A DNA stretch of 64,000 nt, taken from positions 186,001 through 250,000 of the forward strand of contig CANQLI010000002.1 in assembly GCA_947624675.1 (NCBI GenBank), in the 5' to 3' direction. The notes below the pieces were generated by a model that worked only from the letters and a program-made list of their open reading frames with translations, had not been told where the DNA came from and did no database searches. The position numbers and the translations under genes were made by a program. The stretch comes from an uncultured Clostridia bacterium (GTDB lineage: Bacteria; Bacillota; Clostridia; Oscillospirales; Ruminococcaceae). Below, in pieces: positions 1 through 64,000 of the stretch; the stretch's first letter is position 1, and the number at the start of each line of letters is the position of its first letter.

Positions 1-618
1 ATCAAGATACTCTTTTCCCTCGACAATCCCCGACTCGATCGCCGCTATTATGTCGTTTATCGTAACGATTGAATAAACCTTTATTCCGAACTCCTCATAC
101 GCATTATCAACTGCGCTCTTTTCGCTGTCAAGTCCCTTTTCCATTCTGTCAACGGTGATGACCATTCCCGTGATATTGACATCAGCAGCTCCCTTTAGTT
201 TCGGAAGACTTTCTCTCAGCGCCTTTCCGCTTGTCATAACATCCTCAATTATAACGACCTTCTCGCCGTCGGTGAGGCTTTTTCCTACAAACATTCCGCC
301 CTCGCCGTGATCCTTTACTTCCTTTCTGTCAAAGGTGTAGTTCACTTCAATTCCGAACTTGTTATACAAAGCGACAGACGCCGATACAGCCAAGGGAATA
401 CCTTTGTACGCCGGACCGTAAAGGGTGTCGGCTTCGATACCGTTTTCCCTTATGCACTGAGCATAAAATTCTCCGAGCCTCGCAAGCTGTGCGCCGGTCT
501 TATAATTTCCCGTATTTATGAAGTACGGCGCTTTTCTTCCGCTTTTCAGTGTGAACTCACCGAATGTGAGCACTCCGCAGTCTACCATAAATTTGATGAA
601 TTCTTCTTTGTAGGTCAT
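1..618 (-). CDS. pyrE: Orotate phosphoribosyltransferase (3' end outside window)
   Basis: PyrE joins orotate to PRPP to give orotidine monophosphate in de novo pyrimidine synthesis, in the cytoplasm. The reverse-strand reading gives 206 residues and runs off the window. Visible family features are an N-terminal stretch TLKSGRKAPYFINTGNY, a central GPAYKGIPLA loop, and the PRPP-binding motif VVIIEDVMTSGKA. The family is usually 205-230 residues, so little is missing. The start ATG (616-618) follows a GGAGG ribosome site (about 626-630). The gene leads an apparent reverse-strand run with the amidohydrolase upstream of it. The assignment is firm; only the last residues are unseen. Confidence 0.93.
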   Translation of the reverse strand, partial: MTYKEEFIKFMVDCGVLTFGEFTLKSGRKAPYFINTGNYKTGAQLARLGEFYAQCIRENGIEADTLYGPAYKGIPLAVSASVALYNKFGIEVNYTFDRKEVKDHGEGGMFVGKSLTDGEKVVIIEDVMTSGKALRESLPKLKGAADVNITGMVITVDRMEKGLDSEKSAVDNAYEEFGIKVYSIVTINDIIAAIESGIVEGKEYLD

Positions 619-649
619 TTTTGATTCCTCCGTTTTAAGTGTTTTTAGC

Positions 650-1444
650 TTATATTCCTAGAAGCTTTTCGGCGTTTTTATGAAAAATCTTTTCCTTATC
701 CTCTTTGCTTATCCTTAGCCGGTTTATCATATCGGTCTCAGCCTTTCCCGAACACCATGGACAGTCGGTCGCAAATAAAATCCTGTCAGCTCCGTGCTTA
801 AGTATTATTTCTTCTATCATACTGTCGGGACAGCGGTCTGCAACGAAGCTCGTATCAAAGTATAAGCTTCCCTCAGCTCCCGCAAGGTACTTTAACACAT
901 CCTCAGCCAGCTCGTTTCCTCCCATATGAGCCAAAACCATCTTAAGCTCCGGCACCGCCTCGTGCGCTTTTCTTGATGCTTCCGGTCTTGCGTGAATGTA
1001 GTCAGGAGAAACACAGTCCCATCCCGCGTGAAACATAACTATCAGGTCAAGATCCGCACATTTTTTATATATAGGAAACATTTTTTTATCGTCGATCTCA
1101 AAGCCCTGATAATCAGGGTGAAGCTTTACGCCTTTAAGTCCAAGCTCTTTGATACGCCCAAGCTCCGATTCCCAATCCTCAGCCATAAAATGTACAGAAC
1201 CAAACGGTATTATCCTGTCGCTTTTAATTGAAGCAGCCCAGTTGTTTATAACCGTCTGCTGTGTAGGCTTTGTAGCTATCGTAAGAACAACGCCTTTGTC
1301 TATTTCCCATTCGTCAAACCGTGATATGAGCGATCTTACAGTGCCGTCCGTCAGAGCCTTTTGATTTGCAAGTCCCTCAAGTTTTGTTATCGCCCTATTA
1401 GCAATGCTGTCTGTAAATGCGTGTGTGTGAAAATCTATCTTCAT
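650..1444 (-). CDS. Amidohydrolase family protein (metal-dependent hydrolase)
   Basis: About 264 residues of a TIM-barrel amidohydrolase (amidohydrolase-2 type). The N-terminal DFHTH gives the HxH metal site, LVMFHAG and VLAHMGG supply later histidines, and ILFATDCPW near the C-terminus carries the catalytic aspartate. Family members hydrolyse or decarboxylate small ring compounds or amides; the substrate here cannot be told. I chose the ATG at 1444 (MKIDFHTH) because AAAGGA lies about 12 bases upstream. The ATG three codons earlier sits too close to that site, and a longer upstream reading overlaps the next gene. It starts 5 bases after the stop of the upstream membrane-protein gene, so the two are probably co-transcribed. 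Confidence 0.82.
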   Translation of the reverse strand: MKIDFHTHAFTDSIANRAITKLEGLANQKALTDGTVRSLISRFDEWEIDKGVVLTIATKPTQQTVINNWAASIKSDRIIPFGSVHFMAEDWESELGRIKELGLKGVKLHPDYQGFEIDDKKMFPIYKKCADLDLIVMFHAGWDCVSPDYIHARPEASRKAHEAVPELKMVLAHMGGNELAEDVLKYLAGAEGSLYFDTSFVADRCPDSMIEEIILKHGADRILFATDCPWCSGKAETDMINRLRISKEDKEKIFHKNAEKLLGI

Positions 1445-1449
1445 ATCAG

Positions 1450-1968
1450 TCATCTGTCCTTTTTGTGCGGATGTTTTAAATGAAAAAAACTCACCGCACC
1501 TAAAATTATTATAAAAGCTACTGAAAATCCCATAAGAAGCCATCGAAAATGCACCATATCCAGAAAATCAAAATAGCTTTCTATTGTTTCTCCTATCTGT
1601 TTACTCACAAAGCTTTCGTTTCCAGAACCATATGCGTACACGGTATATACCCACTTAACATTCAAAAGCAGGAATATACATGATACAGTCAATATAAGTG
1701 TGCTTACCATTAAATTTGCCGCACCTGTCCTTCTCATTGACACCCAACAAAGCAACAGTGTGATAAGAGCCATTATCAGCAGCGCAAAGAAAACGCTTGA
1801 AAGGATCGCCGCAGCGTGTTTTACCGCCGTTTCGTTCCCTACGACCGACCTCGCAGTTATCAAGCTGATAACTATAAGTACCGAAAAGCCCACCGACAAG
1901 AACATTATAAACAGCCGATAGCTAAGTTCTACCGCGCTCATTTTTTCTTTTACTTTTACATCCGTCAT
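1450..1968 (-). CDS. Hypothetical four-segment membrane protein
   Basis: A 172-residue protein that I do not recognise. It has a short charged N-terminus, then four hydrophobic segments at roughly residues 15-40, 52-75, 83-105 and 143-163, with a hydrophilic loop of about 30 residues between the third and fourth. It ends in a basic HLKHPHKKDR tail, which suggests a cytoplasmic C-terminus. No catalytic motif is visible. Its stop lies 5 bases before the amidohydrolase start, so it likely shares that transcript. A role in transport or sensing is possible but not shown. Confidence 0.7.
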   Translation of the reverse strand: MTDVKVKEKMSAVELSYRLFIMFLSVGFSVLIVISLITARSVVGNETAVKHAAAILSSVFFALLIMALITLLLCWVSMRRTGAANLMVSTLILTVSCIFLLLNVKWVYTVYAYGSGNESFVSKQIGETIESYFDFLDMVHFRWLLMGFSVAFIIILGAVSFFHLKHPHKKDR

Positions 1969-2022
1969 ATTTATCCCTGACCGTTGTCAAAATACCTGTC
2001 CCTACATTTTTCTGTAAAGTCT

Positions 2023-3264
2023 TCAGTCGCTTTTTGTATTTTTCAGTTCCACGGTTATTCTCTCTATCCACTGGTCTTCGATTTTAGTTGCTGTGAATAT
2101 CATATTCTTGTACTCAACAACATCATTTATCTGTACGACCCTATTTAGCAGATCCATAAAAAGTCCGCCGAGTGAATTACAGTCTGTTTCAAACTCATCC
2201 TCGTCTTTACCTATTTTCTCCGCAAAGTCACTAATGGAAAGGCTTGCTGAAACATCAAACCTTGTGTCTGACAGCTTTACAAATGATGTATCCTCATCAT
2301 CGCTCTCGTCATATATCTCTCCGACAAGCTCCTCTATTATATCCTCAAGTGTGACTATTCCGCTGGTTCCGCCGTATTCATCGACAACTATTGCCATATG
2401 CACCTTTCTTCTCTGTATCGCCTTTAGCGTTTCGGATATTTTCTGATGCTCAGATACAAACAACGGCTTTTTTATGAGCCTTAAAATATCCTTTTCGCCG
2501 TTTAGATACATATTAAAAAAGTCGTTCTGATGAAGCGTTCCGATAATGTTGTCTATCGTTTCGTCATATACCGGGAACCGTGAGTACGGACTGTTTAAAA
2601 AGCAGTCCTTGATATTTTCCATATTGTCATTCTTATCAATCGCCGTCACATTTACTCTTGGTATAAGTATTTCCTCAACAGTCGTTTCATCAAACTCAAG
2701 GGCGCTTCTTACAAGGTCGGATTCCTGTTCCTCTAAAACTCCCTCTCCTTCGATCTCTTCGATCATATGGATAAGCTCCTCCTCTGTGACGGTCGGAGAC
2801 TTTTTCTTTGAACCAAGAAGCTTTACCAAAACTCCTTTTAATTTTGTAAAAAACCATACAAACGGAGTCAATACAGTCATAAGCGCATTTAAAGGATATG
2901 CCATAACAAGACATACCCGCTCCGCATAATCCTTTGCAAAACTTTTAGGCAGAATCTCCCCGAATATCAGCACCACTACTGTCATAACAAGTGTTGATGC
3001 AGCAACACTTTGCGCGCCGAATTTTGCCGTAAACACAACTGTTGCCAATGATGCTGAGAAAATATTGACCACATTGTTTCCGATAAGTATTGCTGTCAGC
3101 GCATTGTCGTACTTATCTATTATCTTAACCGCCACCTTTGCGGACTTTTTTCCACCGTAGGCAAGATTTTTAAGCCTTATCCTGCTGGCGCTCGAATAGG
3201 CGGTTTCCGTTCCCGAGAATACTGCCGATAAAATCACCAGAACTACAATTATACCGATCTTCAT
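2023..3264 (-). CDS. CNNM/CorC-type membrane protein with CBS pair (HlyC/CorC family)
   Basis: A 413-residue protein with the full HlyC/CorC layout. An N-terminal DUF21/CNNM membrane domain (residues 1-170) has four hydrophobic stretches and the conserved SGTETAYSSASRIRLKNLA. A pair of CBS domains follows (about 190-320, with VDEYGGTSGIVTLEDIIEELVG) and then a CorC-HlyC C-terminal domain (about 330-405, with LGGLFMDLLNRV). Proteins of this family are linked to magnesium or cobalt efflux and to ion homeostasis; older names call them hemolysin-like without good proof. The start ATG is at 3264 and the gene stands alone, divergent from the Fe-S scaffold gene across a 236-base gap. Confidence 0.88.
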   Translation of the reverse strand: MKIGIIVVLVILSAVFSGTETAYSSASRIRLKNLAYGGKKSAKVAVKIIDKYDNALTAILIGNNVVNIFSASLATVVFTAKFGAQSVAASTLVMTVVVLIFGEILPKSFAKDYAERVCLVMAYPLNALMTVLTPFVWFFTKLKGVLVKLLGSKKKSPTVTEEELIHMIEEIEGEGVLEEQESDLVRSALEFDETTVEEILIPRVNVTAIDKNDNMENIKDCFLNSPYSRFPVYDETIDNIIGTLHQNDFFNMYLNGEKDILRLIKKPLFVSEHQKISETLKAIQRRKVHMAIVVDEYGGTSGIVTLEDIIEELVGEIYDESDDEDTSFVKLSDTRFDVSASLSISDFAEKIGKDEDEFETDCNSLGGLFMDLLNRVVQINDVVEYKNMIFTATKIEDQWIERITVELKNTKSD

Positions 3265-3424
3265 ATATTAAAGCATACCACCTCAAAGCTTTCTTAACAA
3301 CTACCACAAATCTAATTTTATAGTATACCACAATATATTAAAAATGTAAATGCCTAATTTGAATATACGGTAGGATATGCCAATTCACTTATCATCCGCG
3401 TTTTACATTTTTTATTAAAAACTC

Positions 3425-3453
3425 TTGTCAAAAATAACAATATGATGTATAAT
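3425..3453 (+). promoter_or_regulatory. Sigma-A type promoter for the scaffold/GGGtGRT pair
   Basis: A -35 box TTGTCA (3425-3430) and a -10 box TATAAT (3448-3453) are 17 bases apart, on the strand and side expected for the gene starting at 3501. The predicted leader is about 40 bases. Confidence 0.75.
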
Positions 3454-3500
3454 ATAAGCGTATGAAAATACTACTATTTTTGAGAGGAGTTATCTAACTT

Positions 3501-4193
3501 ATGATTTATTCACACGAAGTTGAAACAATGTGTCCGGTAGCTCAGGGCGTGGCGCATGGCGCAGCTCCGATACCGGAAGAAGCTAAGTGGGTTAAAGCAA
3601 AGGAAATCAAAGATATTTCCGGCTTTACTCACGGCATAGGCTGGTGTGCTCCGCAACAGGGCACCTGTAAACTTACACTTAATGTAAAAGAGGGCGTTAT
3701 TCAAGAAGCTTTGGTAGAAACCATCGGCTGTTCGGGTATGACTCATTCGGCTGCTATGGCTTCCGAGATACTTCCGGGAAGAACGATCCTCGAAGCTCTT
3801 AACACAGACCTTGTTTGCGATGCTATCAATACGGCTATGAGAGAGCTTTTCCTTCAGATAGTTTACGGAAGAACTCAGAGTGCTTTCTCTGAGGACGGTC
3901 TTGCGATCGGCGCAGGTCTCGAGGACCTCGGAAAGGGTCTTCGTTCTCAGGTCGGAACAATGTACGGCACATTAAAGAAGGGTTCTCGCTACCTTGAAAT
4001 GACAGACGGTTATGTTACGGGAATCGCTCTTAATGAAGACAATGAAATTATCGGTTACAAATATGTTAATTTCGGTAAGATGATGGACTTTATTAAGTCC
4101 GGCGATGACGCAAACACCGCTTTTGAAAAGGCTCAGGGTCAGTACGGCAGAGTCGGCGACGCTGTTAAGATCGTCGATCCGAGAAAGGAATAG
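3501..4193 (+). CDS. Iron-sulfur cluster scaffold-like protein
   Basis: A 230-residue protein that I recognise as the NifU/IscU-N-like partner usually encoded just before the GGGtGRT protein in clostridia. Cysteines in GIGWCAPQQGTC (about residues 45-58) and in ETIGCSGMTHSAAMASE (about 75-90) fit a cluster-holding scaffold. Its biochemical role has not been settled as far as I know; Fe-S assembly or transfer is the family-level inference. The start ATG has AGAGGAG about 12 bases upstream. The GGGtGRT gene follows after 13 bases with its own strong ribosome site, so the two form an operon closed by the hairpin at 5238. Confidence 0.8.
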   Translation: MIYSHEVETMCPVAQGVAHGAAPIPEEAKWVKAKEIKDISGFTHGIGWCAPQQGTCKLTLNVKEGVIQEALVETIGCSGMTHSAAMASEILPGRTILEALNTDLVCDAINTAMRELFLQIVYGRTQSAFSEDGLAIGAGLEDLGKGLRSQVGTMYGTLKKGSRYLEMTDGYVTGIALNEDNEIIGYKYVNFGKMMDFIKSGDDANTAFEKAQGQYGRVGDAVKIVDPRKE

Positions 4194-4206
4194 GGAGGAT
4201 TTTAAA

Positions 4207-5208
4207 ATGGCTTTATTTGAATCATATGAAAGAAGAGAAAAACAAATCCTTGCTGTTTTAGAGCAGTATGGTATCAAGTCTATCGAAGAGTGTGCTGAGA
4301 TAACAAAAGAAAAAGGACTTGACATCTACAAGCAGGTTGAGAGCATTCAACCGATTTGCTTTGAAAATGCTAAGTGGGCTTATACTGTCGGCTGTGCGAT
4401 CGCTATCAAAAAGGGCTGCACAAGAGCTGCCGATGCTGCCGCTGCAATCGGAGAGGGACTTCAGGCATTCTGTATCCCCGGTTCTGTTGCAGATCAGAGA
4501 AAGGTAGGTCTCGGTCACGGTAATCTCGGAAAGATGCTTCTTGAAGAGGACACAAAGTGCTTTGCGTTCCTTGCCGGTCACGAGTCGTTTGCTGCCGCTG
4601 AGGGCGCTATCGGTATCGCCGAAAAAGCCAACAAGGTCAGAAAAGAACCCCTTAGAGTTATTCTTAACGGTCTCGGAAAAGACGCTGCTCAGATAATCGC
4701 CCGCATAAACGGATTTACATATGTTGAAACCGAAATGGATTACTATACAGGCGAAGTAAAAGAGGTGTTCAGAAAGGCATACTCTGACGGACTTCGTGCC
4801 AAGGTAAACTGCTACGGCGCAAACGATGTAACGGAAGGCGTTGCGATAATGCACAAGGAGGGCGTTGATGTTTCAATCACAGGAAACTCCACAAACCCGA
4901 CTCGTTTCCAGCACCCGGTTGCAGGTACATATAAAAAAGAATGTACCGAGATGGGCAAGAAGTACTTCTCTGTTGCTTCAGGCGGTGGAACCGGAAGAAC
5001 TCTTCATCCGGATAATATGGCGGCAGGTCCTGCTTCTTACGGTATGACAGATACAATGGGAAGAATGCACTCTGACGCTCAGTTTGCAGGCTCCTCATCT
5101 GTTCCGGCTCATGTTGAAATGATGGGACTTATCGGAATGGGCAACAACCCGATGGTCGGCGCTACCGTTGCGTGCGCAGTTGCTGTTGAAGAGGCTATGA
5201 AAAAGTAG
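4207..5208 (+). CDS. GGGtGRT family protein
   Basis: A 333-residue protein carrying the family signature GGGTGRT inside SVASGGGTGRTLHPDNMA (about residues 260-277). The family is found mainly in anaerobic Firmicutes and has no proven function; the gene is nearly always paired with the scaffold-like gene seen here. Other visible features are glycine-rich stretches (GLGHGNLGKMLLEEDTKCFAFLAGHE) and a C-terminal hydrophobic segment, GLIGMGNNPMVGATVACAVAVE, which is probably a buried helix rather than a membrane anchor. I use the ATG at 4207, which has GGGAGG 8 bases upstream, rather than an earlier in-frame ATG that would lie inside the preceding gene. Confidence 0.88.
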   Translation: MALFESYERREKQILAVLEQYGIKSIEECAEITKEKGLDIYKQVESIQPICFENAKWAYTVGCAIAIKKGCTRAADAAAAIGEGLQAFCIPGSVADQRKVGLGHGNLGKMLLEEDTKCFAFLAGHESFAAAEGAIGIAEKANKVRKEPLRVILNGLGKDAAQIIARINGFTYVETEMDYYTGEVKEVFRKAYSDGLRAKVNCYGANDVTEGVAIMHKEGVDVSITGNSTNPTRFQHPVAGTYKKECTEMGKKYFSVASGGGTGRTLHPDNMAAGPASYGMTDTMGRMHSDAQFAGSSSVPAHVEMMGLIGMGNNPMVGATVACAVAVEEAMKK

Positions 5209-5237
5209 TAAAATTTGAAAGCCTATTTAAAAACAAA

Positions 5238-5276
5238 CCTCGAATTTGCGCTTCTTACGCATTTTCGGGGTTTTAT
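5238..5276 (+). terminator. Intrinsic terminator after GGGtGRT gene
   Basis: An imperfect hairpin with arms 5238-5250 and 5258-5270 (a 2x2 internal loop and one G-T pair), followed at once by TTTTATATTTT. It lies 29 bases after the GGGtGRT stop. Confidence 0.75.
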
Positions 5277-5336
5277 ATTTTCTCAAAGTATTGTTTACCA
5301 ATATAAAACTAAAAAACTTTTCAGAATCCTTTATTT

Positions 5337-5366
5337 TTCACATAATGTTCATAAATTTGTGATAAT
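5337..5366 (+). promoter_or_regulatory. Possible promoter for CBS protein gene
   Basis: TTCACA (5337-5342) and GATAAT (5361-5366) are 18 bases apart, about 50 bases before the CBS gene start. It lies just downstream of the preceding terminator, so a separate promoter is expected. The match to consensus is moderate. Confidence 0.45.
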
Positions 5367-5415
5367 ATTATTTATAGAGATAAATTTCTGAACGATCAGA
5401 AAGGAAAGATGCAAT

Positions 5416-5841
5416 ATGAACATCGTTTCACTTTTAAAGCCAAAATCAACTGTGTCGTATGTCTATGACTCCAGCACTGTAAGACAAGGACTTGAACAAA
5501 TGAAAGCCCACAGCTTTACCGCTACACCCGTTATAACAAAAGATGGAAAATATGCAGGAGTTGTCTCAGAAGGTGACTTTTTGTGGTATCTGATAAAAAA
5601 CTCCAAAAGCTCAGATATTAAGCTTTTGGAGTCCACATACATAAAAGACATAATCGACAAAAATAAGTTTAAGCCGGTAAGGATAAGTGCAACTATAAAC
5701 GATCTGCTGCTTATGGTGATGAACCAGAATTTTGTTTCGGTTATTGATGACAGAGATTGCTTTATAGGGATAATCACAAGAAAATCCGTTCTCGAGTACT
5801 TTTACAAAAAAGAAGTTGAACCCAAAACAGACAGTAAATGA
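5416..5841 (+). CDS. CBS-pair domain protein
   Basis: A 141-residue protein made almost only of two CBS motifs (about residues 5-60 and 70-130). The first holds SFTATPVITKDGKYAGVVSEGDFLW and the second NQNFVSVIDDRDCFIGIITRKSVLEYF. Such stand-alone CBS pairs bind adenosine nucleotides and act as energy or signalling sensors for partner proteins; the partner is not evident here. The start ATG follows GAAAGGAAAG. It is a single-gene unit between two terminators. Confidence 0.85.
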   Translation: MNIVSLLKPKSTVSYVYDSSTVRQGLEQMKAHSFTATPVITKDGKYAGVVSEGDFLWYLIKNSKSSDIKLLESTYIKDIIDKNKFKPVRISATINDLLLMVMNQNFVSVIDDRDCFIGIITRKSVLEYFYKKEVEPKTDSK

Positions 5842-5892
5842 AATAGATTTTGATTATAATACTAAGTTACGCCGCTCATCTTGTACCTGCAC

Positions 5893-5926
5893 AAAAATCC
5901 GACTGCTAATATGCAGTCGGATTTTT
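5893..5926. terminator. Bidirectional terminator
   Basis: A perfect 14-base-pair stem (5893-5906 with 5913-5926, loop of 6) begins with AAAAA and ends with TTTTT. It therefore serves both the CBS gene (plus) and the LCP gene (minus), which converge here. Confidence 0.9.
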
Positions 5927-5934
5927 CTATACTT

Positions 5935-7479
5935 TTATCTAAAGAAATTCATATCTGCATAACCGTTATCGCCTGTATCGTACTCGCTATAACCACTTTC
6001 TTCATTATAGGTTGAAACTGTTTCTTCGGTCGTGTCTTCTGTTCCAACAGTTGCAATACTACTCATATTTGTATATCCGTAAACAGTCTCCTGAAACAGC
6101 TTTATATTCTGAACAATGTCAACAACAAGCACATCCTGAGTTCTTATCGTCTCATTTGTAAACAATCCGTCGGCAGGTATTCTTATCTGATTTATATCAT
6201 AAGCCAAGAGATTCGCCGAATTATACAATAGATATGCTATCTCTCCGTCGGTGAGATTAGTCTCAAGCTGTCTTAAAACCTTATCCAAAAGATCTGAAAG
6301 CTCAACAAGGCTCATATTCTTCGCTTTCTCGGCAATTTTCGTGACTACCCTTCTTTGTCTTGCGGTCCTCTCAAAATCTGCGTTTCCTACATACCGAAGC
6401 CTTGCATACGCAAGTGCCTGATTACCGTTCATATGATAGGTTCCGCCCTCTTTAAAATAGTCAGTCCCCTTTTTGTTTCCAAGGCAATCATTCTGCTCTG
6501 CCATTGGCGCCTGCATACCGAGAGCCTCTTCATCAGATATTCTTATGTCAAGTCCACCGCAGGTATCAACAATATCAATGAATGAATAGAAGTTAAACAA
6601 TACATACTTGTCTACATCAATTCCGAAGTTATTTTTTAGTGTCTGCATCGTGAGCTCCGCACCGCCGGCACTGTACGCCGAATTGAGCTTTGCATATGTT
6701 CCGCCCGACTGAGCTATCTCGACATACATATCCCTCATAAATGATGTAAGCGTAACTTCTTTTGTCTCATCGTTAATAGAGCATAGCATCATTACATCAG
6801 TGTTTCCCTTTGTATTATCAGCAGTATCACGAATATCCTCGCCGATTATAAGGATATTTGTGACATTATCGCTTGAGATAAAGCCCTGTTGAGCCGCAGC
6901 GAGCTGATCTCTTAGCTGTTTTTCGCGCTCAAGATCATCATCCGAAGCAGAATTCAGGGTAAGTCCACCGATTCCTCCGCTTTGAGAAAATGGTCTTTGT
7001 AAAAGCCCCGTAAAATAACCGAAAACAGAAACTCCTACGCTAAGAAGTATAAACAATACACCTAGAATGTAGCATAAAACTATTGAAGTTATCCGTTTTT
7101 TTGATGTAATTTTACGCTTCACACTTACATCATCTTCGCCCTGCTTAACATCGCTGGGATATGCCCTTTTATTTTTTGTTCTTATTGCCACAGCTTTTGT
7201 CGGCTCAAGTCTTTTATTAAGCATATCTTCATCTTCAATCGGCCGTTCCTCGGTTTTATTTGCCACAGCCTGTGCTATAAGAGACGCCATCTCTTTTACG
7301 CTGTCGGATCTTTCATCGTTATTTACCTGAGTATCACTACTGTGTTCTTTGTTTAACAGACTTATATCAGAATCAAAATCCAGAAGATAATCATCTTCCT
7401 TTAAAAAGATGTCATCGTTTTTATCTATCGGCATATCATTTTTTGAATTATGTCCGTTTACATTTTTATTATCAGACAT
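5935..7479 (-). CDS. LytR-CpsA-Psr (LCP) family cell-wall glycopolymer ligase
   Basis: A 514-residue protein. Residues 1-130 are a long acidic/basic cytoplasmic region. One membrane segment follows (about 133-157), then a coiled stretch, and then the LCP domain (about 210-390). Landmarks are NILIIGEDIRD, TDVMMLCSIND, TSFMRDMYVEI, the LNSAYSAGG helix and the arginine-rich QALAYARLRY / DFERTARQRRVV. LCP enzymes transfer teichoic-acid-like or capsular polymers from lipid carrier to peptidoglycan on the outer face of the membrane. The C-terminal ~50 residues are rich in Thr, Glu, Tyr and Gly. The start ATG has GGAGG 8 bases upstream. The polymer it attaches is unknown. Confidence 0.9.
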   Translation of the reverse strand: MSDNKNVNGHNSKNDMPIDKNDDIFLKEDDYLLDFDSDISLLNKEHSSDTQVNNDERSDSVKEMASLIAQAVANKTEERPIEDEDMLNKRLEPTKAVAIRTKNKRAYPSDVKQGEDDVSVKRKITSKKRITSIVLCYILGVLFILLSVGVSVFGYFTGLLQRPFSQSGGIGGLTLNSASDDDLEREKQLRDQLAAAQQGFISSDNVTNILIIGEDIRDTADNTKGNTDVMMLCSINDETKEVTLTSFMRDMYVEIAQSGGTYAKLNSAYSAGGAELTMQTLKNNFGIDVDKYVLFNFYSFIDIVDTCGGLDIRISDEEALGMQAPMAEQNDCLGNKKGTDYFKEGGTYHMNGNQALAYARLRYVGNADFERTARQRRVVTKIAEKAKNMSLVELSDLLDKVLRQLETNLTDGEIAYLLYNSANLLAYDINQIRIPADGLFTNETIRTQDVLVVDIVQNIKLFQETVYGYTNMSSIATVGTEDTTEETVSTYNEESGYSEYDTGDNGYADMNFFR

Positions 7480-7643
7480 TTATAACCTCCTGAAGTCTTG
7501 TTGTTCCAATTTCTTTCTATATTTTATATATAGAGATATTATACAACAAAATTTCGGCAATTTCAACTATTTTTTTTAACAATCACCTATCCTATCATAT
7601 TTTACTCTTAATAATCATTTAAAATGTATAAAAAGATTATTTT

Positions 7644-8426
7644 TCAGTCAAGCGCAACATCAAGCGCCATCATAAGTATAAAGCCTGCGGTAAAGAAAAT
7701 TGTTCCGAAGTAAGAATGCTCTCCCTCAGCAAGTCCCGGGATCATCTCTTCTACTATTACATAAAGCATAGCTCCCGCTGCAAGGCTTAATAAAAATGGC
7801 AGAACAGGTGTTATTACTCCTGCTATCAGCACAGTTATAACTGCACCGACAGGCTCCACAGCTCCCGAAAGCACACCGTACAGAAAGGCTTTTTTCTTTT
7901 CAACACCCGCAGCATTAAGCGGCATTGATATTATTGCACCCTCAGGAAAGTTTTGTATTGCTATTCCCAAAGATAATGCAGTTACCATTGCTGCGGTAAT
8001 ATCAGAGCCTCCCTCTAAAAATCCTGCTATTATGACTCCTACTGCCATTCCCTCGGGAAGATTATGCAATGTCACCGCTAAAAACAATCTCGATGAGCTT
8101 TTCTTCCTTCGCATTTGCATCTCTTCATATCCGCTGTCTGAACTTAATTTAGCCGCTATTTTGTCCAATATCAAAAGTATCACCACACCGACAGCAACTC
8201 CTGCCGCAGCAGGCGCAAACGAAAAGCTTCCCATATCACTTACCTGTTCCATAGCCGGTATCAATAAGCTCCAAACTGACGCCGCCAACATAACTCCTGC
8301 AGCCAAACCTATAAGCGCTCGTTGTGTTTTTGCACCTATTTGCTTTTTCATAAAGAATACGCACCCGGCACCTAAAGAGGTCCCAAAAAACGGAAGTGCT
8401 ATGTTAAAAATCACATCAAAAACCAT
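7644..8426 (-). CDS. ZIP family divalent metal transporter
   Basis: A 260-residue integral membrane protein with eight likely membrane segments. The ZIP metal-site motifs are present: LAVTLHNLPEGMAVG (TM4 type, HNxPEG) and SLGIAIQNFPEGAIIS (TM5 type, with NFPEG in place of HxxPEG). Family members import zinc or iron. A hydrophilic loop of charged residues (about 93-110) lies between TM3 and TM4, which is usual for ZIP proteins though normally more histidine-rich. I use the ATG at 8426, preceded by GAGGT at 7 bases, rather than the one at 8447, which has no ribosome site. It appears to be a single gene. Confidence 0.88.
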   Translation of the reverse strand: MVFDVIFNIALPFFGTSLGAGCVFFMKKQIGAKTQRALIGLAAGVMLAASVWSLLIPAMEQVSDMGSFSFAPAAAGVAVGVVILLILDKIAAKLSSDSGYEEMQMRRKKSSSRLFLAVTLHNLPEGMAVGVIIAGFLEGGSDITAAMVTALSLGIAIQNFPEGAIISMPLNAAGVEKKKAFLYGVLSGAVEPVGAVITVLIAGVITPVLPFLLSLAAGAMLYVIVEEMIPGLAEGEHSYFGTIFFTAGFILMMALDVALD

Positions 8427-8560
8427 TATATACCTCACAGCAATCATATTTTGTCGTTTATTTTATTATATTGCTGTTTGCCGTTTCGGTTACAAGTACA
8501 TAAAATTTTTGATTGAAAAAGCAGGATATGTATAATATTTCTCTCAGACTATAAAATATG

Positions 8561-8604
8561 AAAACAAAAACGGACCGCAAAATATAAATTTTGTAGCCCG
8601 TTTC
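8561..8604 (-). terminator. Probable terminator after spoVT
   Basis: Two stacked 6-bp stems (8568-8573 with 8598-8603, and 8578-8583 with 8588-8593) are separated by a small internal loop. On the minus strand the hairpin is followed by TTTTTGTTTT. It sits 13 bases after the spoVT stop. Confidence 0.6.
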
Positions 8605-8616
8605 TATTTACTTTTT

Positions 8617-9150
8617 TCAGCTTTCTATCTGTTTTCCTAAAAACATTGCGGCGGCTTTGGTAAGCATCAGATGTTTATCACTTACCGGCTGACTGTTTTC
8701 TCCTTCAACAAATGCAACCGCACCAGTTACATCTCCCGAGGATATGATAGGTGTTATTGCAAGCGCTGACTTTGATATACCTTCTATCGGCATAAGCTCA
8801 TCTCCGTTTTTTAAATATGTGCTTCTGCTTTCAATAAGATCTTCAAGTGCCTGAGAAACTCTTCTTTCACTGTACTCCTTTTTTGAAGTTCCTGCTACCG
8901 CAACAACATGATCTCTGTCAAAAACTACAACCGGTGCACCGCCAAGCTTATATATAACCTCAGCCGCAGATGTCGCTGCCTCGCTCATCTCGTGTATAGA
9001 GGAATACTTTTTAAATATTACCTCACCCTCACTGTTGGTAAATATTTCAAGCGGATCGCCCTCTCTTATTCTCAATGTTCTTCTTATTTCCTTAGGGATA
9101 ACGACTCTTCCCAAGTCGTCAATCCTTCTCACAATTCCAGTTGCTTTCAT
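8617..9150 (-). CDS. spoVT: Stage V sporulation protein T, AbrB-type regulator
   Basis: A 177-residue transcription factor that adjusts sigma-G dependent genes in the forespore. The N-terminal swapped-hairpin AbrB/SpoVT DNA-binding domain (residues 1-50) reads MKATGIVRRIDDLGRVVIPK then a TLRIREGDPLEIF stretch, essentially canonical. Residues 55-175 form a GAF-like domain. The length matches Bacillus SpoVT (178). The start ATG follows AAAGGAGAATATATA. Together with the CwlD-like amidase at 20.5-21.3 kb it argues that this organism forms endospores. Confidence 0.93.
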   Translation of the reverse strand: MKATGIVRRIDDLGRVVIPKEIRRTLRIREGDPLEIFTNSEGEVIFKKYSSIHEMSEAATSAAEVIYKLGGAPVVVFDRDHVVAVAGTSKKEYSERRVSQALEDLIESRSTYLKNGDELMPIEGISKSALAITPIISSGDVTGAVAFVEGENSQPVSDKHLMLTKAAAMFLGKQIES

Positions 9151-9318
9151 TATATATTCTCCTTTTCTTTTAGCAAATTTTTATCAGTTGTGAAAATATT
9201 ATCTGCAAAAGTCAAGGGAATATACTTTTATTTTTTATGTATAATAAATTGCAATCTCCTATAATTTCTTTGTATTATTTTAATAAAATAAGAGTAAAAT
9301 ATACTGAGGTGAATATAT

Positions 9319-9486
9319 ATGCCATATAAAAATTTAAGCAGCTTGCTTCTTTCAAGCAAAAGCTCAAGAAATTATTTTTTTTCACTTCCCGATCAGATAC
9401 AGCTGATTCTAAGGGAACAGAATGAATTTATCCACACTCTTTTTGAATTGAGAAGAAATGCCCAACACATCTTAAAATACAAATAG
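9319..9486 (+). CDS. Small conserved-type protein (55 aa)
   Basis: A 55-residue reading frame with a clear ribosome site (GAGGTG, about 7 bases before ATG). The protein reads MPYKNLSSLLLSSKSSRNYF, then SLPDQIQLILREQNEFIHTL, and ends in a basic FELRRNAQHILKYK. The pattern SLPxxxQxxxxEQxxxIHTxxELRRxA resembles very short clostridial hypothetical proteins with a Leu-Pro-x-x-Val-Gln core and an acidic/aliphatic helix; I recall this only as a recurring pattern, not a named family. It is divergent from spoVT. No function can be given. Confidence 0.6.
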   Translation: MPYKNLSSLLLSSKSSRNYFFSLPDQIQLILREQNEFIHTLFELRRNAQHILKYK

Positions 9487-9522
9487 CTTTTATCTTATAT
9501 AAAGTAAAATATATTCTATGTC

Positions 9523-9551
9523 TTGACAAAGCGATTAAACCGTGATAAAAT
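9523..9551 (+). promoter_or_regulatory. Near-consensus promoter of the polyamine operon
   Basis: A perfect -35 TTGACA (9523-9528) is spaced 17 bases from TAAAAT (9546-9551). Transcription should begin near 9558, leaving an unusually long leader of about 330 bases before speD. Such a strong promoter with a long leader suggests control after initiation. Confidence 0.85.
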
Positions 9552-9557
9552 GTAATA

Positions 9558-9700
9558 GCTTGTTAAAATGAAGTTTCTAAGCTCATCATACAGCAAAGAT
9601 TGACCACTTCTTAACCGAAGTCAAAGCCATACGGACAGCTAGGTCAAATGCCGGCACGGCAACTTCTGTTGCCTTATTGATTGGACTTTTCAGTCAAATT
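9558..9700 (+). ncRNA. Structured leader RNA, riboswitch-like, upstream of speD
   Basis: The leader contains several hairpins I can pair by hand. TTGACC (9600-9605) pairs with GGTCAA (9642-9647) and encloses a 5-bp hairpin (9606-9610 with 9617-9621). Next come a perfect 6-bp stem with a TTCT loop (9658-9663 with 9668-9673) and a 7-of-8 stem (9680-9687 with 9692-9699) ahead of a T-rich run. The unpaired TCAAAGCC and GCCGGCACGGCAAC segments recall the core of GEMM-type (cyclic dinucleotide) aptamers, but the fit is incomplete: the P3 stem and the GNRA loop are missing. GTCAA recurs at 9693-9697 and could compete for TTGAC. I call it a structured leader without assigning a ligand. Confidence 0.45.
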
Positions 9701-9835
9701 TAATTTTATAAGTTTGTTTTTATTTTGTATCAACTTGTGAAACGGTCAATAAGAGTAGTAAAAGTATATTTGCTATACAGGCTCTGAAACCAGCATTAAA
9801 ATATCTGTTCGTTTTTATGCAGAATTGTGAATTTT

Positions 9836-9868
9836 AAAGCACACAAGAATACTTCTTGTGTGCTTTTT
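9836..9868 (+). terminator. Terminator hairpin inside the speD leader (candidate attenuator)
   Basis: A perfect 14-bp stem (9836-9849 with 9853-9866) with a 3-base loop is followed by TTTTT. It ends 17 bases before the speD ATG (9886), inside the transcript from the promoter at 9523. No other gene needs it, since the previous small gene ends at 9486 and the strong promoter lies in between. It is therefore best read as a conditional terminator for the operon. Confidence 0.8.
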
Positions 9869-9885
9869 AGTTTGAGGTGAAAAAT

Positions 9886-10647
9886 ATGGAAAATAAACTA
9901 AAGCTTTACGGGTTTAACAATCTTACAAAATCTCTAAGCTTTAATATTTACGATGTTTGTTACGCTAATACTCTAAAAGAACAAAAGGACTATATTGACT
10001 ATATAGATGAACAGTACAATTCAAAAAGAATATCTGATATTATGACCCATCTTACAAGTATGATAGGCGCTCAGGTCCTCAGCATATCAAGACAGGACTA
10101 TGATCCTCAAGGCGCATCCGCAACCTTTCTTATTGCGGATGACACTATGATACCTTCAGGCGGAAACGAATATATCGCTCATCTTGACAAAAGCCATGTA
10201 ACGGTACATACCTACCCCGAATTTCACCCTCACAATAGTATCGTTACTTTTAGAGTAGACATTGATGTTGCGACCTGTGGAAAAATAACTCCCCTCACCG
10301 CACTTGATTTTCTTATCGGTAGTTTTGATTCGGACATTATAACTATGGATTACCGTGTAAGAGGCTTTACAAGAAATATTGACGGAGAAAAAATTTTTAT
10401 CGACCACGATATTACATCGATACAGGATTATATTAACCGTGAAACTTTAAAAAAATATGACGCGATCGACATAAATGTTTATCAGGCTAATATTTTCCAC
10501 ACAAAAATGCTTATAAAGGAGCTGTATTTACAAAATTATCTATTTAATACCGACATAGATGAACTGCCTCCTCACAAAAGACTCGACATAAGCACCGCTT
10601 TAAAACGCGAGATGATAGAAATATTTAACGGAAGGAATGTTTACTGA
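9886..10647 (+). CDS. speD: S-adenosylmethionine decarboxylase proenzyme (class 1A)
   Basis: SpeD makes decarboxylated AdoMet, the aminopropyl donor for SpeE. The 253-residue protein has the long bacterial (E. coli-type) form. The self-cleavage site is [13 protein letters not shown] with Lys102-Ser103, where Ser becomes the pyruvoyl cofactor; the following HTYPE and a later ATCGK stretch match the enterobacterial pattern. I use the ATG at 9886, which has GAGGTG 6 bases upstream, rather than a GTG inside that site. It is the first gene of the six-gene polyamine operon, 2 bases before speA. Confidence 0.92.
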
Positions 10648-10649
10648 AT

Positions 10650-12101
10650 ATGCTTGATCAGAACCGTGCTCCGATATATGAAGCACTTCAGCGATTAAAA
10701 AAAATGCGTATTGTTCCGTTTGATGTTCCCGGTCATAAGAGAGGAAGAGGAAATTCAGAGCTTACAGAATTTCTCGGTCAAAGCTGTCTTGATGTTGATG
10801 TAAATTCAATGAAACCCCTTGATAACCTTTGTCACCCTGTTTCAGTTATTCGTGAAGCGGAAGACCTTACAGCAGAAGCGTTCGGAGCAAAAAATGCTTT
10901 CTTTATGGTTGGCGGTACAACATCATCCGTACAAAGTATGATAATGTACGCCTGTAAGAGCGGAGATAAAATAATACTTCCAAGAAATGTTCACAGGAGC
11001 GCGATAAATGCACTGATCTTATGCGACGCTATCCCTGTTTATGTAAATCCGGATGTAAACAATGGCCTCGGAATATCCCTTGGAATGTCTGTAAGCGAGG
11101 TTAAAAAGGCAATAGAGGAAAATCCTGACGCAAAGGCTGTTTTTGTAAACAATCCTACCTACTACGGTGTTTGTTCTGACCTAAAAAAAATCACTGAGCT
11201 TGCTCACGAAAACGGTATGTTGTGTCTTGTAGATGAAGCACACGGCACACATTTTTATTTCGGAGATGACTTTCCCATTACGGCAATGGCCGCAGGAGCA
11301 GATATTTCATCAGTCAGTATGCACAAGTCCGGCGGAAGCTTAACACAAAGCTCATTCCTTCTTATGGGAGAAAACATAAACTCCGATTATATGCGCCAGA
11401 TAGTAAATCTTACACAGACCACAAGCGCCTCTTATCTTTTACTGACAAGCCTTGATATTTCAAGAAAACGACTTGCGCTCAACGGTAATGATATATTTTC
11501 AAAGGCGGTCAAAATGGCTGAATATGCGCGCTCGGAAATAAATTCTATTGGAGGCTACTATGCCTTTTCAAAAGAGCTTATAAACGGCGACAGCATATAT
11601 GATTTTGATGTATCTAAGCTTTCTGTTCACACTTTGTCGGTCGGTCTTGCCGGGATCGAGGTGTACGATATTTTAAGGGACGAATACGACATTCAGATAG
11701 AATTCGGAGATATAGGAAATATACTCGCCTATCTTTCAATAGGCGACAGAAAACAGGATATTGAAAGGCTTATAAGCGCACTTTCCGAAATACGGCGACG
11801 CTTTGGAAGAGATAACACAAATGAAATGCTTACTCAGGAATATATACCCCCAATAATTTCAGAGTCTCCGAGAAAAGCTTTTTATTCAGACAAGCTTTCT
11901 TTAAAGCTTGACGATACCGTCGGAAGGGTATGCTGTGAGTTTGTAATGTGCTACCCTCCGGGAATACCTATTCTTGCTCCCGGAGAGCTTATAACCGAAG
12001 ATATAATAAAATATATTAAGTATGCTAAGGAAAAGGGCTGCTCGATGACCGGTACGGAGGATATAAATATTGAGCGCTTGAATGTATTGAAAGGAGTATA
12101 G
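10650..12101 (+). CDS. speA: Arginine decarboxylase-type (Orn/Lys/Arg family, fold type I)
   Basis: A 483-residue PLP enzyme of the short Bacillus SpeA/YaaO type that lacks the N-terminal wing domain. FDVPGHKRG near residue 27, the LVDEAHGTHF cofactor aspartate motif, and the PLP lysine K226 in SMHKSGGSLTQSS are visible. The C-terminal domain carries the PPGIPILAPGE motif. The substrate is inferred as arginine because agmatinase (speB) lies two genes downstream: arginine to agmatine to putrescine. Lysine or ornithine cannot be ruled out by sequence alone. It begins 2 bases after the speD stop with only a distant AAGGAA site, so translation is probably coupled. Confidence 0.88.
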   Translation: MLDQNRAPIYEALQRLKKMRIVPFDVPGHKRGRGNSELTEFLGQSCLDVDVNSMKPLDNLCHPVSVIREAEDLTAEAFGAKNAFFMVGGTTSSVQSMIMYACKSGDKIILPRNVHRSAINALILCDAIPVYVNPDVNNGLGISLGMSVSEVKKAIEENPDAKAVFVNNPTYYGVCSDLKKITELAHENGMLCLVDEAHGTHFYFGDDFPITAMAAGADISSVSMHKSGGSLTQSSFLLMGENINSDYMRQIVNLTQTTSASYLLLTSLDISRKRLALNGNDIFSKAVKMAEYARSEINSIGGYYAFSKELINGDSIYDFDVSKLSVHTLSVGLAGIEVYDILRDEYDIQIEFGDIGNILAYLSIGDRKQDIERLISALSEIRRRFGRDNTNEMLTQEYIPPIISESPRKAFYSDKLSLKLDDTVGRVCCEFVMCYPPGIPILAPGELITEDIIKYIKYAKEKGCSMTGTEDINIERLNVLKGV

Positions 12102-12102
12102 T

Positions 12103-12954
12103 ATGGAGCTTTGGTTTACCGAAAGACACACGCCGAATGTCAAATTTTCAATTAAGGTCGACAGACAGCTTTACAGCGGTTACAGCGAATTTCAAAGGAT
12201 TGATGTGTTTGACTCAAAAGAGTTCGGGCGCTTTCTAACCCTTGACGGATATATGATGCTTACAGAAAAGGACGAGTTTATATATCATGAGATGATCACA
12301 CATACTCCTATGGCTGTACATCCGAATCCCAAAAACATTCTCGTCATAGGTGCCGGAGACGGTGGTGTTGTAAGAGAGCTCACAAGATACCCGTCAGTTG
12401 AGCGCATTGATCTTGTGGAAATCGATGAGCTTGTTATCGAGGTCAGCAAACAATACCTTCCGACTACTGCCTGCCGCTTTGACGATCCCAGACTTAACAT
12501 CTACTGTGAGGACGGAGTAAAGTTTGTGCGTAAATGTGAAAACGAATACGATATAATCATCGTTGATTCAACCGACCCATTCGGACCTGGAGAGGGTCTT
12601 TTTACAAAAGAATTTTACGGAAGCTGTTTTAAAGCACTTAAGGATGACGGAATAATGGTAAATCAACACGAAAGCCCGTTTTATGCGGAAGACGCAGCAT
12701 CAATGCAGCGTTCTCACAAACGAATCGTAGAAAGCTTTCCGATAAGTAAGGTATATCAGGCGCATATACCTACATATCCGTCTGGTCACTGGCTTTTTGG
12801 CTTTGCTTCAAAAAAATATCACCCCACAAATGATTATAACGGTACAAAGTGGAATATGCTCGGTCTTAATACAAGATACTATAACCCAAGACTTCACATA
12901 GGAGCGTTTGCGCTTCCTAATTATGTTGAGGAGCTGTTGAGAGATGTTGAGTAA
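12103..12954 (+). CDS. speE: Spermidine synthase (polyamine aminopropyltransferase)
   Basis: SpeE transfers the aminopropyl group of decarboxylated AdoMet to putrescine. The 283-residue protein shows the small N-terminal beta domain (LWFTERHTPNVKFSIKV), the binding loop ILVIGAGDGGVVRE, the acidic residue of VDLVEIDELVIEVS, and the catalytic VDSTDPFGPGEGLF. The length is typical. The ATG is preceded by AAAGGAG at 7 bases. The gene overlaps speB by 11 bases, indicating coupled translation. Confidence 0.95.
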   Translation: MELWFTERHTPNVKFSIKVDRQLYSGYSEFQRIDVFDSKEFGRFLTLDGYMMLTEKDEFIYHEMITHTPMAVHPNPKNILVIGAGDGGVVRELTRYPSVERIDLVEIDELVIEVSKQYLPTTACRFDDPRLNIYCEDGVKFVRKCENEYDIIIVDSTDPFGPGEGLFTKEFYGSCFKALKDDGIMVNQHESPFYAEDAASMQRSHKRIVESFPISKVYQAHIPTYPSGHWLFGFASKKYHPTNDYNGTKWNMLGLNTRYYNPRLHIGAFALPNYVEELLRDVE

Positions 12955-13801
12955 AAATATACAGACATTCATAGCCTGCGACTGTGACTATAAAGATGCA
13001 GATATTGTAATATTCGGAGCGCCGTTTGACAGCACTACATCATTTCGTCCGGGAACCAGATTCGGTCCTCAAGCTATACGAAGTGAGAGCTTTGGGATAG
13101 AAACATACTCCCCGTATCAGGATAAAGACCTTAGCGACATAAACGTCTTTGACTGCGGTGACTTAGAGCTTCCGTTCGGAAGTCCCGAGAAGGCGCTTTT
13201 GGATATTGAACAAAGGACACAAACTATACTTGATGACGGGAAAATCCCCTGTATGATAGGCGGAGAGCATCTTGTAACACTCGGCGCAGTAAGAGCATCT
13301 GCAAAAAAATTCAAGGATCTTGTCATCATTCAGTTTGATGCACACGCCGATCTTAGGGACGACTATCTCGGCGTAAAGCTTTCTCATGCCTGCGTTATGA
13401 GAAGATGCCACGACATTCTGGGTGACGGAAGGATTTTTCAGTTTGGAATACGAAGCGGTGATAGAGAAGAATTTGTATTTTCCGGCAGTCACACCTATAT
13501 GAACAAATTCAATTTTGACAGCATTTCTGAATCCGTACAGAAAATAGGACCGTCTCCTGTCTATTTTACGCTCGATCTTGATGTGTTGGACCCTTCGGAA
13601 TTTCCCGGAACCGGAACCCCTGAAGCGGGCGGTGTAGGCTTTAAAGAACTGCTTGCTGCGATACAACAAATATCTGAGCTAAACATAATCGGATTTGATA
13701 TAAATGAGCTTTCACCCGTATATGATACAAGCGGAAGATCCACTGCATTAGCCTGCAAGACTTTAAGGGAAATACTTCTTTCGGTATCAAGTATACCATA
13801 A
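12944..13801 (+). CDS. speB: Agmatinase
   Basis: SpeB hydrolyses agmatine to putrescine and urea using a two-manganese site. The 285-residue ureohydrolase has GGEHLVTLG (first His), FDAHADLRDDYLG (DAHxD) and FTLDLDVLDPSEFPGTGTPE (DxDxxDP), the complete metal-ligand set. The family also includes arginase and guanidinobutyrase; agmatinase is favoured by linkage to speA. Its ATG lies within the 3' end of speE with GAGGAG upstream. Confidence 0.93.
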   Translation: MLSKNIQTFIACDCDYKDADIVIFGAPFDSTTSFRPGTRFGPQAIRSESFGIETYSPYQDKDLSDINVFDCGDLELPFGSPEKALLDIEQRTQTILDDGKIPCMIGGEHLVTLGAVRASAKKFKDLVIIQFDAHADLRDDYLGVKLSHACVMRRCHDILGDGRIFQFGIRSGDREEFVFSGSHTYMNKFNFDSISESVQKIGPSPVYFTLDLDVLDPSEFPGTGTPEAGGVGFKELLAAIQQISELNIIGFDINELSPVYDTSGRSTALACKTLREILLSVSSIP

Positions 13802-13828
13802 CGAACTAGAATATAAAGGAGAGAAATA

Positions 13829-15031
13829 ATGAAAAAATGTATGATAATAGGCTGCGGAGGAGTAGCCTCAGTCGCAATACACAAGTGCTGCCAGAACAGC
13901 AGTGTATTTGAAGGAATTATGATAGCAAGCCGCACAAAATCAAAATGCGACGCGTTGAAGGCAAAGCTTGAAGGTACAACCGATACTGTTATTGAGACCG
14001 CTCAAGTCGATGCCGACAATGTTGACGAGCTTGTTTCACTTATAAATTCCTATAAACCGAATGTGGTTTTAAATCTTGCACTTCCGTATCAGGACCTCAC
14101 AATTATGGAAGCTTGTCTTAAAACAAAAACTCACTATGTTGACACTGCCAATTACGAGCCGCCCGATACCGCAAAATTTGAGTACAAGTGGCAATGGGCT
14201 TACAAAGAAAAATTTGAACGCGCGGGAATAACTGCGCTGTTGGGCTGCGGATTTGACCCGGGAGTTACAGGCGTTTTTTCGGCATATGCACTAAAACATC
14301 ACTTTGATGAAATAAACTATATAGACATTCTCGACTGTAACGGCGGAGATCACGGATACCCGTTTGCAACAAACTTTAACCCTGAGATAAACATTCGTGA
14401 GGTCTCGGCAAAAGGAAGCTTTATAGAAAACGGAAAATGGGTTGAGACAGAACCTATGGAAATAAAACGCACCTACAACTTTAAAGGTGTAGGTGAAAAG
14501 GATATGTATCTTTTACACCACGAGGAACTTGAGTCGCTTGCTCTAAACATAAAAGGAATAAAACGAATAAGATTCTTTATGACATTTGGTCAGAGCTATT
14601 TAACGCATCTTAAGTGTCTGGAAAATGTAGGTATGACTTCAATAAAGCCAATAATGTACGAGGGAAAAGAGATCGTTCCGCTTCAATTTTTAAAAGCTGT
14701 TCTGCCCGACCCGGCTACACTCGGTCCAAGAACTGTTGGCAAGACCAATATTGGCTGCATTTTCAGAGGAAAAAAAGACGGAAAAGACAAAAACTATTAC
14801 CTTTATAACATTTGCGATCACCAAGAATGCTACAAGGAGGTAGGCTCACAGGCAGTATCATACACAACAGGTGTTCCCGCTATGATCGGAGCTATGATGA
14901 TACTCACAGATAAATGGAATAAGTCAGGGGTTTATAATGTAGAAGAATTTGACCCAGACCCGTTTATGGAGGAGCTTAACAGATGGGGACTTCCTTGGAA
15001 TGAAGACTTTGACCCCGTTTTAGTTGACTGA
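13829..15031 (+). CDS. Carboxynorspermidine/carboxyspermidine dehydrogenase
   Basis: A 400-residue saccharopine-dehydrogenase-like protein, recognised as the carboxy(nor)spermidine synthase used in the alternative polyamine route. It condenses a diamine (putrescine) with aspartate semialdehyde and reduces the imine with NAD(P)H. The N-terminal Rossmann motif is MIIGCGGVASVAIHKC. Other family-like segments are THYVDTANYEPPDTAKFEY and GCGFDPGVTGVFSAYA. The ribosome site AAAGGAGAG is 6 bases before the ATG. Its pairing with nspC directly downstream supports this role over lysine metabolism. Confidence 0.88.
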   Translation: MKKCMIIGCGGVASVAIHKCCQNSSVFEGIMIASRTKSKCDALKAKLEGTTDTVIETAQVDADNVDELVSLINSYKPNVVLNLALPYQDLTIMEACLKTKTHYVDTANYEPPDTAKFEYKWQWAYKEKFERAGITALLGCGFDPGVTGVFSAYALKHHFDEINYIDILDCNGGDHGYPFATNFNPEINIREVSAKGSFIENGKWVETEPMEIKRTYNFKGVGEKDMYLLHHEELESLALNIKGIKRIRFFMTFGQSYLTHLKCLENVGMTSIKPIMYEGKEIVPLQFLKAVLPDPATLGPRTVGKTNIGCIFRGKKDGKDKNYYLYNICDHQECYKEVGSQAVSYTTGVPAMIGAMMILTDKWNKSGVYNVEEFDPDPFMEELNRWGLPWNEDFDPVLVD

Positions 15032-15035
15032 CAAA

Positions 15036-16175
15036 ATGATAAAAGACATTATTTATAACATTGATATAAAAACGCCTTGCTACATTATAGATGAAGACAG
15101 GCTAATTAAAAACCTTGAAATATTAAATGGTGTGCAAAAACGCACCGGCGTAAAAATTCTTCTGGCACAAAAGGCTTTTTCCTGCTACCATCTTTATAAA
15201 CTTATCGGTCAATACCTTAGCGGAACAGCTTGCAGCGGTCTCTATGAGGCAAAGCTAGGTAAAGAGTATATGGGAAAAGAAAATCACATATTTTCCGCAG
15301 CATACCGAGAAGATGAAATAGATGAGATAATAAGCCTTTGCGACCATATTATTTATAATTCCTTCTCACAGCTTGACAAATATCGCAGCAGAGTTCTAAA
15401 TTCACGAAAAAAAATAGGTTTAAGGATAAACCCTGAGTTTTCAACTCAAAAGGGACACGAGATTTATGACCCCTGTTCACCTAAATCAAGACTTGGAATA
15501 ACAGAAAAAAACTTTCGACATAACGATCTTAACGGCGTTAGCGGAATACATTTTCACACACTTTGTGAACAAAATTCCGATGATTTAAAAGCTACTTTAG
15601 ATGTCGTCGAGGAGAGATTTGTTAAATCTCTCAAAAACTTAGAGTGGATAAACTTTGGTGGCGGTCACCACATAACACGCAAGGATTATGACATATCGAC
15701 TCTTGAGCGCTGTATACGGCGAATGCAGGAAAAATATAATCTTAAAGTTTACCTTGAACCCGGAGAAGCAATAGCGCTTAATGCCGGTTATCTTGTGACT
15801 AAGGTTCTAGATATAACGGAAAATGATATACCGATAGCTATTCTGGATACCTCCGCTGCTTGCCATATGCCGGATGTACTTGAGATGCCTTACCGTCCGC
15901 CCCTTTACGGTTCTGGAATGCCTAATGAAAAAAAATACACCTATCGGTTAGGATCACAAACCTGTCTAGCCGGAGATGTTATCGGGGAATATTCCTTTGA
16001 CGAGCCGCTTAATTTAGGCGACACACTTGTATTTGAAGATATGGCAATATACACAATGGTAAAAAATAATACCTTTAACGGTATGCCGCTTCCGGAAATT
16101 ATGTTATACGATAAAAGCGGCAACCTTAAAACGCTTAAAAGCTTTGACTATGAGGATTTTAAGCGGCGTCTTTAG
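15036..16175 (+). CDS. nspC: Carboxynorspermidine/carboxyspermidine decarboxylase
   Basis: NspC removes the carboxyl group from carboxyspermidine to give spermidine. It is a PLP enzyme of the alanine racemase-like fold (fold type III). Of 379 residues, the PLP lysine is K46 in LLAQKAFS; HFHTLCEQ, INFGGGHHITR, LEPGEA and the C-terminal CLAGDVIG motif (second-subunit cysteine/aspartate) are all present. I use the ATG at 15036, 4 bases after the preceding stop; a TTG at 15024 in the same frame is an alternative. No strong ribosome site is visible, so coupling is likely. It is the last gene of the operon, 43 bases before the terminator. Confidence 0.9.
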   Translation: MIKDIIYNIDIKTPCYIIDEDRLIKNLEILNGVQKRTGVKILLAQKAFSCYHLYKLIGQYLSGTACSGLYEAKLGKEYMGKENHIFSAAYREDEIDEIISLCDHIIYNSFSQLDKYRSRVLNSRKKIGLRINPEFSTQKGHEIYDPCSPKSRLGITEKNFRHNDLNGVSGIHFHTLCEQNSDDLKATLDVVEERFVKSLKNLEWINFGGGHHITRKDYDISTLERCIRRMQEKYNLKVYLEPGEAIALNAGYLVTKVLDITENDIPIAILDTSAACHMPDVLEMPYRPPLYGSGMPNEKKYTYRLGSQTCLAGDVIGEYSFDEPLNLGDTLVFEDMAIYTMVKNNTFNGMPLPEIMLYDKSGNLKTLKSFDYEDFKRRL

Positions 16176-16218
16176 ACAAAACTGTAATATCAACTTCAAC
16201 ACAAACATAGACATATTA

Positions 16219-16270
16219 AACAAGCGTTGTTCAGATATGGTATCTTCTGAAACTACGCTTGTTATTTTTT
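16219..16270 (+). terminator. Terminator of the polyamine operon
   Basis: A long imperfect hairpin (arm 16219-16235, returning 16245-16263, with AACAAGCGT pairing ACGCTTGTT at the base) is followed by ATTTTTTAT. It closes the six-gene operon and separates it from convergent phoU. Confidence 0.8.
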
Positions 16271-16307
16271 ATAGAAATCCATCTCTTAAGCTTTGCTGTC
16301 AATATTT

Positions 16308-16952
16308 TCAGGTAACTTTATGTACACCTGTAATTGCATAAATTACCCACTCTGCAACATTTTCCGCATGGTCACCAATACGCTCATAATATTTTGCTAT
16401 CATCAACAGGTCAAGTAAAACTTCCGCATTATCACTTCCGCTTCTTACAGCTTCAATAAGTTCTCGCTTAACCTTTTTAAAATACTCGTCCACCTTATCA
16501 TCTGCTGCTATAACCGCCTTTGCCAGATCTGTATTTTTCTGTACATATGAATCGACACTTGTTATTACCATCTGAACAGCTGCCTGTGCCATCTCTGAAA
16601 TGTGGATTTTTGACTTCAGATCGACAGCGCTCACATATTCTGCTATCTCAGCTATATCTTCTGCATGGTCACCTATACGCTCCAGATCTGAGATCATTTT
16701 TAATGCAGCTGTTACCATACGAAAATCCGTTGCGACCGGCTGTTGGTGCATAAGCAGGCGCATACACAGTGCTTCAATGTCTCGTTCCATTCGGTCGATC
16801 TGTTTTTCTGCGTCAATAGCTTTTTCTTTAAGCTGAGTATTCTTTTCGGTAAGCATATTTACAGCATATCTTATTGCCTCCTCACAAAGCGCACCCATCT
16901 CGACAAGCTCTTTATTAAGCAGCATAAGCTGCTCTTGAAAACGGTCTCTCAT
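16308..16952 (-). CDS. phoU: Phosphate transport system regulator PhoU
   Basis: A 214-residue all-helical protein with two PhoU repeats, each with its metal-binding motif (ERIGDHAEDIAE and ERIGDHAENVAEW, about residues 78 and 187). PhoU restrains the Pst transporter and signals phosphate status. I use the ATG at 16952, preceded by GGGAGG at about 10 bases, since the longer upstream reading lies in pstB. It directly follows pstB (stop at 16954), making it the last gene of pstSCAB-phoU. Confidence 0.95.
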   Translation of the reverse strand: MRDRFQEQLMLLNKELVEMGALCEEAIRYAVNMLTEKNTQLKEKAIDAEKQIDRMERDIEALCMRLLMHQQPVATDFRMVTAALKMISDLERIGDHAEDIAEIAEYVSAVDLKSKIHISEMAQAAVQMVITSVDSYVQKNTDLAKAVIAADDKVDEYFKKVKRELIEAVRSGSDNAEVLLDLLMIAKYYERIGDHAENVAEWVIYAITGVHKVT

Positions 16953-16953
16953 A

Positions 16954-17703
16954 TCAACCAAACCTCCCTGTGATATAGTCTTCGGTGCGCTTATCCGTCG
17001 GTTTTGAAAACATCTTTTCAGTCGTGTCAAATTCCACTATCTCACCTAACAGAAAAAACGCCGTATTGTCAGCAATTCTTGCAGCCTGCTGCATATTGTG
17101 AGTAACCATTACAATAGTATATTTTTCTCTTAACGATATAGCAAGATCCTCAATTTTCGAGGTCGAGATAGGATCAAGCGCAGAGGTCGGCTCGTCCATC
17201 AAAAGTATATCCGGTTCAACAGCAAGCGCCCGGGCGATGCAAAGCCTTTGCTGCTGACCGCCGCTCATACCAAGCGCACTCTTTTTCAGTCTGTCTTTAC
17301 ATTCATCCCATATGGCAGCTTTTTTTAATGAAGTCTCTACGATTTCGTCAAGTTTAGCTTTAGACCTCGTTCCTCTTATTCTTGGTCCGTAAGCTATATT
17401 GTCGTATATACTCATAGGAAACGGATTAGGCTTTTGAAATACCATTCCAACACGCTTTCTAAGAACATTAACATCGTAATTATTGTAAATATCTCTTCCG
17501 TCAAGAGTTATTTTACCCTCTATCCGACAACCCTCAACAAGGTCATTCATACGGTTAAGAGATTTTAAAAAGGTGGATTTTCCACATCCTGAAGGTCCTA
17601 TCAAGGCTGTTATCTGCTTTTCGGGAAGGGTTATGTTTATATCTTTAAGCGCGTGGTTCGTTCCGTACCAAAGATTCATACTTTTAGCTTCAATAACACT
17701 CAT
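16954..17703 (-). CDS. pstB: Phosphate ABC transporter ATP-binding protein
   Basis: A 249-residue ABC ATPase powering phosphate import. Walker A is GPSGCGKST, the signature is [14 protein letters not shown], Walker B is [12 protein letters not shown], and the switch histidine is in VTHNMQQA. The protein is typical in length and very close to the PstB pattern ([25 protein letters not shown]). It follows pstA by 1 base and precedes phoU. Confidence 0.97.
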
Positions 17704-17704
17704 T

Positions 17705-18565
17705 TCAGTTCCTCTTTCCTAATTTTTTAGCTACAAGCTTTGCAGACAAATTTATTATAAGTGTCAGTATCAAAAGGATAGCCGCTATTGCAAAAGCCGT
17801 GTCAAAATCGCCTCTTTCTTTTGCGTACATATAAAGTGACACAGTCAATGTAGAACCCGCTTTACCGGGTTCTACCGCTTCAAAAAATCCGAGTATCTCA
17901 TTTGCCATACCCGCTGTGAACAACAGCGCCGCACTCTCACCGACAATTCTTCCCACAGATAAAATGCAACCTGTGATAATTCCGTCAACGGCTGAAGGAA
18001 GCACCACTGTGCGAATCATATGCCACTTTCCCGCACCAAGTGCATGAGAGCCCTCACGATAACTATCAGGTACGGTCTTTAAGCTTTCCTGTGTTGTCCT
18101 GATAATAGTAGGCAAAGTCATAATAACAAGTGTTAAAGCTCCTGCTAGCAAACTTGTTCCGAGAGAACAAAACTGCACAAACACAAGCATACCAACAAGA
18201 CCGTATATTATGGATGGTATTCCTGCAAGAGTCTCAGTAGCAAGCTCTATAATCCTTACGGCTTTTTTGTTTTTAGCGTACTCATTGAGATATACCGCTG
18301 CACCAACGCCAATAGGAAGCACTACGATAAGCGTCATCAGAATTATGTATAAGGTATTTAATATGTTTGGAAGTATTCCGACAGTTCCGTTAAGCATACT
18401 TGGCTTTGATGTAAGAAGCTCAACAGAAATATGCGACAGTCCTCTTGTTAGTATCAAAGCGATTATACAAAACATAATCAGACATATAATACCTGCCGCT
18501 GCCCATATAAGTCCCTTTAAAACAGCGCCTTTGATCTTTCGGGACTTTGAGATCGTTTCGTCCAT
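17705..18565 (-). CDS. pstA: Phosphate ABC transporter permease
   Basis: A 286-residue membrane protein with six segments and the MetI-type EAA loop [34 protein letters not shown] and the [12 protein letters not shown] motif are typical for PstA. I choose the ATG at 18565 (GAGGGAG about 10 bases upstream); a longer start would overlap pstC. It forms the pore with PstC. Confidence 0.94.
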
Positions 18566-18566
18566 A

Positions 18567-19442
18567 TTATTTTTTCTCCCTCTTGACAACAAGATTCAAT
18601 ATAAGATTTATCACCATAATAAACACGAACAGTACTAAAGCTACCGAGAAAAGAGCCTGTCTCTGTAATCCGGATGAATAGGACATTTCACTTGTTACAG
18701 CTGTCGTCAAAAACCTGACGCTTTTAAAAATCCCCGGCATATTCGCCACATTTCCGGCAACCATCATAACCGCCATTGCTTCGCCTATTGCTCTTCCTAT
18801 TCCAAGGACCGCTGAAGCAAGAATTCCGCTTTTTGCCGCCGGAAGAATGACCTTAAAAATAGTTTCCGTTTTAGTTGCGCCGAGTGCTAATGACGCTTCC
18901 TCATATTCTTTAGGAACTGCACGAATAGCGGTTTCCGATACTGAGATGACAGATGGCAGTATCATCACAGCCAAAACCAGAATCGCTGACAACAGGTTCG
19001 CTCCGTCAGGAAGTCCGAATACCTCTCGAACCGCAGGAACAATAACTATCATACCTACAAGTCCGTAGACAACCGACGGTATGCCGGACATAAGGTTTAC
19101 AGCTCCGCTGACAAATGCGGAAAGCTTCTTTCCTGCAATTTTTGTAAGAAATACCGCGCACAAGATCCCAAGTGGTACACCTATTAAAATTGCTCCGAAG
19201 GTTCCGTAAACGGATGTCAGAATAAACGGAAGGATACCGTAAAGCGGCTCTTTTGCGGTCGATGCCCATTCGGTGCCAAACAGGAAATCTGTAATCCCTA
19301 TTTCTCCTATTGCAGGTGTTCCTGAGACTATCAGGAACACCGTTATCAACAGCACAAATGCTACCGCTATAAATCCGCAGACTGTAAATATCATCCGCAT
19401 AAGCTTTTCCAAAGCATCTGCACTCTTTTTTAATGTCTGCAT
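18567..19442 (-). CDS. pstC: Phosphate ABC transporter permease
   Basis: A 291-residue permease with six membrane segments and the EAA loop KEYEEASLALGATKTETIFKV. GIPSVVYGLVGM and the FLTTAVTSEM stretch near the end are PstC features. I start at 19442, where AAAGG lies 9 bases upstream; the earlier in-frame ATG at 19502 overlaps pstS and has no ribosome site. It pairs with PstA. Confidence 0.92.
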   Translation of the reverse strand: MQTLKKSADALEKLMRMIFTVCGFIAVAFVLLITVFLIVSGTPAIGEIGITDFLFGTEWASTAKEPLYGILPFILTSVYGTFGAILIGVPLGILCAVFLTKIAGKKLSAFVSGAVNLMSGIPSVVYGLVGMIVIVPAVREVFGLPDGANLLSAILVLAVMILPSVISVSETAIRAVPKEYEEASLALGATKTETIFKVILPAAKSGILASAVLGIGRAIGEAMAVMMVAGNVANMPGIFKSVRFLTTAVTSEMSYSSGLQRQALFSVALVLFVFIMVINLILNLVVKREKK

Positions 19443-19479
19443 CCAGTGCTGCCTTTTTGTCTGCGGAATACTTAATGTA

Positions 19480-20298
19480 CTACTTTGCAACAGGAACCGC
19501 ACCTGCCTTTGTTATATACTCATCCGCGTCCTTGCTCAGACAAAAGTCATAAAATGCTTGTGCCGTATCTGACAGATCTTTGTCTTTTGGTGTTACAAGT
19601 ACAAAATTACGCTGGATCTTGTAATCTCCGCTTAATATAGTGTCATTAGAAGGTTTTACGCCCTCAACACTTATAGCCTTTACAGAATCACTTACAGACG
19701 CAAGCGACGCATAACCTATTGCATTCGGATTTGAAGAGACTGTCTGTACAACATCACCTGTTGATGTAAGCTCCTGCGCATATTTACAGCTGTCCTCTGT
19801 GCCAGTTATAGACTCAAATCCGTCACGAGTACCTGATGCTGCCTCCCTTCCGATACATACTATCGGTGCATCATCTCCGCCAAGCTCCTTCCAGTTGGTA
19901 ATTTCACCTTTATATACCTTAGCTATCTGTTCCACCTTAAGGTCTTCTACCGAGTTTTCCGGGTGTACAATAATCGCAATTCCGTCGAGGGCTACAACAG
20001 TTTCATTCAAGCTTTCTTTTTCCTCGTCCTTTAAATTACGGCTAGAGAGTCCGATATCACAACGGCCCTCCTGAACTGCCTGAATTCCTGAACCTGAGCC
20101 TGTGGGATTGTATGTAACTTTAACATCGGAATTTTTATCCATATAAGCTTCGCTCAAAAAAGATATTACAGATTCCATAGATGTCGAGCCGTCTGTTGAT
20201 ACTGTATTTACCTCTTCCTCCGTTGAACAGCCAGACAAAACTCCCATTACAAGCCCTGCTGCGATCAATGTGCTGCAAACTTTCTTTAATCCTCTCAT
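19480..20298 (-). CDS. pstS: Phosphate-binding lipoprotein
   Basis: A 272-residue extracellular solute-binding protein that delivers phosphate to PstCA. The signal peptide ends in the lipobox VLSGC (lipidated Cys24). Binding motifs TDGSTSM, TGSGSGIQAV and GREAASGTRDGFES follow the PstS pattern. I use the ATG at 20298 with AAAGGA 11 bases upstream. It is the first gene of the pst operon; no PhoB/PhoR genes are in the window. Confidence 0.95.
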   Translation of the reverse strand: MRGLKKVCSTLIAAGLVMGVLSGCSTEEEVNTVSTDGSTSMESVISFLSEAYMDKNSDVKVTYNPTGSGSGIQAVQEGRCDIGLSSRNLKDEEKESLNETVVALDGIAIIVHPENSVEDLKVEQIAKVYKGEITNWKELGGDDAPIVCIGREAASGTRDGFESITGTEDSCKYAQELTSTGDVVQTVSSNPNAIGYASLASVSDSVKAISVEGVKPSNDTILSGDYKIQRNFVLVTPKDKDLSDTAQAFYDFCLSKDADEYITKAGAVPVAK

Positions 20299-20454
20299 AA
20301 AATTCACTTTTCCTTTCAATTTTATTGCCTTTCGGTAATTTCAGTATAGCATCTGAATTGTAAAATCTGAAACCACGCTATTGTCAAAAGTAAGTAAAAT
20401 ATTATTAAAGGATATTTCATTTGTTTTTACAATAGTTATATGAGATAAATACAA

Positions 20455-20492
20455 AAGCCGAGAGGTGTGAAGTAATCTCACTCTCTCGGCTT
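20455..20492 (-). terminator. Terminator after cwlD-like gene
   Basis: A 10-bp GC-rich stem (20455-20464 with 20483-20492) holds an inner GTGA/TCAC stem. On the minus strand it runs into TTTTGT. It is 36 bases past the amidase stop. Confidence 0.75.
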
Positions 20493-20528
20493 ATTGTTAA
20501 AGTATATAATTATATTAAAAACAATCGA

Positions 20529-21269
20529 TTATGCGCTGTAATTTTCCTTTACAAATTTATTAAGACCGATAAACACTGATAGCGCCATTTTTTTCTGATA
20601 TGCTTTATCTCCAAGCTTTTTGCATTCCTCGGCGTTTGACAAAAAACCACACTCGACCATAACAGATGGATTTTCTGTTGTCAGCAAAAACATATCATCA
20701 GCGTGCTTTATTTCTCGTGTGTTTTCCTTCTGTGTATTTGCTACAACGCTCTGCTGAATATCAAGCGCAAGCTTTTCATTAAGAGGATTTTTATTGCTAA
20801 AAAACATCTGAGCTCCGGAATATTTTGCGTCTGTAAACTGATTCTGATGAATAGATATACACACAGCGTTATCACTGGATTTAAAAAACTCAAGGCGGTT
20901 TTTCATATCAGACTGTTTCATATCGTATATTCCCTCGATACCGCTATCGTTAACAGCAATATCCTTAAGACGAGTTGCACTTGTATTATAACCGAATATA
21001 TCGCATAGATAATACAGACTTTTAGTGATACTTAGATTTATATCCTTTTCAAGCTCTCCGCCGACACCTACACAACCTCCGTCAAAGCCGCCATGTCCCG
21101 CGTCAAGTAATATATCTGGTAGCATATTTGATGCCGTAGAAACTGCTACCGCCGCGTTTTCTGTAACTACTGTATTTATATCCTTAGCAACATAATAGCA
21201 TAATACAAAAACACTCACAACTACAAGAGTTATGCCCGCCTCAGTTATCTTTTTTAAATTATTCCTCAT
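20529..21269 (-). CDS. cwlD: N-acetylmuramoyl-L-alanine amidase, CwlD-like
   Basis: A 246-residue amidase-3 enzyme with one N-terminal membrane segment (about residues 10-30) and a zinc catalytic domain: ILLDAGHGGFDGGCVG, the ELEKDINLSI glutamate, CISIHQNQF, and PSVMVECGFLSNAEE with the catalytic Glu. CwlD removes the stem peptide from muramic acid during spore cortex synthesis so that muramic lactam can form; size and layout fit it. A housekeeping cell-wall amidase of the same family cannot be fully excluded. The GGGGAAAAGCC region upstream supplies the ribosome site. Confidence 0.85.
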   Translation of the reverse strand: MRNNLKKITEAGITLVVVSVFVLCYYVAKDINTVVTENAAVAVSTASNMLPDILLDAGHGGFDGGCVGVGGELEKDINLSITKSLYYLCDIFGYNTSATRLKDIAVNDSGIEGIYDMKQSDMKNRLEFFKSSDNAVCISIHQNQFTDAKYSGAQMFFSNKNPLNEKLALDIQQSVVANTQKENTREIKHADDMFLLTTENPSVMVECGFLSNAEECKKLGDKAYQKKMALSVFIGLNKFVKENYSA

Positions 21270-21366
21270 ATGGCTTTTCCCCTTTATGTTTTTTGTCTTA
21301 TGTAATCTTATGAGAGAAAAGCCCTTTTAATACAGCCCTTGCTTGTACTTTTTACTGTGGACATTC

Positions 21367-21419
21367 AGTCAATTTTAACCAGCTCATCAATTATCCACTA
21401 TATAACCGTCACTTATTTC
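21367..21419. repeat. 53-bp duplicated 3' end of ABC ATPase genes (copy 1)
   Basis: These 53 bases are identical to 24490-24542. Both copies cover the last codons of an ABC ATPase gene (ending SDGYIVDN) plus about 20 bases beyond the stop, although the rest of the two genes has diverged. This points to recombination between the two cassettes. Confidence 0.9.
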
Positions 21420-22073
21420 GACAACTCTGTCGCACTGCTCTGCGACCTTCGGGTCGTGAGTTACGATAACAATCGTTAAACCTCTGTCTCTATTTATCTT
21501 TTTAAACAGCTCTATTATATCGTTGCTTGACTTTTTATCCAGAGATGCCGTAGGCTCGTCCGCAAGCAAAACCTTTGGGTTCGACACAAGAGCTTTTGCT
21601 ATTGCTACACGCTGTTTTTGACCTCCAGAAAGTTCTGTAACTTTCCTTTTTATATGATTGTCATTAAGCCCCACAAGCTTTATTGCTTCAAGTGTTTTTT
21701 TCTTGACGTCTTTATACGGAACGTCCTTATTGAACATAAGGGGAATACTCACATTCTTATACACAGTATCGTCGGGTATAAGAGACATATCCTGCATAAT
21801 TATGCTTATTTCTTTATTCCTCAATTCATTCCGCTGTTTCTCCGTTAATTCCTTAAGTTCCTCACCGTTATATGTGCAGCTTCCGCTTTCATATGAATCC
21901 AAACAACTGATTATATGAAGTATCGTCGATTTTCCCGAGCCCGACACACCTATTAAACCAAGAAGTTCTCCTTCAGCTACATTCAAGTTTACACCCTTTA
22001 ATGCCAGAAACTCATTAGGTTTTCCACTGTTATATCTTTTATAAATATCAGTTAATTTAATAATATCTTTCAT
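21387..22073 (-). CDS. ABC transporter ATPase (cassette 1, MacB/LolD type)
   Basis: A 228-residue ATPase with Walker A GVSGSGKST (42-50), signature LSGGQ (148-152), Walker B VLLADEP (168-174) and switch His206 in VTHD. It belongs to the MacB/LolD/FtsE group that works with FtsX-like permeases, which move peptides, lipids or antimicrobials by a mechanical cycle rather than a closed pore. It overlaps the permease upstream by 17 bases and is the last gene of cassette 1. AAGGA lies 9 bases before the ATG. The substrate is unknown. Confidence 0.92.
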   Translation of the reverse strand: MKDIIKLTDIYKRYNSGKPNEFLALKGVNLNVAEGELLGLIGVSGSGKSTILHIISCLDSYESGSCTYNGEELKELTEKQRNELRNKEISIIMQDMSLIPDDTVYKNVSIPLMFNKDVPYKDVKKKTLEAIKLVGLNDNHIKRKVTELSGGQKQRVAIAKALVSNPKVLLADEPTASLDKKSSNDIIELFKKINRDRGLTIVIVTHDPKVAEQCDRVVEISDGYIVDN

Positions 22074-23244
22074 TGCTGCCCATCCTTACACTGTTTATAA
22101 TTTTGTTTTTGCTTAGCGAATATACGGTCTGTAAAAATACTATCATCATCAATATAATATTGAATGCACACGACAAAACAAAGCAAATAGTCGGTACTCC
22201 TCCTATGTTTATGTGAACAAGCACAATAAACACTAATATCGAAAGTATCAAACCTATTATATATGGAATCAATTGTGTTGCTAGCTCGATTCCTATACAT
22301 TTCTTTATGCTGCACCCGCTTAAGTTATACAACGCATATGTATACCTTGCCTTTTTCTGTCTCATAATAGACAGACTGCATACTGCTGCAAACGAATAAC
22401 ATATAAGCATAAGTACAAATGCTATAACAGCTGATCCCTGCGTTATTACATCATCCGATATGGCATCATCAAGGAAAGTAGAGGTATCACAGAATCTTTT
22501 ATTGTTTGATAAATCAACGCCGTCTTTTACAAGGCTTTTTTCAATAAACGCAGAGTTTAAAACACCATACGCACCTATCTTTTCAAAATCCGGAATATAC
22601 AAAATTAACGGTCGGTTAGCTTCTACACCATAACTCTCCTCAAAACCTTCGTACATAGTCTTGATACAATATCCTCCATAATACACTGTACAAAGTGAGT
22701 GATCATAAACGCCAACTACTCTTGCATTAAAGCTAATGTCTTTCTTTCCGCTTGTAGGATAATTGTAGTAACAGAATTTTCCGTAATCGCCAAGCTTGAT
22801 ACTTTTATCCTCTGCGAATTGATCCGGAATAATAATCTGTATTTCATCTGAAGAAGTATCAAACCAACTGCCGTCTACTATAGGTATATAAGCTTTTTCG
22901 GCAAGCCCCCTATTAAATGCAGAAAACTGTACAGGATCTTTTCCCTCAAAATTTCCGTGGTGATATAATGAAATCATCCAGTTTTTTCTGTCTGAGATCG
23001 TATCAAGATATTTATAGAGCGACTCCCCCACATCGCTGCTTATATCATTTATCTCACCGTTTGTCTGATAGCAGTCTTGCAAATCCGACTGCATAAAAGC
23101 AAAATATCTGTCAAACGCAATGTAAAAATAATTAAAGGATAATGCAAGAAATGTTATGCACAAAACGGCCTGTATTATCGAAAAAGAAACAAAAAGCTTG
23201 TTTTTTCGTATATTGTTAAAAATCAACCCCAATGTCTTTTTCAT
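22057..23244 (-). CDS. FtsX-like permease (cassette 1)
   Basis: A 395-residue membrane protein. It has one N-terminal membrane segment (about 15-38), a large outside domain (about 40-275), then three C-terminal segments (about 278-300, 325-350, 360-385) of the FtsX type, with SIMRQKKARYTYALYNLSGCSIKKCIGIE as the cytoplasmic coupling region between the second and third segments. It overlaps the next gene by 4 bases on one side and the ATPase by 17 on the other, so translation is tightly coupled. It probably exports, senses or removes a peptide at the membrane. Confidence 0.85.
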   Translation of the reverse strand: MKKTLGLIFNNIRKNKLFVSFSIIQAVLCITFLALSFNYFYIAFDRYFAFMQSDLQDCYQTNGEINDISSDVGESLYKYLDTISDRKNWMISLYHHGNFEGKDPVQFSAFNRGLAEKAYIPIVDGSWFDTSSDEIQIIIPDQFAEDKSIKLGDYGKFCYYNYPTSGKKDISFNARVVGVYDHSLCTVYYGGYCIKTMYEGFEESYGVEANRPLILYIPDFEKIGAYGVLNSAFIEKSLVKDGVDLSNNKRFCDTSTFLDDAISDDVITQGSAVIAFVLMLICYSFAAVCSLSIMRQKKARYTYALYNLSGCSIKKCIGIELATQLIPYIIGLILSILVFIVLVHINIGGVPTICFVLSCAFNIILMMIVFLQTVYSLSKNKIINSVRMGSNERYY

Positions 23245-23810
23245 CTTAAATTCCTCACAAACCTTATTTTTTCACACTGCTTAGAAATATGACGGTACAC
23301 GAGAAATGAAACGATAAGCATAAGTACAGTCGACTCTAAAGCCGCATATTTGTCCTTTACTACACTAATGTCATTTTCTAAAAAGTCGTAAAAGGGGATT
23401 GTTAATATCCACCCGATGATCATAGCTACAAGCCAAAAAAACTCATTTTGCAAAAACCATATAACCTTTACCGATTTTCTGCCGCCTCCGGATAAATAGT
23501 ATATTGCCGCAGTGTCCTTTTCATTTTCGGACACCGCGTTTAAAAGAACTTTAACTACAAAAAAGCCGATAACAATAGCAGCTAAACACATAAGCAAGTT
23601 TTGTATTCTTTCATCATTAATGCCGGTATATTCCTTACCGGTAAACGGATCAGTCGCTTTAAAGATAATTCCCGGGTCGCTTATACTGAGAACAAAAAAT
23701 AAGGAAAGATAAGTAATAAGGTATGTAAATGTTTCAATAAAGGCAAGAAAAGGATTTTTCCGTAAGGTCTTTGCAACTGACGATAATACTAATACAACAT
23801 AACTTTTCAT
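23241..23810 (-). CDS. Small FtsX-like membrane protein (cassette 1)
   Basis: A 189-residue protein holding the same four-segment plan in reduced form: an N-terminal segment (about 25-45), a short outside loop of about 30 residues, then three segments. The coupling helix KDTAAIYYLSGGGRKSVKVIWF resembles the one in the full permeases. It therefore looks like a permease whose large external domain is almost absent, and probably pairs with the 395-residue permease. I use the ATG at 23810 with GGGTG upstream; a GTG four codons earlier is possible. Confidence 0.75.
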   Translation of the reverse strand: MKSYVVLVLSSVAKTLRKNPFLAFIETFTYLITYLSLFFVLSISDPGIIFKATDPFTGKEYTGINDERIQNLLMCLAAIVIGFFVVKVLLNAVSENEKDTAAIYYLSGGGRKSVKVIWFLQNEFFWLVAMIIGWILTIPFYDFLENDISVVKDKYAALESTVLMLIVSFLVYRHISKQCEKIRFVRNLR

Positions 23811-23828
23811 AATATTAAACACCCGGTT

Positions 23829-24266
23829 TTAAAGAGAATATTTAGCAGTTAATAAATCTTCGAAATATCCGTATTTTTCGCTGTTGCATACAAATTTTGC
23901 TCTTGCCCAGTTTGCTTCATTGCTATTAACCTCCAACATAAAAGTTGCCTTTTTGGTTGGAGTCACAATGTGTTTTTCTTCAACCATTTCTTTAACTTTT
24001 CCGTTATCATCGGTATAGTTTATTCTTACCCTTAATAACATTCGTACAGGAACATCACAGGTCAATGTTAAATGAGCGTCATCTCTAAAAATATGATCGT
24101 CACAATCAAGCTCTGCTGTTGCCATATATTTGGTTTGTTTACCGTCTTTGTACAAAAAGCCCGAATTTCTGCTCGTATCCGCTGCACTTGCAGGAATTGT
24201 AAATACCGATAGGAAAGCAATTGTCATAACGCAAAGCATTGTCAAAGTTTTTTTAAATAATTTCAT
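23829..24266 (-). CDS. Small secreted protein (cassette 1)
   Basis: A 145-residue protein with a clear signal peptide (MKLFKKTLTMLCVMTIAFLS, cleavage likely after IPASAA). The mature part has about 115 residues with two cysteines (ELDCDDH and LTLTCDVP) plus one near the end (FVCNSEKYG). It is rich in beta-type alternation and has no lipobox. I do not recognise a family. As first gene behind promoter module R it may be the substrate of the adjoining transporter or an immunity/sensing partner. The ATG at 24266 has AGAGGT 7 bases upstream. Confidence 0.8.
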   Translation of the reverse strand: MKLFKKTLTMLCVMTIAFLSVFTIPASAADTSRNSGFLYKDGKQTKYMATAELDCDDHIFRDDAHLTLTCDVPVRMLLRVRINYTDDNGKVKEMVEEKHIVTPTKKATFMLEVNSNEANWARAKFVCNSEKYGYFEDLLTAKYSL

Positions 24267-24326
24267 AGTATAACCTCTTTTCATAAATCATTTTGTTTTT
24301 GTTAAGTCCTAATAAATATGTAATTT

Positions 24327-24420
24327 AACTACCACATTGGAATCACCCTACCATATAAACAATGAAATCATTAACCCTCCGTTTATTATTATAGCATACT
24401 TGTTGATTTTTGAAAAGTTT
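24327..24420 (-). promoter_or_regulatory. Promoter/leader module R, copy 1
   Basis: The minus strand shows TTTTCA (24411-24416), a 17-base spacer and TATAAT (24388-24393). The transcribed leader that follows is nearly identical to copies at 28187-28385 and 34722-34921. It contains GGAGGG then a tiny frame at 24371-24348 (M-I-S-L-F-I-W-stop), and an ATG-TGG-TAG after AGGGTG. All copies lie upstream of the first gene of a transporter cassette. Confidence 0.75.
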
Positions 24421-24489
24421 TTTTACATAAATTGTAATTTTACACAAAAAACACAGTTTTATTTTATGCAAAGTAATATAAATCGATTG

Positions 24490-24542
24490 AGTCAATTTTA
24501 ACCAGCTCATCAATTATCCACTATATAACCGTCACTTATTTC
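24490..24542. repeat. 53-bp duplicated 3' end of ABC ATPase genes (copy 2)
   Basis: Identical to 21367-21419; see that entry. Here it covers the 3' end of the cassette 2 ATPase and lies immediately upstream of cassette 1's promoter region. Confidence 0.9.
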
Positions 24543-25178
24543 AATAATCCTGTCACATTGCTCGGCAACATTCGGATCATGTGTTACAATTATAACTGTT
24601 CTTCCTCGTTCGTTCAGTTCGTGGAATAGTTCCATTATTTCTGCTGAGGTCTTTGTGTCAAGCGCTCCTGTCGGTTCATCAGCAAGTATCATACTGGGAT
24701 TGTTTACAATCGCCCGTGCTATGGCTACTCTTTGCTTTTGTCCGCCTGATAGCTTGTTACAAGGCTTTTTTGCAAGCTCTTCCATCCCTACAGCCTTAAG
24801 TGCTTCAAGCGCCTTTGTTTTTTTGTCCTTTACTTTATTCTTTGCAAAGTTAAGCGGTATCATCACATTCTCTATCGCCGAAAAATCTTCAACAAGCGCA
24901 AAGTCCTGCATTACCATTCCGATCTTTTCATTTCGTATCTGCGCATACTTTTTCTCGCTGAGCTTCTTAACAAGCGTATCGTCAATGTAATATTCTCCGC
25001 CCTCATAGCTGTCTATGCAAGCCAGAATATGCAAAAGCGTTGACTTCCCTGCTCCCGATTTGCCTATTACCGCAACCATTTCACCGTCTTTGATTTCTGC
25101 CGAGACTCCGTGCAGAGCCTCAAACTCGTTTGCTTTCTTAGGGTTGTAAATCTTTACAATTTCATTAAGTTTTACCAT
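24510..25178 (-). CDS. ABC transporter ATPase (cassette 2, MacB/LolD type)
   Basis: A 222-residue ATPase with Walker A GKSGAGKST, LSGGQKQRVAIARAI signature, ILADEPTGALD Walker B and THDPNVAEQ switch region. It shares the same layout and the exact C-terminal SDGYIVDN with the cassette 1 ATPase. I use the ATG at 25178 with AGGAGA 7 bases upstream. It is the only ATPase for the stretch from 24.5 to 34.7 kb, so it may also serve the two permease pairs that lack their own. Confidence 0.92.
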   Translation of the reverse strand: MVKLNEIVKIYNPKKANEFEALHGVSAEIKDGEMVAVIGKSGAGKSTLLHILACIDSYEGGEYYIDDTLVKKLSEKKYAQIRNEKIGMVMQDFALVEDFSAIENVMIPLNFAKNKVKDKKTKALEALKAVGMEELAKKPCNKLSGGQKQRVAIARAIVNNPSMILADEPTGALDTKTSAEIMELFHELNERGRTVIIVTHDPNVAEQCDRIIEISDGYIVDN

Positions 25179-25188
25179 ATAATTTCTC

Positions 25189-26436
25189 CTATTCATTTGA
25201 TTTAATTATCTCTCTTGGCTGGGTTTTGCCGATGATGATTATTGGCATAATAAGCGATACAAGAATTATAATTATACTTACACCTAAACATATTAAACTT
25301 TCATTTAATGTAAACATAACAACGGTATTATTCAATAAACCAATCAGCTTCATTGCCTGAATAACAAAACAAGTCAAGAAAGAAGATAAAATTAAATCAA
25401 CGGCAATTACAATAAAATTTATAAATGCACACTGTTTCCAACGTCCTCCGCAAATGTATAGAATACCGTAATCCTTTAATTTCTTATGGGTACTGATGGC
25501 AGTAAAACTAATTATACTTACAATTGTAAGCATGAATAATCCAACTATTATCGAAATTAGGATTATAATTTGCTTTCTGATTTCAGAAAGAGTATTTTTT
25601 TTTATTTGAGAAAATGGTATTGCACCTATTGTGAAATTATCCAAAGCTTCTTCGGCTTGGCTTATTTCTGTAAGATTATCCCTGAAAGGAATCAACATTT
25701 TCTGTTCTGTTATATAAGAAATCTCATATTGTTCAAGCTCATCAAGATTATAAACAAAAGCAGGCTTTCCGGCAATATCACTGTAATAATTTGAAAACAG
25801 CATTTCCGCCGTCAATTTATTTGTAGTTCCGCCTACGGTACTTATTTTATCATTATCTGAAGTTGCACCGAAAAGCTTTGCGCCGTCTTTCATCATTCCG
25901 ACAATTTTTACATCAAGGCATATTGAATCTTGTGAGGTAGAAAATTCCTGCTTTATTATATCTCCGACTTTCAAGCCATAATGATTAGGTGAAATGACTG
26001 CATGTAGTAGATTACTTTCCGACTTTACATCAGATAACCATTCTCCATTGTCCATAATTGGTTTATAATCATATATAAGGCATCCGTCATAAGCAAAAGT
26101 TTTCTGAGGATATGGATTTTCAGAACCATTTTCACCTGTAGCTATAATCTGATGAACCGCAACAACATTTTCAAAATAATCACCGTAATCCGAAAATCGT
26201 TTATTATCTTTAATTTCTGTTGATGGTATTATACGATGTAACTTGTTTATATACGGCGAAGCGCAATATCCTTCCCCGTCTAAAATATCTGCAAAAGCAT
26301 TATAATATTTGAGATTTTGAGAGACGGAGGATGAAGTAAAAACACAAGTAATAAAAACAAGTGTAATCTGAATAATTACAAATATATTAAATCCAAGATT
26401 TCTTGAAAAATCTCTTATTCCATACTTTAAAATCAT
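25189..26436 (-). CDS. FtsX-like permease A (cassette 2)
   Basis: A 415-residue protein with one N-terminal membrane segment (about 15-38), a large external domain (40-290) and three C-terminal segments. The coupling region reads THKKLKDYGILYICGGRWKQ, and the protein ends in PIIIIGKTQPREIIKSNE, a tail shared word for word with the permeases at 28361 and 31039. It ends 10 bases before the ATPase start and begins 8 bases after permease B. The cluster probably works as a permease A/B heterodimer plus ATPase dimer. Confidence 0.85.
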   Translation of the reverse strand: MILKYGIRDFSRNLGFNIFVIIQITLVFITCVFTSSSVSQNLKYYNAFADILDGEGYCASPYINKLHRIIPSTEIKDNKRFSDYGDYFENVVAVHQIIATGENGSENPYPQKTFAYDGCLIYDYKPIMDNGEWLSDVKSESNLLHAVISPNHYGLKVGDIIKQEFSTSQDSICLDVKIVGMMKDGAKLFGATSDNDKISTVGGTTNKLTAEMLFSNYYSDIAGKPAFVYNLDELEQYEISYITEQKMLIPFRDNLTEISQAEEALDNFTIGAIPFSQIKKNTLSEIRKQIIILISIIVGLFMLTIVSIISFTAISTHKKLKDYGILYICGGRWKQCAFINFIVIAVDLILSSFLTCFVIQAMKLIGLLNNTVVMFTLNESLICLGVSIIIILVSLIMPIIIIGKTQPREIIKSNE

Positions 26437-26444
26437 GCACCCAC

Positions 26445-27668
26445 CTACCTTCTCTGAAGTAAATCGACCGGTTGATTGTGTACATACTTAACTGTTATGA
26501 CATTCATAAAAATGTATGAAATCAGAATATAACAAAGGTATATCAATACATAAGCTTTAAAGGAAAATGCACCCTCCATATATTCAAATATTCTACCAAG
26601 TAACGGAAGTAAGAAAGCAATCCACAGAACAAGACACACTGCAAAAACAACATTCAGTATCAGCATAATTTCCAAAACATATATTCTTCTTGCTTTATTT
26701 GCACTACATCCGTGTATTCTAAAAATTGCTAAAGATTTTCTCCTGCGCGCCAAAACATAGTTAATTATCAATGCAAGATTAATAGACGATACAACAGCTA
26801 TTAGTACGGAAATCCACATATTAGTATTATAATAATAAATCTTCTCGTTATCTACCAATGTCAGCTCATAAAAATCATCAGCCATATTCGGAAAATATTG
26901 GTTATACAATTCCTGCATTTTATGATTTTCTTCAGCTGTCAATTGATACTTTAGCTCAACTATCGGAAGCTGCTTTAACTTTATTTTGTCAGGCATATTA
27001 TTATAAGGAATATAATATTTATTAAAAGCATCAAAAAATGCAATACATTCATACTCTGTCCCTTCAATGTTTACATACCATTTGTCATCTGACTGATATG
27101 CTTTATATGGATAATCATAAGGAACACTTACGCCTTTTTCATCGTCAAAGAAACTATGTATTTCCGGGTCAAAAAATTCCTCACAGCATCCCGAAGGTGC
27201 AATGCAAACTTTTTCTCCGTTAAAAAACTCTTCATCTGTAAATGATCTTCCGAAATCCCATTTGAAGTACTTACGTATATTATATTCAAACTCTTGTGGA
27301 AACAACAATTTTCCATCGCGATATTCCATACTAATATCTATGTTATTTTTACATTCAGTGTATATAGTGTATATTTTTTCACCAACAATATCTATTACCT
27401 CATCATAAAACTTTGAAAGGTTAGCAGGATAAATCTCAGCGTTTTGAGGAAGTTCATTTTTAACTTGGAAATTGTGATATCCCTCATATTCGTTTTCATC
27501 TAACGAACTGCCATTCACTGCATTATTAGTTTCATTAAGAAAGTTTTGATATACACCAAATGAAAAAAACATAAGCAGTACACTTACCAACTGGCACAAA
27601 ATTACTATAAAAAAGATACCTGTATAATCTTTAATAAAATTTCTGAGATTTATTACAATATACCTCAT
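26445..27668 (-). CDS. FtsX-like permease B (cassette 2)
   Basis: A 407-residue protein with an N-terminal segment (about 15-38), an external domain rich in aromatic and acidic residues (40-290), and three C-terminal segments. The coupling region is RRKSLAIFRIHGCSANKARRI, a type seen in all B members here (RRKTLAIFKLTGATRGKIRR, RRKTLAIFRLVGGTKNRIRR). It lies 5 bases after the secreted-protein gene and 8 before permease A. Confidence 0.85.
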   Translation of the reverse strand: MRYIVINLRNFIKDYTGIFFIVILCQLVSVLLMFFSFGVYQNFLNETNNAVNGSSLDENEYEGYHNFQVKNELPQNAEIYPANLSKFYDEVIDIVGEKIYTIYTECKNNIDISMEYRDGKLLFPQEFEYNIRKYFKWDFGRSFTDEEFFNGEKVCIAPSGCCEEFFDPEIHSFFDDEKGVSVPYDYPYKAYQSDDKWYVNIEGTEYECIAFFDAFNKYYIPYNNMPDKIKLKQLPIVELKYQLTAEENHKMQELYNQYFPNMADDFYELTLVDNEKIYYYNTNMWISVLIAVVSSINLALIINYVLARRRKSLAIFRIHGCSANKARRIYVLEIMLILNVVFAVCLVLWIAFLLPLLGRIFEYMEGAFSFKAYVLIYLCYILISYIFMNVITVKYVHNQPVDLLQRR

Positions 27669-27673
27669 ATTGA

Positions 27674-28129
27674 TTAATTCATCACAATAGCAGATCTTGT
27701 AGCTATCATACTTGAAGAATTATGACCGGATGTATCACCGTAAATAGTACAGTCATGCCTATAATAAACATTTGTGTTCTTGCTGCGATAGTCGGTACAA
27801 GAAACTTCCCTATATTTATCATTAGCGCATACACCATTATTTGCATTATCTGTAATTATCAAACCTGTTGATTTATTAAAAACAGTTACTCCTAGTGACA
27901 TATATGTTGATATATCTGCCATATTAGTTCCCTGAGTATATATTTGACCTTTACTGGGTTGATGATAACACTTCATCGCAAAAACTTCAGATACATTGTT
28001 AACCATTCCATACTCAGTAAACCTATATCCGACTTCAAATAAATGATTACCAGCTACTGCTGAAATTGCACATGTTGAAAAAATTATGCCACACGAAAAA
28101 ACTATAGTAATAATCCTTTTGATATTCAT
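27674..28129 (-). CDS. Small secreted protein (cassette 2)
   Basis: A 151-residue protein with signal peptide MNIKRIITIVFSCGIIFSTC and likely cleavage near SAVAGN. The mature part has four cysteines (KCYHQ, GVCAND, VSCTDY, HDCTIYG) that could form two disulfides, and many Ser/Thr/Asn. Position and size match the secreted protein of cassette 1, but the sequences are not obviously alike. I recognise no family; a secreted peptide or bacteriocin-like substrate is only an inference from context. The ribosome site is AAGGAGGAAA. Confidence 0.78.
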   Translation of the reverse strand: MNIKRIITIVFSCGIIFSTCAISAVAGNHLFEVGYRFTEYGMVNNVSEVFAMKCYHQPSKGQIYTQGTNMADISTYMSLGVTVFNKSTGLIITDNANNGVCANDKYREVSCTDYRSKNTNVYYRHDCTIYGDTSGHNSSSMIATRSAIVMN

Positions 28130-28186
28130 AAATTTCCTCCTTAAATTACAATTATTAACTTAATACTTTGATGTCTTATAAAGCTT

Positions 28187-28385
28187 TAACTACCACATTG
28201 GAATCACCCTACCATATAAACAATGAAATCATTAACCCTACGCTTATTATTATAACATACAAATAGATATTTGAAAAGTTTATTTACAAAAATTTACAAA
28301 ATTTGTATGCTTGCACAAATGCTGTGCCTATGATTTGTGCAGTCTGATGTAAAAAATCTTCTATTCATTTGATTTTATTATCTCT
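28187..28385 (-). promoter_or_regulatory. Promoter/leader module R, copy 2, with upstream terminator hairpin
   Basis: The part 28187-28280 matches copy 1, including TATAAT, a 17-base spacer and TTTTCA, and encodes the same seven-residue frame. The part 28280-28385 also matches copy 3 (34722-34921). It includes a hairpin with TGCACAAAT and ATTTGTGCA arms whose loop differs between copies while the stem is kept, probably the terminator of the upstream permease pair, and the last codons of permease A (28361). Confidence 0.75.
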
Positions 28386-29587
28386 CTGGGTTGCGTCTTA
28401 CCGATGATGATTATCGGCATTATAACTGATGTTATCAGATTCAATACAAGCACCGCTGCACACGCAACCGCCTGCCACAGACCGAATTCAATTACAGTTT
28501 CGGATAAAAGCCCGAAGCTTTTTGCCAAGACTAACACCAACGCCGAAAGTATACACGCTATTACTTCTGTTATCAGCGACGAAAACGCGCTTATCATTAT
28601 GCACTGCCGCCAGCGTGACCCGCAGGTGTAGTATATTCCGTAGCTCCTGAGTTGCTTCTTCGCGTTTATTGCGGACATACATATAACAGTTACGACTGTA
28701 AATATCAACACACCAAAAACTATTGGCGTCAGGAATATCAGGTCTTTTTTAACATCCATAAGACTGTTTTGCTTTATATCATCCATATCCTTACATCCGC
28801 CTGCACGCTCAAGTGCTTTTTTAAGTTCTTCTTTTTCTTCGTTAGTCGCTCCGTCCTTTAAAGAAACAAAGGCGCATTTGTCTATATAACTATAAACATC
28901 AAATTTGTCGAGCTCTTCCTGACTCGCTATTACAACTGGCTGATGAACATACTTTTCATCATTTAATTTATAGTTTATAAAGCAACTATCAATTTTCGTA
29001 ACATCAGATAAGTTTTCCGGGCTCTTAAAAATAACTGCGCCATCCATTACTTCTCCTATGATTTCTACCTTAAGCTTCTTTTCAGGTTCACCTACTGTTA
29101 ATTCAAATTCATCTCCTGTTGTTACCGAATTATAGTTGTTGCTAACAACCAAATGAAGCGTGTTATCGTCGTCCACGGAATCAAGCCACTTCCCGCTGAC
29201 TAGAATTGGTTTAAAATTATCGATTATAACAGGATCATATCCGATTCCCCTAAATTCATAGAATACATTCTCGTCTTTTCTTAAACTCGCCCCAAAAGAT
29301 GTAGGTGCTATTACATCCTTTGTCTGTGGATACTTTTCTCTTATATCTTTTTCACTTAAAAGAAAGTCTTCAGGCTTCACCCCTCCTATCGCTGTCTGAG
29401 GAGTTGCATAAAATCCATCACCTTCAAGCATATCGCTTAACGGAAGATAATATCTGAGTTGAGATTTTACCGAGGAAACTGTAAAAATAACACTCATAAG
29501 CACTAACACAAGCTCTAGAATTATTATTAAATTTATACCTAAGTTTCTTAAAAATTCCATATATCCAAGCTTGCAATAAGCCTTCAT
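28361..29587 (-). CDS. FtsX-like permease A (orphan pair 1)
   Basis: A 408-residue protein with one N-terminal membrane segment, an external domain (about 40-280) and three C-terminal segments. The coupling motif KKQLRSYGIYYTCGSRWRQC and the tail GKTQPREIIKSNE match permease A of pair 2 almost exactly. About the last 110 codons are roughly 94 % identical in DNA to 31039-31370, while the external domain has diverged. It starts 1 base after permease B's stop. No ATPase gene follows before cassette 2. Confidence 0.85.
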   Translation of the reverse strand: MKAYCKLGYMEFLRNLGINLIIILELVLVLMSVIFTVSSVKSQLRYYLPLSDMLEGDGFYATPQTAIGGVKPEDFLLSEKDIREKYPQTKDVIAPTSFGASLRKDENVFYEFRGIGYDPVIIDNFKPILVSGKWLDSVDDDNTLHLVVSNNYNSVTTGDEFELTVGEPEKKLKVEIIGEVMDGAVIFKSPENLSDVTKIDSCFINYKLNDEKYVHQPVVIASQEELDKFDVYSYIDKCAFVSLKDGATNEEKEELKKALERAGGCKDMDDIKQNSLMDVKKDLIFLTPIVFGVLIFTVVTVICMSAINAKKQLRSYGIYYTCGSRWRQCIMISAFSSLITEVIACILSALVLVLAKSFGLLSETVIEFGLWQAVACAAVLVLNLITSVIMPIIIIGKTQPREIIKSNE

Positions 29588-29588
29588 A

Positions 29589-30905
29589 TTATCCCTCCTT
29601 TAAAAGCGATACGGGTGTTTTACGAATATACCTTGCAACCAATATATTAAGTGTTACAATAACCAGCGCAATATATATCAAAAACATTGTCCCATATACC
29701 TTAAGTGTGTATTTGTCTTCAACATACGGATAGTATTTAACAAGCGTCGGTAACAGCAAAAACCTAAACATTACCGTACAAGCTAAAAATACAACAATAG
29801 ATATAACCGCCACCTCGGTTACATACATTCGTCTTATTTTGCCTCTTGTTGCTCCAGTAAGTTTAAATATTGCAAGAGTTTTTCTGCGCGTTGACAGTAT
29901 GTACTTAAAAAGTGCTGCTATATTTACCGCAGCTGCTAACGCTATAACCACCGATATCCACATATTGGTATTGTAAAAATACTGTGTATCTACATTTACC
30001 ATTGCCATCTCTGGAATGTCACCATCTATCATATCGCCAAAACACTCCTCAAACAAATCGACAAAACCGTTGTATTCGTCTACAGTCAAAGGTTTTGTAA
30101 GCTTAATCTCAAAATACGAACCACAATAAAAATCATCGGGAGTTGAGAAAAATGGTAAAAACACAGTATCATTAAAATGAGGATTCTCAGAGCCTACGAT
30201 TTTATATTTTGTCCCTCTTATATTTAAATATTTATCCTCACCCGAGGTCTCGATCTTAATATCCGGGTCGTCATATAAATCGTACAATATTTCGCCGCTT
30301 AAATCCGGATCCGGATTATCATATGAAGCGAAATATTCGGGATTTGCCACACAAACCTTATCACCGTTCCTTATTTCCTCGTCTGTTATCCATCTTCCCT
30401 CAGCTAGATTTCCCTGTTTTTCATACACTCCAAATGTGTTAGTGTCTTGAAAGCTGTATTCGCCATTCTTTTTAGTTATCGAATAGCAAAATCTCAATGT
30501 TTTTCCGCTTAAGTTAACACCTTTTAAAGCGTCCGCCTCTTTCTGAGTGACTTTATGCGAGCATAATTCAAAATTCAAGGTATCAAGCTTTTCTCCTAAA
30601 TAATCCACAATTTTAAGATAAGAACTCTTGGCCTCGCCAAAGGTTTTAGGATTCTCAATATAATTACTAAAATCCATATAATACATCAAATAATGCCAAT
30701 CGGTTTCGGAAATAGGTTCTCCGTATTCGTCGTACATTCCGTTTGTGTTTATAAGGTCCTGATTTGACTTCTCTCGATAATTCATATATATGCCATAAGA
30801 TAATAGAAGCACTAATACAGAAAACACCTGAGATATGATAAAAAGAACAAACATAAGTGAATTTTGACAAATAAATTGCCTTATGTTTTTGAATATGTAT
30901 CGCAT
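29589..30905 (-). CDS. FtsX-like permease B (orphan pair 1)
   Basis: A 438-residue B-type permease: an N-terminal segment (about 15-38), the longest external domain of the set (about 40-320), then three C-terminal segments with coupling motif RRKTLAIFKLTGATRGKIRR. The external part is acidic and rich in Tyr and Asp. The ATG is preceded by AGGAGGAGC within module S, so this is the first gene of its transcript. It pairs with the A permease immediately downstream. Confidence 0.85.
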   Translation of the reverse strand: MRYIFKNIRQFICQNSLMFVLFIISQVFSVLVLLLSYGIYMNYREKSNQDLINTNGMYDEYGEPISETDWHYLMYYMDFSNYIENPKTFGEAKSSYLKIVDYLGEKLDTLNFELCSHKVTQKEADALKGVNLSGKTLRFCYSITKKNGEYSFQDTNTFGVYEKQGNLAEGRWITDEEIRNGDKVCVANPEYFASYDNPDPDLSGEILYDLYDDPDIKIETSGEDKYLNIRGTKYKIVGSENPHFNDTVFLPFFSTPDDFYCGSYFEIKLTKPLTVDEYNGFVDLFEECFGDMIDGDIPEMAMVNVDTQYFYNTNMWISVVIALAAAVNIAALFKYILSTRRKTLAIFKLTGATRGKIRRMYVTEVAVISIVVFLACTVMFRFLLLPTLVKYYPYVEDKYTLKVYGTMFLIYIALVIVTLNILVARYIRKTPVSLLKEG

Positions 30906-31032
30906 ATAGCTCCTCCTAATTATGTTTCTGTAATTATATAGGCTTTATTTCTGCGTTTTCTGACAGTCAGTTAACATATTTGTCGATTTTCACAATTATA
31001 ATGTCTCCGTATTGTGCAATATGCAGACAGAA
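30906..31032 (-). promoter_or_regulatory. Promoter/operator module S, copy 1
   Basis: About 123 bases nearly identical to 33533-33657, each directly upstream of a B permease. On the minus strand it holds two TATAAT boxes, a short palindrome CTGACAGTCAG (30960-30970) and a larger inverted repeat next to a TATAAT. In this copy two changes weaken the large repeat (GTCTCCGTATTG against CAATATGCAGAC). Confidence 0.65.
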
Positions 31033-31038
31033 AATCTT

Positions 31039-32295
31039 CTATTCATTTGATTTTATTATCTCTCTGGGCTGGGTTTTGCCGATGATGATTATCGGCATTA
31101 TCACTGATGTTATCAGATTCAATACAAGCACCGCTACACACGCAACTGCCTGCCAAAGACCGAATTCAATTACAGTTTCAGATAAAAGCCCGAAGCTTTG
31201 CGCTAAGACTAACACCAACGCCGAAAGTATACACGCTATTACTTCCGTTATCAGCGACGAAAACGCACTTATCATTATGCACTGCCGCCAGCGTGACCCA
31301 CAGGTGTAGTATATTCCGTAGCTCCTGAGTTGCTTTTTGGCATTTATTGCGGACATACATATCGTCGTGACAATTACAAACAAAAGCACACCTATTATTA
31401 TAGGGAGCAAAAATGCTATTTTTGAACCTATCATTTGATATGTGTTTTCTTTCATCGGCTTAGTATCATACACATCTCCCGACAGTTTAAGCGTTTCCTT
31501 TATCTCGCTAAGTCTTTCATCAGTTGTGTTTTTGTCAAAGTTTAAAAATACCGTCTGATAATAATGCTGTTCCGCTCCTATTTCATCAAGGTCTTCCTGA
31601 CACGCTATTACAAACCGATTTGTAAACTCAACTTCTTCTCCGTTATAGTCAATCGTAGTAGTATCGTAAACTGCGTAGCTTGGAAAAAAGTCATATGCGC
31701 TAACCTTTGTAAAGTCTTTTCCTTGTGCGCGGTCAAATATTGCTGACCCGTTTCTTACCTTTCCAACTACCCTTACTTTAACCGTTTTAGATTTACCATT
31801 ATTTTTAACTATATATGTTCCCTCATATTCATTTCCTACATCAACATTTTTTATGTTGTAGGAAACAACTACATTTAATACACCTTTTTCCTTTTTTGCT
31901 TTTGAAAGCCATACTCCGTCCTCAAGATATGGTTCAAATGAATCTATCATCTTTTTGCTGTAAGATTTCCCCTCAAAATCAGCTCCTCCGATATTAAACT
32001 GAAACTGATTAAACGATGTAATTTTGTTTACCTCGGGAAACTTTTTTAATATATCTTCGTCATACACAAGTTTATTTTCAGGTGTAACTCGATGACTTAT
32101 CATTTCCGGTCTTATAAATACTCCCGTTTCGGTAAGATCATCTTTTAAAGGCTCATAAAATCTAAGTTGGCTGTTTAATGTCGATACCGTGAATATAGAC
32201 ATTATTATCAGTGCAGAAAGCTCTATCGCTATTATTAAGTTAAGCTTTAAATATTTTATAAATTCAAGATAACCGTACTTTATGTATGCAAGCAT
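31039..32295 (-). CDS. FtsX-like permease A (orphan pair 2)
   Basis: A 418-residue A-type permease with the same plan as the one at 28361: N-terminal segment, external domain (about 40-290), and three C-terminal segments with KKQLRSYGIYYTCGSRWRQC coupling region and REIIKSNE tail. The near-identity of only the C-terminal third to its sister indicates gene conversion or domain exchange. It starts 1 base after permease B's stop. Confidence 0.85.
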   Translation of the reverse strand: MLAYIKYGYLEFIKYLKLNLIIAIELSALIIMSIFTVSTLNSQLRFYEPLKDDLTETGVFIRPEMISHRVTPENKLVYDEDILKKFPEVNKITSFNQFQFNIGGADFEGKSYSKKMIDSFEPYLEDGVWLSKAKKEKGVLNVVVSYNIKNVDVGNEYEGTYIVKNNGKSKTVKVRVVGKVRNGSAIFDRAQGKDFTKVSAYDFFPSYAVYDTTTIDYNGEEVEFTNRFVIACQEDLDEIGAEQHYYQTVFLNFDKNTTDERLSEIKETLKLSGDVYDTKPMKENTYQMIGSKIAFLLPIIIGVLLFVIVTTICMSAINAKKQLRSYGIYYTCGSRWRQCIMISAFSSLITEVIACILSALVLVLAQSFGLLSETVIEFGLWQAVACVAVLVLNLITSVIMPIIIIGKTQPREIIKSNE

Positions 32296-32296
32296 T

Positions 32297-33532
32297 CTAA
32301 TTCTCCTCCTTCATAAGATTTACGGGAGCTTTAGAAACATATCGCATTATCATTATATTTAAAATAACAACCGTCACTGCCATGTATATCAAAAACATTA
32401 TTGCATAAACCTTAAGCGTGTAAAGATTCTCAATATACGGATATACCTTTATGATAAAAGGCTTTATCGCAACATTGAAAATAATCGCGCTTATCACAAA
32501 CATAACCGAAGATATTAAAGTTGTCTCTAATATATAAAGTCTGCGTATCCTGTTTTTGGTTCCACCGACAAGTCTGAAGATAGCCAATGTTTTTCTTCTT
32601 GAAACCAAAACATACTGATATAGCACCGCTAAATTTATTGCCGCCGCAAGCGCTATTATTACCGATATCCATATGTTAGTGTTATAAAAATATTGCGTGT
32701 CTATATTTGCGGTAGGCATTTTCGTCACATCTGAGATAAGGTCGGCAAAATAATAGCTCACAAGCTCTGTAAACTTTCTGTATTCATCGGCTGTCGGTAC
32801 TTCTTTTAGCTTTAAATCAAAACTCTCTCCCACATAACAGTCGCCCGGCGCTGCTCCCGGAGTTACTGTAACTGCCATTGCCTCTGGGTTATGATATCCT
32901 ATAACCTCATACTTTACTCCGTTGGTCGTTACATAATATGTACCATTTTCCTCTGTAAGATCCATATATTCGTGATTATGCTTTTGAAGCTCCTCAAATC
33001 CAATAATACAAACCTTTGCATCTATTCTATAATCCTCGTTTGTAAAATACCTACCACCATAAACCGTAGTAAAGCTGTCAGGCACTGCAAGTTCACCGTC
33101 TTTGTAACCTGATGTTACTGAAATATATGGCACGTATGTTTGACCTGTTGATTTTCTGTACAATTCATCAATATCTATAAGCTCCGGAAGACATGAAAAG
33201 TCAATATAATCAATTTTATCGCCAAAAATCGTTCCCAGGTCATAAAAAAAGCCCCTGCATTCCTCAAATTTCATAGGGCGTTCATAATATTTATCTAATC
33301 CCTGTTGAAACAGCAGATATTCTATATCACTTTCTTCTCGCTTGTTTCCTTCGAGATCATACAATCCTTCTGTTCCCTGTATGTCCCTATCGGCTTTTTC
33401 GTGATACTCGGTATATATTCCGTATGCCGCAAGCAACACCGTAACGGAAACAAAAAGCGAAACCAGAAACAGGATAAATACAAGAGTGTTTTTTAAAGCA
33501 AAAAGCTTGATGTTTTTTAATATGTATCTCAT
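32297..33532 (-). CDS. FtsX-like permease B (orphan pair 2)
   Basis: A 411-residue B-type permease with the N-terminal segment FILFLVSLFVSVTVLLAAYG, an external domain (about 40-290) and three C-terminal segments. The coupling motif is RRKTLAIFRLVGGTKNRIRR. It is the first gene after module S copy 2, with AGGAGGAGC as ribosome site. Domain layout and coupling helix match the other B members, while external sequences differ widely, as expected if each pair recognises a different ligand. Confidence 0.85.
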   Translation of the reverse strand: MRYILKNIKLFALKNTLVFILFLVSLFVSVTVLLAAYGIYTEYHEKADRDIQGTEGLYDLEGNKREESDIEYLLFQQGLDKYYERPMKFEECRGFFYDLGTIFGDKIDYIDFSCLPELIDIDELYRKSTGQTYVPYISVTSGYKDGELAVPDSFTTVYGGRYFTNEDYRIDAKVCIIGFEELQKHNHEYMDLTEENGTYYVTTNGVKYEVIGYHNPEAMAVTVTPGAAPGDCYVGESFDLKLKEVPTADEYRKFTELVSYYFADLISDVTKMPTANIDTQYFYNTNIWISVIIALAAAINLAVLYQYVLVSRRKTLAIFRLVGGTKNRIRRLYILETTLISSVMFVISAIIFNVAIKPFIIKVYPYIENLYTLKVYAIMFLIYMAVTVVILNIMIMRYVSKAPVNLMKEEN

Positions 33533-33657
33533 ATAGCTCCTCCTAATTATGTTTCTGTAATTATATAGGCTTTATTTCTGCGTTTTCTGACAGTCAGTTA
33601 ACATATTTGTCGATTTTCACAATTATAATGTCTGCATATTGTGCAATATGCAGACAA
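33533..33657 (-). promoter_or_regulatory. Promoter/operator module S, copy 2
   Basis: Nearly identical to module S copy 1. Here the large inverted repeat is perfect: GTCTGCATATTG and CAATATGCAGAC, 12-bp arms around a 2-base centre, about 33630-33656. It lies just upstream of a TATAAT on the minus strand, as an operator would. The small palindrome CTGACAGTCAG is at 33587-33597. Confidence 0.65.
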
Positions 33658-33665
33658 AGATTCTT

Positions 33666-34241
33666 TTACTCATCAGTATAAACAACATCTAGTATGTAAT
33701 CGGAATTGTTCTCATCAAACGGAAATACCTTGTTTTTCTCAATAGGAAACAGTTCATTTGGTAACAACATTTCCCAACTATAAATATCTCCAAGTATTTT
33801 CGTTCCTTTATATTCGATTTTATATTTATGTTCTTCTACAACCTCATAGTTTTCCAAGTAACTATAATTTACATTGCAAGAACAGTAAATATTTCTTCCC
33901 TCTATTTTCGTGATTTCAAACGCTTCACAACCACTAGTCCATCCGGTCCCATTCCCAAAATCGTCGTATCCTTTACAAAATTGTTCATAATAGTAATCAT
34001 CGACCATCATTGTTTTTTTATTAAGCACTTTTGCTTCACGAAAAATTGCGGAACATAACTCTGAATCATAATTATACAAAATATGATGTTCAAAATCTTC
34101 CTTACCAAAGATTTTTCTGTCAAATTCGGCTGATGGAGCTGCTAAAAGAGTTAGAATAGCAGCAAAAACCCCAAGAATTACAGAAAAAACTATTATGATT
34201 ATTTTAATAACTTTCTTTTTTCTAAGTTTTCTTTGACACAT
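33666..34241 (-). CDS. Membrane-anchored hypothetical protein next to the transporters
   Basis: A 191-residue protein with a very basic start (MCQRKLRKKKVIK), one membrane segment (about residues 13-38) and an outside domain of about 150 residues. Cysteine pairs lie in ELCSAIF, QFCKGYD, SGCEAFE and YCSCNVNY. The last ~50 residues read as beta strands with many Tyr. I do not recognise it. It lies 9 bases before the module S inverted repeat and probably belongs to the decayed third cassette. A GTG four codons upstream is an alternative start; GGGAG 5 bases before the ATG favours 34241. Confidence 0.65.
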   Translation of the reverse strand: MCQRKLRKKKVIKIIIIVFSVILGVFAAILTLLAAPSAEFDRKIFGKEDFEHHILYNYDSELCSAIFREAKVLNKKTMMVDDYYYEQFCKGYDDFGNGTGWTSGCEAFEITKIEGRNIYCSCNVNYSYLENYEVVEEHKYKIEYKGTKILGDIYSWEMLLPNELFPIEKNKVFPFDENNSDYILDVVYTDE

Positions 34242-34429
34242 AAGTACTCCCACAATCTTACATTAATCCAAGTGTATTTTTATAAACAATTATAATGGTA
34301 TGATGAAGTTTGTCTAATAACATAAAACATTTTTTCAATACCTCCACACGGCTTAAATGATGCAACTGAACTATTTTTAGCTGTAACTGCATAATTATAA
34401 TAAAAAAATGCGTCAAATAATTCGGCTTT

Positions 34430-34664
34430 TTATTTTTCATTTAGTAATAATGAGCTTTCTTCTAATTGATTTCTAACAGATTTGTAATAATTACTTATTT
34501 CACTGTTATTATGATCTAATTGAAATTCATTCAAAGCGCTTAAATAATCTTCAACCAATACATCATTTTCTGCTTGGTAATTCTTAAACAGATTTATAAC
34601 TTGAAAATAAATCATTTACTCGATTTTGAGCTTAATTCAAACTAGTTAGTACTTGTTCTTTCAT
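34430..34664 (-). pseudogene. Decayed small gene at the head of cassette 3
   Basis: An ATG at 34664 has an excellent GGAGGT site 7 bases upstream, but the frame MKEQVLTSLN stops after 10 codons. The same frame goes on as AQNRVNDLFSSYKSV before another stop. A separate 61-residue frame (34615-34430, FKNYQAENDVLVEDYLSALN region and a leucine-rich end) takes over in another phase. This looks like one small helical protein gene broken by a stop and a frameshift. It occupies the place that the secreted-protein genes have in cassettes 1 and 2. It might instead be a deliberate short peptide followed by an unrelated frame. Confidence 0.45.
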
Positions 34665-34721
34665 AATTTTTACCTCCAACTTATAATTTATTTACATAAG
34701 TCCTAATAAATATGTAATTTA

Positions 34722-34921
34722 ATTACCACATTGGAATCGCTCTACAATATAAACATTGAAATTATTAACCCTACGCTTATTATTATAACATACTAAGAGA
34801 TATTTGAAAAGTTTATTTACAAAAATTTACAAAATTTGTATACTTGCACAAATACAATGTCTATGATTTGTGCAGTCTGATGTAAAAATTCTTCTATTCA
34901 TTTGATTTTATTATCTCTTAT
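34722..34921 (-). repeat. Promoter/leader module R, copy 3, plus relic of a permease 3' end
   Basis: It matches 28187-28385 over about 200 bases with scattered changes: TTTTCA, 17 bases, TATAAT are kept; the tiny leader frame has lost its ATG (ATA) and its Trp codon; the TGCACAAAT/ATTTGTGCA stem is kept. The last ~25 bases match the permease A ending (codons for IIKSNE and stop), but no permease precedes them; the 5'-nucleotidase terminator follows instead. A permease gene has been deleted here, leaving its last codons. Confidence 0.7.
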
Positions 34922-34923
34922 AA

Positions 34924-34955
34924 AAAAACAAAGCCCTCTTTCGAGGACTTTGAGA
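34924..34955 (-). terminator. Terminator after 5'-nucleotidase gene
   Basis: Arms AAAGCCCTC and GAGGACTTT (one mismatch) with a TTTC loop, followed on the minus strand by GTTTTTTT. It lies 18 bases past the stop of the gene ending at 34973. Confidence 0.75.
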
Positions 34956-34972
34956 TAATATTATTTTAAAAA

Positions 34973-37261
34973 TTACTTAAACCTTTTTGATACACGCAGT
35001 GCACAGAAAGCAGCTACTAATAATGCCGACAAAGATACTGATGCAACTCCTGCTCCTGTGTTTGGATTATCGCTCGAAGAATTGCTGTTATTTTGAGCCT
35101 CTGTCGCCGAAACACTGTTGTCAAAATCACCATTATCCGATGTATCCGTATTAACTGGCTCTGTATTTGAAGCGTCATTATCAAGTGAATTGCTCTCAGT
35201 AGTTTCCATTTCGGTGGAATCAGTCTCAGTAGTTTCTGGTTCCGTTGCATCGGTCACCGGTTGTTCCTCATACACGGGAAGTTCAGCCGATGCGGCAAAG
35301 CCCAATCGGAAATAGCCCTCCGAAGTAACACTTAAGCCTGAGCCTGAATAGTTGTTTACATATACCGGCATATTATCCGAAGATTCCTCAAGATATAATG
35401 TATGTGGTCCTTTAGGAAGTGTAAGGTTTATCATTCCGTTTTCGTCTGTCACATATTCTACAGCCGCTTCATCGTCAATCCTTATATTAACTATGCGTCC
35501 GGCAAGCGTCTTAGAAGCTTCTGTTATAGTAGCACCAGGTGTGGCTTCAAGCGTTGTATAATCATATACCGGAACGGACACATCATATGTTTCAGGGGAT
35601 TTATCGTTAGCTATTTTTATTCTGCCGCCGTCTGTTGGTATATTCAAAGGCTTTGTGCCATTTTCAGTAGTCTCCAACAGATACCTTTCTACTATATAAT
35701 CCTCACCGCCTAGCTCTCCAAGCTTATCCTCAGCGTCAAACCATGCAGCTACATAACTGTTTGTAACAAGTATAAGATTATGCTCGTTATCTGTTCTATC
35801 AAGAACAGTACCGTCATCAAGTACTACACTTGTTATCTTACTGTTGCTCTCTCCTTGTGGATCATAAGTATAGCTGAGTCCGCTAACCTGTAAAAAGCTT
35901 CCGCTTACCTTCTCACGGATCAACAGTCCTGTATCATCCTGCCCGGTCATTGTGAGACCGCTCTCTAAAGCTAAAAACAACTCATATGGCGATACCTGTA
36001 AAGCTGTCACTGTGTTACCGTGATTAAAGGCATTCAGAACATCTCCCCTTGTAACAGTACCATACGGCAGTGTTGAAGATATACCGCCACCGTTCTCCAC
36101 TCCGATTACAGGCAAATTGATATTATGTTTCTCTGAATATAATCTACCATAAGACACAAACGCATCTGTTACAAAATCGCCATAGTTTGTCTCAACTATA
36201 CGGGGCTCTGCGTAATCATAATATACATATCCGCCCCATAGAGGAGTATCATTTTCACAAAGTTCTTCTCCAAGTATTGCCTTATGATTATCGTTTATCT
36301 CCGAAAGTACCTCATTGACCTCGTCAGCTTTTGCCATACCCTGTTCTGTAATTGGATACTCCGAAGTCTCCTCAGCAGTAAGCACATCTACCTCAGCGGA
36401 GGCCTCACCGTTTTCGTCAAATGCAACCGTTACTTTTCCAAGGTTTACAAATCCGGTTCCCGTCTGTACTATCGGCACTTTCACACCGTCCTTTTCAAAT
36501 ACCGTTTCCTCTACAGTGTGGCTGTGTCCGTCTACAAACGCTGTGACCTCAGAAAGTGATTGAGAGGACAGTCCATTAAGCAATTCCTCGGATGTGTAAG
36601 AATCTATCGTACTGTCATTTCCCATATGCCCTACAAGTATTATCGCATCAGTCTTATCAGAAAGCTCCTTAACGGCAGCTTCTGCCGCTTTCACTTCGTC
36701 TGTAAACTCTATACCTGAAAGCTGAGCGGGATTAGTTGAAGTAGCTGTATCCGCTGTTGTAAGTCCTACAAAGCCAACAGAATGACCGTTTACATCGATC
36801 ACCTTGCTTCCGGTAAACAACGGGTCGCCATTATAATTTACATTAGCAGAAATAAACTCAAAGTCAGCTTCATTGTAATTAGTCAGAAGTTGATCGATAC
36901 CATAGTCAAATTCGTGATTACCCGGGACCATAAGATCGTAGCCCGCTGCGTTCATCATTTTTATAACATCTTCACCCAAAGTAACAGTAGCAAATGACGA
37001 ACCTTGTGTAGCGTCACCTGCATCCACCAAAAGGGAGTTCGGAGTTGACTCCTTAATAGCGGCAAGCGTATCCATTCCTACTGTACCCTCTCCCCCAACG
37101 ACACCGTGTATGTCATTGGTTGTAAACACGGTTACGGTATCGGCATTCTGTGTGTCTGACACATCCGCATACGATGTAAACATAAAAGATGACACAGCCA
37201 AAGCCGATGCGGTCACTGTAACGATGATTCTTCTAAAAGCTCTTGTTTTTAATAATGACAT
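34973..37261 (-). CDS. Cell-wall anchored 5'-nucleotidase/UshA-type phosphoesterase
   Basis: A 762-residue secreted enzyme that should release phosphate from nucleotides or UDP-sugars outside the cell. After a signal peptide (about 1-33), the metallophosphatase domain (about 40-290) carries VFTTNDIHGVV, LLVDAGDATQGS, MVPGNHEFDYG and VDGHSHT. The 5'-nucleotidase C-terminal domain (about 330-530) follows, then a beta-type region and a Thr/Glu/Ser-rich linker (about 670-725). The end is DNPNTGAG, a hydrophobic segment and RVSKRFK: a sortase-type signal with NPNTG in place of LPxTG. The start at 37261 has AAAGGAG upstream. Its link to the pst operon at 16-20 kb is functional only. Confidence 0.9.
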   Translation of the reverse strand: MSLLKTRAFRRIIVTVTASALAVSSFMFTSYADVSDTQNADTVTVFTTNDIHGVVGGEGTVGMDTLAAIKESTPNSLLVDAGDATQGSSFATVTLGEDVIKMMNAAGYDLMVPGNHEFDYGIDQLLTNYNEADFEFISANVNYNGDPLFTGSKVIDVNGHSVGFVGLTTADTATSTNPAQLSGIEFTDEVKAAEAAVKELSDKTDAIILVGHMGNDSTIDSYTSEELLNGLSSQSLSEVTAFVDGHSHTVEETVFEKDGVKVPIVQTGTGFVNLGKVTVAFDENGEASAEVDVLTAEETSEYPITEQGMAKADEVNEVLSEINDNHKAILGEELCENDTPLWGGYVYYDYAEPRIVETNYGDFVTDAFVSYGRLYSEKHNINLPVIGVENGGGISSTLPYGTVTRGDVLNAFNHGNTVTALQVSPYELFLALESGLTMTGQDDTGLLIREKVSGSFLQVSGLSYTYDPQGESNSKITSVVLDDGTVLDRTDNEHNLILVTNSYVAAWFDAEDKLGELGGEDYIVERYLLETTENGTKPLNIPTDGGRIKIANDKSPETYDVSVPVYDYTTLEATPGATITEASKTLAGRIVNIRIDDEAAVEYVTDENGMINLTLPKGPHTLYLEESSDNMPVYVNNYSGSGLSVTSEGYFRLGFAASAELPVYEEQPVTDATEPETTETDSTEMETTESNSLDNDASNTEPVNTDTSDNGDFDNSVSATEAQNNSNSSSDNPNTGAGVASVSLSALLVAAFCALRVSKRFK

Positions 37262-37462
37262 ATAACCTTTTCTCCTTTCGCACCTTAGTGTCATATAAAA
37301 CTACATTTACGATTATTGCAAAGCAACTTTATATAACAAAAATAAGATCAACATAAATGTATTATATCATTTATATCTGATATTTTCAATACCATTTAGT
37401 ATGTTTTTTATTTAATACTAACTATCACTCTAAAGACCTGACCGTCGGTGTACCATTTAAAA

Positions 37463-37487
37463 ACACTCCACTTTTCCGGTGGAGTGT
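37463..37487 (-). terminator. Terminator after small gene 37495-37746
   Basis: A 9-bp perfect stem (37463-37471 with 37479-37487) with a 7-base loop, leading into TTTTTAA on the minus strand. Confidence 0.8.
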
Positions 37488-37494
37488 ATAATTT

Positions 37495-37746
37495 TTAACA
37501 TTTATTATTCAGTTCAACTATTTCAATATTTTTTGTCAAAATATCGTTATACTGTATTGTTCGACGCTTTGGAAAACCGCTGCTGAATTCTTCAATTTGA
37601 AAAATATGTGAATATATTCCTTTTATAACAACGGCTTCGTTCTGCAAAGAAACTTTCGGATGTGATATTGAGACATTGATATGAATGTTAGGTTGTGTGT
37701 GATATAATTCGTTTAGCTTACACTTTATTTCATCTAAATGTGTCAT
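37495..37746 (-). CDS. Small Veg-like protein (83 aa)
   Basis: An 83-residue protein starting MTHLDEIKCKLNELYHTQPN. The C-terminal half has GIYSHIFQIEE, then IQYNDILTKNIEIVEL. This order (an N-terminal helix starting with a Leu-x-x-Ile-Lys type pattern, a GxYxxxFxIE beta segment, and YxDxLTKxIEI near the end) resembles the Veg family of small Firmicute beta proteins, which affects biofilm genes in Bacillus. The match is by motif pattern only. GGGAGG lies 8 bases before the ATG. It follows the 82-residue gene upstream by 55 bases and probably shares its promoter. Confidence 0.65.
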   Translation of the reverse strand: MTHLDEIKCKLNELYHTQPNIHINVSISHPKVSLQNEAVVIKGIYSHIFQIEEFSSGFPKRRTIQYNDILTKNIEIVELNNKC

Positions 37747-37801
37747 ATAAATCCTCCCAATTAACTTATTATGCATACTGACCACTCGAATATCTTAAGC
37801 G

Positions 37802-38050
37802 CTACCCGGAGTCTTTATAGACATCCGTCATATCACTATGCTGTTTTATCATATGAACAATAATAGTGCCGTTGTCAGGATCAATCATATCAATAATCTG
37901 ATGTTTTGTTTGCACCTGTTTGAGAATCGCCTTGCATTGCTTAATATATTCTTGGTTGATTTTTAATTTGCTTTCTTTTGTGTAACCCATATAAGGTTTC
38001 TTTTCAAAAACCAATGTATGAAGAATATTCGCTTCCTTAACACGCTTCAC
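37802..38050 (-). CDS. Hypothetical small protein with GTG start (82 aa)
   Basis: An 82-residue frame with a nearly perfect ribosome site (AAAGGAGG, 6 bases before GTG at 38048-38050). ATG starts further upstream have no such site, so GTG is preferred. The protein has a basic, helical middle (KESKLKINQEYIKQCKAILK) and a C-terminal beta-type IIDMIDPDNGTIIVHMIKQ. I do not know the family. A TTGAAT-17-TATAAT promoter lies about 155 bases upstream. Confidence 0.6.
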   Translation of the reverse strand: MKRVKEANILHTLVFEKKPYMGYTKESKLKINQEYIKQCKAILKQVQTKHQIIDMIDPDNGTIIVHMIKQHSDMTDVYKDSG

Positions 38051-38202
38051 AATAACACCTCCTTTGACACAATACATTACGGCAGAAGTACTAGGTCCAT
38101 AATGCAGAGAGGCGTTTGAGCGAAAACAAAGTATTTGATATAAAGGCTGCCGTCGATATATCACGCTGAAATGTACTCTCTAGGTAGATTCACTACGCAA
38201 TT

Positions 38203-38231
38203 ATTATAACATATTTTTAAAAATAATTCAA
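38203..38231 (-). promoter_or_regulatory. Promoter of the two small genes
   Basis: Minus-strand TTGAAT (38226-38231), 17 bases, TATAAT (38203-38208). The leader to the GTG at 38050 is about 145 bases; I see no convincing structure in it. The remaining stretch 38232-38375 is AT-rich and empty. Confidence 0.75.
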
Positions 38232-38375
38232 ATATAATTATTTACTAAAGGATATACAAATTTAATTATGAGGACATCTTACACATAATATACCTCTATT
38301 TAAAACTGCTTATAGTTAAGTATTACTTTACTTTTTGGAAAAATCCTGATCTATCATAGTATTATAATAGACAGC

Positions 38376-38411
38376 AAAATGCGTAAGCCGCATTAAGTGC
38401 TTACGCATTTT
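38376..38411. terminator. Terminator, 12-bp stem
   Basis: A perfect stem AAAATGCGTAAG (38376-38387) with 38400-38411 and a 12-base loop, followed on the plus strand by further T. On the minus strand it lies about 85 bases downstream of the flavodoxin-AKR fusion gene and can end that transcript. Confidence 0.7.
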
Positions 38412-38494
38412 TTTAAGAGCAGACATAAAATTCAACTGTTTATAGTTTCTCTGTAAATCCAAGCTTTCTAAAGCCATTTAGAAAATTTAATATA

Positions 38495-39964
38495 TCAATA
38501 CCAATCATGCTTTTCATTTTTGTTAAGCGCATTGATTTGTTTCATCTCATCGTCAGTCAAATCAAATCTAAAAATATCAAGATTTTCTTTGATATGCTCG
38601 GGATTGCTTGAACCCGGAATTACAACAACGCCCTTTTGCAGATTCCACCGCAAAATGACCTGTGCGGAAGTAACGCCGTGTGCTTTGGCAATAGAAAAAA
38701 TCACGCTGTCGCCTAGCAGCTCTGAGGTGTGGCCTCTACCGCCGAACGGATACCAGCCTTGTACGACAATACCGAGATTTTGGATATATGGGATTACATC
38801 ATTTTCCTGATAGTATGGATGAATTTCGTTTTGTACCAGAGCCGGAGTTATGTTCACCTGTGGAAGAAATTCTTCCAGTTCCTCAACATACCAATTTGAC
38901 AGTCCGATAGAGTGGATTTTACCGTCTGTCACTGCCTGCTCCATAGCCTTATATGCTTTAACATCATTCTCGCCGGGGTGGTGGAGCAGCATCATATTGA
39001 TGTAGCCTATGTCTAGTTTATCAAGGGCATCCTGAATGGCTTTTTTAGGATTTTCAAACTGCTCTCCCGGATAGATTTTTGTAATTACAAAAATTTCTTC
39101 CCGAGGCACATCGGAATCCCGTATTGCTCTGCCGACGGCGGCCTCGTTCCCGTACATATAAGCCGTGTCGATAAGTCTTCCTCCGGCGTTTAACAAAGCT
39201 GTAACAGAGTTATAACATTCTTCATCGGAAAGGCTGTAAGTTCCAAGTCCCATTATAGGCATTTCATATCCGCTGTTCAGCAGGACAGTTTTCTTTTCAA
39301 AATCAAATACACCTACCTTAGACGAAGCGGTGGTTTCGTTTGGCATTATATCATTTTCATTCAACCACTTTTCTATTTCCTCTTTTGAAGTACCTGCTTC
39401 AAACCGTTCACCGTCAAGCCAGCTTGCGTCAGGCGTAAGGGAATGCAGATTATCTGCGCTTGAACCGATTCCGCTTGAATGCGAAGTACAGAACGGAAGG
39501 ATGGTCTTGCCGGAAAAATCATAACTTTCCAAAAATGTACTTATAATACGCGGTGCTTCTCCATGCCAGATGGGATAGCCAAGCAGAATGGTATTGTACT
39601 GCTCCATATTTTCAATTGAGCCGGATATTGCCGGACGTGCTGATGGATCGTTTTGTTCCTGATCTGCTCGACCGCCGGTATAATAAGCTAAATCTTCTTC
39701 TGTATAAGGATTTTCCGGTACAATTTCATAAATATCAGCATCCAAAATATCGGCGGCATATTCCGCAAGCGCCTTTGTAGTGCCTGTTGCGGAAAAGTAA
39801 GCGACAAGGATGTTCGTTTTTCCTGTACTCGCTGCCGATTTGTCTTTCGTATGAGTCTCTGAGGAATTGACGCTCTCAGTTTCATTTGAATTATCCCTTT
39901 GATTACATGCCGTAACTCCCAACACAAAGGTCAGTAATAAAAAAAATGTGATTATGTGTTTCAT
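38495..39964 (-). CDS. Flavodoxin-aldo/keto reductase fusion lipoprotein
   Basis: A 489-residue fusion. The signal peptide ends in a lipobox (VTAC, Cys20). Residues about 50-205 are a flavodoxin domain (ILVAYFSATGTTKALAEYA FMN loop, then PSARPAISGSIENMEQYNTI, LLGYPIWHGEAPRI). Residues about 220-489 are a complete aldo/keto reductase with tetrad Asp-Tyr (DTAYMYGNE), Lys (VITKIYP) and His (MLLHHPGE). An exported, lipid-anchored protein with an NADPH-type reductase domain is unexpected. The two domains may exchange electrons, or the signal may be inherited from the flavodoxin part. The stop of the upstream gene overlaps its ATG by 4 bases. Confidence 0.88.
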   Translation of the reverse strand: MKHIITFFLLLTFVLGVTACNQRDNSNETESVNSSETHTKDKSAASTGKTNILVAYFSATGTTKALAEYAADILDADIYEIVPENPYTEEDLAYYTGGRADQEQNDPSARPAISGSIENMEQYNTILLGYPIWHGEAPRIISTFLESYDFSGKTILPFCTSHSSGIGSSADNLHSLTPDASWLDGERFEAGTSKEEIEKWLNENDIMPNETTASSKVGVFDFEKKTVLLNSGYEMPIMGLGTYSLSDEECYNSVTALLNAGGRLIDTAYMYGNEAAVGRAIRDSDVPREEIFVITKIYPGEQFENPKKAIQDALDKLDIGYINMMLLHHPGENDVKAYKAMEQAVTDGKIHSIGLSNWYVEELEEFLPQVNITPALVQNEIHPYYQENDVIPYIQNLGIVVQGWYPFGGRGHTSELLGDSVIFSIAKAHGVTSAQVILRWNLQKGVVVIPGSSNPEHIKENLDIFRFDLTDDEMKQINALNKNEKHDWY

Positions 39965-40533
39965 TGTGTTTTCATCTCCTTCATCAACCATATTATGTTT
40001 TCTGCAAGGTTATCTATATTGGCAAGTCCCTCTTTATCATTTAGAACATCTCCCGGTCTCTTACCGTAGACCATATTCCAGTAGATACTACCGACAACAA
40101 TCATTTCGTGATTTAAGAAAAAGTGATTTATGGCATCAACTGCATTCAGCGCTCCACCACGGCGTGCCGATACAACTGCGGCACCAATTTTATGCTTTAG
40201 AAGTCCCGGATTCATATCGCATACTACGGCGGCACGCTCCAAAAACGCCTGCATATTGGCGGATACATTTGCCGTGTAGACGGGTGAAGCTAGAATTATG
40301 GCGTCTGCCGTTTTCATCTTTTCAAATGTATCCTCAAAATTATCTTTTTTATGAATGCAATTTTCTTTTCCGCTACAGGCAAAACAGGCTTTACACGGAT
40401 ATATTACATTTCCGGCAAACTGTATGCTTTCCGTTTCGATTTCCGCTTGTTTCATTTTCTCAAATATACGATCTATCAGAATATCAGTGTTTCCATTTAT
40501 TCTTGCGCTTCCGTTGACGCTGAGTATTTTCAT
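39961..40533 (-). CDS. NADPH-dependent FMN reductase-like flavoprotein
   Basis: A 190-residue flavodoxin-fold protein of the iron-sulfur flavoprotein/NADPH-FMN reductase group. It starts MKILSVNGSARINGNTDIL (FMN phosphate loop), has CKACFACSGKENC (a four-cysteine cluster that could bind iron-sulfur) and then ADAIILASPVYTANVSANMQ. It likely moves electrons in oxidative or xenobiotic stress. GGGAGG is 6 bases before the ATG at 40533. It overlaps neighbours by 4 bases on both sides, so it forms a tight operon with the acetyltransferase and fusion genes. Confidence 0.87.
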   Translation of the reverse strand: MKILSVNGSARINGNTDILIDRIFEKMKQAEIETESIQFAGNVIYPCKACFACSGKENCIHKKDNFEDTFEKMKTADAIILASPVYTANVSANMQAFLERAAVVCDMNPGLLKHKIGAAVVSARRGGALNAVDAINHFFLNHEMIVVGSIYWNMVYGKRPGDVLNDKEGLANIDNLAENIIWLMKEMKTQ

Positions 40534-41120
40534 CTTACATCCTCCCTTGCAATGCGCTTGATAAATTTTGCCGGAACGCCACCGACAACGGTGTAAGGTT
40601 CTACATCTTTTGTGACAACCGCTCCTGCCGCAACAACAGCCCATTCACCGACAGTAACTCCGGGGAGAATAGTGGCGTTTGAACCAATCCATACATGGTT
40701 GCCTATAACAACAGGAGCATAATGATTTTTACGCTCTTTCCTCGGGTCTAAATCGTGATTTATGGTTGCAATCACCACATTATGACCAATCAGCGTTCCG
40801 TCGCCGATTACAATGCCACCCTGATCTTGAAAACGACATCCCGAATTGAAAAATACATTTTTTCCAATGGTGATATTTTTGCCAAAGTCAGCAGTAAACG
40901 GGGGAAATATTCTGAAAGTATCGTCAACCTTTTTCCCGATAAGCTTCGACATCAAATTCCGAAGCTCCTCCGGCGTATGATAGCGTGTGTTCATTTCCAT
41001 CGTGATTTTCACGGCTTCCTGAAACAAATTGCAGCCGGTCAACCGTTTTTCACTTTCTGGGTCAGCGTCGTCGCAAAAGCATTTCAGCGCCTCTTCCAGC
41101 GTTATATTGTCATTTTCCAT
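40530..41120 (-). CDS. Sugar O-acetyltransferase (maltose/galactoside type)
   Basis: A 196-residue left-handed beta-helix acetyltransferase (Maa/LacA/NodL type). An N-terminal helical domain with FQEAVKITMEMNTRYHTPEE precedes hexapeptide repeats (about 75-180), with the catalytic histidine in ATINHDLDP and the end VVGGVPAKFIKRI. It moves acetyl from acetyl-CoA to a sugar. Such genes are often found with flavodoxin/AKR genes in clostridial stress loci, for unclear reasons. It is the first gene of the operon and divergent from lysR. Confidence 0.9.
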   Translation of the reverse strand: MENDNITLEEALKCFCDDADPESEKRLTGCNLFQEAVKITMEMNTRYHTPEELRNLMSKLIGKKVDDTFRIFPPFTADFGKNITIGKNVFFNSGCRFQDQGGIVIGDGTLIGHNVVIATINHDLDPRKERKNHYAPVVIGNHVWIGSNATILPGVTVGEWAVVAAGAVVTKDVEPYTVVGGVPAKFIKRIAREDVR

Positions 41121-41259
41121 AGGACATTCCTCCGTTTTGTTTCTTTACAATTATATTATAACAAAGAGTCAATAGAATATCAAATACATATATTAAATGC
41201 AGCTTCATACTTGAAAGGTATCTAATTATTTGCTATAATTTATTTAAGGAGGAGATAAA

Positions 41260-42147
41260 ATGGATATTAGAGTATTGCAATACTTTCTTGCGGTAGCAAG
41301 AGAAGAAAGCATCACAAGGGCGGCTGAAGCCCTGCACATGACGCAACCACCATTATCAAGACAGCTAAAGGATTTGGAAGATGAAATAGGAAAGCAGCTT
41401 CTTATCAGAGGGAGTAAAAAGGTAACTCTCACAGAAGACGGAGTGCTTCTGCGCAAAAGAGCTGAAGAAATTGTGACCTTAATGGAGAAAACAAAAACAG
41501 AATTATCATCCTCCGACGAAAACATCAGCGGTGATGTTTACATTGGCAGCGGCGAAACCGATGCTGTTTCCACGATTGCAGACGCGGCAAAGGATTTACA
41601 AGTCAAATATCCTCTTATTCGTTATCACATTTACAGCGGTGATGCAGAACACATTGTAGAGCGATTAGATAAGGGACTTATTGACTTTGGACTGTTAGTT
41701 GAGCCTTTTGATATGGCAAAATACGATTATATTAAACTACCTATGAAGGATACATGGGGCGTGCTAATGACTGCGGACAGCCCGCTCTCGCAGAAAGAGA
41801 GCATTTGCGCAGAGGACCTATGGGATAAACCTTTGATCATATCCCATCAGACAGCCTCCAGTGGTGAGATGGCCGCATGGCTGCGTAAAGATTTATCCCA
41901 ATTAAACATTGTAGCATTTTACGATCTTTTGTATAACGCTTCAAGATTTGTAAAATCAGGTTTCGGATACGCTATTGCCCTTGATAAGTTGATTAATACA
42001 ACCGGGGACAGAAATCTTTGTTTCAGGCCATTATCCCCGGTTTTAGAAGCAGGATTATGCATCGTTTGGAAACGCTATCAGGTTTTCTCCAAAGCGGCGG
42101 AGAAATTTCTAAAGGAAATTCAAGTTAAATTTTCGATAGAACTTTAA
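41260..42147 (+). CDS. LysR family transcriptional regulator
   Basis: A 295-residue LysR protein. The N-terminal winged helix (1-60: MDIRVLQYFLAVAREESITR, then QPPLSRQLKDLEDEIG) is followed by a substrate-binding domain (about 90-290). It is divergent from the acetyltransferase-flavoprotein-fusion operon across 139 bases and so probably controls it. The ribosome site is AAGGAGGAG. A truncated paralogue lies at 49622-49876. Confidence 0.92.
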   Translation: MDIRVLQYFLAVAREESITRAAEALHMTQPPLSRQLKDLEDEIGKQLLIRGSKKVTLTEDGVLLRKRAEEIVTLMEKTKTELSSSDENISGDVYIGSGETDAVSTIADAAKDLQVKYPLIRYHIYSGDAEHIVERLDKGLIDFGLLVEPFDMAKYDYIKLPMKDTWGVLMTADSPLSQKESICAEDLWDKPLIISHQTASSGEMAAWLRKDLSQLNIVAFYDLLYNASRFVKSGFGYAIALDKLINTTGDRNLCFRPLSPVLEAGLCIVWKRYQVFSKAAEKFLKEIQVKFSIEL

Positions 42148-42178
42148 CAATATCACAATACTCGTATCATAAAAAATA

Positions 42179-42202
42179 GCACCCGTTTTCTTTAGCGGGT
42201 GC
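42179..42202. terminator. Inverted repeat terminator, copy 1
   Basis: A 7-bp stem GCACCCG/CGGGTGC with the loop TTTTCTTTAG. The minus side runs into TATTTTTT. It is identical to the hairpin at 49067-49090; both lie just downstream (minus) of a flavodoxin relic. It may also end lysR on the plus strand. Confidence 0.75.
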
Positions 42203-42208
42203 ATTGTA

Positions 42209-42410
42209 TTATTTTCTGGTATCCAAAACAAATAAGAAGCCAAGCAGGATCGCATCATATTCGTCTATGTCAACGACCTTGTTCGCAAATGCGGGATATG
42301 TCATTCATTTCAATGGAACTGCGTGATTTTTTATTCATCCAGTTAAGATCAGTCTGCGTGTCGGAATAGTAGGTCTAGTTTCGTAAATGTCCTAATTTGC
42401 GGTGCTTTCA
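42209..42410 (-). pseudogene. Flavodoxin relic 1 (multiple frameshifts)
   Basis: Reading the minus strand in shifting frames recovers pieces in the right order: DIYETRPTIPT, then TDLNWMNKKSRSSIEMND, then YPAFANKVVDIDEYDAILLG. These line up with DIYEITPEQPYTDEDL, SRSSVEMNDPSARPAI and SVENMEQYDVVFIGYP of the intact flavodoxin at 44553. At least two frameshifts and an early stop (42209-42211) show that it is dead. The 3' part and N-terminus are missing. Confidence 0.75.
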
Positions 42411-42475
42411 AGGCATTGATCCGCTTGCCGAAAAAGATGCTGATAATTTTTTACTAATAACTATTCTCCCCTTTA

Positions 42476-43651
42476 TTATTTGAAAGACCGCTCGAAAATA
42501 CCGGCTACATCTTCATCCGTCATTTCACACGGATTGGCCGCATACAGACCGCCCATAGTTTCTCTCGCGTTGACTGCCAGTGTCATACATTCATCTTTTG
42601 TTAAACCATAATCGCTCATCTTCAGATCGTATACGCCGCAATCCTTTTGAAGTTGTACCAGTGCGTCCACAAAATCCTGAGGGCTTGTGGGATTTTCCAC
42701 ACCCATAGCCTTCGCCATTTTAATAAACCTGTCATCGCAGGCGTGTTTGTCAACAAAGAACTGAGCAAACTCTTTTGAGATCATAATAAGTCCTGCACCG
42801 TGCTGAAGGTTACGATGGTATGCGCTCATGGCGTGTTCCATTGAGTGCTGCGCCGTTGTGGAAGTAAGCTGCATAGTGATACCTGCCATAGTGCTTCCGT
42901 ATGCGACATGTTCTCTCGCTTCTAAATCGCTGCCGTCCTTTACCGCCCGTGGAAGATACTTTGCAATGTTCTCAATGGCGGATAGCGCTATAGCTTCGGA
43001 CAGGATATTCATAGATGTTGACATCATAACCTCAGTGTTGTGAAACAGCGCATCAAAACCCTGATAAGCCGTGTATTTCGGCGGAACTGTTGTCATATAG
43101 GTCGGGTCAACTATCGCAAGATATGGCTTTCCAACTCCCGGTATGCCGAAACCTATTTTTTCGTGAGTATCTTCCTTGCAGATTACGCCCCATTCGTTCA
43201 TTTCCGAACCTGTACCCGAAGATGTGGCAATCGTCACAATCGGCAGCGGCTTATTTACAAGAGGCAGAGCTTTTCCCGTGCCGCCTGACACATAATCCCA
43301 CAGATGTCCCGGATTGGTCGCCATAGTCGCCACCGCAACGGAAGAATCCAACACAGCGCCTCCGCCGAGAGCAACTATGAAATCACAGCCGTTTTCTTTG
43401 GCAAAAGCAGCAGCTTCTTCCACTACCTCCACCAAAGGATTTTCCATAATTTTTGCAAACTCCGCATACTCTACACCTGCCTTGTTCAGCTCCTCCACGG
43501 TCCTGTCATATGAACCGTTTTTGTGGACGGACTGACCCTTTGACAGAAGCAACAGAGCCTTTTTACCCGGAAGTTTTTCGTTATGAAGTTCTCCGAGTTT
43601 TCCAATTCCAAAGAGCAGTTTGGTTGGGTTGTTAAATACAAAATTCATCAT
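42476..43651 (-). CDS. Iron-containing alcohol dehydrogenase (group III)
   Basis: A 391-residue NAD(P)-dependent dehydrogenase of the BDH/YqhD-like type. Features are NPTKLLFGIGKLGEL, the nucleotide motif FIVALGGGAVLDSSVAVA, and metal ligands in FDALFHNTEVM and QHSMEHAMSAYHRNLQHGAGL. It reduces aldehydes to alcohols. AGGAGG stands before two adjacent ATG codons; the first is used. It is flanked by flavodoxin relics on both sides, so it is an intact survivor in a decaying stretch. Confidence 0.92.
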   Translation of the reverse strand: MMNFVFNNPTKLLFGIGKLGELHNEKLPGKKALLLLSKGQSVHKNGSYDRTVEELNKAGVEYAEFAKIMENPLVEVVEEAAAFAKENGCDFIVALGGGAVLDSSVAVATMATNPGHLWDYVSGGTGKALPLVNKPLPIVTIATSSGTGSEMNEWGVICKEDTHEKIGFGIPGVGKPYLAIVDPTYMTTVPPKYTAYQGFDALFHNTEVMMSTSMNILSEAIALSAIENIAKYLPRAVKDGSDLEAREHVAYGSTMAGITMQLTSTTAQHSMEHAMSAYHRNLQHGAGLIMISKEFAQFFVDKHACDDRFIKMAKAMGVENPTSPQDFVDALVQLQKDCGVYDLKMSDYGLTKDECMTLAVNARETMGGLYAANPCEMTDEDVAGIFERSFK

Positions 43652-43702
43652 CTTAAATTCCTCCTATAAATTAATATTTAATCACTTAATTTTGTTGTAA
43701 TA

Positions 43703-43790
43703 CTATTCATATTCTGTTGTGTGTATTCGGTTTATTTTTAGCCAATCCGCAATATCCTGCGAAATGCTATTATCACCCAAATAATATACC
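43703..43790 (-). pseudogene. Flavodoxin relic 2 (C-terminal piece)
   Basis: The frame ending at 43703 gives YYLGDNSISQDIADWLKINR, which matches in spacing the C-terminal helix of the flavodoxins here (FEAGTSKEEIEKWLNEND, FPADASADEILSWANEL). Nothing else of the domain is present, and it abuts the end of the FGE-like pseudogene. Confidence 0.5.
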
Positions 43791-43825
43791 GACAGCAGCT
43801 CGCTCATAACCGCATCAGGAGCGAG

Positions 43826-44470
43826 TTACGTAATTGCCGTAAGGCTCTGCCCGAAGCGTCCACTGCCGCGGTAAACTCGGCGCGTCTCGGTTTTCGGGCC
43901 GGTGGGATTGGCATTAAGGGCTGTGTCATTTTCTCCGTAGTAGTCCCACACCCATTCACTGACATTGCCGTGCATATTGTAAAGCCCCCAGGCATTGGGA
44001 GAGAAGCTGTCCACGGCGACTGTTGTCTGACGGTATTCGCCAGGTTTTGTCGAGAGATTTTTCTGAGAAAAGTAATTGTCCTCTATCTCGTAAGGATAAT
44101 GTCCTTAATAGTTGGATCCCTCTAGGCTTATGGAAGTTTCGGTGTTGAAGGGCGTCGTCGTTCCGGCGCGGCAGGCATATTCCCATTCCGCTTCGTTGGG
44201 CAGACGGTAGCCATTAGCGCTCCTGTCCCATGCCACGGTTTCGCCGTCAATGGTATAGGCAGGCGTGAGATTCACCCTCTCGCTGAGCGCATTACAGAAC
44301 AATATGACATCCAGCCACGACACATTCTCCACAGGTAGGTCATCCCCGCTAAAGCTAGAGGGATTACTGCCCATTACCGCCGCGTATTCGCTTTGCCTGA
44401 TTTCATAGAGACTCATGTAAAAATCGCTGACTGTCACGGTATACTGGGTTTCGTCCGCCAAGCCATTCAT
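43826..44470 (-). pseudogene. Formylglycine-generating enzyme-like (SUMF1) gene with a premature stop
   Basis: One continuous frame of about 214 codons is broken by a single TAA (44105-44107). Before it stand YEIRQSEYAAVMGSNPSSF, VENVSWLDVILFCNALSE and YRLPNEAEWEYACRAGT; after it GLYNMHGNVSEWVWDYYG and a degraded RRVYRGSG. These are the FGE-sulfatase family landmarks. No signal peptide or N-terminal region remains, and the usual RGGSW ending is shifted out of frame. It is a decayed gene; a recent stop in one strain is possible because the frame is otherwise intact. Confidence 0.8.
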
Positions 44471-44540
44471 GGATTTCCTGCACGATCAGTATTTCAGCCA
44501 TCAAAAGCGGCATTATTACAAGGTCAACGATACGTTTTAC
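44463..44540 (-). pseudogene. DUF4405-type membrane protein relic
   Basis: A 26-codon stretch on the minus strand reads KRIVDLVIMPLLMAEILIVQ then EIHEWLGG, strongly like the start of DUF4405 proteins (K-R-x-x-D, a hydrophobic helix with LMA, then HEWLG). It breaks off where the FGE-like frame begins (44470), so two gene ends were fused by a deletion. It stands right after the flavodoxin gene at 44553. Confidence 0.5.
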
Positions 44541-44552
44541 AATTGTTTCATA

Positions 44553-45251
44553 TTAGTTTATACTCAGTTCATTTGCCCACGAAAGTATCTCATCAGCAGA
44601 CGCATCAGCGGGAAAGCGGTGTCCGTCAAGCCATGTAGCTCCGCTTGTGGCTGTTCTCAAAGCCGAATCGCTGCTGCCAAATCCACTGCTTGCAGAAGTA
44701 CAGAATGCAACCAGTGTCTTGCCGGAGAAATCGTAGCTTTCGATAAACGTACTCATGATTCGCGGAGCTTCGCCCCACCAGATCGGATAACCGATGAACA
44801 CGACATCGTACTGCTCCATATTTTCCACAGAGCCGGAAATCGCGGGACGTGCGCTGGGATCGTTCATTTCCACAGACGAGCGGCTGCCCGAATTGCCATA
44901 GTCCAGATCCTCGTCCGTATAAGGCTGCTCGGGAGTTATTTCATAAATGTCCGCGCCAAGCCCATCGGCGAGCTTTTGTGCCACTCCCTCAGTGTTATTC
45001 GTGGCAGAGAAATACGCCACAAGAATTTTGCTGTCCTCCGGCTCGGAAGCGGTATCATCAGTATTTAATTCAGGCGTTTTGCTAGGCTGCTCACTTTCAT
45101 TTCCTGCTTCGGAAGGTGCTGAGGACTTATCTTCTGCATTCTGCGAGGAACCGATATTTCCGTTGTTTTCAGTCAATTCGGTGTTGTCTGCGCAAGCCGC
45201 AAGGGTCAAACCCATAACAGTTGCCAACAAAATCATTACAATCTTTTTCAT
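44553..45251 (-). CDS. Flavodoxin lipoprotein
   Basis: A 232-residue exported flavodoxin. The signal peptide ends in the lipobox TLAAC (Cys20). A Ser/Glu-rich linker (about 22-75) precedes the flavodoxin domain: ILVAYFSATNNTEGVAQKLA, PSARPAISGSVENMEQYDVV, FIGYPIWWGEAPRI, and the SYDFSGKTLVAFCTSASSGFG stretch. It is probably an FMN electron carrier held at the outer face of the membrane. Its start overlaps the CMD-cupin stop by 4 bases. It is the intact parent type of the three flavodoxin relics nearby. Confidence 0.9.
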   Translation of the reverse strand: MKKIVMILLATVMGLTLAACADNTELTENNGNIGSSQNAEDKSSAPSEAGNESEQPSKTPELNTDDTASEPEDSKILVAYFSATNNTEGVAQKLADGLGADIYEITPEQPYTDEDLDYGNSGSRSSVEMNDPSARPAISGSVENMEQYDVVFIGYPIWWGEAPRIMSTFIESYDFSGKTLVAFCTSASSGFGSSDSALRTATSGATWLDGHRFPADASADEILSWANELSIN

Positions 45252-46003
45252 TTCAAACCCCCATATTGCTTATCATCAACCGGCTCCAGCCATTCGTTAG
45301 AGCCGTTTTCTCCGGGGACTTCAATCGCCAGGTGGGAGAACCAGCTATCTGGCGCGGCGCCGTGCCAGTGCTTGACGCCTGCGGGAATGTTTATGCAGTC
45401 GCCGGGATTCATTTCAATAGCCTCTTTGCCCCACTCCTGATAGTACCCGCGCCCGCCGACACAGATGAGAATTTGTCCGCCGCCTTTGTCGGCATGGTGA
45501 ACGTGCCAATTGTTGCGGCACGCCGGCTCAAAGGTTACGTTGAAAATGCCCACCTGCTCCTTAGACACCGGCGCAAGGTAACTCTGTCCAATAAAATACT
45601 CAGCGAAACCGTCGTTAGGTTCGCCAATGGGGAAAATGATGGTATTTTGATATTTGTCTTTCTCCGTCAGCTCCGGATCCGCCTCGTTCCAAACATCCTT
45701 TGCCAGACGGAACACTGCCCATGCTTTCGGCCAGCCGACATAAAAGCCAACATGAGTCACTATTGCGGCGATCTCCGCTTTCGTTACGCCGTGTGCCTTG
45801 GCGTTTTCCAGATGATACGTCAACGACGAGTCAGTAATCCCGGAGGACATCAACGCCACGACGGTGATGATGCACCGTGTCTTTAAGTCAATGTCCTGAT
45901 TGTTCCAGTTCTCTCCAAAGAGAACATCGTCGTTAAAGTGGGCGAAATCCGGCGCGAAGTCGCCGAGTTGATTTCTTCCTGCGGTCTGTGTGATCTTTTC
46001 CAT
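45248..46003 (-). CDS. Carboxymuconolactone decarboxylase-cupin fusion protein
   Basis: A 251-residue protein with two parts. Residues about 1-110 form a CMD/AhpD-like helical domain (LKTRCIITVVALMSSGI, ENAKAHGVTKAEIAAIVTHV). It lacks a CxxC pair, so it is unlikely to be a peroxidase of the AhpD type. Residues about 130-240 form a cupin with RNNWHVHHADKGGGQILIC and PAGVKHWHGAAPDSWFSHLA metal motifs. The fusion is known in clostridial redox loci; its reaction is not. Base composition is higher in GC than the transporter array. AAGGAGGAT lies upstream. Confidence 0.88.
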   Translation of the reverse strand: MEKITQTAGRNQLGDFAPDFAHFNDDVLFGENWNNQDIDLKTRCIITVVALMSSGITDSSLTYHLENAKAHGVTKAEIAAIVTHVGFYVGWPKAWAVFRLAKDVWNEADPELTEKDKYQNTIIFPIGEPNDGFAEYFIGQSYLAPVSKEQVGIFNVTFEPACRNNWHVHHADKGGGQILICVGGRGYYQEWGKEAIEMNPGDCINIPAGVKHWHGAAPDSWFSHLAIEVPGENGSNEWLEPVDDKQYGGLK

Positions 46004-46031
46004 GGTAAAATCCTCCTTAAAATTTATCGGT

Positions 46032-47042
46032 TTATACTACATTTCCTGCTTTCTGCTTTCCGTTCTGCGCCATCACGCCGACGAGAGCGTGAGGAACGTA
46101 CAGTTCTTCCAAATAGTCAATCTCGTCCTGCGTAAGCGTGAGCTCCACGGCCTTTGCCGCGCCATCCACATGAGAGAGCTTTGTCGCTCCCACCACCGGA
46201 GAGGTCACCTTGGTCAGCAGCCACGCAAGGGAAATTTCTGTCATTGAAACATTGCGTTTGTCGGCCAGTTCCGCCACGCGTGCGATTATTCTGCCGTCCG
46301 CCTCTGCTGTGGCGTCATATTTGAACTTCGCATAGGTGTCCTGTTTCAAACGCTTAGAGGTTTCGCCTGGGCGCTTGGAGAGCCGCCCGCCGCCAAGGGC
46401 GCTGTACGGCGTCATGGCAATATTCTGATCCTTACAGAAAGGAGCCATTTCCCGTTCTTCCTCACGGGCAATCAGGTTGTAATGTCCCTGCACGGAGATA
46501 AATTCTGTCAGGCCGTTTTCCCTAGCGTAGAAATTCGCCTTGGCAAGCTGCCACGCGAAACAGTTAGAAATGCCGATATATCGGGCTTTTCCTGATTTGA
46601 CCGCATTATGCAATCCCTCCATAATTTCTTCCATAGGCGTGTGATAGTCCCACATATGATAGATATACAGGTCCACATAATCAAGTCCTAAATTTTGCAG
46701 ACTGCGGTCAAGATAATTTTCAATATGCTGCTGACCGCTGATATTTGCGTCAATTTCTTCCTGCGTTCTCGGCGTGAATTTTGTCGCGATGACATAGTCC
46801 TCACGCTTTGCAAAATCACGCAACACCTTGCCCACATACTGCTCACTCGTGCCGTTCTGATAGGCAATAGCAGTATCAAAAAAATTTATCCCAAGTTCCA
46901 GGCCGTGACGGATAATTTCCCTCGTCTGCACCTCGTCCACAGTCCAGCTATGCTGCCCAGTAGTGGCATTGCCAAACCCCATACATCCCATACAGATACG
47001 AGATACGGTCAGGTCGGATTTGCCTAATTTTGTGTACTTCAT
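46032..47042 (-). CDS. Aldo/keto reductase
   Basis: A 336-residue NADPH-dependent AKR with the tetrad visible: Asp and Tyr in FFDTAIAYQNGTSE, Lys in IATKFTPR, His in DLYIYHMWD. The cofactor-binding end (VVGATKLSHVDGAAKAVEL) is present. It matches the YeaE/Tas-like clostridial reductases acting on small aldehydes and ketones. It is part of the cyclophilin-AKR-CMD/cupin-flavodoxin run on the minus strand, with a 28-base gap to the CMD-cupin gene. Confidence 0.92.
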   Translation of the reverse strand: MKYTKLGKSDLTVSRICMGCMGFGNATTGQHSWTVDEVQTREIIRHGLELGINFFDTAIAYQNGTSEQYVGKVLRDFAKREDYVIATKFTPRTQEEIDANISGQQHIENYLDRSLQNLGLDYVDLYIYHMWDYHTPMEEIMEGLHNAVKSGKARYIGISNCFAWQLAKANFYARENGLTEFISVQGHYNLIAREEEREMAPFCKDQNIAMTPYSALGGGRLSKRPGETSKRLKQDTYAKFKYDATAEADGRIIARVAELADKRNVSMTEISLAWLLTKVTSPVVGATKLSHVDGAAKAVELTLTQDEIDYLEELYVPHALVGVMAQNGKQKAGNVV

Positions 47043-47067
47043 TTTAAAACCTCATTATCTCTCCTAT

Positions 47068-47616
47068 TTACTCCGCGAGGGTGAATACCGCTATGATACT
47101 GCCGCTTCCGGGATCATTTTCCCAGCCAGTCAAATCGTCAATGTGACCGATCCTTGTATAGCTCCATGAATTAGAACCGTAGAACATGACGATTTGATTA
47201 CCGTTATATAAAACTATGTCGCCTGCATTGGTTGTGGTTTGCCGGTCGTCCGCAGTAAGGCTTCTTCCTAAAGAGCCAACCTTCTCAAAGCCGGAATAGT
47301 CGCTCATATCAACAGATACCGGCGCTTGGCGCATCATTTCAATAAATTCCTGCACTGCGACGTTATCCTCCAAAGTCGCGGTAAAGGTATTATCACCGAT
47401 TTTAACATTCATTTTCATTGTCATATCATACTCCGTTTTATCGTTTTTTTCGTGTGTCGTCGATTCACTTTCGTTATCCGATTGATCGGATAACCCGGCA
47501 ATCTCAATTTTCTCGGTCTGCACCGCTTCCGATTCCGGCGGACGACCGCTTGTACCGCACGCTGAGACACTGACAGTCAGTAATAGTGCTGTCATCAGAA
47601 TCCATATTTTCTTCAT
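47068..47616 (-). CDS. Cyclophilin-like lipoprotein
   Basis: A 182-residue lipoprotein (lipobox SVSAC, Cys20). After a charged linker, residues about 70-180 form a cyclophilin-like beta domain of the short bacterial type (MNVKIGDNTFTATLEDNVAV, SLGRSLTADDRQTTTNAGDI, QIVMFYGSNSWSYTRIGHI). Members of this small family lack clear isomerase residues, so folding activity is uncertain. They recur beside AKR and flavodoxin genes. It lies 2 bases after the TetR stop. Confidence 0.85.
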   Translation of the reverse strand: MKKIWILMTALLLTVSVSACGTSGRPPESEAVQTEKIEIAGLSDQSDNESESTTHEKNDKTEYDMTMKMNVKIGDNTFTATLEDNVAVQEFIEMMRQAPVSVDMSDYSGFEKVGSLGRSLTADDRQTTTNAGDIVLYNGNQIVMFYGSNSWSYTRIGHIDDLTGWENDPGSGSIIAVFTLAE

Positions 47617-47618
47617 TT

Positions 47619-48242
47619 TCAGTCCCCCAACAGCATTCTTGCACAGTTATAAGTGATTTCATAAATTGTCATAAACACATAGTTTACGCCCGCTTTCTCC
47701 ATCGCTGTCCGCTGCTTTTCAGTAACAAAGGTGTATGGATAAATGCCGAACATAAATGGAAAAAATGTGTATAGAAATCTCTGTTTATCCTCAGCCGCCA
47801 TTTCAGGAAAATACTGATCCAGACAATTCATCACCGTCCTCAAGGAATTTCCGTAAGCTACTTTAAATTCCGCAAGCCGTTCGGGACGGCTGTTGCTCTC
47901 CATATCGTAATGATTCATGGACATAATTTTGAGCAGTTGTCCCCGCTTTTCCAGAGAATGAGCCAGTTTATCGGCAAATTCATCCTTGGTAAGCTTGGCG
48001 TTTTCCGCCATGATACGATTCAGATCCGCAATCCACAGTTCATTCTCCCTTTGCAAAATTGCAAGAAAAATCTCTTCCTTTGTCTGAAAGTAGTTGTAGA
48101 TTGAGGTACGGGTAAAGCTTGTGGCATTCCCTATCTCCTTAATAGTGATATCTTTAAAACTTTTGGTCTTATACAGTTCCTCGCAGGCGTTGATAATTTC
48201 TTCTTTCCGAGCATTTGTAAGCTCCGGCGATCCTTTTGGCAT
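47619..48242 (-). CDS. TetR family transcriptional regulator
   Basis: A 207-residue regulator with an N-terminal helix-turn-helix (about 10-55: IINACEELYKTKSF then IGNATSFTRTSIYNYFQTKEE) and an all-helical ligand domain. It probably represses the redox genes around it, with paired operator-like repeats at 48852-48896 upstream of the flavin reductase. AAGGAGG precedes its ATG, inside the 3' end of the upstream gene. Confidence 0.92.
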   Translation of the reverse strand: MPKGSPELTNARKEEIINACEELYKTKSFKDITIKEIGNATSFTRTSIYNYFQTKEEIFLAILQRENELWIADLNRIMAENAKLTKDEFADKLAHSLEKRGQLLKIMSMNHYDMESNSRPERLAEFKVAYGNSLRTVMNCLDQYFPEMAAEDKQRFLYTFFPFMFGIYPYTFVTEKQRTAMEKAGVNYVFMTIYEITYNCARMLLGD

Positions 48243-48825
48243 TTTGTTTCCTCCTTGTACAACATTTCCACTTTGAAGACTGCTTTTCTTTCAAAGAAAG
48301 ACATTTACAAATAACATCCCCGGTTCTTAAATAATGATAAGTCGGAAACTCAAACAGGATCGGCTTTAAGGTGTTATAGTTGATTTTTCCGTCAGCATCC
48401 AGATGTTCTTCGGCAACATAAGTGTTATCTATCGTACAGATGAAGCTCTCAAAGTTAGGGGTTTCATAAATGTCCAGGACGCTACACTCCATAGTCAGAG
48501 GTGCGTCAGTTATTACTGGAGCACCTGCGTCGCCCATATCATAGGTAAACACATCCGATTTATCTGTTTTGCCGCCGCTGACAGAACCCACATAGTCCGC
48601 CTTTGGCAGGATTCTCTCATCCACAAGATTGATTGAGAGCTTCTTTGTTTCCTTGATTTTTCCGTTAATGAAGTGGGGAACAGCAAGGCTCACCATTACA
48701 CGGTCGTGTCCGATAATTCCAATGTGACCGACAAGTGTCCATGTTGGCTTATCGCCGTTCATTGCACCCACCACTGTAATAGGCATAGGATAAAGCGCCA
48801 GTTTGGAACCTATATTTTTCTTCAT
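48169..48825 (-). CDS. Flavin reductase-like domain protein with odd C-terminus
   Basis: A 218-residue protein. Residues 1-175 form a flavin reductase/FMN-binding split barrel (PMPITVVGAMNGDKPTWTLV, SINLVDERILPKADYVG, FICTIDNTYVAEEHLD). Family members usually end soon after a YLRTGD-GKCL pattern; here the frame continues for about 40 basic, low-quality residues (SSKWKCCTRRKQNAKR) and overlaps tetR by 74 bases. A lost stop or frameshift near 48290 is the simple explanation. GGAGG lies 10 bases before the ATG. First gene of the tetR-linked unit. Confidence 0.8.
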   Translation of the reverse strand: MKKNIGSKLALYPMPITVVGAMNGDKPTWTLVGHIGIIGHDRVMVSLAVPHFINGKIKETKKLSINLVDERILPKADYVGSVSGGKTDKSDVFTYDMGDAGAPVITDAPLTMECSVLDIYETPNFESFICTIDNTYVAEEHLDADGKINYNTLKPILFEFPTYHYLRTGDVICKCLSLKEKQSSKWKCCTRRKQNAKRIAGAYKCSERRNYQRLRGTV

Positions 48826-48851
48826 AGCATCGTTACCTCCATAATCTATTC

Positions 48852-48896
48852 TGACATCGTGTCAATTATAGTTTAACTCTATTCTAACACTGTGTC
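48852..48896 (-). promoter_or_regulatory. Paired TetR-type operator repeats and -10 box
   Basis: TGACATCGTGTCA (48852-48864) is a perfect 5-3-5 inverted repeat. A near copy, TAACACTGTGTCA (48884-48896), is centred about 32 bases away (three helical turns). A minus-strand TATAAT (48865-48870) sits between them. This is a typical place for self-repression by the TetR protein encoded just downstream. Confidence 0.65.
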
Positions 48897-49066
48897 AATA
48901 CCTTTTTTTAATTTTCTTTTGCCTTTCACAATATTTTCACATTACGCTCGTCATATCGCTGTGTAAGTCATTGAGAACATTAGCGTGCGAATAGATAATA
49001 TGCAAAACTGTCGTCCAAACGGTCCTTGCTCGTGGATTATCTCTCTGAACTATATCGTAAAAAATT

Positions 49067-49090
49067 GCACCCGTTTTCTTTAGCGGGTGC
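49067..49090. terminator. Inverted repeat terminator, copy 2
   Basis: The same 24-base hairpin as at 42179-42202 (GCACCCG/CGGGTGC stem). On the minus strand it is followed by AATTTTTTACG. The rest of 48900-49066 shows no gene. Confidence 0.75.
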
Positions 49091-49103
49091 ATTGTATAAT
49101 TTT

Positions 49104-49265
49104 CTAATATGTTAGAACATCTTCAGGTACGATTTCATAGCTCTTCGCATTTAGAATATCGTCGGCATATCCCGCAAGCGGTTTAGTATTATCTACTTCG
49201 GAAAAATATGCAACTAATTTATCTGAAATAAATTTCAACTCAGATTTAGGGATTTCAAAAATCAT
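49104..49265 (-). pseudogene. Flavodoxin relic 3 (N-terminal piece)
   Basis: A 53-codon frame whose residues from 17 on read KLVAYFSEVDNTKPLAGYAD then DILNAKSYEIVPEDV. This aligns with the first strand, FMN loop and second strand of the intact flavodoxins (ILVAYFSATGTTKALAEYAA, DILDADIYEIVPENP), then stops. The FMN loop is damaged (SATGTT to SEVDNT). The first ~15 codons are of unknown origin. Confidence 0.75.
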
Positions 49266-49311
49266 TATCTCGTTGACATAAGATTTCTTCTCATAAGCTC
49301 CGTGCCCTCTT

Positions 49312-49596
49312 TCACCTTAAATTTTCCGCAAAGAATCTTTCCAGCTTGTCAAACGGTATCGCATTCTTTCCTCCCCCATCATATAAATCGGTGTGAACCG
49401 CATCAGGAATAATCAGAAGCTCTTTGTTATCAGCATACTTACTGTCTTTAGTCATTTCCGCAAAGGCATCCTTACTGAAATAACAGGAATGGGCTTTCTC
49501 CCCGTGCATTATCAAAACAGCGCTGCGTATCTCTTTGCTGTATTTCAGTATCGGCTGATTCATAAAGGACTCACATCCAACTACATTCCAGCCGCC
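49312..49596 (-). pseudogene. Alpha/beta hydrolase C-terminal relic
   Basis: The frame gives GGWNVVGCESFMNQPILKYS, then SAVLIMHGEKAHSCYFSKDA and LLIIPDAVHTDLYDGGG, ending in LERFFAENLR. This is the C-terminal third of a clostridial alpha/beta hydrolase including the catalytic histidine (AVHTDLYD). The lid, the nucleophile serine and the N-terminus are missing, and there is no ribosome site before the in-frame ATG at 49563. It breaks near 49600-49620, where a LysR piece on the other strand begins. Confidence 0.75.
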
Positions 49597-49621
49597 ATTA
49601 GAGTTAAGTGAAGGCTCATTC

Positions 49622-49876
49622 AGACTTGCTTATAACGCGTCTATATTTGTGAAAGAAGGACTAGGTTACCAACTGACATTCGACCGATTGATAAATACAT
49701 CTCCCGAAAATGAGCTTGTATTCAGACCGCTTTATCCAAGGTTAGAAACAAAGCTCTTTCTTATCTGGAACAAGTATCAAACCTTTACTCCTATTGCAGA
49801 AAGATTTCTGTCACAAATCAAAGACAGCTTTGCGCAATACAGAACGAACTCGCCGGATAAAAGGAGTTTTGACTAA
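49622..49876 (+). pseudogene. LysR C-terminal relic
   Basis: The frame begins without a start (RLAYNASIFVKEGLGYQLTF) and gives about 85 residues that match the end of the intact LysR at 41260 (LYNASRFVKSGFGYAIALDK, FRPLSPVLEAGLCIVWKRYQ). The DNA-binding domain is absent. It suggests that a second lysR-divergent-hydrolase locus was reduced by deletion. Confidence 0.75.
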
Positions 49877-49918
49877 AGCTATTGTAATTACAAAAATCAC
49901 TTATTATAACTTAAAACG

Positions 49919-49953
49919 AAAAAACGGCAAGCTTACAAAAAGCTGCCGTTTTT
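49919..49953 (-). terminator. Terminator after the large dockerin gene
   Basis: The stem AAAACGGCAAGCTT with AAGCTGCCGTTTT (one bulge) is followed by TTTTTTCG on the minus strand. A closely similar hairpin with the same CCGTATGTGTAAC flank follows the LRR-FIVAR gene (58681-58710). Confidence 0.8.
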
Positions 49954-49989
49954 CCGTATGTGTAACTTATCTGGAAGATATCTGAAATA

Positions 49990-52900
49990 CTATAATGCTT
50001 TAGCTGCTGAGTTGATGATTCCAACATCTACTGTTGTTATCATTCCGTCGCCGGACATCTCAGCTACCGCAAAGTCGTAGTCATCAAGGCTCTTAACGCC
50101 TTTTGCGTGCGCATTTGCAAGGCCTACATCTACTGTTGTGATCTTTCCATCGCCATTGACATCGCCATAAATGTGGAGTTCTGCATCAACTGCTGCATTA
50201 CCTCCTGTAACAGTAACTTCATAGCTTCTCGCCGCACAGCCTTCCGCTGTGAACCAGACAACATAATCACCGTCGTCAAGACCTGAAATTGTATACTCAG
50301 TACCGTTTGCCGTTGCTTCTGCAACTACCTCGCCGTCTAAATTTGTTACAGTAACTGTAACTGCCGCATCTGTTCCCGGTGTCGTTACAGTTCCTGTTAA
50401 ACCTCCATCAATCGATACGAGCGCCGCAACAGCATCATCTATCGCATGTGCTGCTGCATAGACCTGTTCCTGAGTTGCACTTGTATTTGCAGCTACTTTC
50501 TTTGCTTCTTCTATTGCAGAAGTGAGTGCAGCATACGAATCCGCTGTGTAACCGTCCGGCTTTATAGCCTCTGCCTTGCTGATCGCATCGTTCAGCGCTG
50601 TGAAATCAACAGGCTTTTCTACCTTTACAAGATTATCTATATGATACCTAACCGTCTCTGCTGCGTCGTCAATCTCTGACTGTGTGACCTCGCCGTATTT
50701 TGCACCTTCAAGTATCTGCGTCGCTGTAAGTATCGCACTAGCAAGCTTTACTCTGGTATCTCTGGTGTAATCATCAGAATGCTCCTCTATTAACGCTGAG
50801 CCCTCTGCTATGACCGCCTCAAGTGCCGCTGTGTCTAAGTCATCAGGATTTGCTATCACTGTTCTTAAAATGCTTCCGTCTGCTCCGAGATACTCTATTC
50901 TCGTGATGCCGTATACATAATCCTTGGCGTTTGTCCACGAATATGTAAATGCTGTTATGTCAACACTTTCACCGCTGTTTATCGTATACTTGAGCGGAAG
51001 CGATACAATATATCCCTTTGCTCCGTTCTTGTAGCTTTTATCGGTTCCCATAAACTTCTCGTAGCTATTAGTGCCGTTTACTTCTGCATTCAGCTCTATC
51101 GACGCATTTGTGTTGTAGCTTACATCGCTTGCACAGTCAAAGGTTACTCTTACCTTTACTGCACCTGCTATTCCTTTATCTGCTTTTCCCTTTAACAAAG
51201 TTGCAGAATTTGCAATCGCTCCTGTGCTTGGATATACCTTGATGAATGGCTCTGCTGCCGGGTCAACTTCAGGGTCTGCATCTGTCGGAGGCTCAGGCAT
51301 TTCTTCAAGTGCCGCAATAGCTTCCTCAAGTGCCTTTGCTGCCGCGTCTACATCGTCCTGAGTAGACTTGTAGTTTCCTAAAACTTCCCTTGCCTTGTCA
51401 AGCGCCTTTGCGACAGCTTCATATGTCTCTCTTGTGTAGTCCTCGCTGTTTACTGCCTCTGCCTTTTCAATAGCTTCGTTAAGCTTTGTCATATCGGCTG
51501 AAGATACGAGATATCCTGCCTCGTCAAGCGTTGTCTCTGTTTTGCTTCCTTCCTTAAACTTAAAGGTCGGCTTGTTTGTCATATCAAATGAACTGTAAGA
51601 TTCGTTTGCTTTTTCAACACTTTCAAGTATCTCTGAATCAATAGTGATCGTCTCAAGCTTTGTACAGCCCTTAAATGCAGTACGCTCAACAGTCTTTAAT
51701 GAAGAGCCGTTTATTGTTACCGTCTTAAGAGCTGAGCAGTTATAAAATGCCTCCTCTTCTATTGTTTCAGCGTCCTTGATCGTTACGGTATTAAGGGAGC
51801 TACATCCGAAGAACATACCCTTTGCTATGACATTTTTTATGGCATTTGAACTGCCGGCATGAATATCATTTCCGCCGCCCTCGATTACAACTGTTTCAAG
51901 AGCTGTACACCACGCAAATTGCTGTGATGACCAGTGTCCTCTTCCGTCATTAACATATCCATAATTAATTCCCTTAGGTATAGTTAAAGTTGTAAGCATT
52001 GTACAGTTGGCAAATGCTTGTCCGCCTAGAGTCATTCCCTCTTTAAGCGTTACTGAAGAAACTTTTGTACCGTTAAATGCGTCATTGCCTATATCTGTTA
52101 CACTCTCCGGAATATTAATATCAAGAGGCACAAGGTAAAACGCATAATTGTCAATTAATGTCAATGTAGAAGGCAGAGTCACCTTTGTAATATTAGTATA
52201 TTCTCTGAAAGCAGATTTACCTATCGTTGTTACTCCGTCATTAACAACTACCTCTTTAATATCGTCCTTATGCTTATAATAATCCCACTTATCAGCATCA
52301 GGTTTCTCGATACCAAGTTCATACATAGGACCTTGTCCTGAAATCGTAAGAACGCCTGTCTTCTCATCAAAAGTCCAGGTAACATTTTCACCGCACTTCT
52401 GCTCTACCACAGGCTCCTTATAAGCTGCGTCATATATCTTTATGCTTGTAATGCTTCCGGTATTTGTAAGGCTTAGTGTAAATGCTGTTGATGTTTTATC
52501 CTCAAGAGCTATTTCAACACCCGGGTCTGTGCCGTTTGTGATAAGGTTTGCTGAAACTGCGCCCTCGCCTTTCCATACCTGGATCTGATTTTGTGTACAT
52601 TCTGCAACAAGTACAGGCTGTACCATTTTTGAAATGTCAACATTCTTTACTACCATCTGCCAGCCGCCGCCTGCATTTGCAACTGTCATTCCGCCTGTTG
52701 CTGTTCCGGCGTCCTCAAGACCCTTTTGTCTTGTCCATGTACCTGTCCAAGTGTATACATCTGATGACGGCTCAGGATCAGGCTCAGGTTCTTCACCTAT
52801 ATAGACCGTATTATCCGCAGTTAAATATCCTGCATCCGTCAAAGATTTTTCTGTTGTGCTGTCTTTATATACATGATACTTTGCGTCGCTTGCAATCCTA

Positions 52901-54507
52901 GCAAACGCATTTGTTAAAATACCAGATGAAGAAGGAACGCTTGTTATTTCCTTTGCCTTAAAGTATATCTTATTTAAATGGCTGCACCCATTAAATGCAC
53001 CATTACCTATAGTTGTTACATTCTCTGGTATAACAATTTCCGTTAAAGCGCTGCAAGTTTTGAAGATGTTTTTAGGTATTTCTGTTACACCGCTCGGTAT
53101 CTCAATCTCTGTTAGCATTGAACAAGATTGAAATGCACTTTCACCTAATTTCGTTACAGTTTCCGGAATACTGATGCTTTCAAGTTTAGAGCAATAATTA
53201 AACGCATTATTTCCTATCTCTGTAAGACCTGTCGGGAGCGTAACCTTAGTAAGCTCCATCATGGAGTTACAGACATTAGAAATCGATGTTATTCCATCTT
53301 TCACCTCAACCTCTTTTATTAAGCCCTTTAAATCATAAGGTATATTTGAGTTAGAATCAGCAGCTCCAGAACCTGTTATTGTCATTTTTCCTTTTGCGTC
53401 AATTGAAAATTGTGCATCAGTTCCGCAAGAACCGCTTGCAATAGGACCAGGCTCCGGCTGTGTTTTATCTTCTCCTGATATCAGATAAACCTTTGCGTTA
53501 GGAGCGTAAAAAGTAGCCTTTGAGTATGAATCCATATCATATGTATAGATAGATCCGGCTACATCTTTCACATTATCTTTGTCAAAAGTAAATCCGCTTC
53601 CCTTTATATCTACAACTAAATTTGTATTTGTGGAGTCAACAAATAAGCTTGAACCACCTGTAACACTTTGTGCAAGCTCTACACTTACAAGATTAGGCAG
53701 ATTACTGAAAGTGTATTGTCCCAAAGATGTTATACCGTCTTCAACAACAATACTTTTAATCAAAATATTGTTGCCGTCAACACTCCATGGCCAATCAGTC
53801 GCAGAACCGTAGGCCATAAGAGTACCTGTTCCCGATATTACAAGCTTTCCGTCGCTGTAAAGTGTTGCGGTAGCATCTCCGACTCCGGCGATTTTCTCAT
53901 TGTACACCTTAACAACAGATACTTCAGCGTCATCAATATACTCCGTATTACTGTCAGTTAGTATGCCTGCATTTTTAAGAGTTGTTTCTGTTGTGCTACC
54001 TTCGTATACATGAAATGTTTTTGTTTGAGCACCTCCAAAAGAATTTGATGAAACAGATGTAATTTCCTTTGCTTTTATAATAATGTTTTTTAATTCTTCA
54101 GATGCCACACCGTTTCTACCGATTGTTGTAACATTTTCAGGAATCGTTATTTCCTCAAAATGACAACCGTTAAATGCTGATCTTCCGATTTCGGTTAGCG
54201 TATCAGGAAGTGTTACTTTCGTAAGCGAATCGTATACTTGAAATGTATAATCTCCAATTTTAGTAATGCCATCGTTTACGATTACTTCTTTTATCTGATC
54301 ACTATACCCTTTCATGTCATTATCCGCTGTTGTCTCACCTGTGCCGGATATTGTCAATACTCCGTCACTGTCAAGCGACCATGTCGCACTTGTGCCGCAG
54401 GAGCCGTTAGCTACATCCGCGCCGTACGATGTGATTGACGTGACGGCAAGTGAAGAAGCAGCAACTGCCGCTGCTAATAGTCCGCTAAGAATTCGTTTAA
54501 ATTTCAT
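49990..54507 (-). CDS. Large LRR (BspA-type)-FIVAR-dockerin surface protein
   Basis: A 1505-residue secreted protein. The signal peptide (about 1-30) is followed by three or four BspA-like leucine-rich blocks, each opening with a CGxxxxWxxxxxGVLTISGxG-type segment (about 33-175, 205-320, 360-560 and 700-1000). Between the third and fourth lies a beta-type module (about 590-690, WTGTWTRQKGLEDAGTATGG). FIVAR-like helical repeats (EAIEKAEAVNSEDYTRETYE) follow, then a carboxypeptidase-regulatory-like beta module and a C-terminal type I dockerin (GDVNGDGKITTVDVG and SGDGMITTVDVG). The second calcium loop is slightly unusual. The dockerin should attach it to a cohesin scaffold, and the LRRs probably bind partners. 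The start at 54507 has TAGGAGG upstream. Confidence 0.9.
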   Translation of the reverse strand: MKFKRILSGLLAAAVAASSLAVTSITSYGADVANGSCGTSATWSLDSDGVLTISGTGETTADNDMKGYSDQIKEVIVNDGITKIGDYTFQVYDSLTKVTLPDTLTEIGRSAFNGCHFEEITIPENVTTIGRNGVASEELKNIIIKAKEITSVSSNSFGGAQTKTFHVYEGSTTETTLKNAGILTDSNTEYIDDAEVSVVKVYNEKIAGVGDATATLYSDGKLVISGTGTLMAYGSATDWPWSVDGNNILIKSIVVEDGITSLGQYTFSNLPNLVSVELAQSVTGGSSLFVDSTNTNLVVDIKGSGFTFDKDNVKDVAGSIYTYDMDSYSKATFYAPNAKVYLISGEDKTQPEPGPIASGSCGTDAQFSIDAKGKMTITGSGAADSNSNIPYDLKGLIKEVEVKDGITSISNVCNSMMELTKVTLPTGLTEIGNNAFNYCSKLESISIPETVTKLGESAFQSCSMLTEIEIPSGVTEIPKNIFKTCSALTEIVIPENVTTIGNGAFNGCSHLNKIYFKAKEITSVPSSSGILTNAFARIASDAKYHVYKDSTTEKSLTDAGYLTADNTVYIGEEPEPDPEPSSDVYTWTGTWTRQKGLEDAGTATGGMTVANAGGGWQMVVKNVDISKMVQPVLVAECTQNQIQVWKGEGAVSANLITNGTDPGVEIALEDKTSTAFTLSLTNTGSITSIKIYDAAYKEPVVEQKCGENVTWTFDEKTGVLTISGQGPMYELGIEKPDADKWDYYKHKDDIKEVVVNDGVTTIGKSAFREYTNITKVTLPSTLTLIDNYAFYLVPLDINIPESVTDIGNDAFNGTKVSSVTLKEGMTLGGQAFANCTMLTTLTIPKGINYGYVNDGRGHWSSQQFAWCTALETVVIEGGGNDIHAGSSNAIKNVIAKGMFFGCSSLNTVTIKDAETIEEEAFYNCSALKTVTINGSSLKTVERTAFKGCTKLETITIDSEILESVEKANESYSSFDMTNKPTFKFKEGSKTETTLDEAGYLVSSADMTKLNEAIEKAEAVNSEDYTRETYEAVAKALDKAREVLGNYKSTQDDVDAAAKALEEAIAALEEMPEPPTDADPEVDPAAEPFIKVYPSTGAIANSATLLKGKADKGIAGAVKVRVTFDCASDVSYNTNASIELNAEVNGTNSYEKFMGTDKSYKNGAKGYIVSLPLKYTINSGESVDITAFTYSWTNAKDYVYGITRIEYLGADGSILRTVIANPDDLDTAALEAVIAEGSALIEEHSDDYTRDTRVKLASAILTATQILEGAKYGEVTQSEIDDAAETVRYHIDNLVKVEKPVDFTALNDAISKAEAIKPDGYTADSYAALTSAIEEAKKVAANTSATQEQVYAAAHAIDDAVAALVSIDGGLTGTVTTPGTDAAVTVTVTNLDGEVVAEATANGTEYTISGLDDGDYVVWFTAEGCAARSYEVTVTGGNAAVDAELHIYGDVNGDGKITTVDVGLANAHAKGVKSLDDYDFAVAEMSGDGMITTVDVGIINSAAKAL

Positions 54508-54736
54508 AAAAAATAGACCTCCTAAAGATAAGATTTTAAGTATGTTACACGAACTTACAGTATTCATTATAAAGAAAAAAATTTGTCCGTCAATCGTTTT
54601 GGCACAAAGGAAGAAATTACAGCACGAAACGAAAAGTTGTTCATTTTTTGTTCACTAATTCGGCACGAATATATATTATAATGATATTGTCGGCAAATTT
54701 CGACACATATGTGTAATATTGATTTAGGAGGAAAAG

Positions 54737-55468
54737 ATGTATAGAGTAGCAATTTTGGATGACAGTCCGGAAGATTCTGAGGAGATATTATATCATCTCA
54801 ACAATTCATTCCGCGAAATTCAGGTAGAGATCAAGGCAAGCTGTTTCACAAAGAGCGAAGATTTTTTTATAGCGCTCAAGGATAATGAGTTTGATGTATT
54901 GTTCTTAGACATAGTAATGCCGGAGCAAAACGGATTTGATATAGCAAAAAAGCTTCGGGAAATGAAAAACGAGCTATACATAATATTTGTAACATACCAC
55001 AATGATCTGGTATACGAATCGTTTGACTACACGCCGTTTCAGTTTTTGACAAAGGACGATTTATATAAAGAAACATATCTTTTGAAGAAGACGGTAATGC
55101 GGCTTATAGAGCATAAAAAGAAAGATGTGATATTTGAGTTATTTGACGACAGTAAAGACACATTTGAGGTATCATCCCGAGAGATATACTATATAGAGAA
55201 CGACAAGCACTATCTAAACTATTACACGAGTATATCTGAGCGTCCGCTGCGGGAGCGTGCGAACATAAGCGAGCGGGAGGAATACTTAAAGAGCTTAGAC
55301 ATAGTAAGGATACACCGCAAGTATCTGGTAAATGTAAAGTCGATAAGGCTGCTTGACAATCAATACGATCAGGTAATACTTAAAAACGGAACAAAGCTGC
55401 CGATTTCGAGGACATACAAAAAGCAAACAGAGATGGCATACAAGATACACATACGCACAACAGTGTAA
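54737..55468 (+). CDS. LytTR response regulator (AgrA type)
   Basis: A 243-residue regulator. The receiver domain (1-120) has its phosphorylation site Asp58 in VLFLDIVMP. The C-terminal LytTR DNA-binding domain (about 135-240) shows FEVSSREIYYIENDKHYLNY, IVRIHRKYLVNVKSIRLL and LPISRTYKK. It is divergent from the large dockerin gene (230-base gap) and precedes its kinase by 14 bases. It may control surface-protein genes here; no AgrB or AgrD peptide gene is seen. Confidence 0.93.
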   Translation: MYRVAILDDSPEDSEEILYHLNNSFREIQVEIKASCFTKSEDFFIALKDNEFDVLFLDIVMPEQNGFDIAKKLREMKNELYIIFVTYHNDLVYESFDYTPFQFLTKDDLYKETYLLKKTVMRLIEHKKKDVIFELFDDSKDTFEVSSREIYYIENDKHYLNYYTSISERPLRERANISEREEYLKSLDIVRIHRKYLVNVKSIRLLDNQYDQVILKNGTKLPISRTYKKQTEMAYKIHIRTTV

Positions 55469-55482
55469 GGAGGATGTGAAAT

Positions 55483-56844
55483 ATGATTGCAGATATTTTG
55501 AGTTTTCTGTATGAATATGTATTGATAAACGGATGCTTTATGCTGACAGTAACACTGCCTTCATACGGAATTTTAGGGGCAAAGAAGGGTCGGTTTTTTA
55601 CTCCGGGAACAATAATATTTTATATTTCAGTTTGGATTGTGGCATACTTATTTTATGATATAGCAAGTACCGTTTCAGGCTTTGTTTCAATTATTGAGGG
55701 AATAGCAATAGCCCTTATCTATTCATTTATTTTCTGTAAAGGAAGCGCTTTTCAAAAATTGCTTATAAGCTTTTTAGCAAACTTAATTATGATACTGATA
55801 TCATACATAAGTATGTACACACAGACAATACTTTTCAGCGTACCTGTCGAAGAAATAATGGGAAACACGCCTACGCATTATATATCCTGTATTGTTGTAA
55901 ATGCAATATATATTTTAGCTGATTATCTGTTAATAAAGATAGTAAATAAAAAACATATCATCTCAAAAATAAAACGCACTGAACTTATAGCGATAGTTAT
56001 ATCGTTTATGATCTCTTCTATTACCTCAGCAATAGTTTTGTCGATTTTCTACAGGTACAGCGAACAGTTTACTTTCGCTGTAAAGGTGTATCTTATAGCG
56101 TGTCTGGTTGCGCTTATACTTTTCAACATTTTGCTTTATTATTTTATATACAGAATAAGCAAGCAAAACCGTATTGAGAGTGAAAACGAAATGCTTAAGA
56201 TAGAAAACGAATACCGCGAGAAGCACTATGAAGAGATAAAGGTTCAGCACGAACAGATAAGAAAGCTTCGGCACGACTCAAAATCGAGCCTTTCTGTATT
56301 GCGCTCACTTATCATCAGCGGAAAAACAGACAAAGCGATAGAATTCATAGATAAAAGTGCTGAGGAAATAGGAAAGATAAACACCTTTATAAAAACGAAC
56401 AACGATATAGTAAACGCCGTAGTAAATACAAAGCTCAGCGCAGCACAGGCAGCCGGCATAAAAGTAACAGCACTTTCAGTATCAGATTTCGGAGATATAG
56501 ACAGTTATGACTTGTGTCATCTTATAGGAAATCTTTTGGACAACGCAGTTTGTGCAGCAAAGCAAAGCGATGAAAAGGAGCTGAGCTTTAAAGCAATACA
56601 AAGCGAAAGTCGGCTGACAATTCACATTTCAAATTCTATTGATAATTCGGTCACAAAAAGCAATCCCGAGCTTTTGACAACGAAAAGCGATAAGCTTTCA
56701 CACGGCTTAGGACTTAAAATAGTCAAAGATATAGCTGACAAATACAATGCGTCAACAGACTTTTACGAGAAAGACAACGAATTTAATTTTATTATCAGTT
56801 TTGTTTTTATACCGACCCCCCCCCCGACAAACATCAAAACATAA
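55483..56844 (+). CDS. GHKL sensor histidine kinase (AgrC type)
   Basis: A 453-residue membrane kinase. The N-terminal ~225 residues hold six or seven membrane segments. The coupling helix leads to the phosphoryl site in IRKLRHDSKSSL (His about 264), then the ATPase domain with NLLDNAVCAA (N box) and HGLGLKIVKDIADKY (G box). It partners the LytTR regulator. The last residues (IPTPPPTNIKT) are encoded by a run of ten C bases (56816-56825); loss or gain of a C would extend the C-terminus into other frames. Confidence 0.92.
   Translation: MIADILSFLYEYVLINGCFMLTVTLPSYGILGAKKGRFFTPGTIIFYISVWIVAYLFYDIASTVSGFVSIIEGIAIALIYSFIFCKGSAFQKLLISFLANLIMILISYISMYTQTILFSVPVEEIMGNTPTHYISCIVVNAIYILADYLLIKIVNKKHIISKIKRTELIAIVISFMISSITSAIVLSIFYRYSEQFTFAVKVYLIACLVALILFNILLYYFIYRISKQNRIESENEMLKIENEYREKHYEEIKVQHEQIRKLRHDSKSSLSVLRSLIISGKTDKAIEFIDKSAEEIGKINTFIKTNNDIVNAVVNTKLSAAQAAGIKVTALSVSDFGDIDSYDLCHLIGNLLDNAVCAAKQSDEKELSFKAIQSESRLTIHISNSIDNSVTKSNPELLTTKSDKLSHGLGLKIVKDIADKYNASTDFYEKDNEFNFIISFVFIPTPPPTNIKT
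56816..56825. repeat. Poly-C tract (10 C) inside kinase gene
   Basis: Ten consecutive C bases in a low-GC genome, in the last codons of the kinase gene. A second tract of nine C lies at 63427-63435. Such tracts slip during replication. Confidence 0.9.
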
Positions 56845-56851
56845 CAAATTT

Positions 56852-56882
56852 CAGCAGGCTTAAAACCTGCTGTTTTGTTTTT
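56852..56882 (+). terminator. Terminator after histidine kinase
   Basis: The stem CAGCAGG/CCTGCTG (56852-56858 with 56866-56872) is followed by TTTTGTTTTT. Confidence 0.75.
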
Positions 56883-56893
56883 GAAATAAAAAA

Positions 56894-56918
56894 GGAACCG
56901 GGTAAAAGACCCGATTCC
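56894..56918 (-). terminator. Terminator after membrane-protein gene 56932-57519
   Basis: A 10-bp stem with one mismatch (56894-56903 with 56909-56918), leading into TTTTTT on the minus strand. Confidence 0.75.
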
Positions 56919-56931
56919 CTGATTTTTCAGC

Positions 56932-57519
56932 TTACTTATTCTTATTCCGCTTATAAACAAGAAGCGACTTTAAATCTACATTGTTATAGCCCATCTTAAA
57001 GAAATAATAGCATACAAGTATCATTGAAAACGGCAGTATCAAAGCTACTATAATGGAAAGCCATGTTGTATTTGCCGCGACAGCGGAAGCAACGCTTGCG
57101 TTTTTTTCAGGCGGATTAAAGTTAAGACTGAAAAGATTAAACACCGGTGCGAAAAAGGTGTTTGTAAGATAATAGACAGCGACCGTATTACCGAGTATCC
57201 TGAGCTTGCCGAGGATCAAAAAAACGATCGACAAATAACTCGGGATAACACTCACAAGACCTATTGTAAAGCCATAGCTTTCACATTCCGGCAAACCGTG
57301 AAAATTCACCTGAGAGCGCAAAAAGCTTCCCTGCTTCATAGCATAGTCAGCGAGAAGCATCAGCATCACCAAAAGCTCGCATATTCCAAAAACTATATTA
57401 TTTATAAGCCAGTAGGAACGATAAAAAACCATATAGAACAAAAGAAGTACAAGGCACATAAAGTCAGCTGTCAAAACCTTTAATAAAACTTTAAGTGCGC
57501 TCTTTTTTTTAACATCCAT
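56932..57519 (-). CDS. Hypothetical multi-pass membrane protein
   Basis: A 195-residue protein with five probable membrane segments (about 10-32, 37-58, 78-103, 113-135, 150-178) between a basic start (MDVKKKSALK) and a basic end (LLVYKRNKNK). Several segments carry Cys, Tyr and Phe but no clear motif. I do not recognise a family. It is convergent with the kinase gene, and GGAGGA lies before the ATG. Confidence 0.7.
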   Translation of the reverse strand: MDVKKKSALKVLLKVLTADFMCLVLLLFYMVFYRSYWLINNIVFGICELLVMLMLLADYAMKQGSFLRSQVNFHGLPECESYGFTIGLVSVIPSYLSIVFLILGKLRILGNTVAVYYLTNTFFAPVFNLFSLNFNPPEKNASVASAVAANTTWLSIIVALILPFSMILVCYYFFKMGYNNVDLKSLLVYKRNKNK

Positions 57520-57695
57520 AATTTTCCTCCGTTATGTCTTTATTAAAACAATAATTTGTCAATCATTATCTAACCTAATCATTATACACGATTTTTCAAA
57601 TAAATACAATATAATTTCAAAAGATTTTATTTGATAGCCTTTATTTTTGTCGGGAAAAATATTATTACCGAAAAAATAAAAAAGAGGTGATTATA

Positions 57696-57911
57696 ATGGA
57701 CAAAGAGAAAAATTTAAGGCGTTTTCCGAGACATACAAGAGAGGTCCACTTCGATTCAGATGTAAAGATTTACGACCCCGACAACATAACTCCGGCTTAT
57801 CAAACGTATGTAATAACCGACAACTACACTGCTAAAAACGGAAGAGTATACAACCGTGACGATGAAAATATAAAGCTTTCAAAGCACTGGGTTGACGAAA
57901 ATCACAAATAG
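57696..57911 (+). CDS. Small protein, DUF3787-like (71 aa)
   Basis: A 71-residue protein starting MDKEKNLRRFPRHTREVHFD. The C-terminal SKHWVDENHK matches the xxWVDxNxK ending common in the DUF3787 group of clostridial small proteins, and the central polar stretch also fits. Function unknown; spore association has been guessed from distribution but is not shown. GAGGTG lies 7 bases before the ATG at 57696. It is followed by the SDR gene after 40 bases. Confidence 0.65.
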   Translation: MDKEKNLRRFPRHTREVHFDSDVKIYDPDNITPAYQTYVITDNYTAKNGRVYNRDDENIKLSKHWVDENHK

Positions 57912-57951
57912 AGGTAAAATATCTTTAAGACATCAAAGGAGTTTTAAAGAT

Positions 57952-58671
57952 ATGAAAACAGCAGTAGTGACAGGTGCCTCAAGGGGAATTGGTTATTCGG
58001 CATCAAAAGCTTTGTCTGAAGCGGGTTACCGTGTCATAATAAACTATCTTCATTCAGAGAACAAAGCACAGGCTCTTGCCGATTCTTTGAGCAATGCCTG
58101 CATATTTAAAGCAGATGTTTCCGATGAAGATGAAGTAAGGGAAATGTTTGACTTTGTAAGGAAACGGTTTGGCGGTACCGATATACTTGTTAATAATGCA
58201 GGTGTGAGCCATATAGGTGTTTTTCAGCTAATGAGCGATAAGGAAATAAACAGAGTGCTGGATATAAATTTAAAAGGCGCGATTTTCTGCACAAAATATG
58301 CTCTGCCGGATATGATAAAGAAGCAAAGCGGCATTATTATAAATATTGGTTCTGTATGGGGAGAAGTCGGCGCTTCCTGCGAGGTAGTCTATTCGGCATC
58401 AAAAGCCGGAATAATAGGCTTTACAAAAGCTCTTTCAAAAGAAGTAGGAATGAGCGGAATAAGAGTGAACTGCATAAGCCCCGGTGTAATCGACACGGAT
58501 ATGAACAAGTCACTTGACAGCGAAGTCCTATCCGATTTAAAACAGGATATACCGCTTAAACGAATAGGAAGCGCTAAAGAAGTTTCATCGGTAATAAAAT
58601 TTCTGGCAAGTGAAGACTCCTCATATTTAAACGGAGTTACGATAAGCGTAAATGGCGGAATGATAATGTAA
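57952..58671 (+). CDS. Short-chain dehydrogenase/reductase, FabG-like
   Basis: A 240-residue SDR (239 plus start) with the NADPH motif TGASRGIG (7-14), NNAGVSH, catalytic Ser134, Tyr147 and Lys151 (YSASK), and the PGVIDTDM substrate region. It is closest in style to 3-oxoacyl-ACP reductase, but no other fatty-acid gene is near, so the substrate is open. AAAGGAG lies before the ATG at 57952, and the terminator at 58681 follows the stop directly. Confidence 0.9.
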   Translation: MKTAVVTGASRGIGYSASKALSEAGYRVIINYLHSENKAQALADSLSNACIFKADVSDEDEVREMFDFVRKRFGGTDILVNNAGVSHIGVFQLMSDKEINRVLDINLKGAIFCTKYALPDMIKKQSGIIINIGSVWGEVGASCEVVYSASKAGIIGFTKALSKEVGMSGIRVNCISPGVIDTDMNKSLDSEVLSDLKQDIPLKRIGSAKEVSSVIKFLASEDSSYLNGVTISVNGGMIM

Positions 58672-58680
58672 TAAACGAAA

Positions 58681-58710
58681 AAGCGGCAAGCAAAAATCTG
58701 CTTGCCGCTT
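58681..58710. terminator. Bidirectional terminator between fabG-like and LRR-FIVAR genes
   Basis: A perfect 12-bp stem (58681-58692 with 58699-58710) with a 6-base loop. It has an A-run before it (minus direction) and lies 10 bases after the SDR stop. Confidence 0.85.
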
Positions 58711-58742
58711 CTCCGTATGTGTAACATGATTCTGAAGAAATC

Positions 58743-60977
58743 TTACTTATTTCTCTTCTTTAACGCAACTAAGCCAATAGCTGCCGCTGCCATAAACGCT
58801 GACAGTCCTACCGCTGTCTGTGCTCCCGTATTTACCGGCTTATCTGTAGCTACCGCTCCTACGCCCGTATTGTTTCCTGACGGTGCCGTAGTTGACGGTG
58901 CTGTGGTCGATGGCGCTTCAGTTGCTGACGCTGCATCGGTAGGAGCTTCTGTTGGTTTCTCTGATGATCCATCAGTCGGAACTTCTGTTGGTTCATCCGA
59001 CGGTTCATCAGTTGAGGCTTCCGTTGGCTCCTCTGTCAATTCATCGGTCGGAGTCTCTGTTGGCTCCTCTGTCAGTTCATCAGTCGGAGCTTCTGTTGGT
59101 TCCTCTGTCGGTTCATCAGTCGGAGCTTCTGTTGGTTCCTCTGTCGGTTCTTCGGTAGGCTTTTCTACTAGAGCCGCTATCGCGTCTTCTATTGCCTTCG
59201 CATATCCGTCTACTATATCCTGTTCGGTGATGTTCTTAGTCCTGTCTACTGCTTCTACTGCCGCTGTAACTGCCGTAGCAGTTTCTTCTGTGTATACACT
59301 CATATTAACAGGTACTTTTTGAATTGCCTGGTCTACCGCCGTGTAATCTGCCGACTTGTATGATAGTGTTTCTATTGCATTCCTTAAAGCCTGCTCAGCC
59401 TCTTCAACATCAGCCTTTGCCGCATTGTCAGGATCAGCGATCAGTGTGTTTGCCGCCACAATTTTTTGACTTAAAGCGCTCCAAGTCTCATCTGTATAAT
59501 TTGCCTCGACAAGTTCCTTCGTCGAGTCGATCAAAGCATTAAGCGCTGTTAAATCGCCTTTTTCTACTAAATTATCAGTAACACTACTTAAAACAGTTGC
59601 CGCGTTATCAACTATGCTCTGCCTGTCAGCTATGATGTTGCCCTCTTCGTCTTCAACACGACCTACCTGATAATCAAATACCCTTCTTACCTCATCTAAT
59701 GAATTTTTGGTGTACGGTGAGTTTTCATCATTGAGAATATCCAATACAGCCTGCTTAGCTTCGTTGTATTTTTCAAGTGCTAAATCAGCCTTTTTCTCAA
59801 CAAGCTTTCCTTTTGCCTGATTTATTTCCGCCAAAACCGCTTCTATCTGCTCATTGGTTATATCGTCATATTTATTATTTAACTCTTTAGCTTTATCAAT
59901 CGCTGCCTGATATGCTACATATGATTCTGCGGTGTATTTTTCACTGGGCTCTGCAAGATTTATTGCTACAATTAATTCTTGCGTATGATCATTATCAGCC
60001 TTTTTCTTTAATCCCGTTTCTGCAAGTCCTGTTTCATCAATCGCGCTTGCTATTTCAAGAGCCGTCTTCGCTTTAGTCAGCTCATCCTTATCAGCAGGGT
60101 CTTTTTTGTATGCCGTTTCCGCTTCTTCAATAGCCTTAGTGAGTGCTGCCACAGATGAAACTGTGTATGCCGCTTTATTAATATTATTAGCACTTGTTAT
60201 TGCATCATTAAGCTCTTTCTTTAGCCCATCAATAACCGTTACAAGCTGTTTAACAGCGTCCTCGATACCCTTTGTCGCAGTCTGTATATCGTCCGCCGTT
60301 GCGTCGCTCTTAGCTGCTGCTTCCTCTGCCGCTGAAAGTGCTTTGCTTAAAACGGCATATGATTCAGGCGTATATTCTTCCTGCTTATATTGATTCTTAG
60401 TTGTCTCAATATATTGCCTTAATGTTTCCTTAAGCCCTTCTGTGCTTACCTTTAATTCTACTGTTGCCGGTTCTTTGATCCTTGCTGAAACCAGATCCCT
60501 TGAATTAGTATCATACACATAAATCTTTCCTACTACACCATCAAATGGCTTTGTCGCATTAACACTAGTGAGTTGTCCTTTAATATCAATAACTAAGTCA
60601 GGATTGCTGCATCCACTAAATGCATTAGCACCAATAGTAGTAACCGAACTCGGAACCTCTATATATGTAACATTAGTAAGATCCCAAAAGTTTCTTACTA
60701 ATGTTATGCCATCACTGACAATTATCTTTTTAATACTGCTTGCGTCACATGTTCCGCTCTTCCAAGGAAGTTTAGTTTTAGAAACGGTTGACATCTGACC
60801 TTCTCCGGTAACTGTAAGTGTGCCTTCATCATCTAATACACAAGTCATATTACCTAATGCAAAGGTTTGACTCTCGGCGCTTACAGATATCGCACCTGCG
60901 ATTGATGATACTGCAATAAAAGCAGATAATGCTATTGTCAGTACCTTTCGTATTTTTTTGCTAAAAAATCTGTTCAT
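58743..60977 (-). CDS. LRR-FIVAR surface protein with C-terminal sorting-type signal
   Basis: A 744-residue secreted protein. The signal peptide (about 1-37) is followed by a short BspA-type LRR block (about 38-165), then a long helical part (about 170-640) built of FIVAR-like repeats (LNDAITSANNINKAAYTVSS style units). Then comes a Pro/Thr/Glu repeat region (about 645-705) and an end with KPVNTGAQ, a hydrophobic segment and ALKKRNK. That ending has the sorting-signal shape but VNTG in place of LPxTG. It likely stands out from the wall on the long helical and PTE-rich stalk. AGGAGG lies before the ATG at 60977. It follows the dockerin gene upstream by 46 bases. Confidence 0.87.
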   Translation of the reverse strand: MNRFFSKKIRKVLTIALSAFIAVSSIAGAISVSAESQTFALGNMTCVLDDEGTLTVTGEGQMSTVSKTKLPWKSGTCDASSIKKIIVSDGITLVRNFWDLTNVTYIEVPSSVTTIGANAFSGCSNPDLVIDIKGQLTSVNATKPFDGVVGKIYVYDTNSRDLVSARIKEPATVELKVSTEGLKETLRQYIETTKNQYKQEEYTPESYAVLSKALSAAEEAAAKSDATADDIQTATKGIEDAVKQLVTVIDGLKKELNDAITSANNINKAAYTVSSVAALTKAIEEAETAYKKDPADKDELTKAKTALEIASAIDETGLAETGLKKKADNDHTQELIVAINLAEPSEKYTAESYVAYQAAIDKAKELNNKYDDITNEQIEAVLAEINQAKGKLVEKKADLALEKYNEAKQAVLDILNDENSPYTKNSLDEVRRVFDYQVGRVEDEEGNIIADRQSIVDNAATVLSSVTDNLVEKGDLTALNALIDSTKELVEANYTDETWSALSQKIVAANTLIADPDNAAKADVEEAEQALRNAIETLSYKSADYTAVDQAIQKVPVNMSVYTEETATAVTAAVEAVDRTKNITEQDIVDGYAKAIEDAIAALVEKPTEEPTEEPTEAPTDEPTEEPTEAPTDELTEEPTETPTDELTEEPTEASTDEPSDEPTEVPTDGSSEKPTEAPTDAASATEAPSTTAPSTTAPSGNNTGVGAVATDKPVNTGAQTAVGLSAFMAAAAIGLVALKKRNK
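58953..59166. repeat. Tandem repeat coding Pro-Thr-Glu stalk
   Basis: About six imperfect copies of a 36-base unit that codes for EPTEAPTDEPTE-type repeats. Unit sequences are close enough for slippage, so copy number may vary between strains. Confidence 0.8.
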
Positions 60978-61023
60978 TTTCTTTTTCCTCCTAATTTTTG
61001 ATTTATAAAATTTTTTATTACCA

Positions 61024-63231
61024 CTATGCCTTAACGCCCTTGGCTTTTGCGTTGACAGCTCCAACATCGGTCGTAGTCACCTTACCGTCTTTCGATAGGT
61101 CAGCTACCTCAATATCATAGCCTTCAAGCGCTTTTATTCCCTTTGCGTGTGAGTTTGCAAGTCCTACATCCGCCGTTGTTATCCTTCCATCGCCGTTTAT
61201 GTCGCCGATAATATGTATCTCAGCGTCCAGCGTTGCAACACCGTCTGATACGGTTACCTCATAGCTTCTCGGTGCGCAGTTTTCTGCTGTTACGCCTATT
61301 ACATACTCTCCGTCCTCGAGGTCTGATACGGTATTGTTTATGCCTGTTGATTCGTAGATAACTTCACCGTCTGCGCTTGTTACAGTTACAGTAACCTCAG
61401 TGTCAACACCCGGAGCTTTAACAGCTATATTTATTTCGCCGTTAGCAATAAGCTTTAGCGCCGCAACAGCGTCGCCTATCGCCTTAGCGGCATTATCCGC
61501 CGCCTCCTGAGAAGCATAAATATCATCTACAACAGCCCTTGCCGCTTCAATGGCTTTATTCAAAGCTTCGACCGATTCGTCGGTATACATACTAGTATCA
61601 ATTTCCTCTGCCGACTTTACTGCTTCCTCTAATGCGGTTGTGTTTGCGATATACACAACATTTGTATCTGTAAGATACCCTGCGTCTCTAAGCGTTTTTT
61701 CTGTTGTGCTGTCCTTGTAGATATAAAATGTAGGGTCATTTGAAAGGTCAAAGCAGAATCCTTCTTGTACGCCTGCTCCATTGACATATATTTTGCTTAT
61801 ATATTCGAGATTGTCACAGTCTATTATTATTTCCTTAAGAGAAGGGCAATAGCTAAACAGGGAATCCCCGATGCCGTTTTCATGTATAAGCTCATACTGG
61901 GTATAGTGGACATCTCCCACGCCCTTAATAATCACCTTTTTTAAATTTGCACAACTTCCAAAAGCTGTATTTGAACGGGGAGCATTGTCTGTGGGTGTTT
62001 GAATATACACCATACTTGGTATTACTACCTCCTCCAGAAAATCACAACGCTTAAAAGAAGCCCCGCCTAATACCATTCCTTCAACTAAGTTTACAGAAGT
62101 AATGTTTGTATTTTCAAATGCAAAACTACGTAGTATACTTAATGTAGATGGCAAAATCAAATCGCCCGATAAAGCCGAATTACGAAATGCTGCTTCTCCA
62201 ATTATCTTTATTTTTACAGGCAACCCATTGACAAGTTTCTTTAAGGAAGTACAATTCTGAAAACTGCCTCCCCCTATGTATTCCAGCGTATCCGGCAAAT
62301 CCACATCCTCTAATTTTGTAAAACTGCAAAACGCTCCGGATGGGCATGATACCCCTAATGAATATCCTGTTATAACATCAACACTGGTAATCCCGGATTC
62401 AATTACGATGTGTTCTGCTTTTTCCTTGTACTTTTCATAATAACCGTCAGAAATGGATATAGTTCCTTTACCACTGAATGTCAGGGTTTTATTTTTTTCG
62501 TTCCATTCCCATCTTGATAATAATCCGCTTATGCCGGAGGTTTCTGTAGTCTTAGGCATCTCTAGCTTATCGTAAGCATACATTTTTATTTCGGAAAAAG
62601 GCTGCTTTTCTGTAATATACTCTATATCATCATCTGTTAACAAAAGTTCATCCCTTAAGGTTTGTTCAGTTGTGCTGCCTTTGTAAATATGCCACTTTGT
62701 TCCTCTTCCGGCACGAGGATAATCATTTTTACTCAAATATGATAAGCCACCTTTTGTGCCTCCCACGTCCTCCACTATGTCCGTAGCATATATCCAAATG
62801 TCTTTTATGTTACTCTCCATGCCATAAAAACAGGTATACAGGTTTTTTACCGTAGGAGAAAGCACTGCTTCCTTGACATTAATACAATCATTAAATGCCG
62901 CATCAGAAGAATTAGGATGACCTACAATGCCTTTTCCTAAATCCTCAATACCTTCTTCAATTACGATTCTTTGTATATCTGCTCCAAGCTTCCGCCATGG
63001 CCAGGTTTTTTGACTACCATTCTCATCTATTTCCCGACTGAGAGCACCTTTTCCGGTTATAACCAGTGTGGCGTCTGTATTTATGAACCACTCTGCCTCA
63101 TCTCCACAGGTTCCTGATGTTGCGTAATCCTCATCTGCGGCACTAACGACCGACACACTCATAGCGCCTGTAAGCACAGTTACCGCCATTGCCGCAGATG
63201 TTAGTAGTGTTAAAATTCTCTTTGGTTTCAT
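61024..63231 (-). CDS. LRR (BspA-type)-dockerin surface protein
   Basis: A 735-residue secreted protein: signal peptide (about 1-32), BspA-like LRR region (about 35-525, with CGDEAEWFINTDATLVITGKG and a second WEWNEKNKTLTFSGKGTISI block), one FIVAR-like unit (about 545-605), a regulatory-like beta module (about 610-675) and a type I dockerin (GDINGDGRITTADVGLANSH, then DLSKDGKVTTTDVGAVNA). The last ~130 residues are close to those of the 1505-residue protein, so both should dock to the same cohesins. I use the ATG at 63231 (AAGGAGG 9 bases upstream) rather than an ATG overlapping that site. Its promoter seems to contain a poly-C tract. Confidence 0.9.
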   Translation of the reverse strand: MKPKRILTLLTSAAMAVTVLTGAMSVSVVSAADEDYATSGTCGDEAEWFINTDATLVITGKGALSREIDENGSQKTWPWRKLGADIQRIVIEEGIEDLGKGIVGHPNSSDAAFNDCINVKEAVLSPTVKNLYTCFYGMESNIKDIWIYATDIVEDVGGTKGGLSYLSKNDYPRAGRGTKWHIYKGSTTEQTLRDELLLTDDDIEYITEKQPFSEIKMYAYDKLEMPKTTETSGISGLLSRWEWNEKNKTLTFSGKGTISISDGYYEKYKEKAEHIVIESGITSVDVITGYSLGVSCPSGAFCSFTKLEDVDLPDTLEYIGGGSFQNCTSLKKLVNGLPVKIKIIGEAAFRNSALSGDLILPSTLSILRSFAFENTNITSVNLVEGMVLGGASFKRCDFLEEVVIPSMVYIQTPTDNAPRSNTAFGSCANLKKVIIKGVGDVHYTQYELIHENGIGDSLFSYCPSLKEIIIDCDNLEYISKIYVNGAGVQEGFCFDLSNDPTFYIYKDSTTEKTLRDAGYLTDTNVVYIANTTALEEAVKSAEEIDTSMYTDESVEALNKAIEAARAVVDDIYASQEAADNAAKAIGDAVAALKLIANGEINIAVKAPGVDTEVTVTVTSADGEVIYESTGINNTVSDLEDGEYVIGVTAENCAPRSYEVTVSDGVATLDAEIHIIGDINGDGRITTADVGLANSHAKGIKALEGYDIEVADLSKDGKVTTTDVGAVNAKAKGVKA

Positions 63232-63323
63232 TTGGTACATCCTCCTTAATAATGTTAATTGTGCGTTTAGCTTCACATAAATAATTTAAAAACTACTACA
63301 TTATCACCTCCGAAAACACGAAA

Positions 63324-63356
63324 AGGCGCAGTACGCCAAAAAAGCATACTACGCCT
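63324..63356 (-). terminator. Leader hairpin upstream of dockerin gene
   Basis: A 10-bp stem with one mismatch (63324-63333 with 63347-63356), a T-rich loop, and TTTT after it on the minus strand. It lies between the likely promoter (63421-63450) and the gene, so it is either a partial terminator in the leader or an RNA-stabilising hairpin. The stretch 63457-63642 has nothing else I can name. Confidence 0.5.
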
Positions 63357-63420
63357 CTATTACGATATTAAAATATAATTGAGAATAATCTATTTGTGCA
63401 ATATCAACAAAGGTTAGGTA

Positions 63421-63450
63421 ATTATACCCCCCCCCGTGCTACAATTTTAA
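63421..63450 (-). promoter_or_regulatory. Candidate phase-variable promoter with poly-C spacer
   Basis: The minus strand reads TTAAAA (63445-63450), an 18-base spacer that contains nine G (63427-63435 as C on plus), then TATAAT (63421-63426). Adding or losing one G would shift spacing to 19 or 17 and change promoter strength. The downstream gene is the dockerin protein starting at 63231. Confidence 0.6.
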
Positions 63451-63642
63451 CAATCGGCGATTTGCACATAATAATTATCCTCCAGTAGGTAATATAACAA
63501 TTACTTAATTAAATAAAGTCACACAATACAAATTACAAAATCATATTAGCACATTTACACACAAATGTCAAGCAAAAAAATAAAATTTTGTCGAAAAAAC
63601 TCAAAAAGTTATTTCGTATTAACAAATGTTGAAATTCTAACC

Positions 63643-64000
63643 TTAAGAGACTTCAATAGTGTCGACAGTAAAGCTTCCGTTTAAAACTGTGATTTTAAGA
63701 GTATGCTTACCATCATCAAGCCCTGACAAAGTAAGCGGCGATTGCCTGAAATCGGTACTTGAAATCTTATAGCACTCACACAAAATTTTTCCGTCAAGCT
63801 CAATGAGTATATCTGCTTCTTTACCCTTACCGCTTACAATACTTATGCCGACCCCAATAAAAGAAAACTCTAAACTGTCATATTTGCTTTTAGAGACTGC
63901 AAAGGTGCGGTTCCTGTAAAAATACGATTCCCCTGCTCTTAATTCCCATAAGCCGCTGTAAACTATCTTATCTGACAGAGCGTCTGTTTTTTTTACAAAA
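63643..64000 (-). CDS. C-terminal end of a secreted/carbohydrate-active type protein (partial)
   Basis: The reverse strand gives 119 residues ending at a TAA (63643-63645), with the N-terminus outside the window. The visible part is one beta-sandwich: YSGLWELRAGESYFYRNRTF, FSFIGVGISIVSGKGKEADI, ILIELDGKILCECY, then LSGLDDGKHTLKITVLNGSF and VDTIEV. This order resembles the C-terminal galactose-binding-like or CBM-like domains attached to glycoside hydrolases and esterases. The catalytic part, if any, is not visible. Confidence 0.65.
   Translation of the reverse strand, partial: FVKKTDALSDKIVYSGLWELRAGESYFYRNRTFAVSKSKYDSLEFSFIGVGISIVSGKGKEADILIELDGKILCECYKISSTDFRQSPLTLSGLDDGKHTLKITVLNGSFTVDTIEVS

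Follow-up and report, generated by a model that had tools for sequence, protein, structure and literature searches.

What does a run of nine G do ahead of a gene for a dockerin-bearing protein? The question is raised near the end of a 64,000-nt stretch of DNA (the window) from an uncultured Clostridia bacterium of the Ruminococcaceae (GCA_947624675.1, contig CANQLI010000002.1, positions 186,001 to 250,000). On the minus strand, TTAAAA (63450-63445) is followed by an 18-nt spacer (63444-63427) that ends in the G9 tract (63427-63435) and by TATAAT (63426-63421). The original prediction, which had placed these elements correctly, took them for a promoter switched by changes in spacer length, as in the phase-variable promoter spacers of Neisseria porA and opc. 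The downstream gene (61024-63231, minus strand, start ATG at 63231) encodes a 735-aa LRR_5 (BspA-type) protein (E = 6.6e-23) with a signal-peptide-like start (by eye) and a C-terminal dockerin, an assignment already made from the sequence and borne out by a Dockerin_1 domain (E = 9.2e-7). Here, we argue, at a rough probability of 75%, that the tract acts as the switch in a transcription attenuator that is phase-variable and coupled to translation.

The G9 tract is above chance in the window (its two runs of at least nine G give three overlapping matches, whereas 100 shuffles average 0.09 and a single one of them reaches three). The TTAAAA/TATAAT pair is not clearly above chance: 63200-63700 holds 5 promoter-like sites, and shuffled sequence gives 2.5 (sd 1.4). 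The pair's 10 of 12 consensus bases are equalled by TTGACA-17-TAATAT on the minus strand and by a third site on the plus strand. Elsewhere in the window, a C10 run (plus strand, 56816-56825) falls within the final codons of an ORF for a GHKL histidine kinase (55483-56844), where a length change would alter the tail only.

The tract lies within a short leader open reading frame (ORF) on the minus strand, with the ribosome-binding site (RBS) GGAGG at 63479-63483 and ATG at 63469. With nine G, as assembled, the ORF (63422-63469) encodes MCKSPIVKIVARGGV, the G-run lying in codons 12 to 15 (CGG GGG GGG GTA, then TAA), and stops 63 nt before a predicted intrinsic terminator (63322-63358, 16 pairs, T-rich tail, z = −5.84) located between the leader ORF and the gene. 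Ten G would bring the stop to 55 nt before the terminator, and eight or 11 G would open the frame MCKSPIVKIVARGG(G)YNYLTFVDIAQIDYSQLYFNIVIEA (63349-63469), which ends on a UAG (63351-63349) in the terminator 5′ arm. The tract is enclosed by a predicted helix between UGUGCAA (63462-63468), at the start codon, and UUGCACA (63395-63401); a larger predicted hairpin pairs the RBS as well (−34.3 kcal/mol, z = −4.56). After the terminator, GGAGGTGAT (63305-63311) is found here and in L016, L065, and L168, with no obvious gene start (ATG-TAG at this locus), and may represent a further leader ORF or a standby site.

Runs of at least eight G number nine in the genome (2.08 Mb, 49 contigs), and three of them, this one included, share one layout, which is unrelated to promoter hexamers: RBS, ATG, about 30 nt, G-run, an element complementary to the start-codon region, and a hairpin with a T-run. 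In G002, a genome of the same genus that carries 14 leader copies, the leader precedes a 51%-identical homolog of the dockerin gene and has G11 and no TATAAT. A covariance model (R1) gave 80 matches at E up to 0.01, a count that includes weak and partial matches; among the elements inspected, six (L207, L208, L210-L213) are by eye terminator-like hairpins without a leader ORF. The matches fall in 12 of the 15 genomes of the genus, with up to 16 model matches per genome. Our analysis covers the retrieved model matches, those left out being mostly cut by contig ends: 76 matches, less two duplicates and one cut-off copy, gave 73 distinct elements, of which 58 were parsed and 15 were not (12 without a start or tract and three without a terminator found, namely, L182 and L186 at contig edges and L101, a script miss).

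Beyond the genus, two further genera carry the leader. The pattern ATGTRCA-N15..45-G8 matched four of 295 genomes of the order, with the leader in our genome and G161 (the other matches are G216 and G025). The covariance model, applied with stricter filters to 148 genomes of the family, matched five, two of them within the genus; of the remaining three, G161 and G172 have a tract-bearing leader (in G161 accompanied, by eye, by a tractless copy) and G110 has a terminator-like hairpin only. A scan of genome contigs gave 27 stretches (14 from bin37 and 13 others), and among the 13, L082 and L101 are leaders and the other 11 are chance-like by eye. Two contigs of G004 (C16 and C24, with L119 and L128) start with the nine G of a leader, and several others begin or end inside one, so assemblies lose copies there. 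On these sequences, the leader appears to be a cassette present in three genera of one family, before unrelated genes. It matched no Rfam family: at the gathering score, the window gave only SpF59, and at E up to 1, five loci (including the leaders L001, L008, and L016) gave no match overlapping the leader. The SpF59 match, a family described as a Streptococcus small RNA (sRNA), is at 9601-9654 (60.1 bits; gathering score, 37.2).

A candidate promoter (63543-63571, minus strand) is located about 110 nt upstream of the tract, with a perfect −35 (TTGACA, 63571-63566), a 17-nt spacer, and TAATAT (63548-63543) preceded by TG, and the same layout is found before the leaders of relatives. The pattern TTGAC-16..18-TWNNNT occurs upstream of 48 of 58 leaders (2.0 in shuffles; largest, 5) and is missing from the other 10, and a stricter pattern occurs upstream of 37 (0.3 in shuffles), counts from leaders that are related rather than independent. 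In G002, all 13 copies with upstream DNA examined have TTGACAC and then TATATTATA. Because a promoter-like site precedes the leaders, the tract is probably transcribed as part of the leader.

Across leaders, the length of the G-run sets where translation would end. In each of the first 22 leaders, exactly one of the three length classes reaches the terminator, and the stop lies at +8/+9 within it (GGGCG-UAG and variants) in 21 and at +69 in L016. In the larger set, 56 of the 58 parsed leaders reach the terminator in at least one class and 45 in exactly one; the two misses have only G4. For a shuffle test, leaders with a longest run of at least six G were used (54 kept, with the contig-cut L197 dropped, plus L101, L224, and L225 added by hand; entries of "G6" or "G7" in the frame table are interrupted runs, GGGAGGGGGG and GGGGGGGAG). 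All 57 have a frame reaching the terminator, as do 17 of 17 clusters, against 9.1 expected from dinucleotide shuffles (P = 1.3e-5); looser clustering weakens the excess (9 clusters against 4.8 expected, P = 2.0e-3; 8 against 4.3, P = 5.7e-3). The rule holds despite different terminators, since L224 (another genus, single-contig genome) ends at GCA-UAG inside its own hairpin and L225 (third genus) has its stop, a UGA, where the hairpin 5′ arm has its tip; it is also found in L082 and L101, from two bins titled Ruminococcus. Of seven degenerate copies examined, two have a frame that stays open into the hairpin (L190, which lacks a run, and L194, with four G), and five fall short of it (L203, L192, L209, L191, and L206).

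The peptide is another matter. A codon test of the long-frame peptide gave no sign of purifying selection (19 of 60 changes synonymous against 16.4 expected, P = 0.26), and third codon positions had no marked excess of change (22 of 60). A conserved signalling or arrest peptide, considered because long-frame peptides look alike across species, was thus rejected for want of a synonymous excess in the substitution test. The frame stays open while the peptide is not visibly kept, as a device that reads tract length predicts.

Tract length differs among paralogs and, with orthologs paired on just the first 70 residues encoded by the downstream gene, among orthologs of different species. L164 (G9) and L218 (G10) lie, in two species, before 270-aa proteins that are nearly identical, ABC exporters that begin almost identically follow G9 (L170 and L173) or G10 (L167 and L171), and leaders of LytTR genes have G11 (L181, L184, and L189) or G12 (L187). 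The 13 complete tracts of G002 comprise one G8, one G10, nine G11, and two G12. In L222 (301-474; contig C13 of G010), 26 consecutive G, far above other copies, are either a real expansion or an assembly error.

Two helices are retained alongside the frame: the start-codon helix, whose arms have changed on both sides in relatives, and the terminator, whose 12-pair core covaries. In the alignment of the 76 model matches (A3), 17 of their 19 pairs have changed on both sides, with 107 covarying cells, where shuffling gives 29.1 (none of 500 shuffles as high) and sliding gives no more than 40, in an alignment that was fitted to the structure and holds related sequences, which can exceed every shuffle. 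A free alignment of the first 22 leaders gave weaker covariation (3 pairs, 2.2 in shuffles, a count reached by 157 of 500; 10 cells, 5.2 in shuffles, a count reached by 6 of 500). The start-site hairpin is uneven (z = −5.28 to +0.80 across eight folded leaders, only L082 being above zero), and in L072 a hairpin at the start region is still predicted, with a 3′ arm that directly follows the G-run and is quite different. Read as DNA, the two arms are inverted repeats (TGTGCAA/TTGCACA) that might bound an invertible segment; since they form the arms of a covarying helix around the start codon, we provisionally set that idea aside.

The anatomy, the frame rule in all 57 analysable tract leaders, the helix covariation, and the tract-length differences across paralogs and orthologs are features of the sequences themselves, and from them we infer the following mechanism. 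RNA polymerase would start at the upstream promoter and produce a leader RNA with the RBS and short ORF. With the right G-run length modulo 3 (8 or 11 at this locus), a ribosome would cross the leader and end on the UAG in the terminator 5′ arm, the hairpin would not form, and the dockerin/LRR gene would be transcribed (ON). If the run had another length (the assembled 9, or 10), the ribosome would stop 63 or 55 nt early, the terminator would fold, and the gene would be mostly OFF. Slipped-strand changes in the G-run within a clone would switch the state. The start-codon hairpin would perhaps be a pause or timing device that admits only an early ribosome, which is a guess.

Translation into an attenuator that prevents termination, as proposed here, is also the principle of E. 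coli pyrBI and pyrE, which have no repeat switch and respond to UTP through polymerase pausing, unlike these leaders. A closer parallel is the pil1 pilus locus of Streptococcus gallolyticus, where phase variation by leader-length attenuation has been demonstrated experimentally. As described by Danne et al. (2014, PMC3894217), gain or loss of GCAGA repeats changes leader length, and termination is prevented, and transcription raised, by longer leaders whose end lies near, inside, or beyond the hairpin. Expression is low with a short leader, whose stop lies 39 or 49 nt ahead of the hairpin (the paper gives both values), and about two-thirds of cells are low. Mutated leader start signals lowered expression, and deletion of one hairpin strand raised pilB transcription 11-fold (PMC3894217). 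As in pil1 and pil3, a promoter here precedes a leader ORF with a slippage-prone repeat and an intrinsic terminator before a surface gene, a likeness read from sequence on our side: RBS and start codon lie downstream of the promoter, a simple repeat lies in the ORF, and the frame sets the stop before or in the terminator. The leaders differ in having a G homopolymer rather than a GCAGA pentamer (22 copies in pil1 and 13 in pil3, PMC3894217), in a predicted hairpin that holds the start codon, in a conserved stop position within the terminator, and in their targets, which are two pilus loci in that account and here LRR, LytTR, ABC, VTC, Cna_B, and acyltransferase genes. That the leader works like pil1 is, by this analogy, the best explanation, and common descent is not claimed. 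What would be new relative to pil1, judging by the leaders compared, is the G homopolymer, the start-site hairpin, the conserved stop position, the many targets, and the spread over three genera.

The alternative that fares best, although we consider it unlikely, is a tract of fixed length at which transcriptional slippage or ribosomal frameshifting would give each cell a constant, small share of the long frame and so a set basal level. The long frame was assembled in 13 of the 57 leaders, against 22.7 expected at random, and the short frame in 44; both states occur within 4 of the 17 clusters. The excess of short forms means either a bias toward OFF or a short form that is itself the functional one; it fits a mostly-OFF system as in S. 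gallolyticus and also a fixed tract with slippage read-through. The predominance of G11 in G002 also favours a fixed tract. Lengths that differ by one base among orthologs and by more among paralogs, together with the G26 copy, stand against it. A pure G-run alone cannot separate a fixed from a switching tract, and both may operate.

Control through promoter spacing, the mechanism originally proposed, is quite unlikely judging by the relatives. TTAAAA-18-TATAAT does exist and scores as high as the upstream site, and a G9 run between TTGACA and TATAAT is present elsewhere in the genome. Among 55 leaders with a longest run of at least six G, however, a perfect TATAAT right after the tract occurs in one, the dockerin leader itself, where it overlaps the end and stop codon of the leader ORF; one further leader has it with one mismatch, and both hexamers are acceptable only at the dockerin locus. 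What relatives keep instead is the RBS, the start codon, the two covarying helices, a frame open into the terminator, and the upstream promoter. Because the −10 is not kept in relatives while the upstream promoter is, the spacer reading was set aside as the main mechanism, and a G-run beside TATAAT is, as a caution, not necessarily a promoter spacer. Promoter spacing and attenuation could act together at this single locus, where TATAAT could add something. The tract shares poly-G, slippage, and a surface gene with porA and opc; it lies inside a leader ORF, not between hexamers kept by relatives. The broader part of the original prediction is supported by inference, in that a slippage-prone tract likely makes the dockerin gene phase-variable; the proposed route through −35/−10 spacing is not supported. 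The arrangement it had in mind is seen at L013 (1501-1509; contig C5, 3484-3492), where G9 lies between perfect TTGACA and TATAAT (spacer, 18) before an ABC-ATPase-like ORF (by eye), with a second TATAAT further downstream.

It is very improbable that the G-run is the target of a trans-acting C/U-rich sRNA or acts via RNA structure. There is a precedent for an sRNA that targets a variable G-run in an mRNA leader: Helicobacter pylori tlpB, whose G-repeat is acted on by the sRNA RepG (PMC8295292). The tlpB leader acts through an sRNA, unlike the leaders proposed here, and the opening of that abstract mentions neither a leader frame nor a terminator. Such a mechanism leaves a frame ending in the terminator unexplained, and the outer helix of the dockerin-locus hairpin is predicted alike with 6 to 13 G. 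Least probable is a trp-type glycine attenuator, in which stalling at GGG codons (the tract reads as two to four of them in most of the first 22 leaders) would control an antiterminator, since the minimum-energy fold of the dockerin leader (that fold alone) shows no competition between terminator and start-site hairpin, subfamilies have the run in different phases with respect to the start (RGG or NGGG), and targets include surface-type proteins, regulators, and transporters.

Returning to the phase-variable attenuator, its candidate targets are diverse. The target was taken as the first suitable ORF past the terminator, and a long gap (243 nt for L177) makes some assignments less sure. Among 16 downstream proteins scanned in addition to the dockerin protein, domains included LRR_5 with FIVAR or fn3 (L022, L214, and L217), LytTR response regulators (L221 and L181), an ABC transporter (L171), a VTC-domain protein (L177), acyltransferase_3 (L082), a Cna_B/isopeptide surface protein (L199), FIVAR with a carboxypeptidase-regulatory-like domain (L220), an RHS-repeat protein (L174), a zinc ribbon (L178), and DUF4230 (L101); L218, L193, and L201 had no domain match at E of 0.001. 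Many target proteins look secreted from their starts (by eye). Response-regulator genes lie downstream of L181, L184, L187, L189, and L221 (LytTR by Pfam in L181 and L221, the rest by look-alike starts), and one tract might flip a whole regulon via a LytTR regulator. Separately, a G10 run in L018 (184-193; genome contig C18) lies near the 3′ end of a sugar-nucleotide-epimerase-like ORF (by eye), a candidate phase-variable polysaccharide gene.

Keyword searches of open-access PubMed Central literature, judged mainly by titles and the openings of abstracts, listed no account of such a leader in gut Clostridia. More tentatively, and at somewhat less than even odds, we suggest that the leader is a portable RNA cassette in three genera of one family, in which G-homopolymer length would decide whether an early ribosome enters the terminator, with the start-site hairpin limiting the choice to that ribosome. 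With up to 16 per genome, some before LytTR regulators, such cassettes would together act as a contingency system that varies the coat of gut commensals combinatorially. The leader is conserved, can be searched for with a model, and precedes dozens of genes, many of surface type and some regulators, in uncultured gut Clostridia. If the proposal is true, coat heterogeneity in these commensals would be predictable from sequence, with ON or OFF given by tract length modulo 3, and could be checked in existing metagenomic reads.
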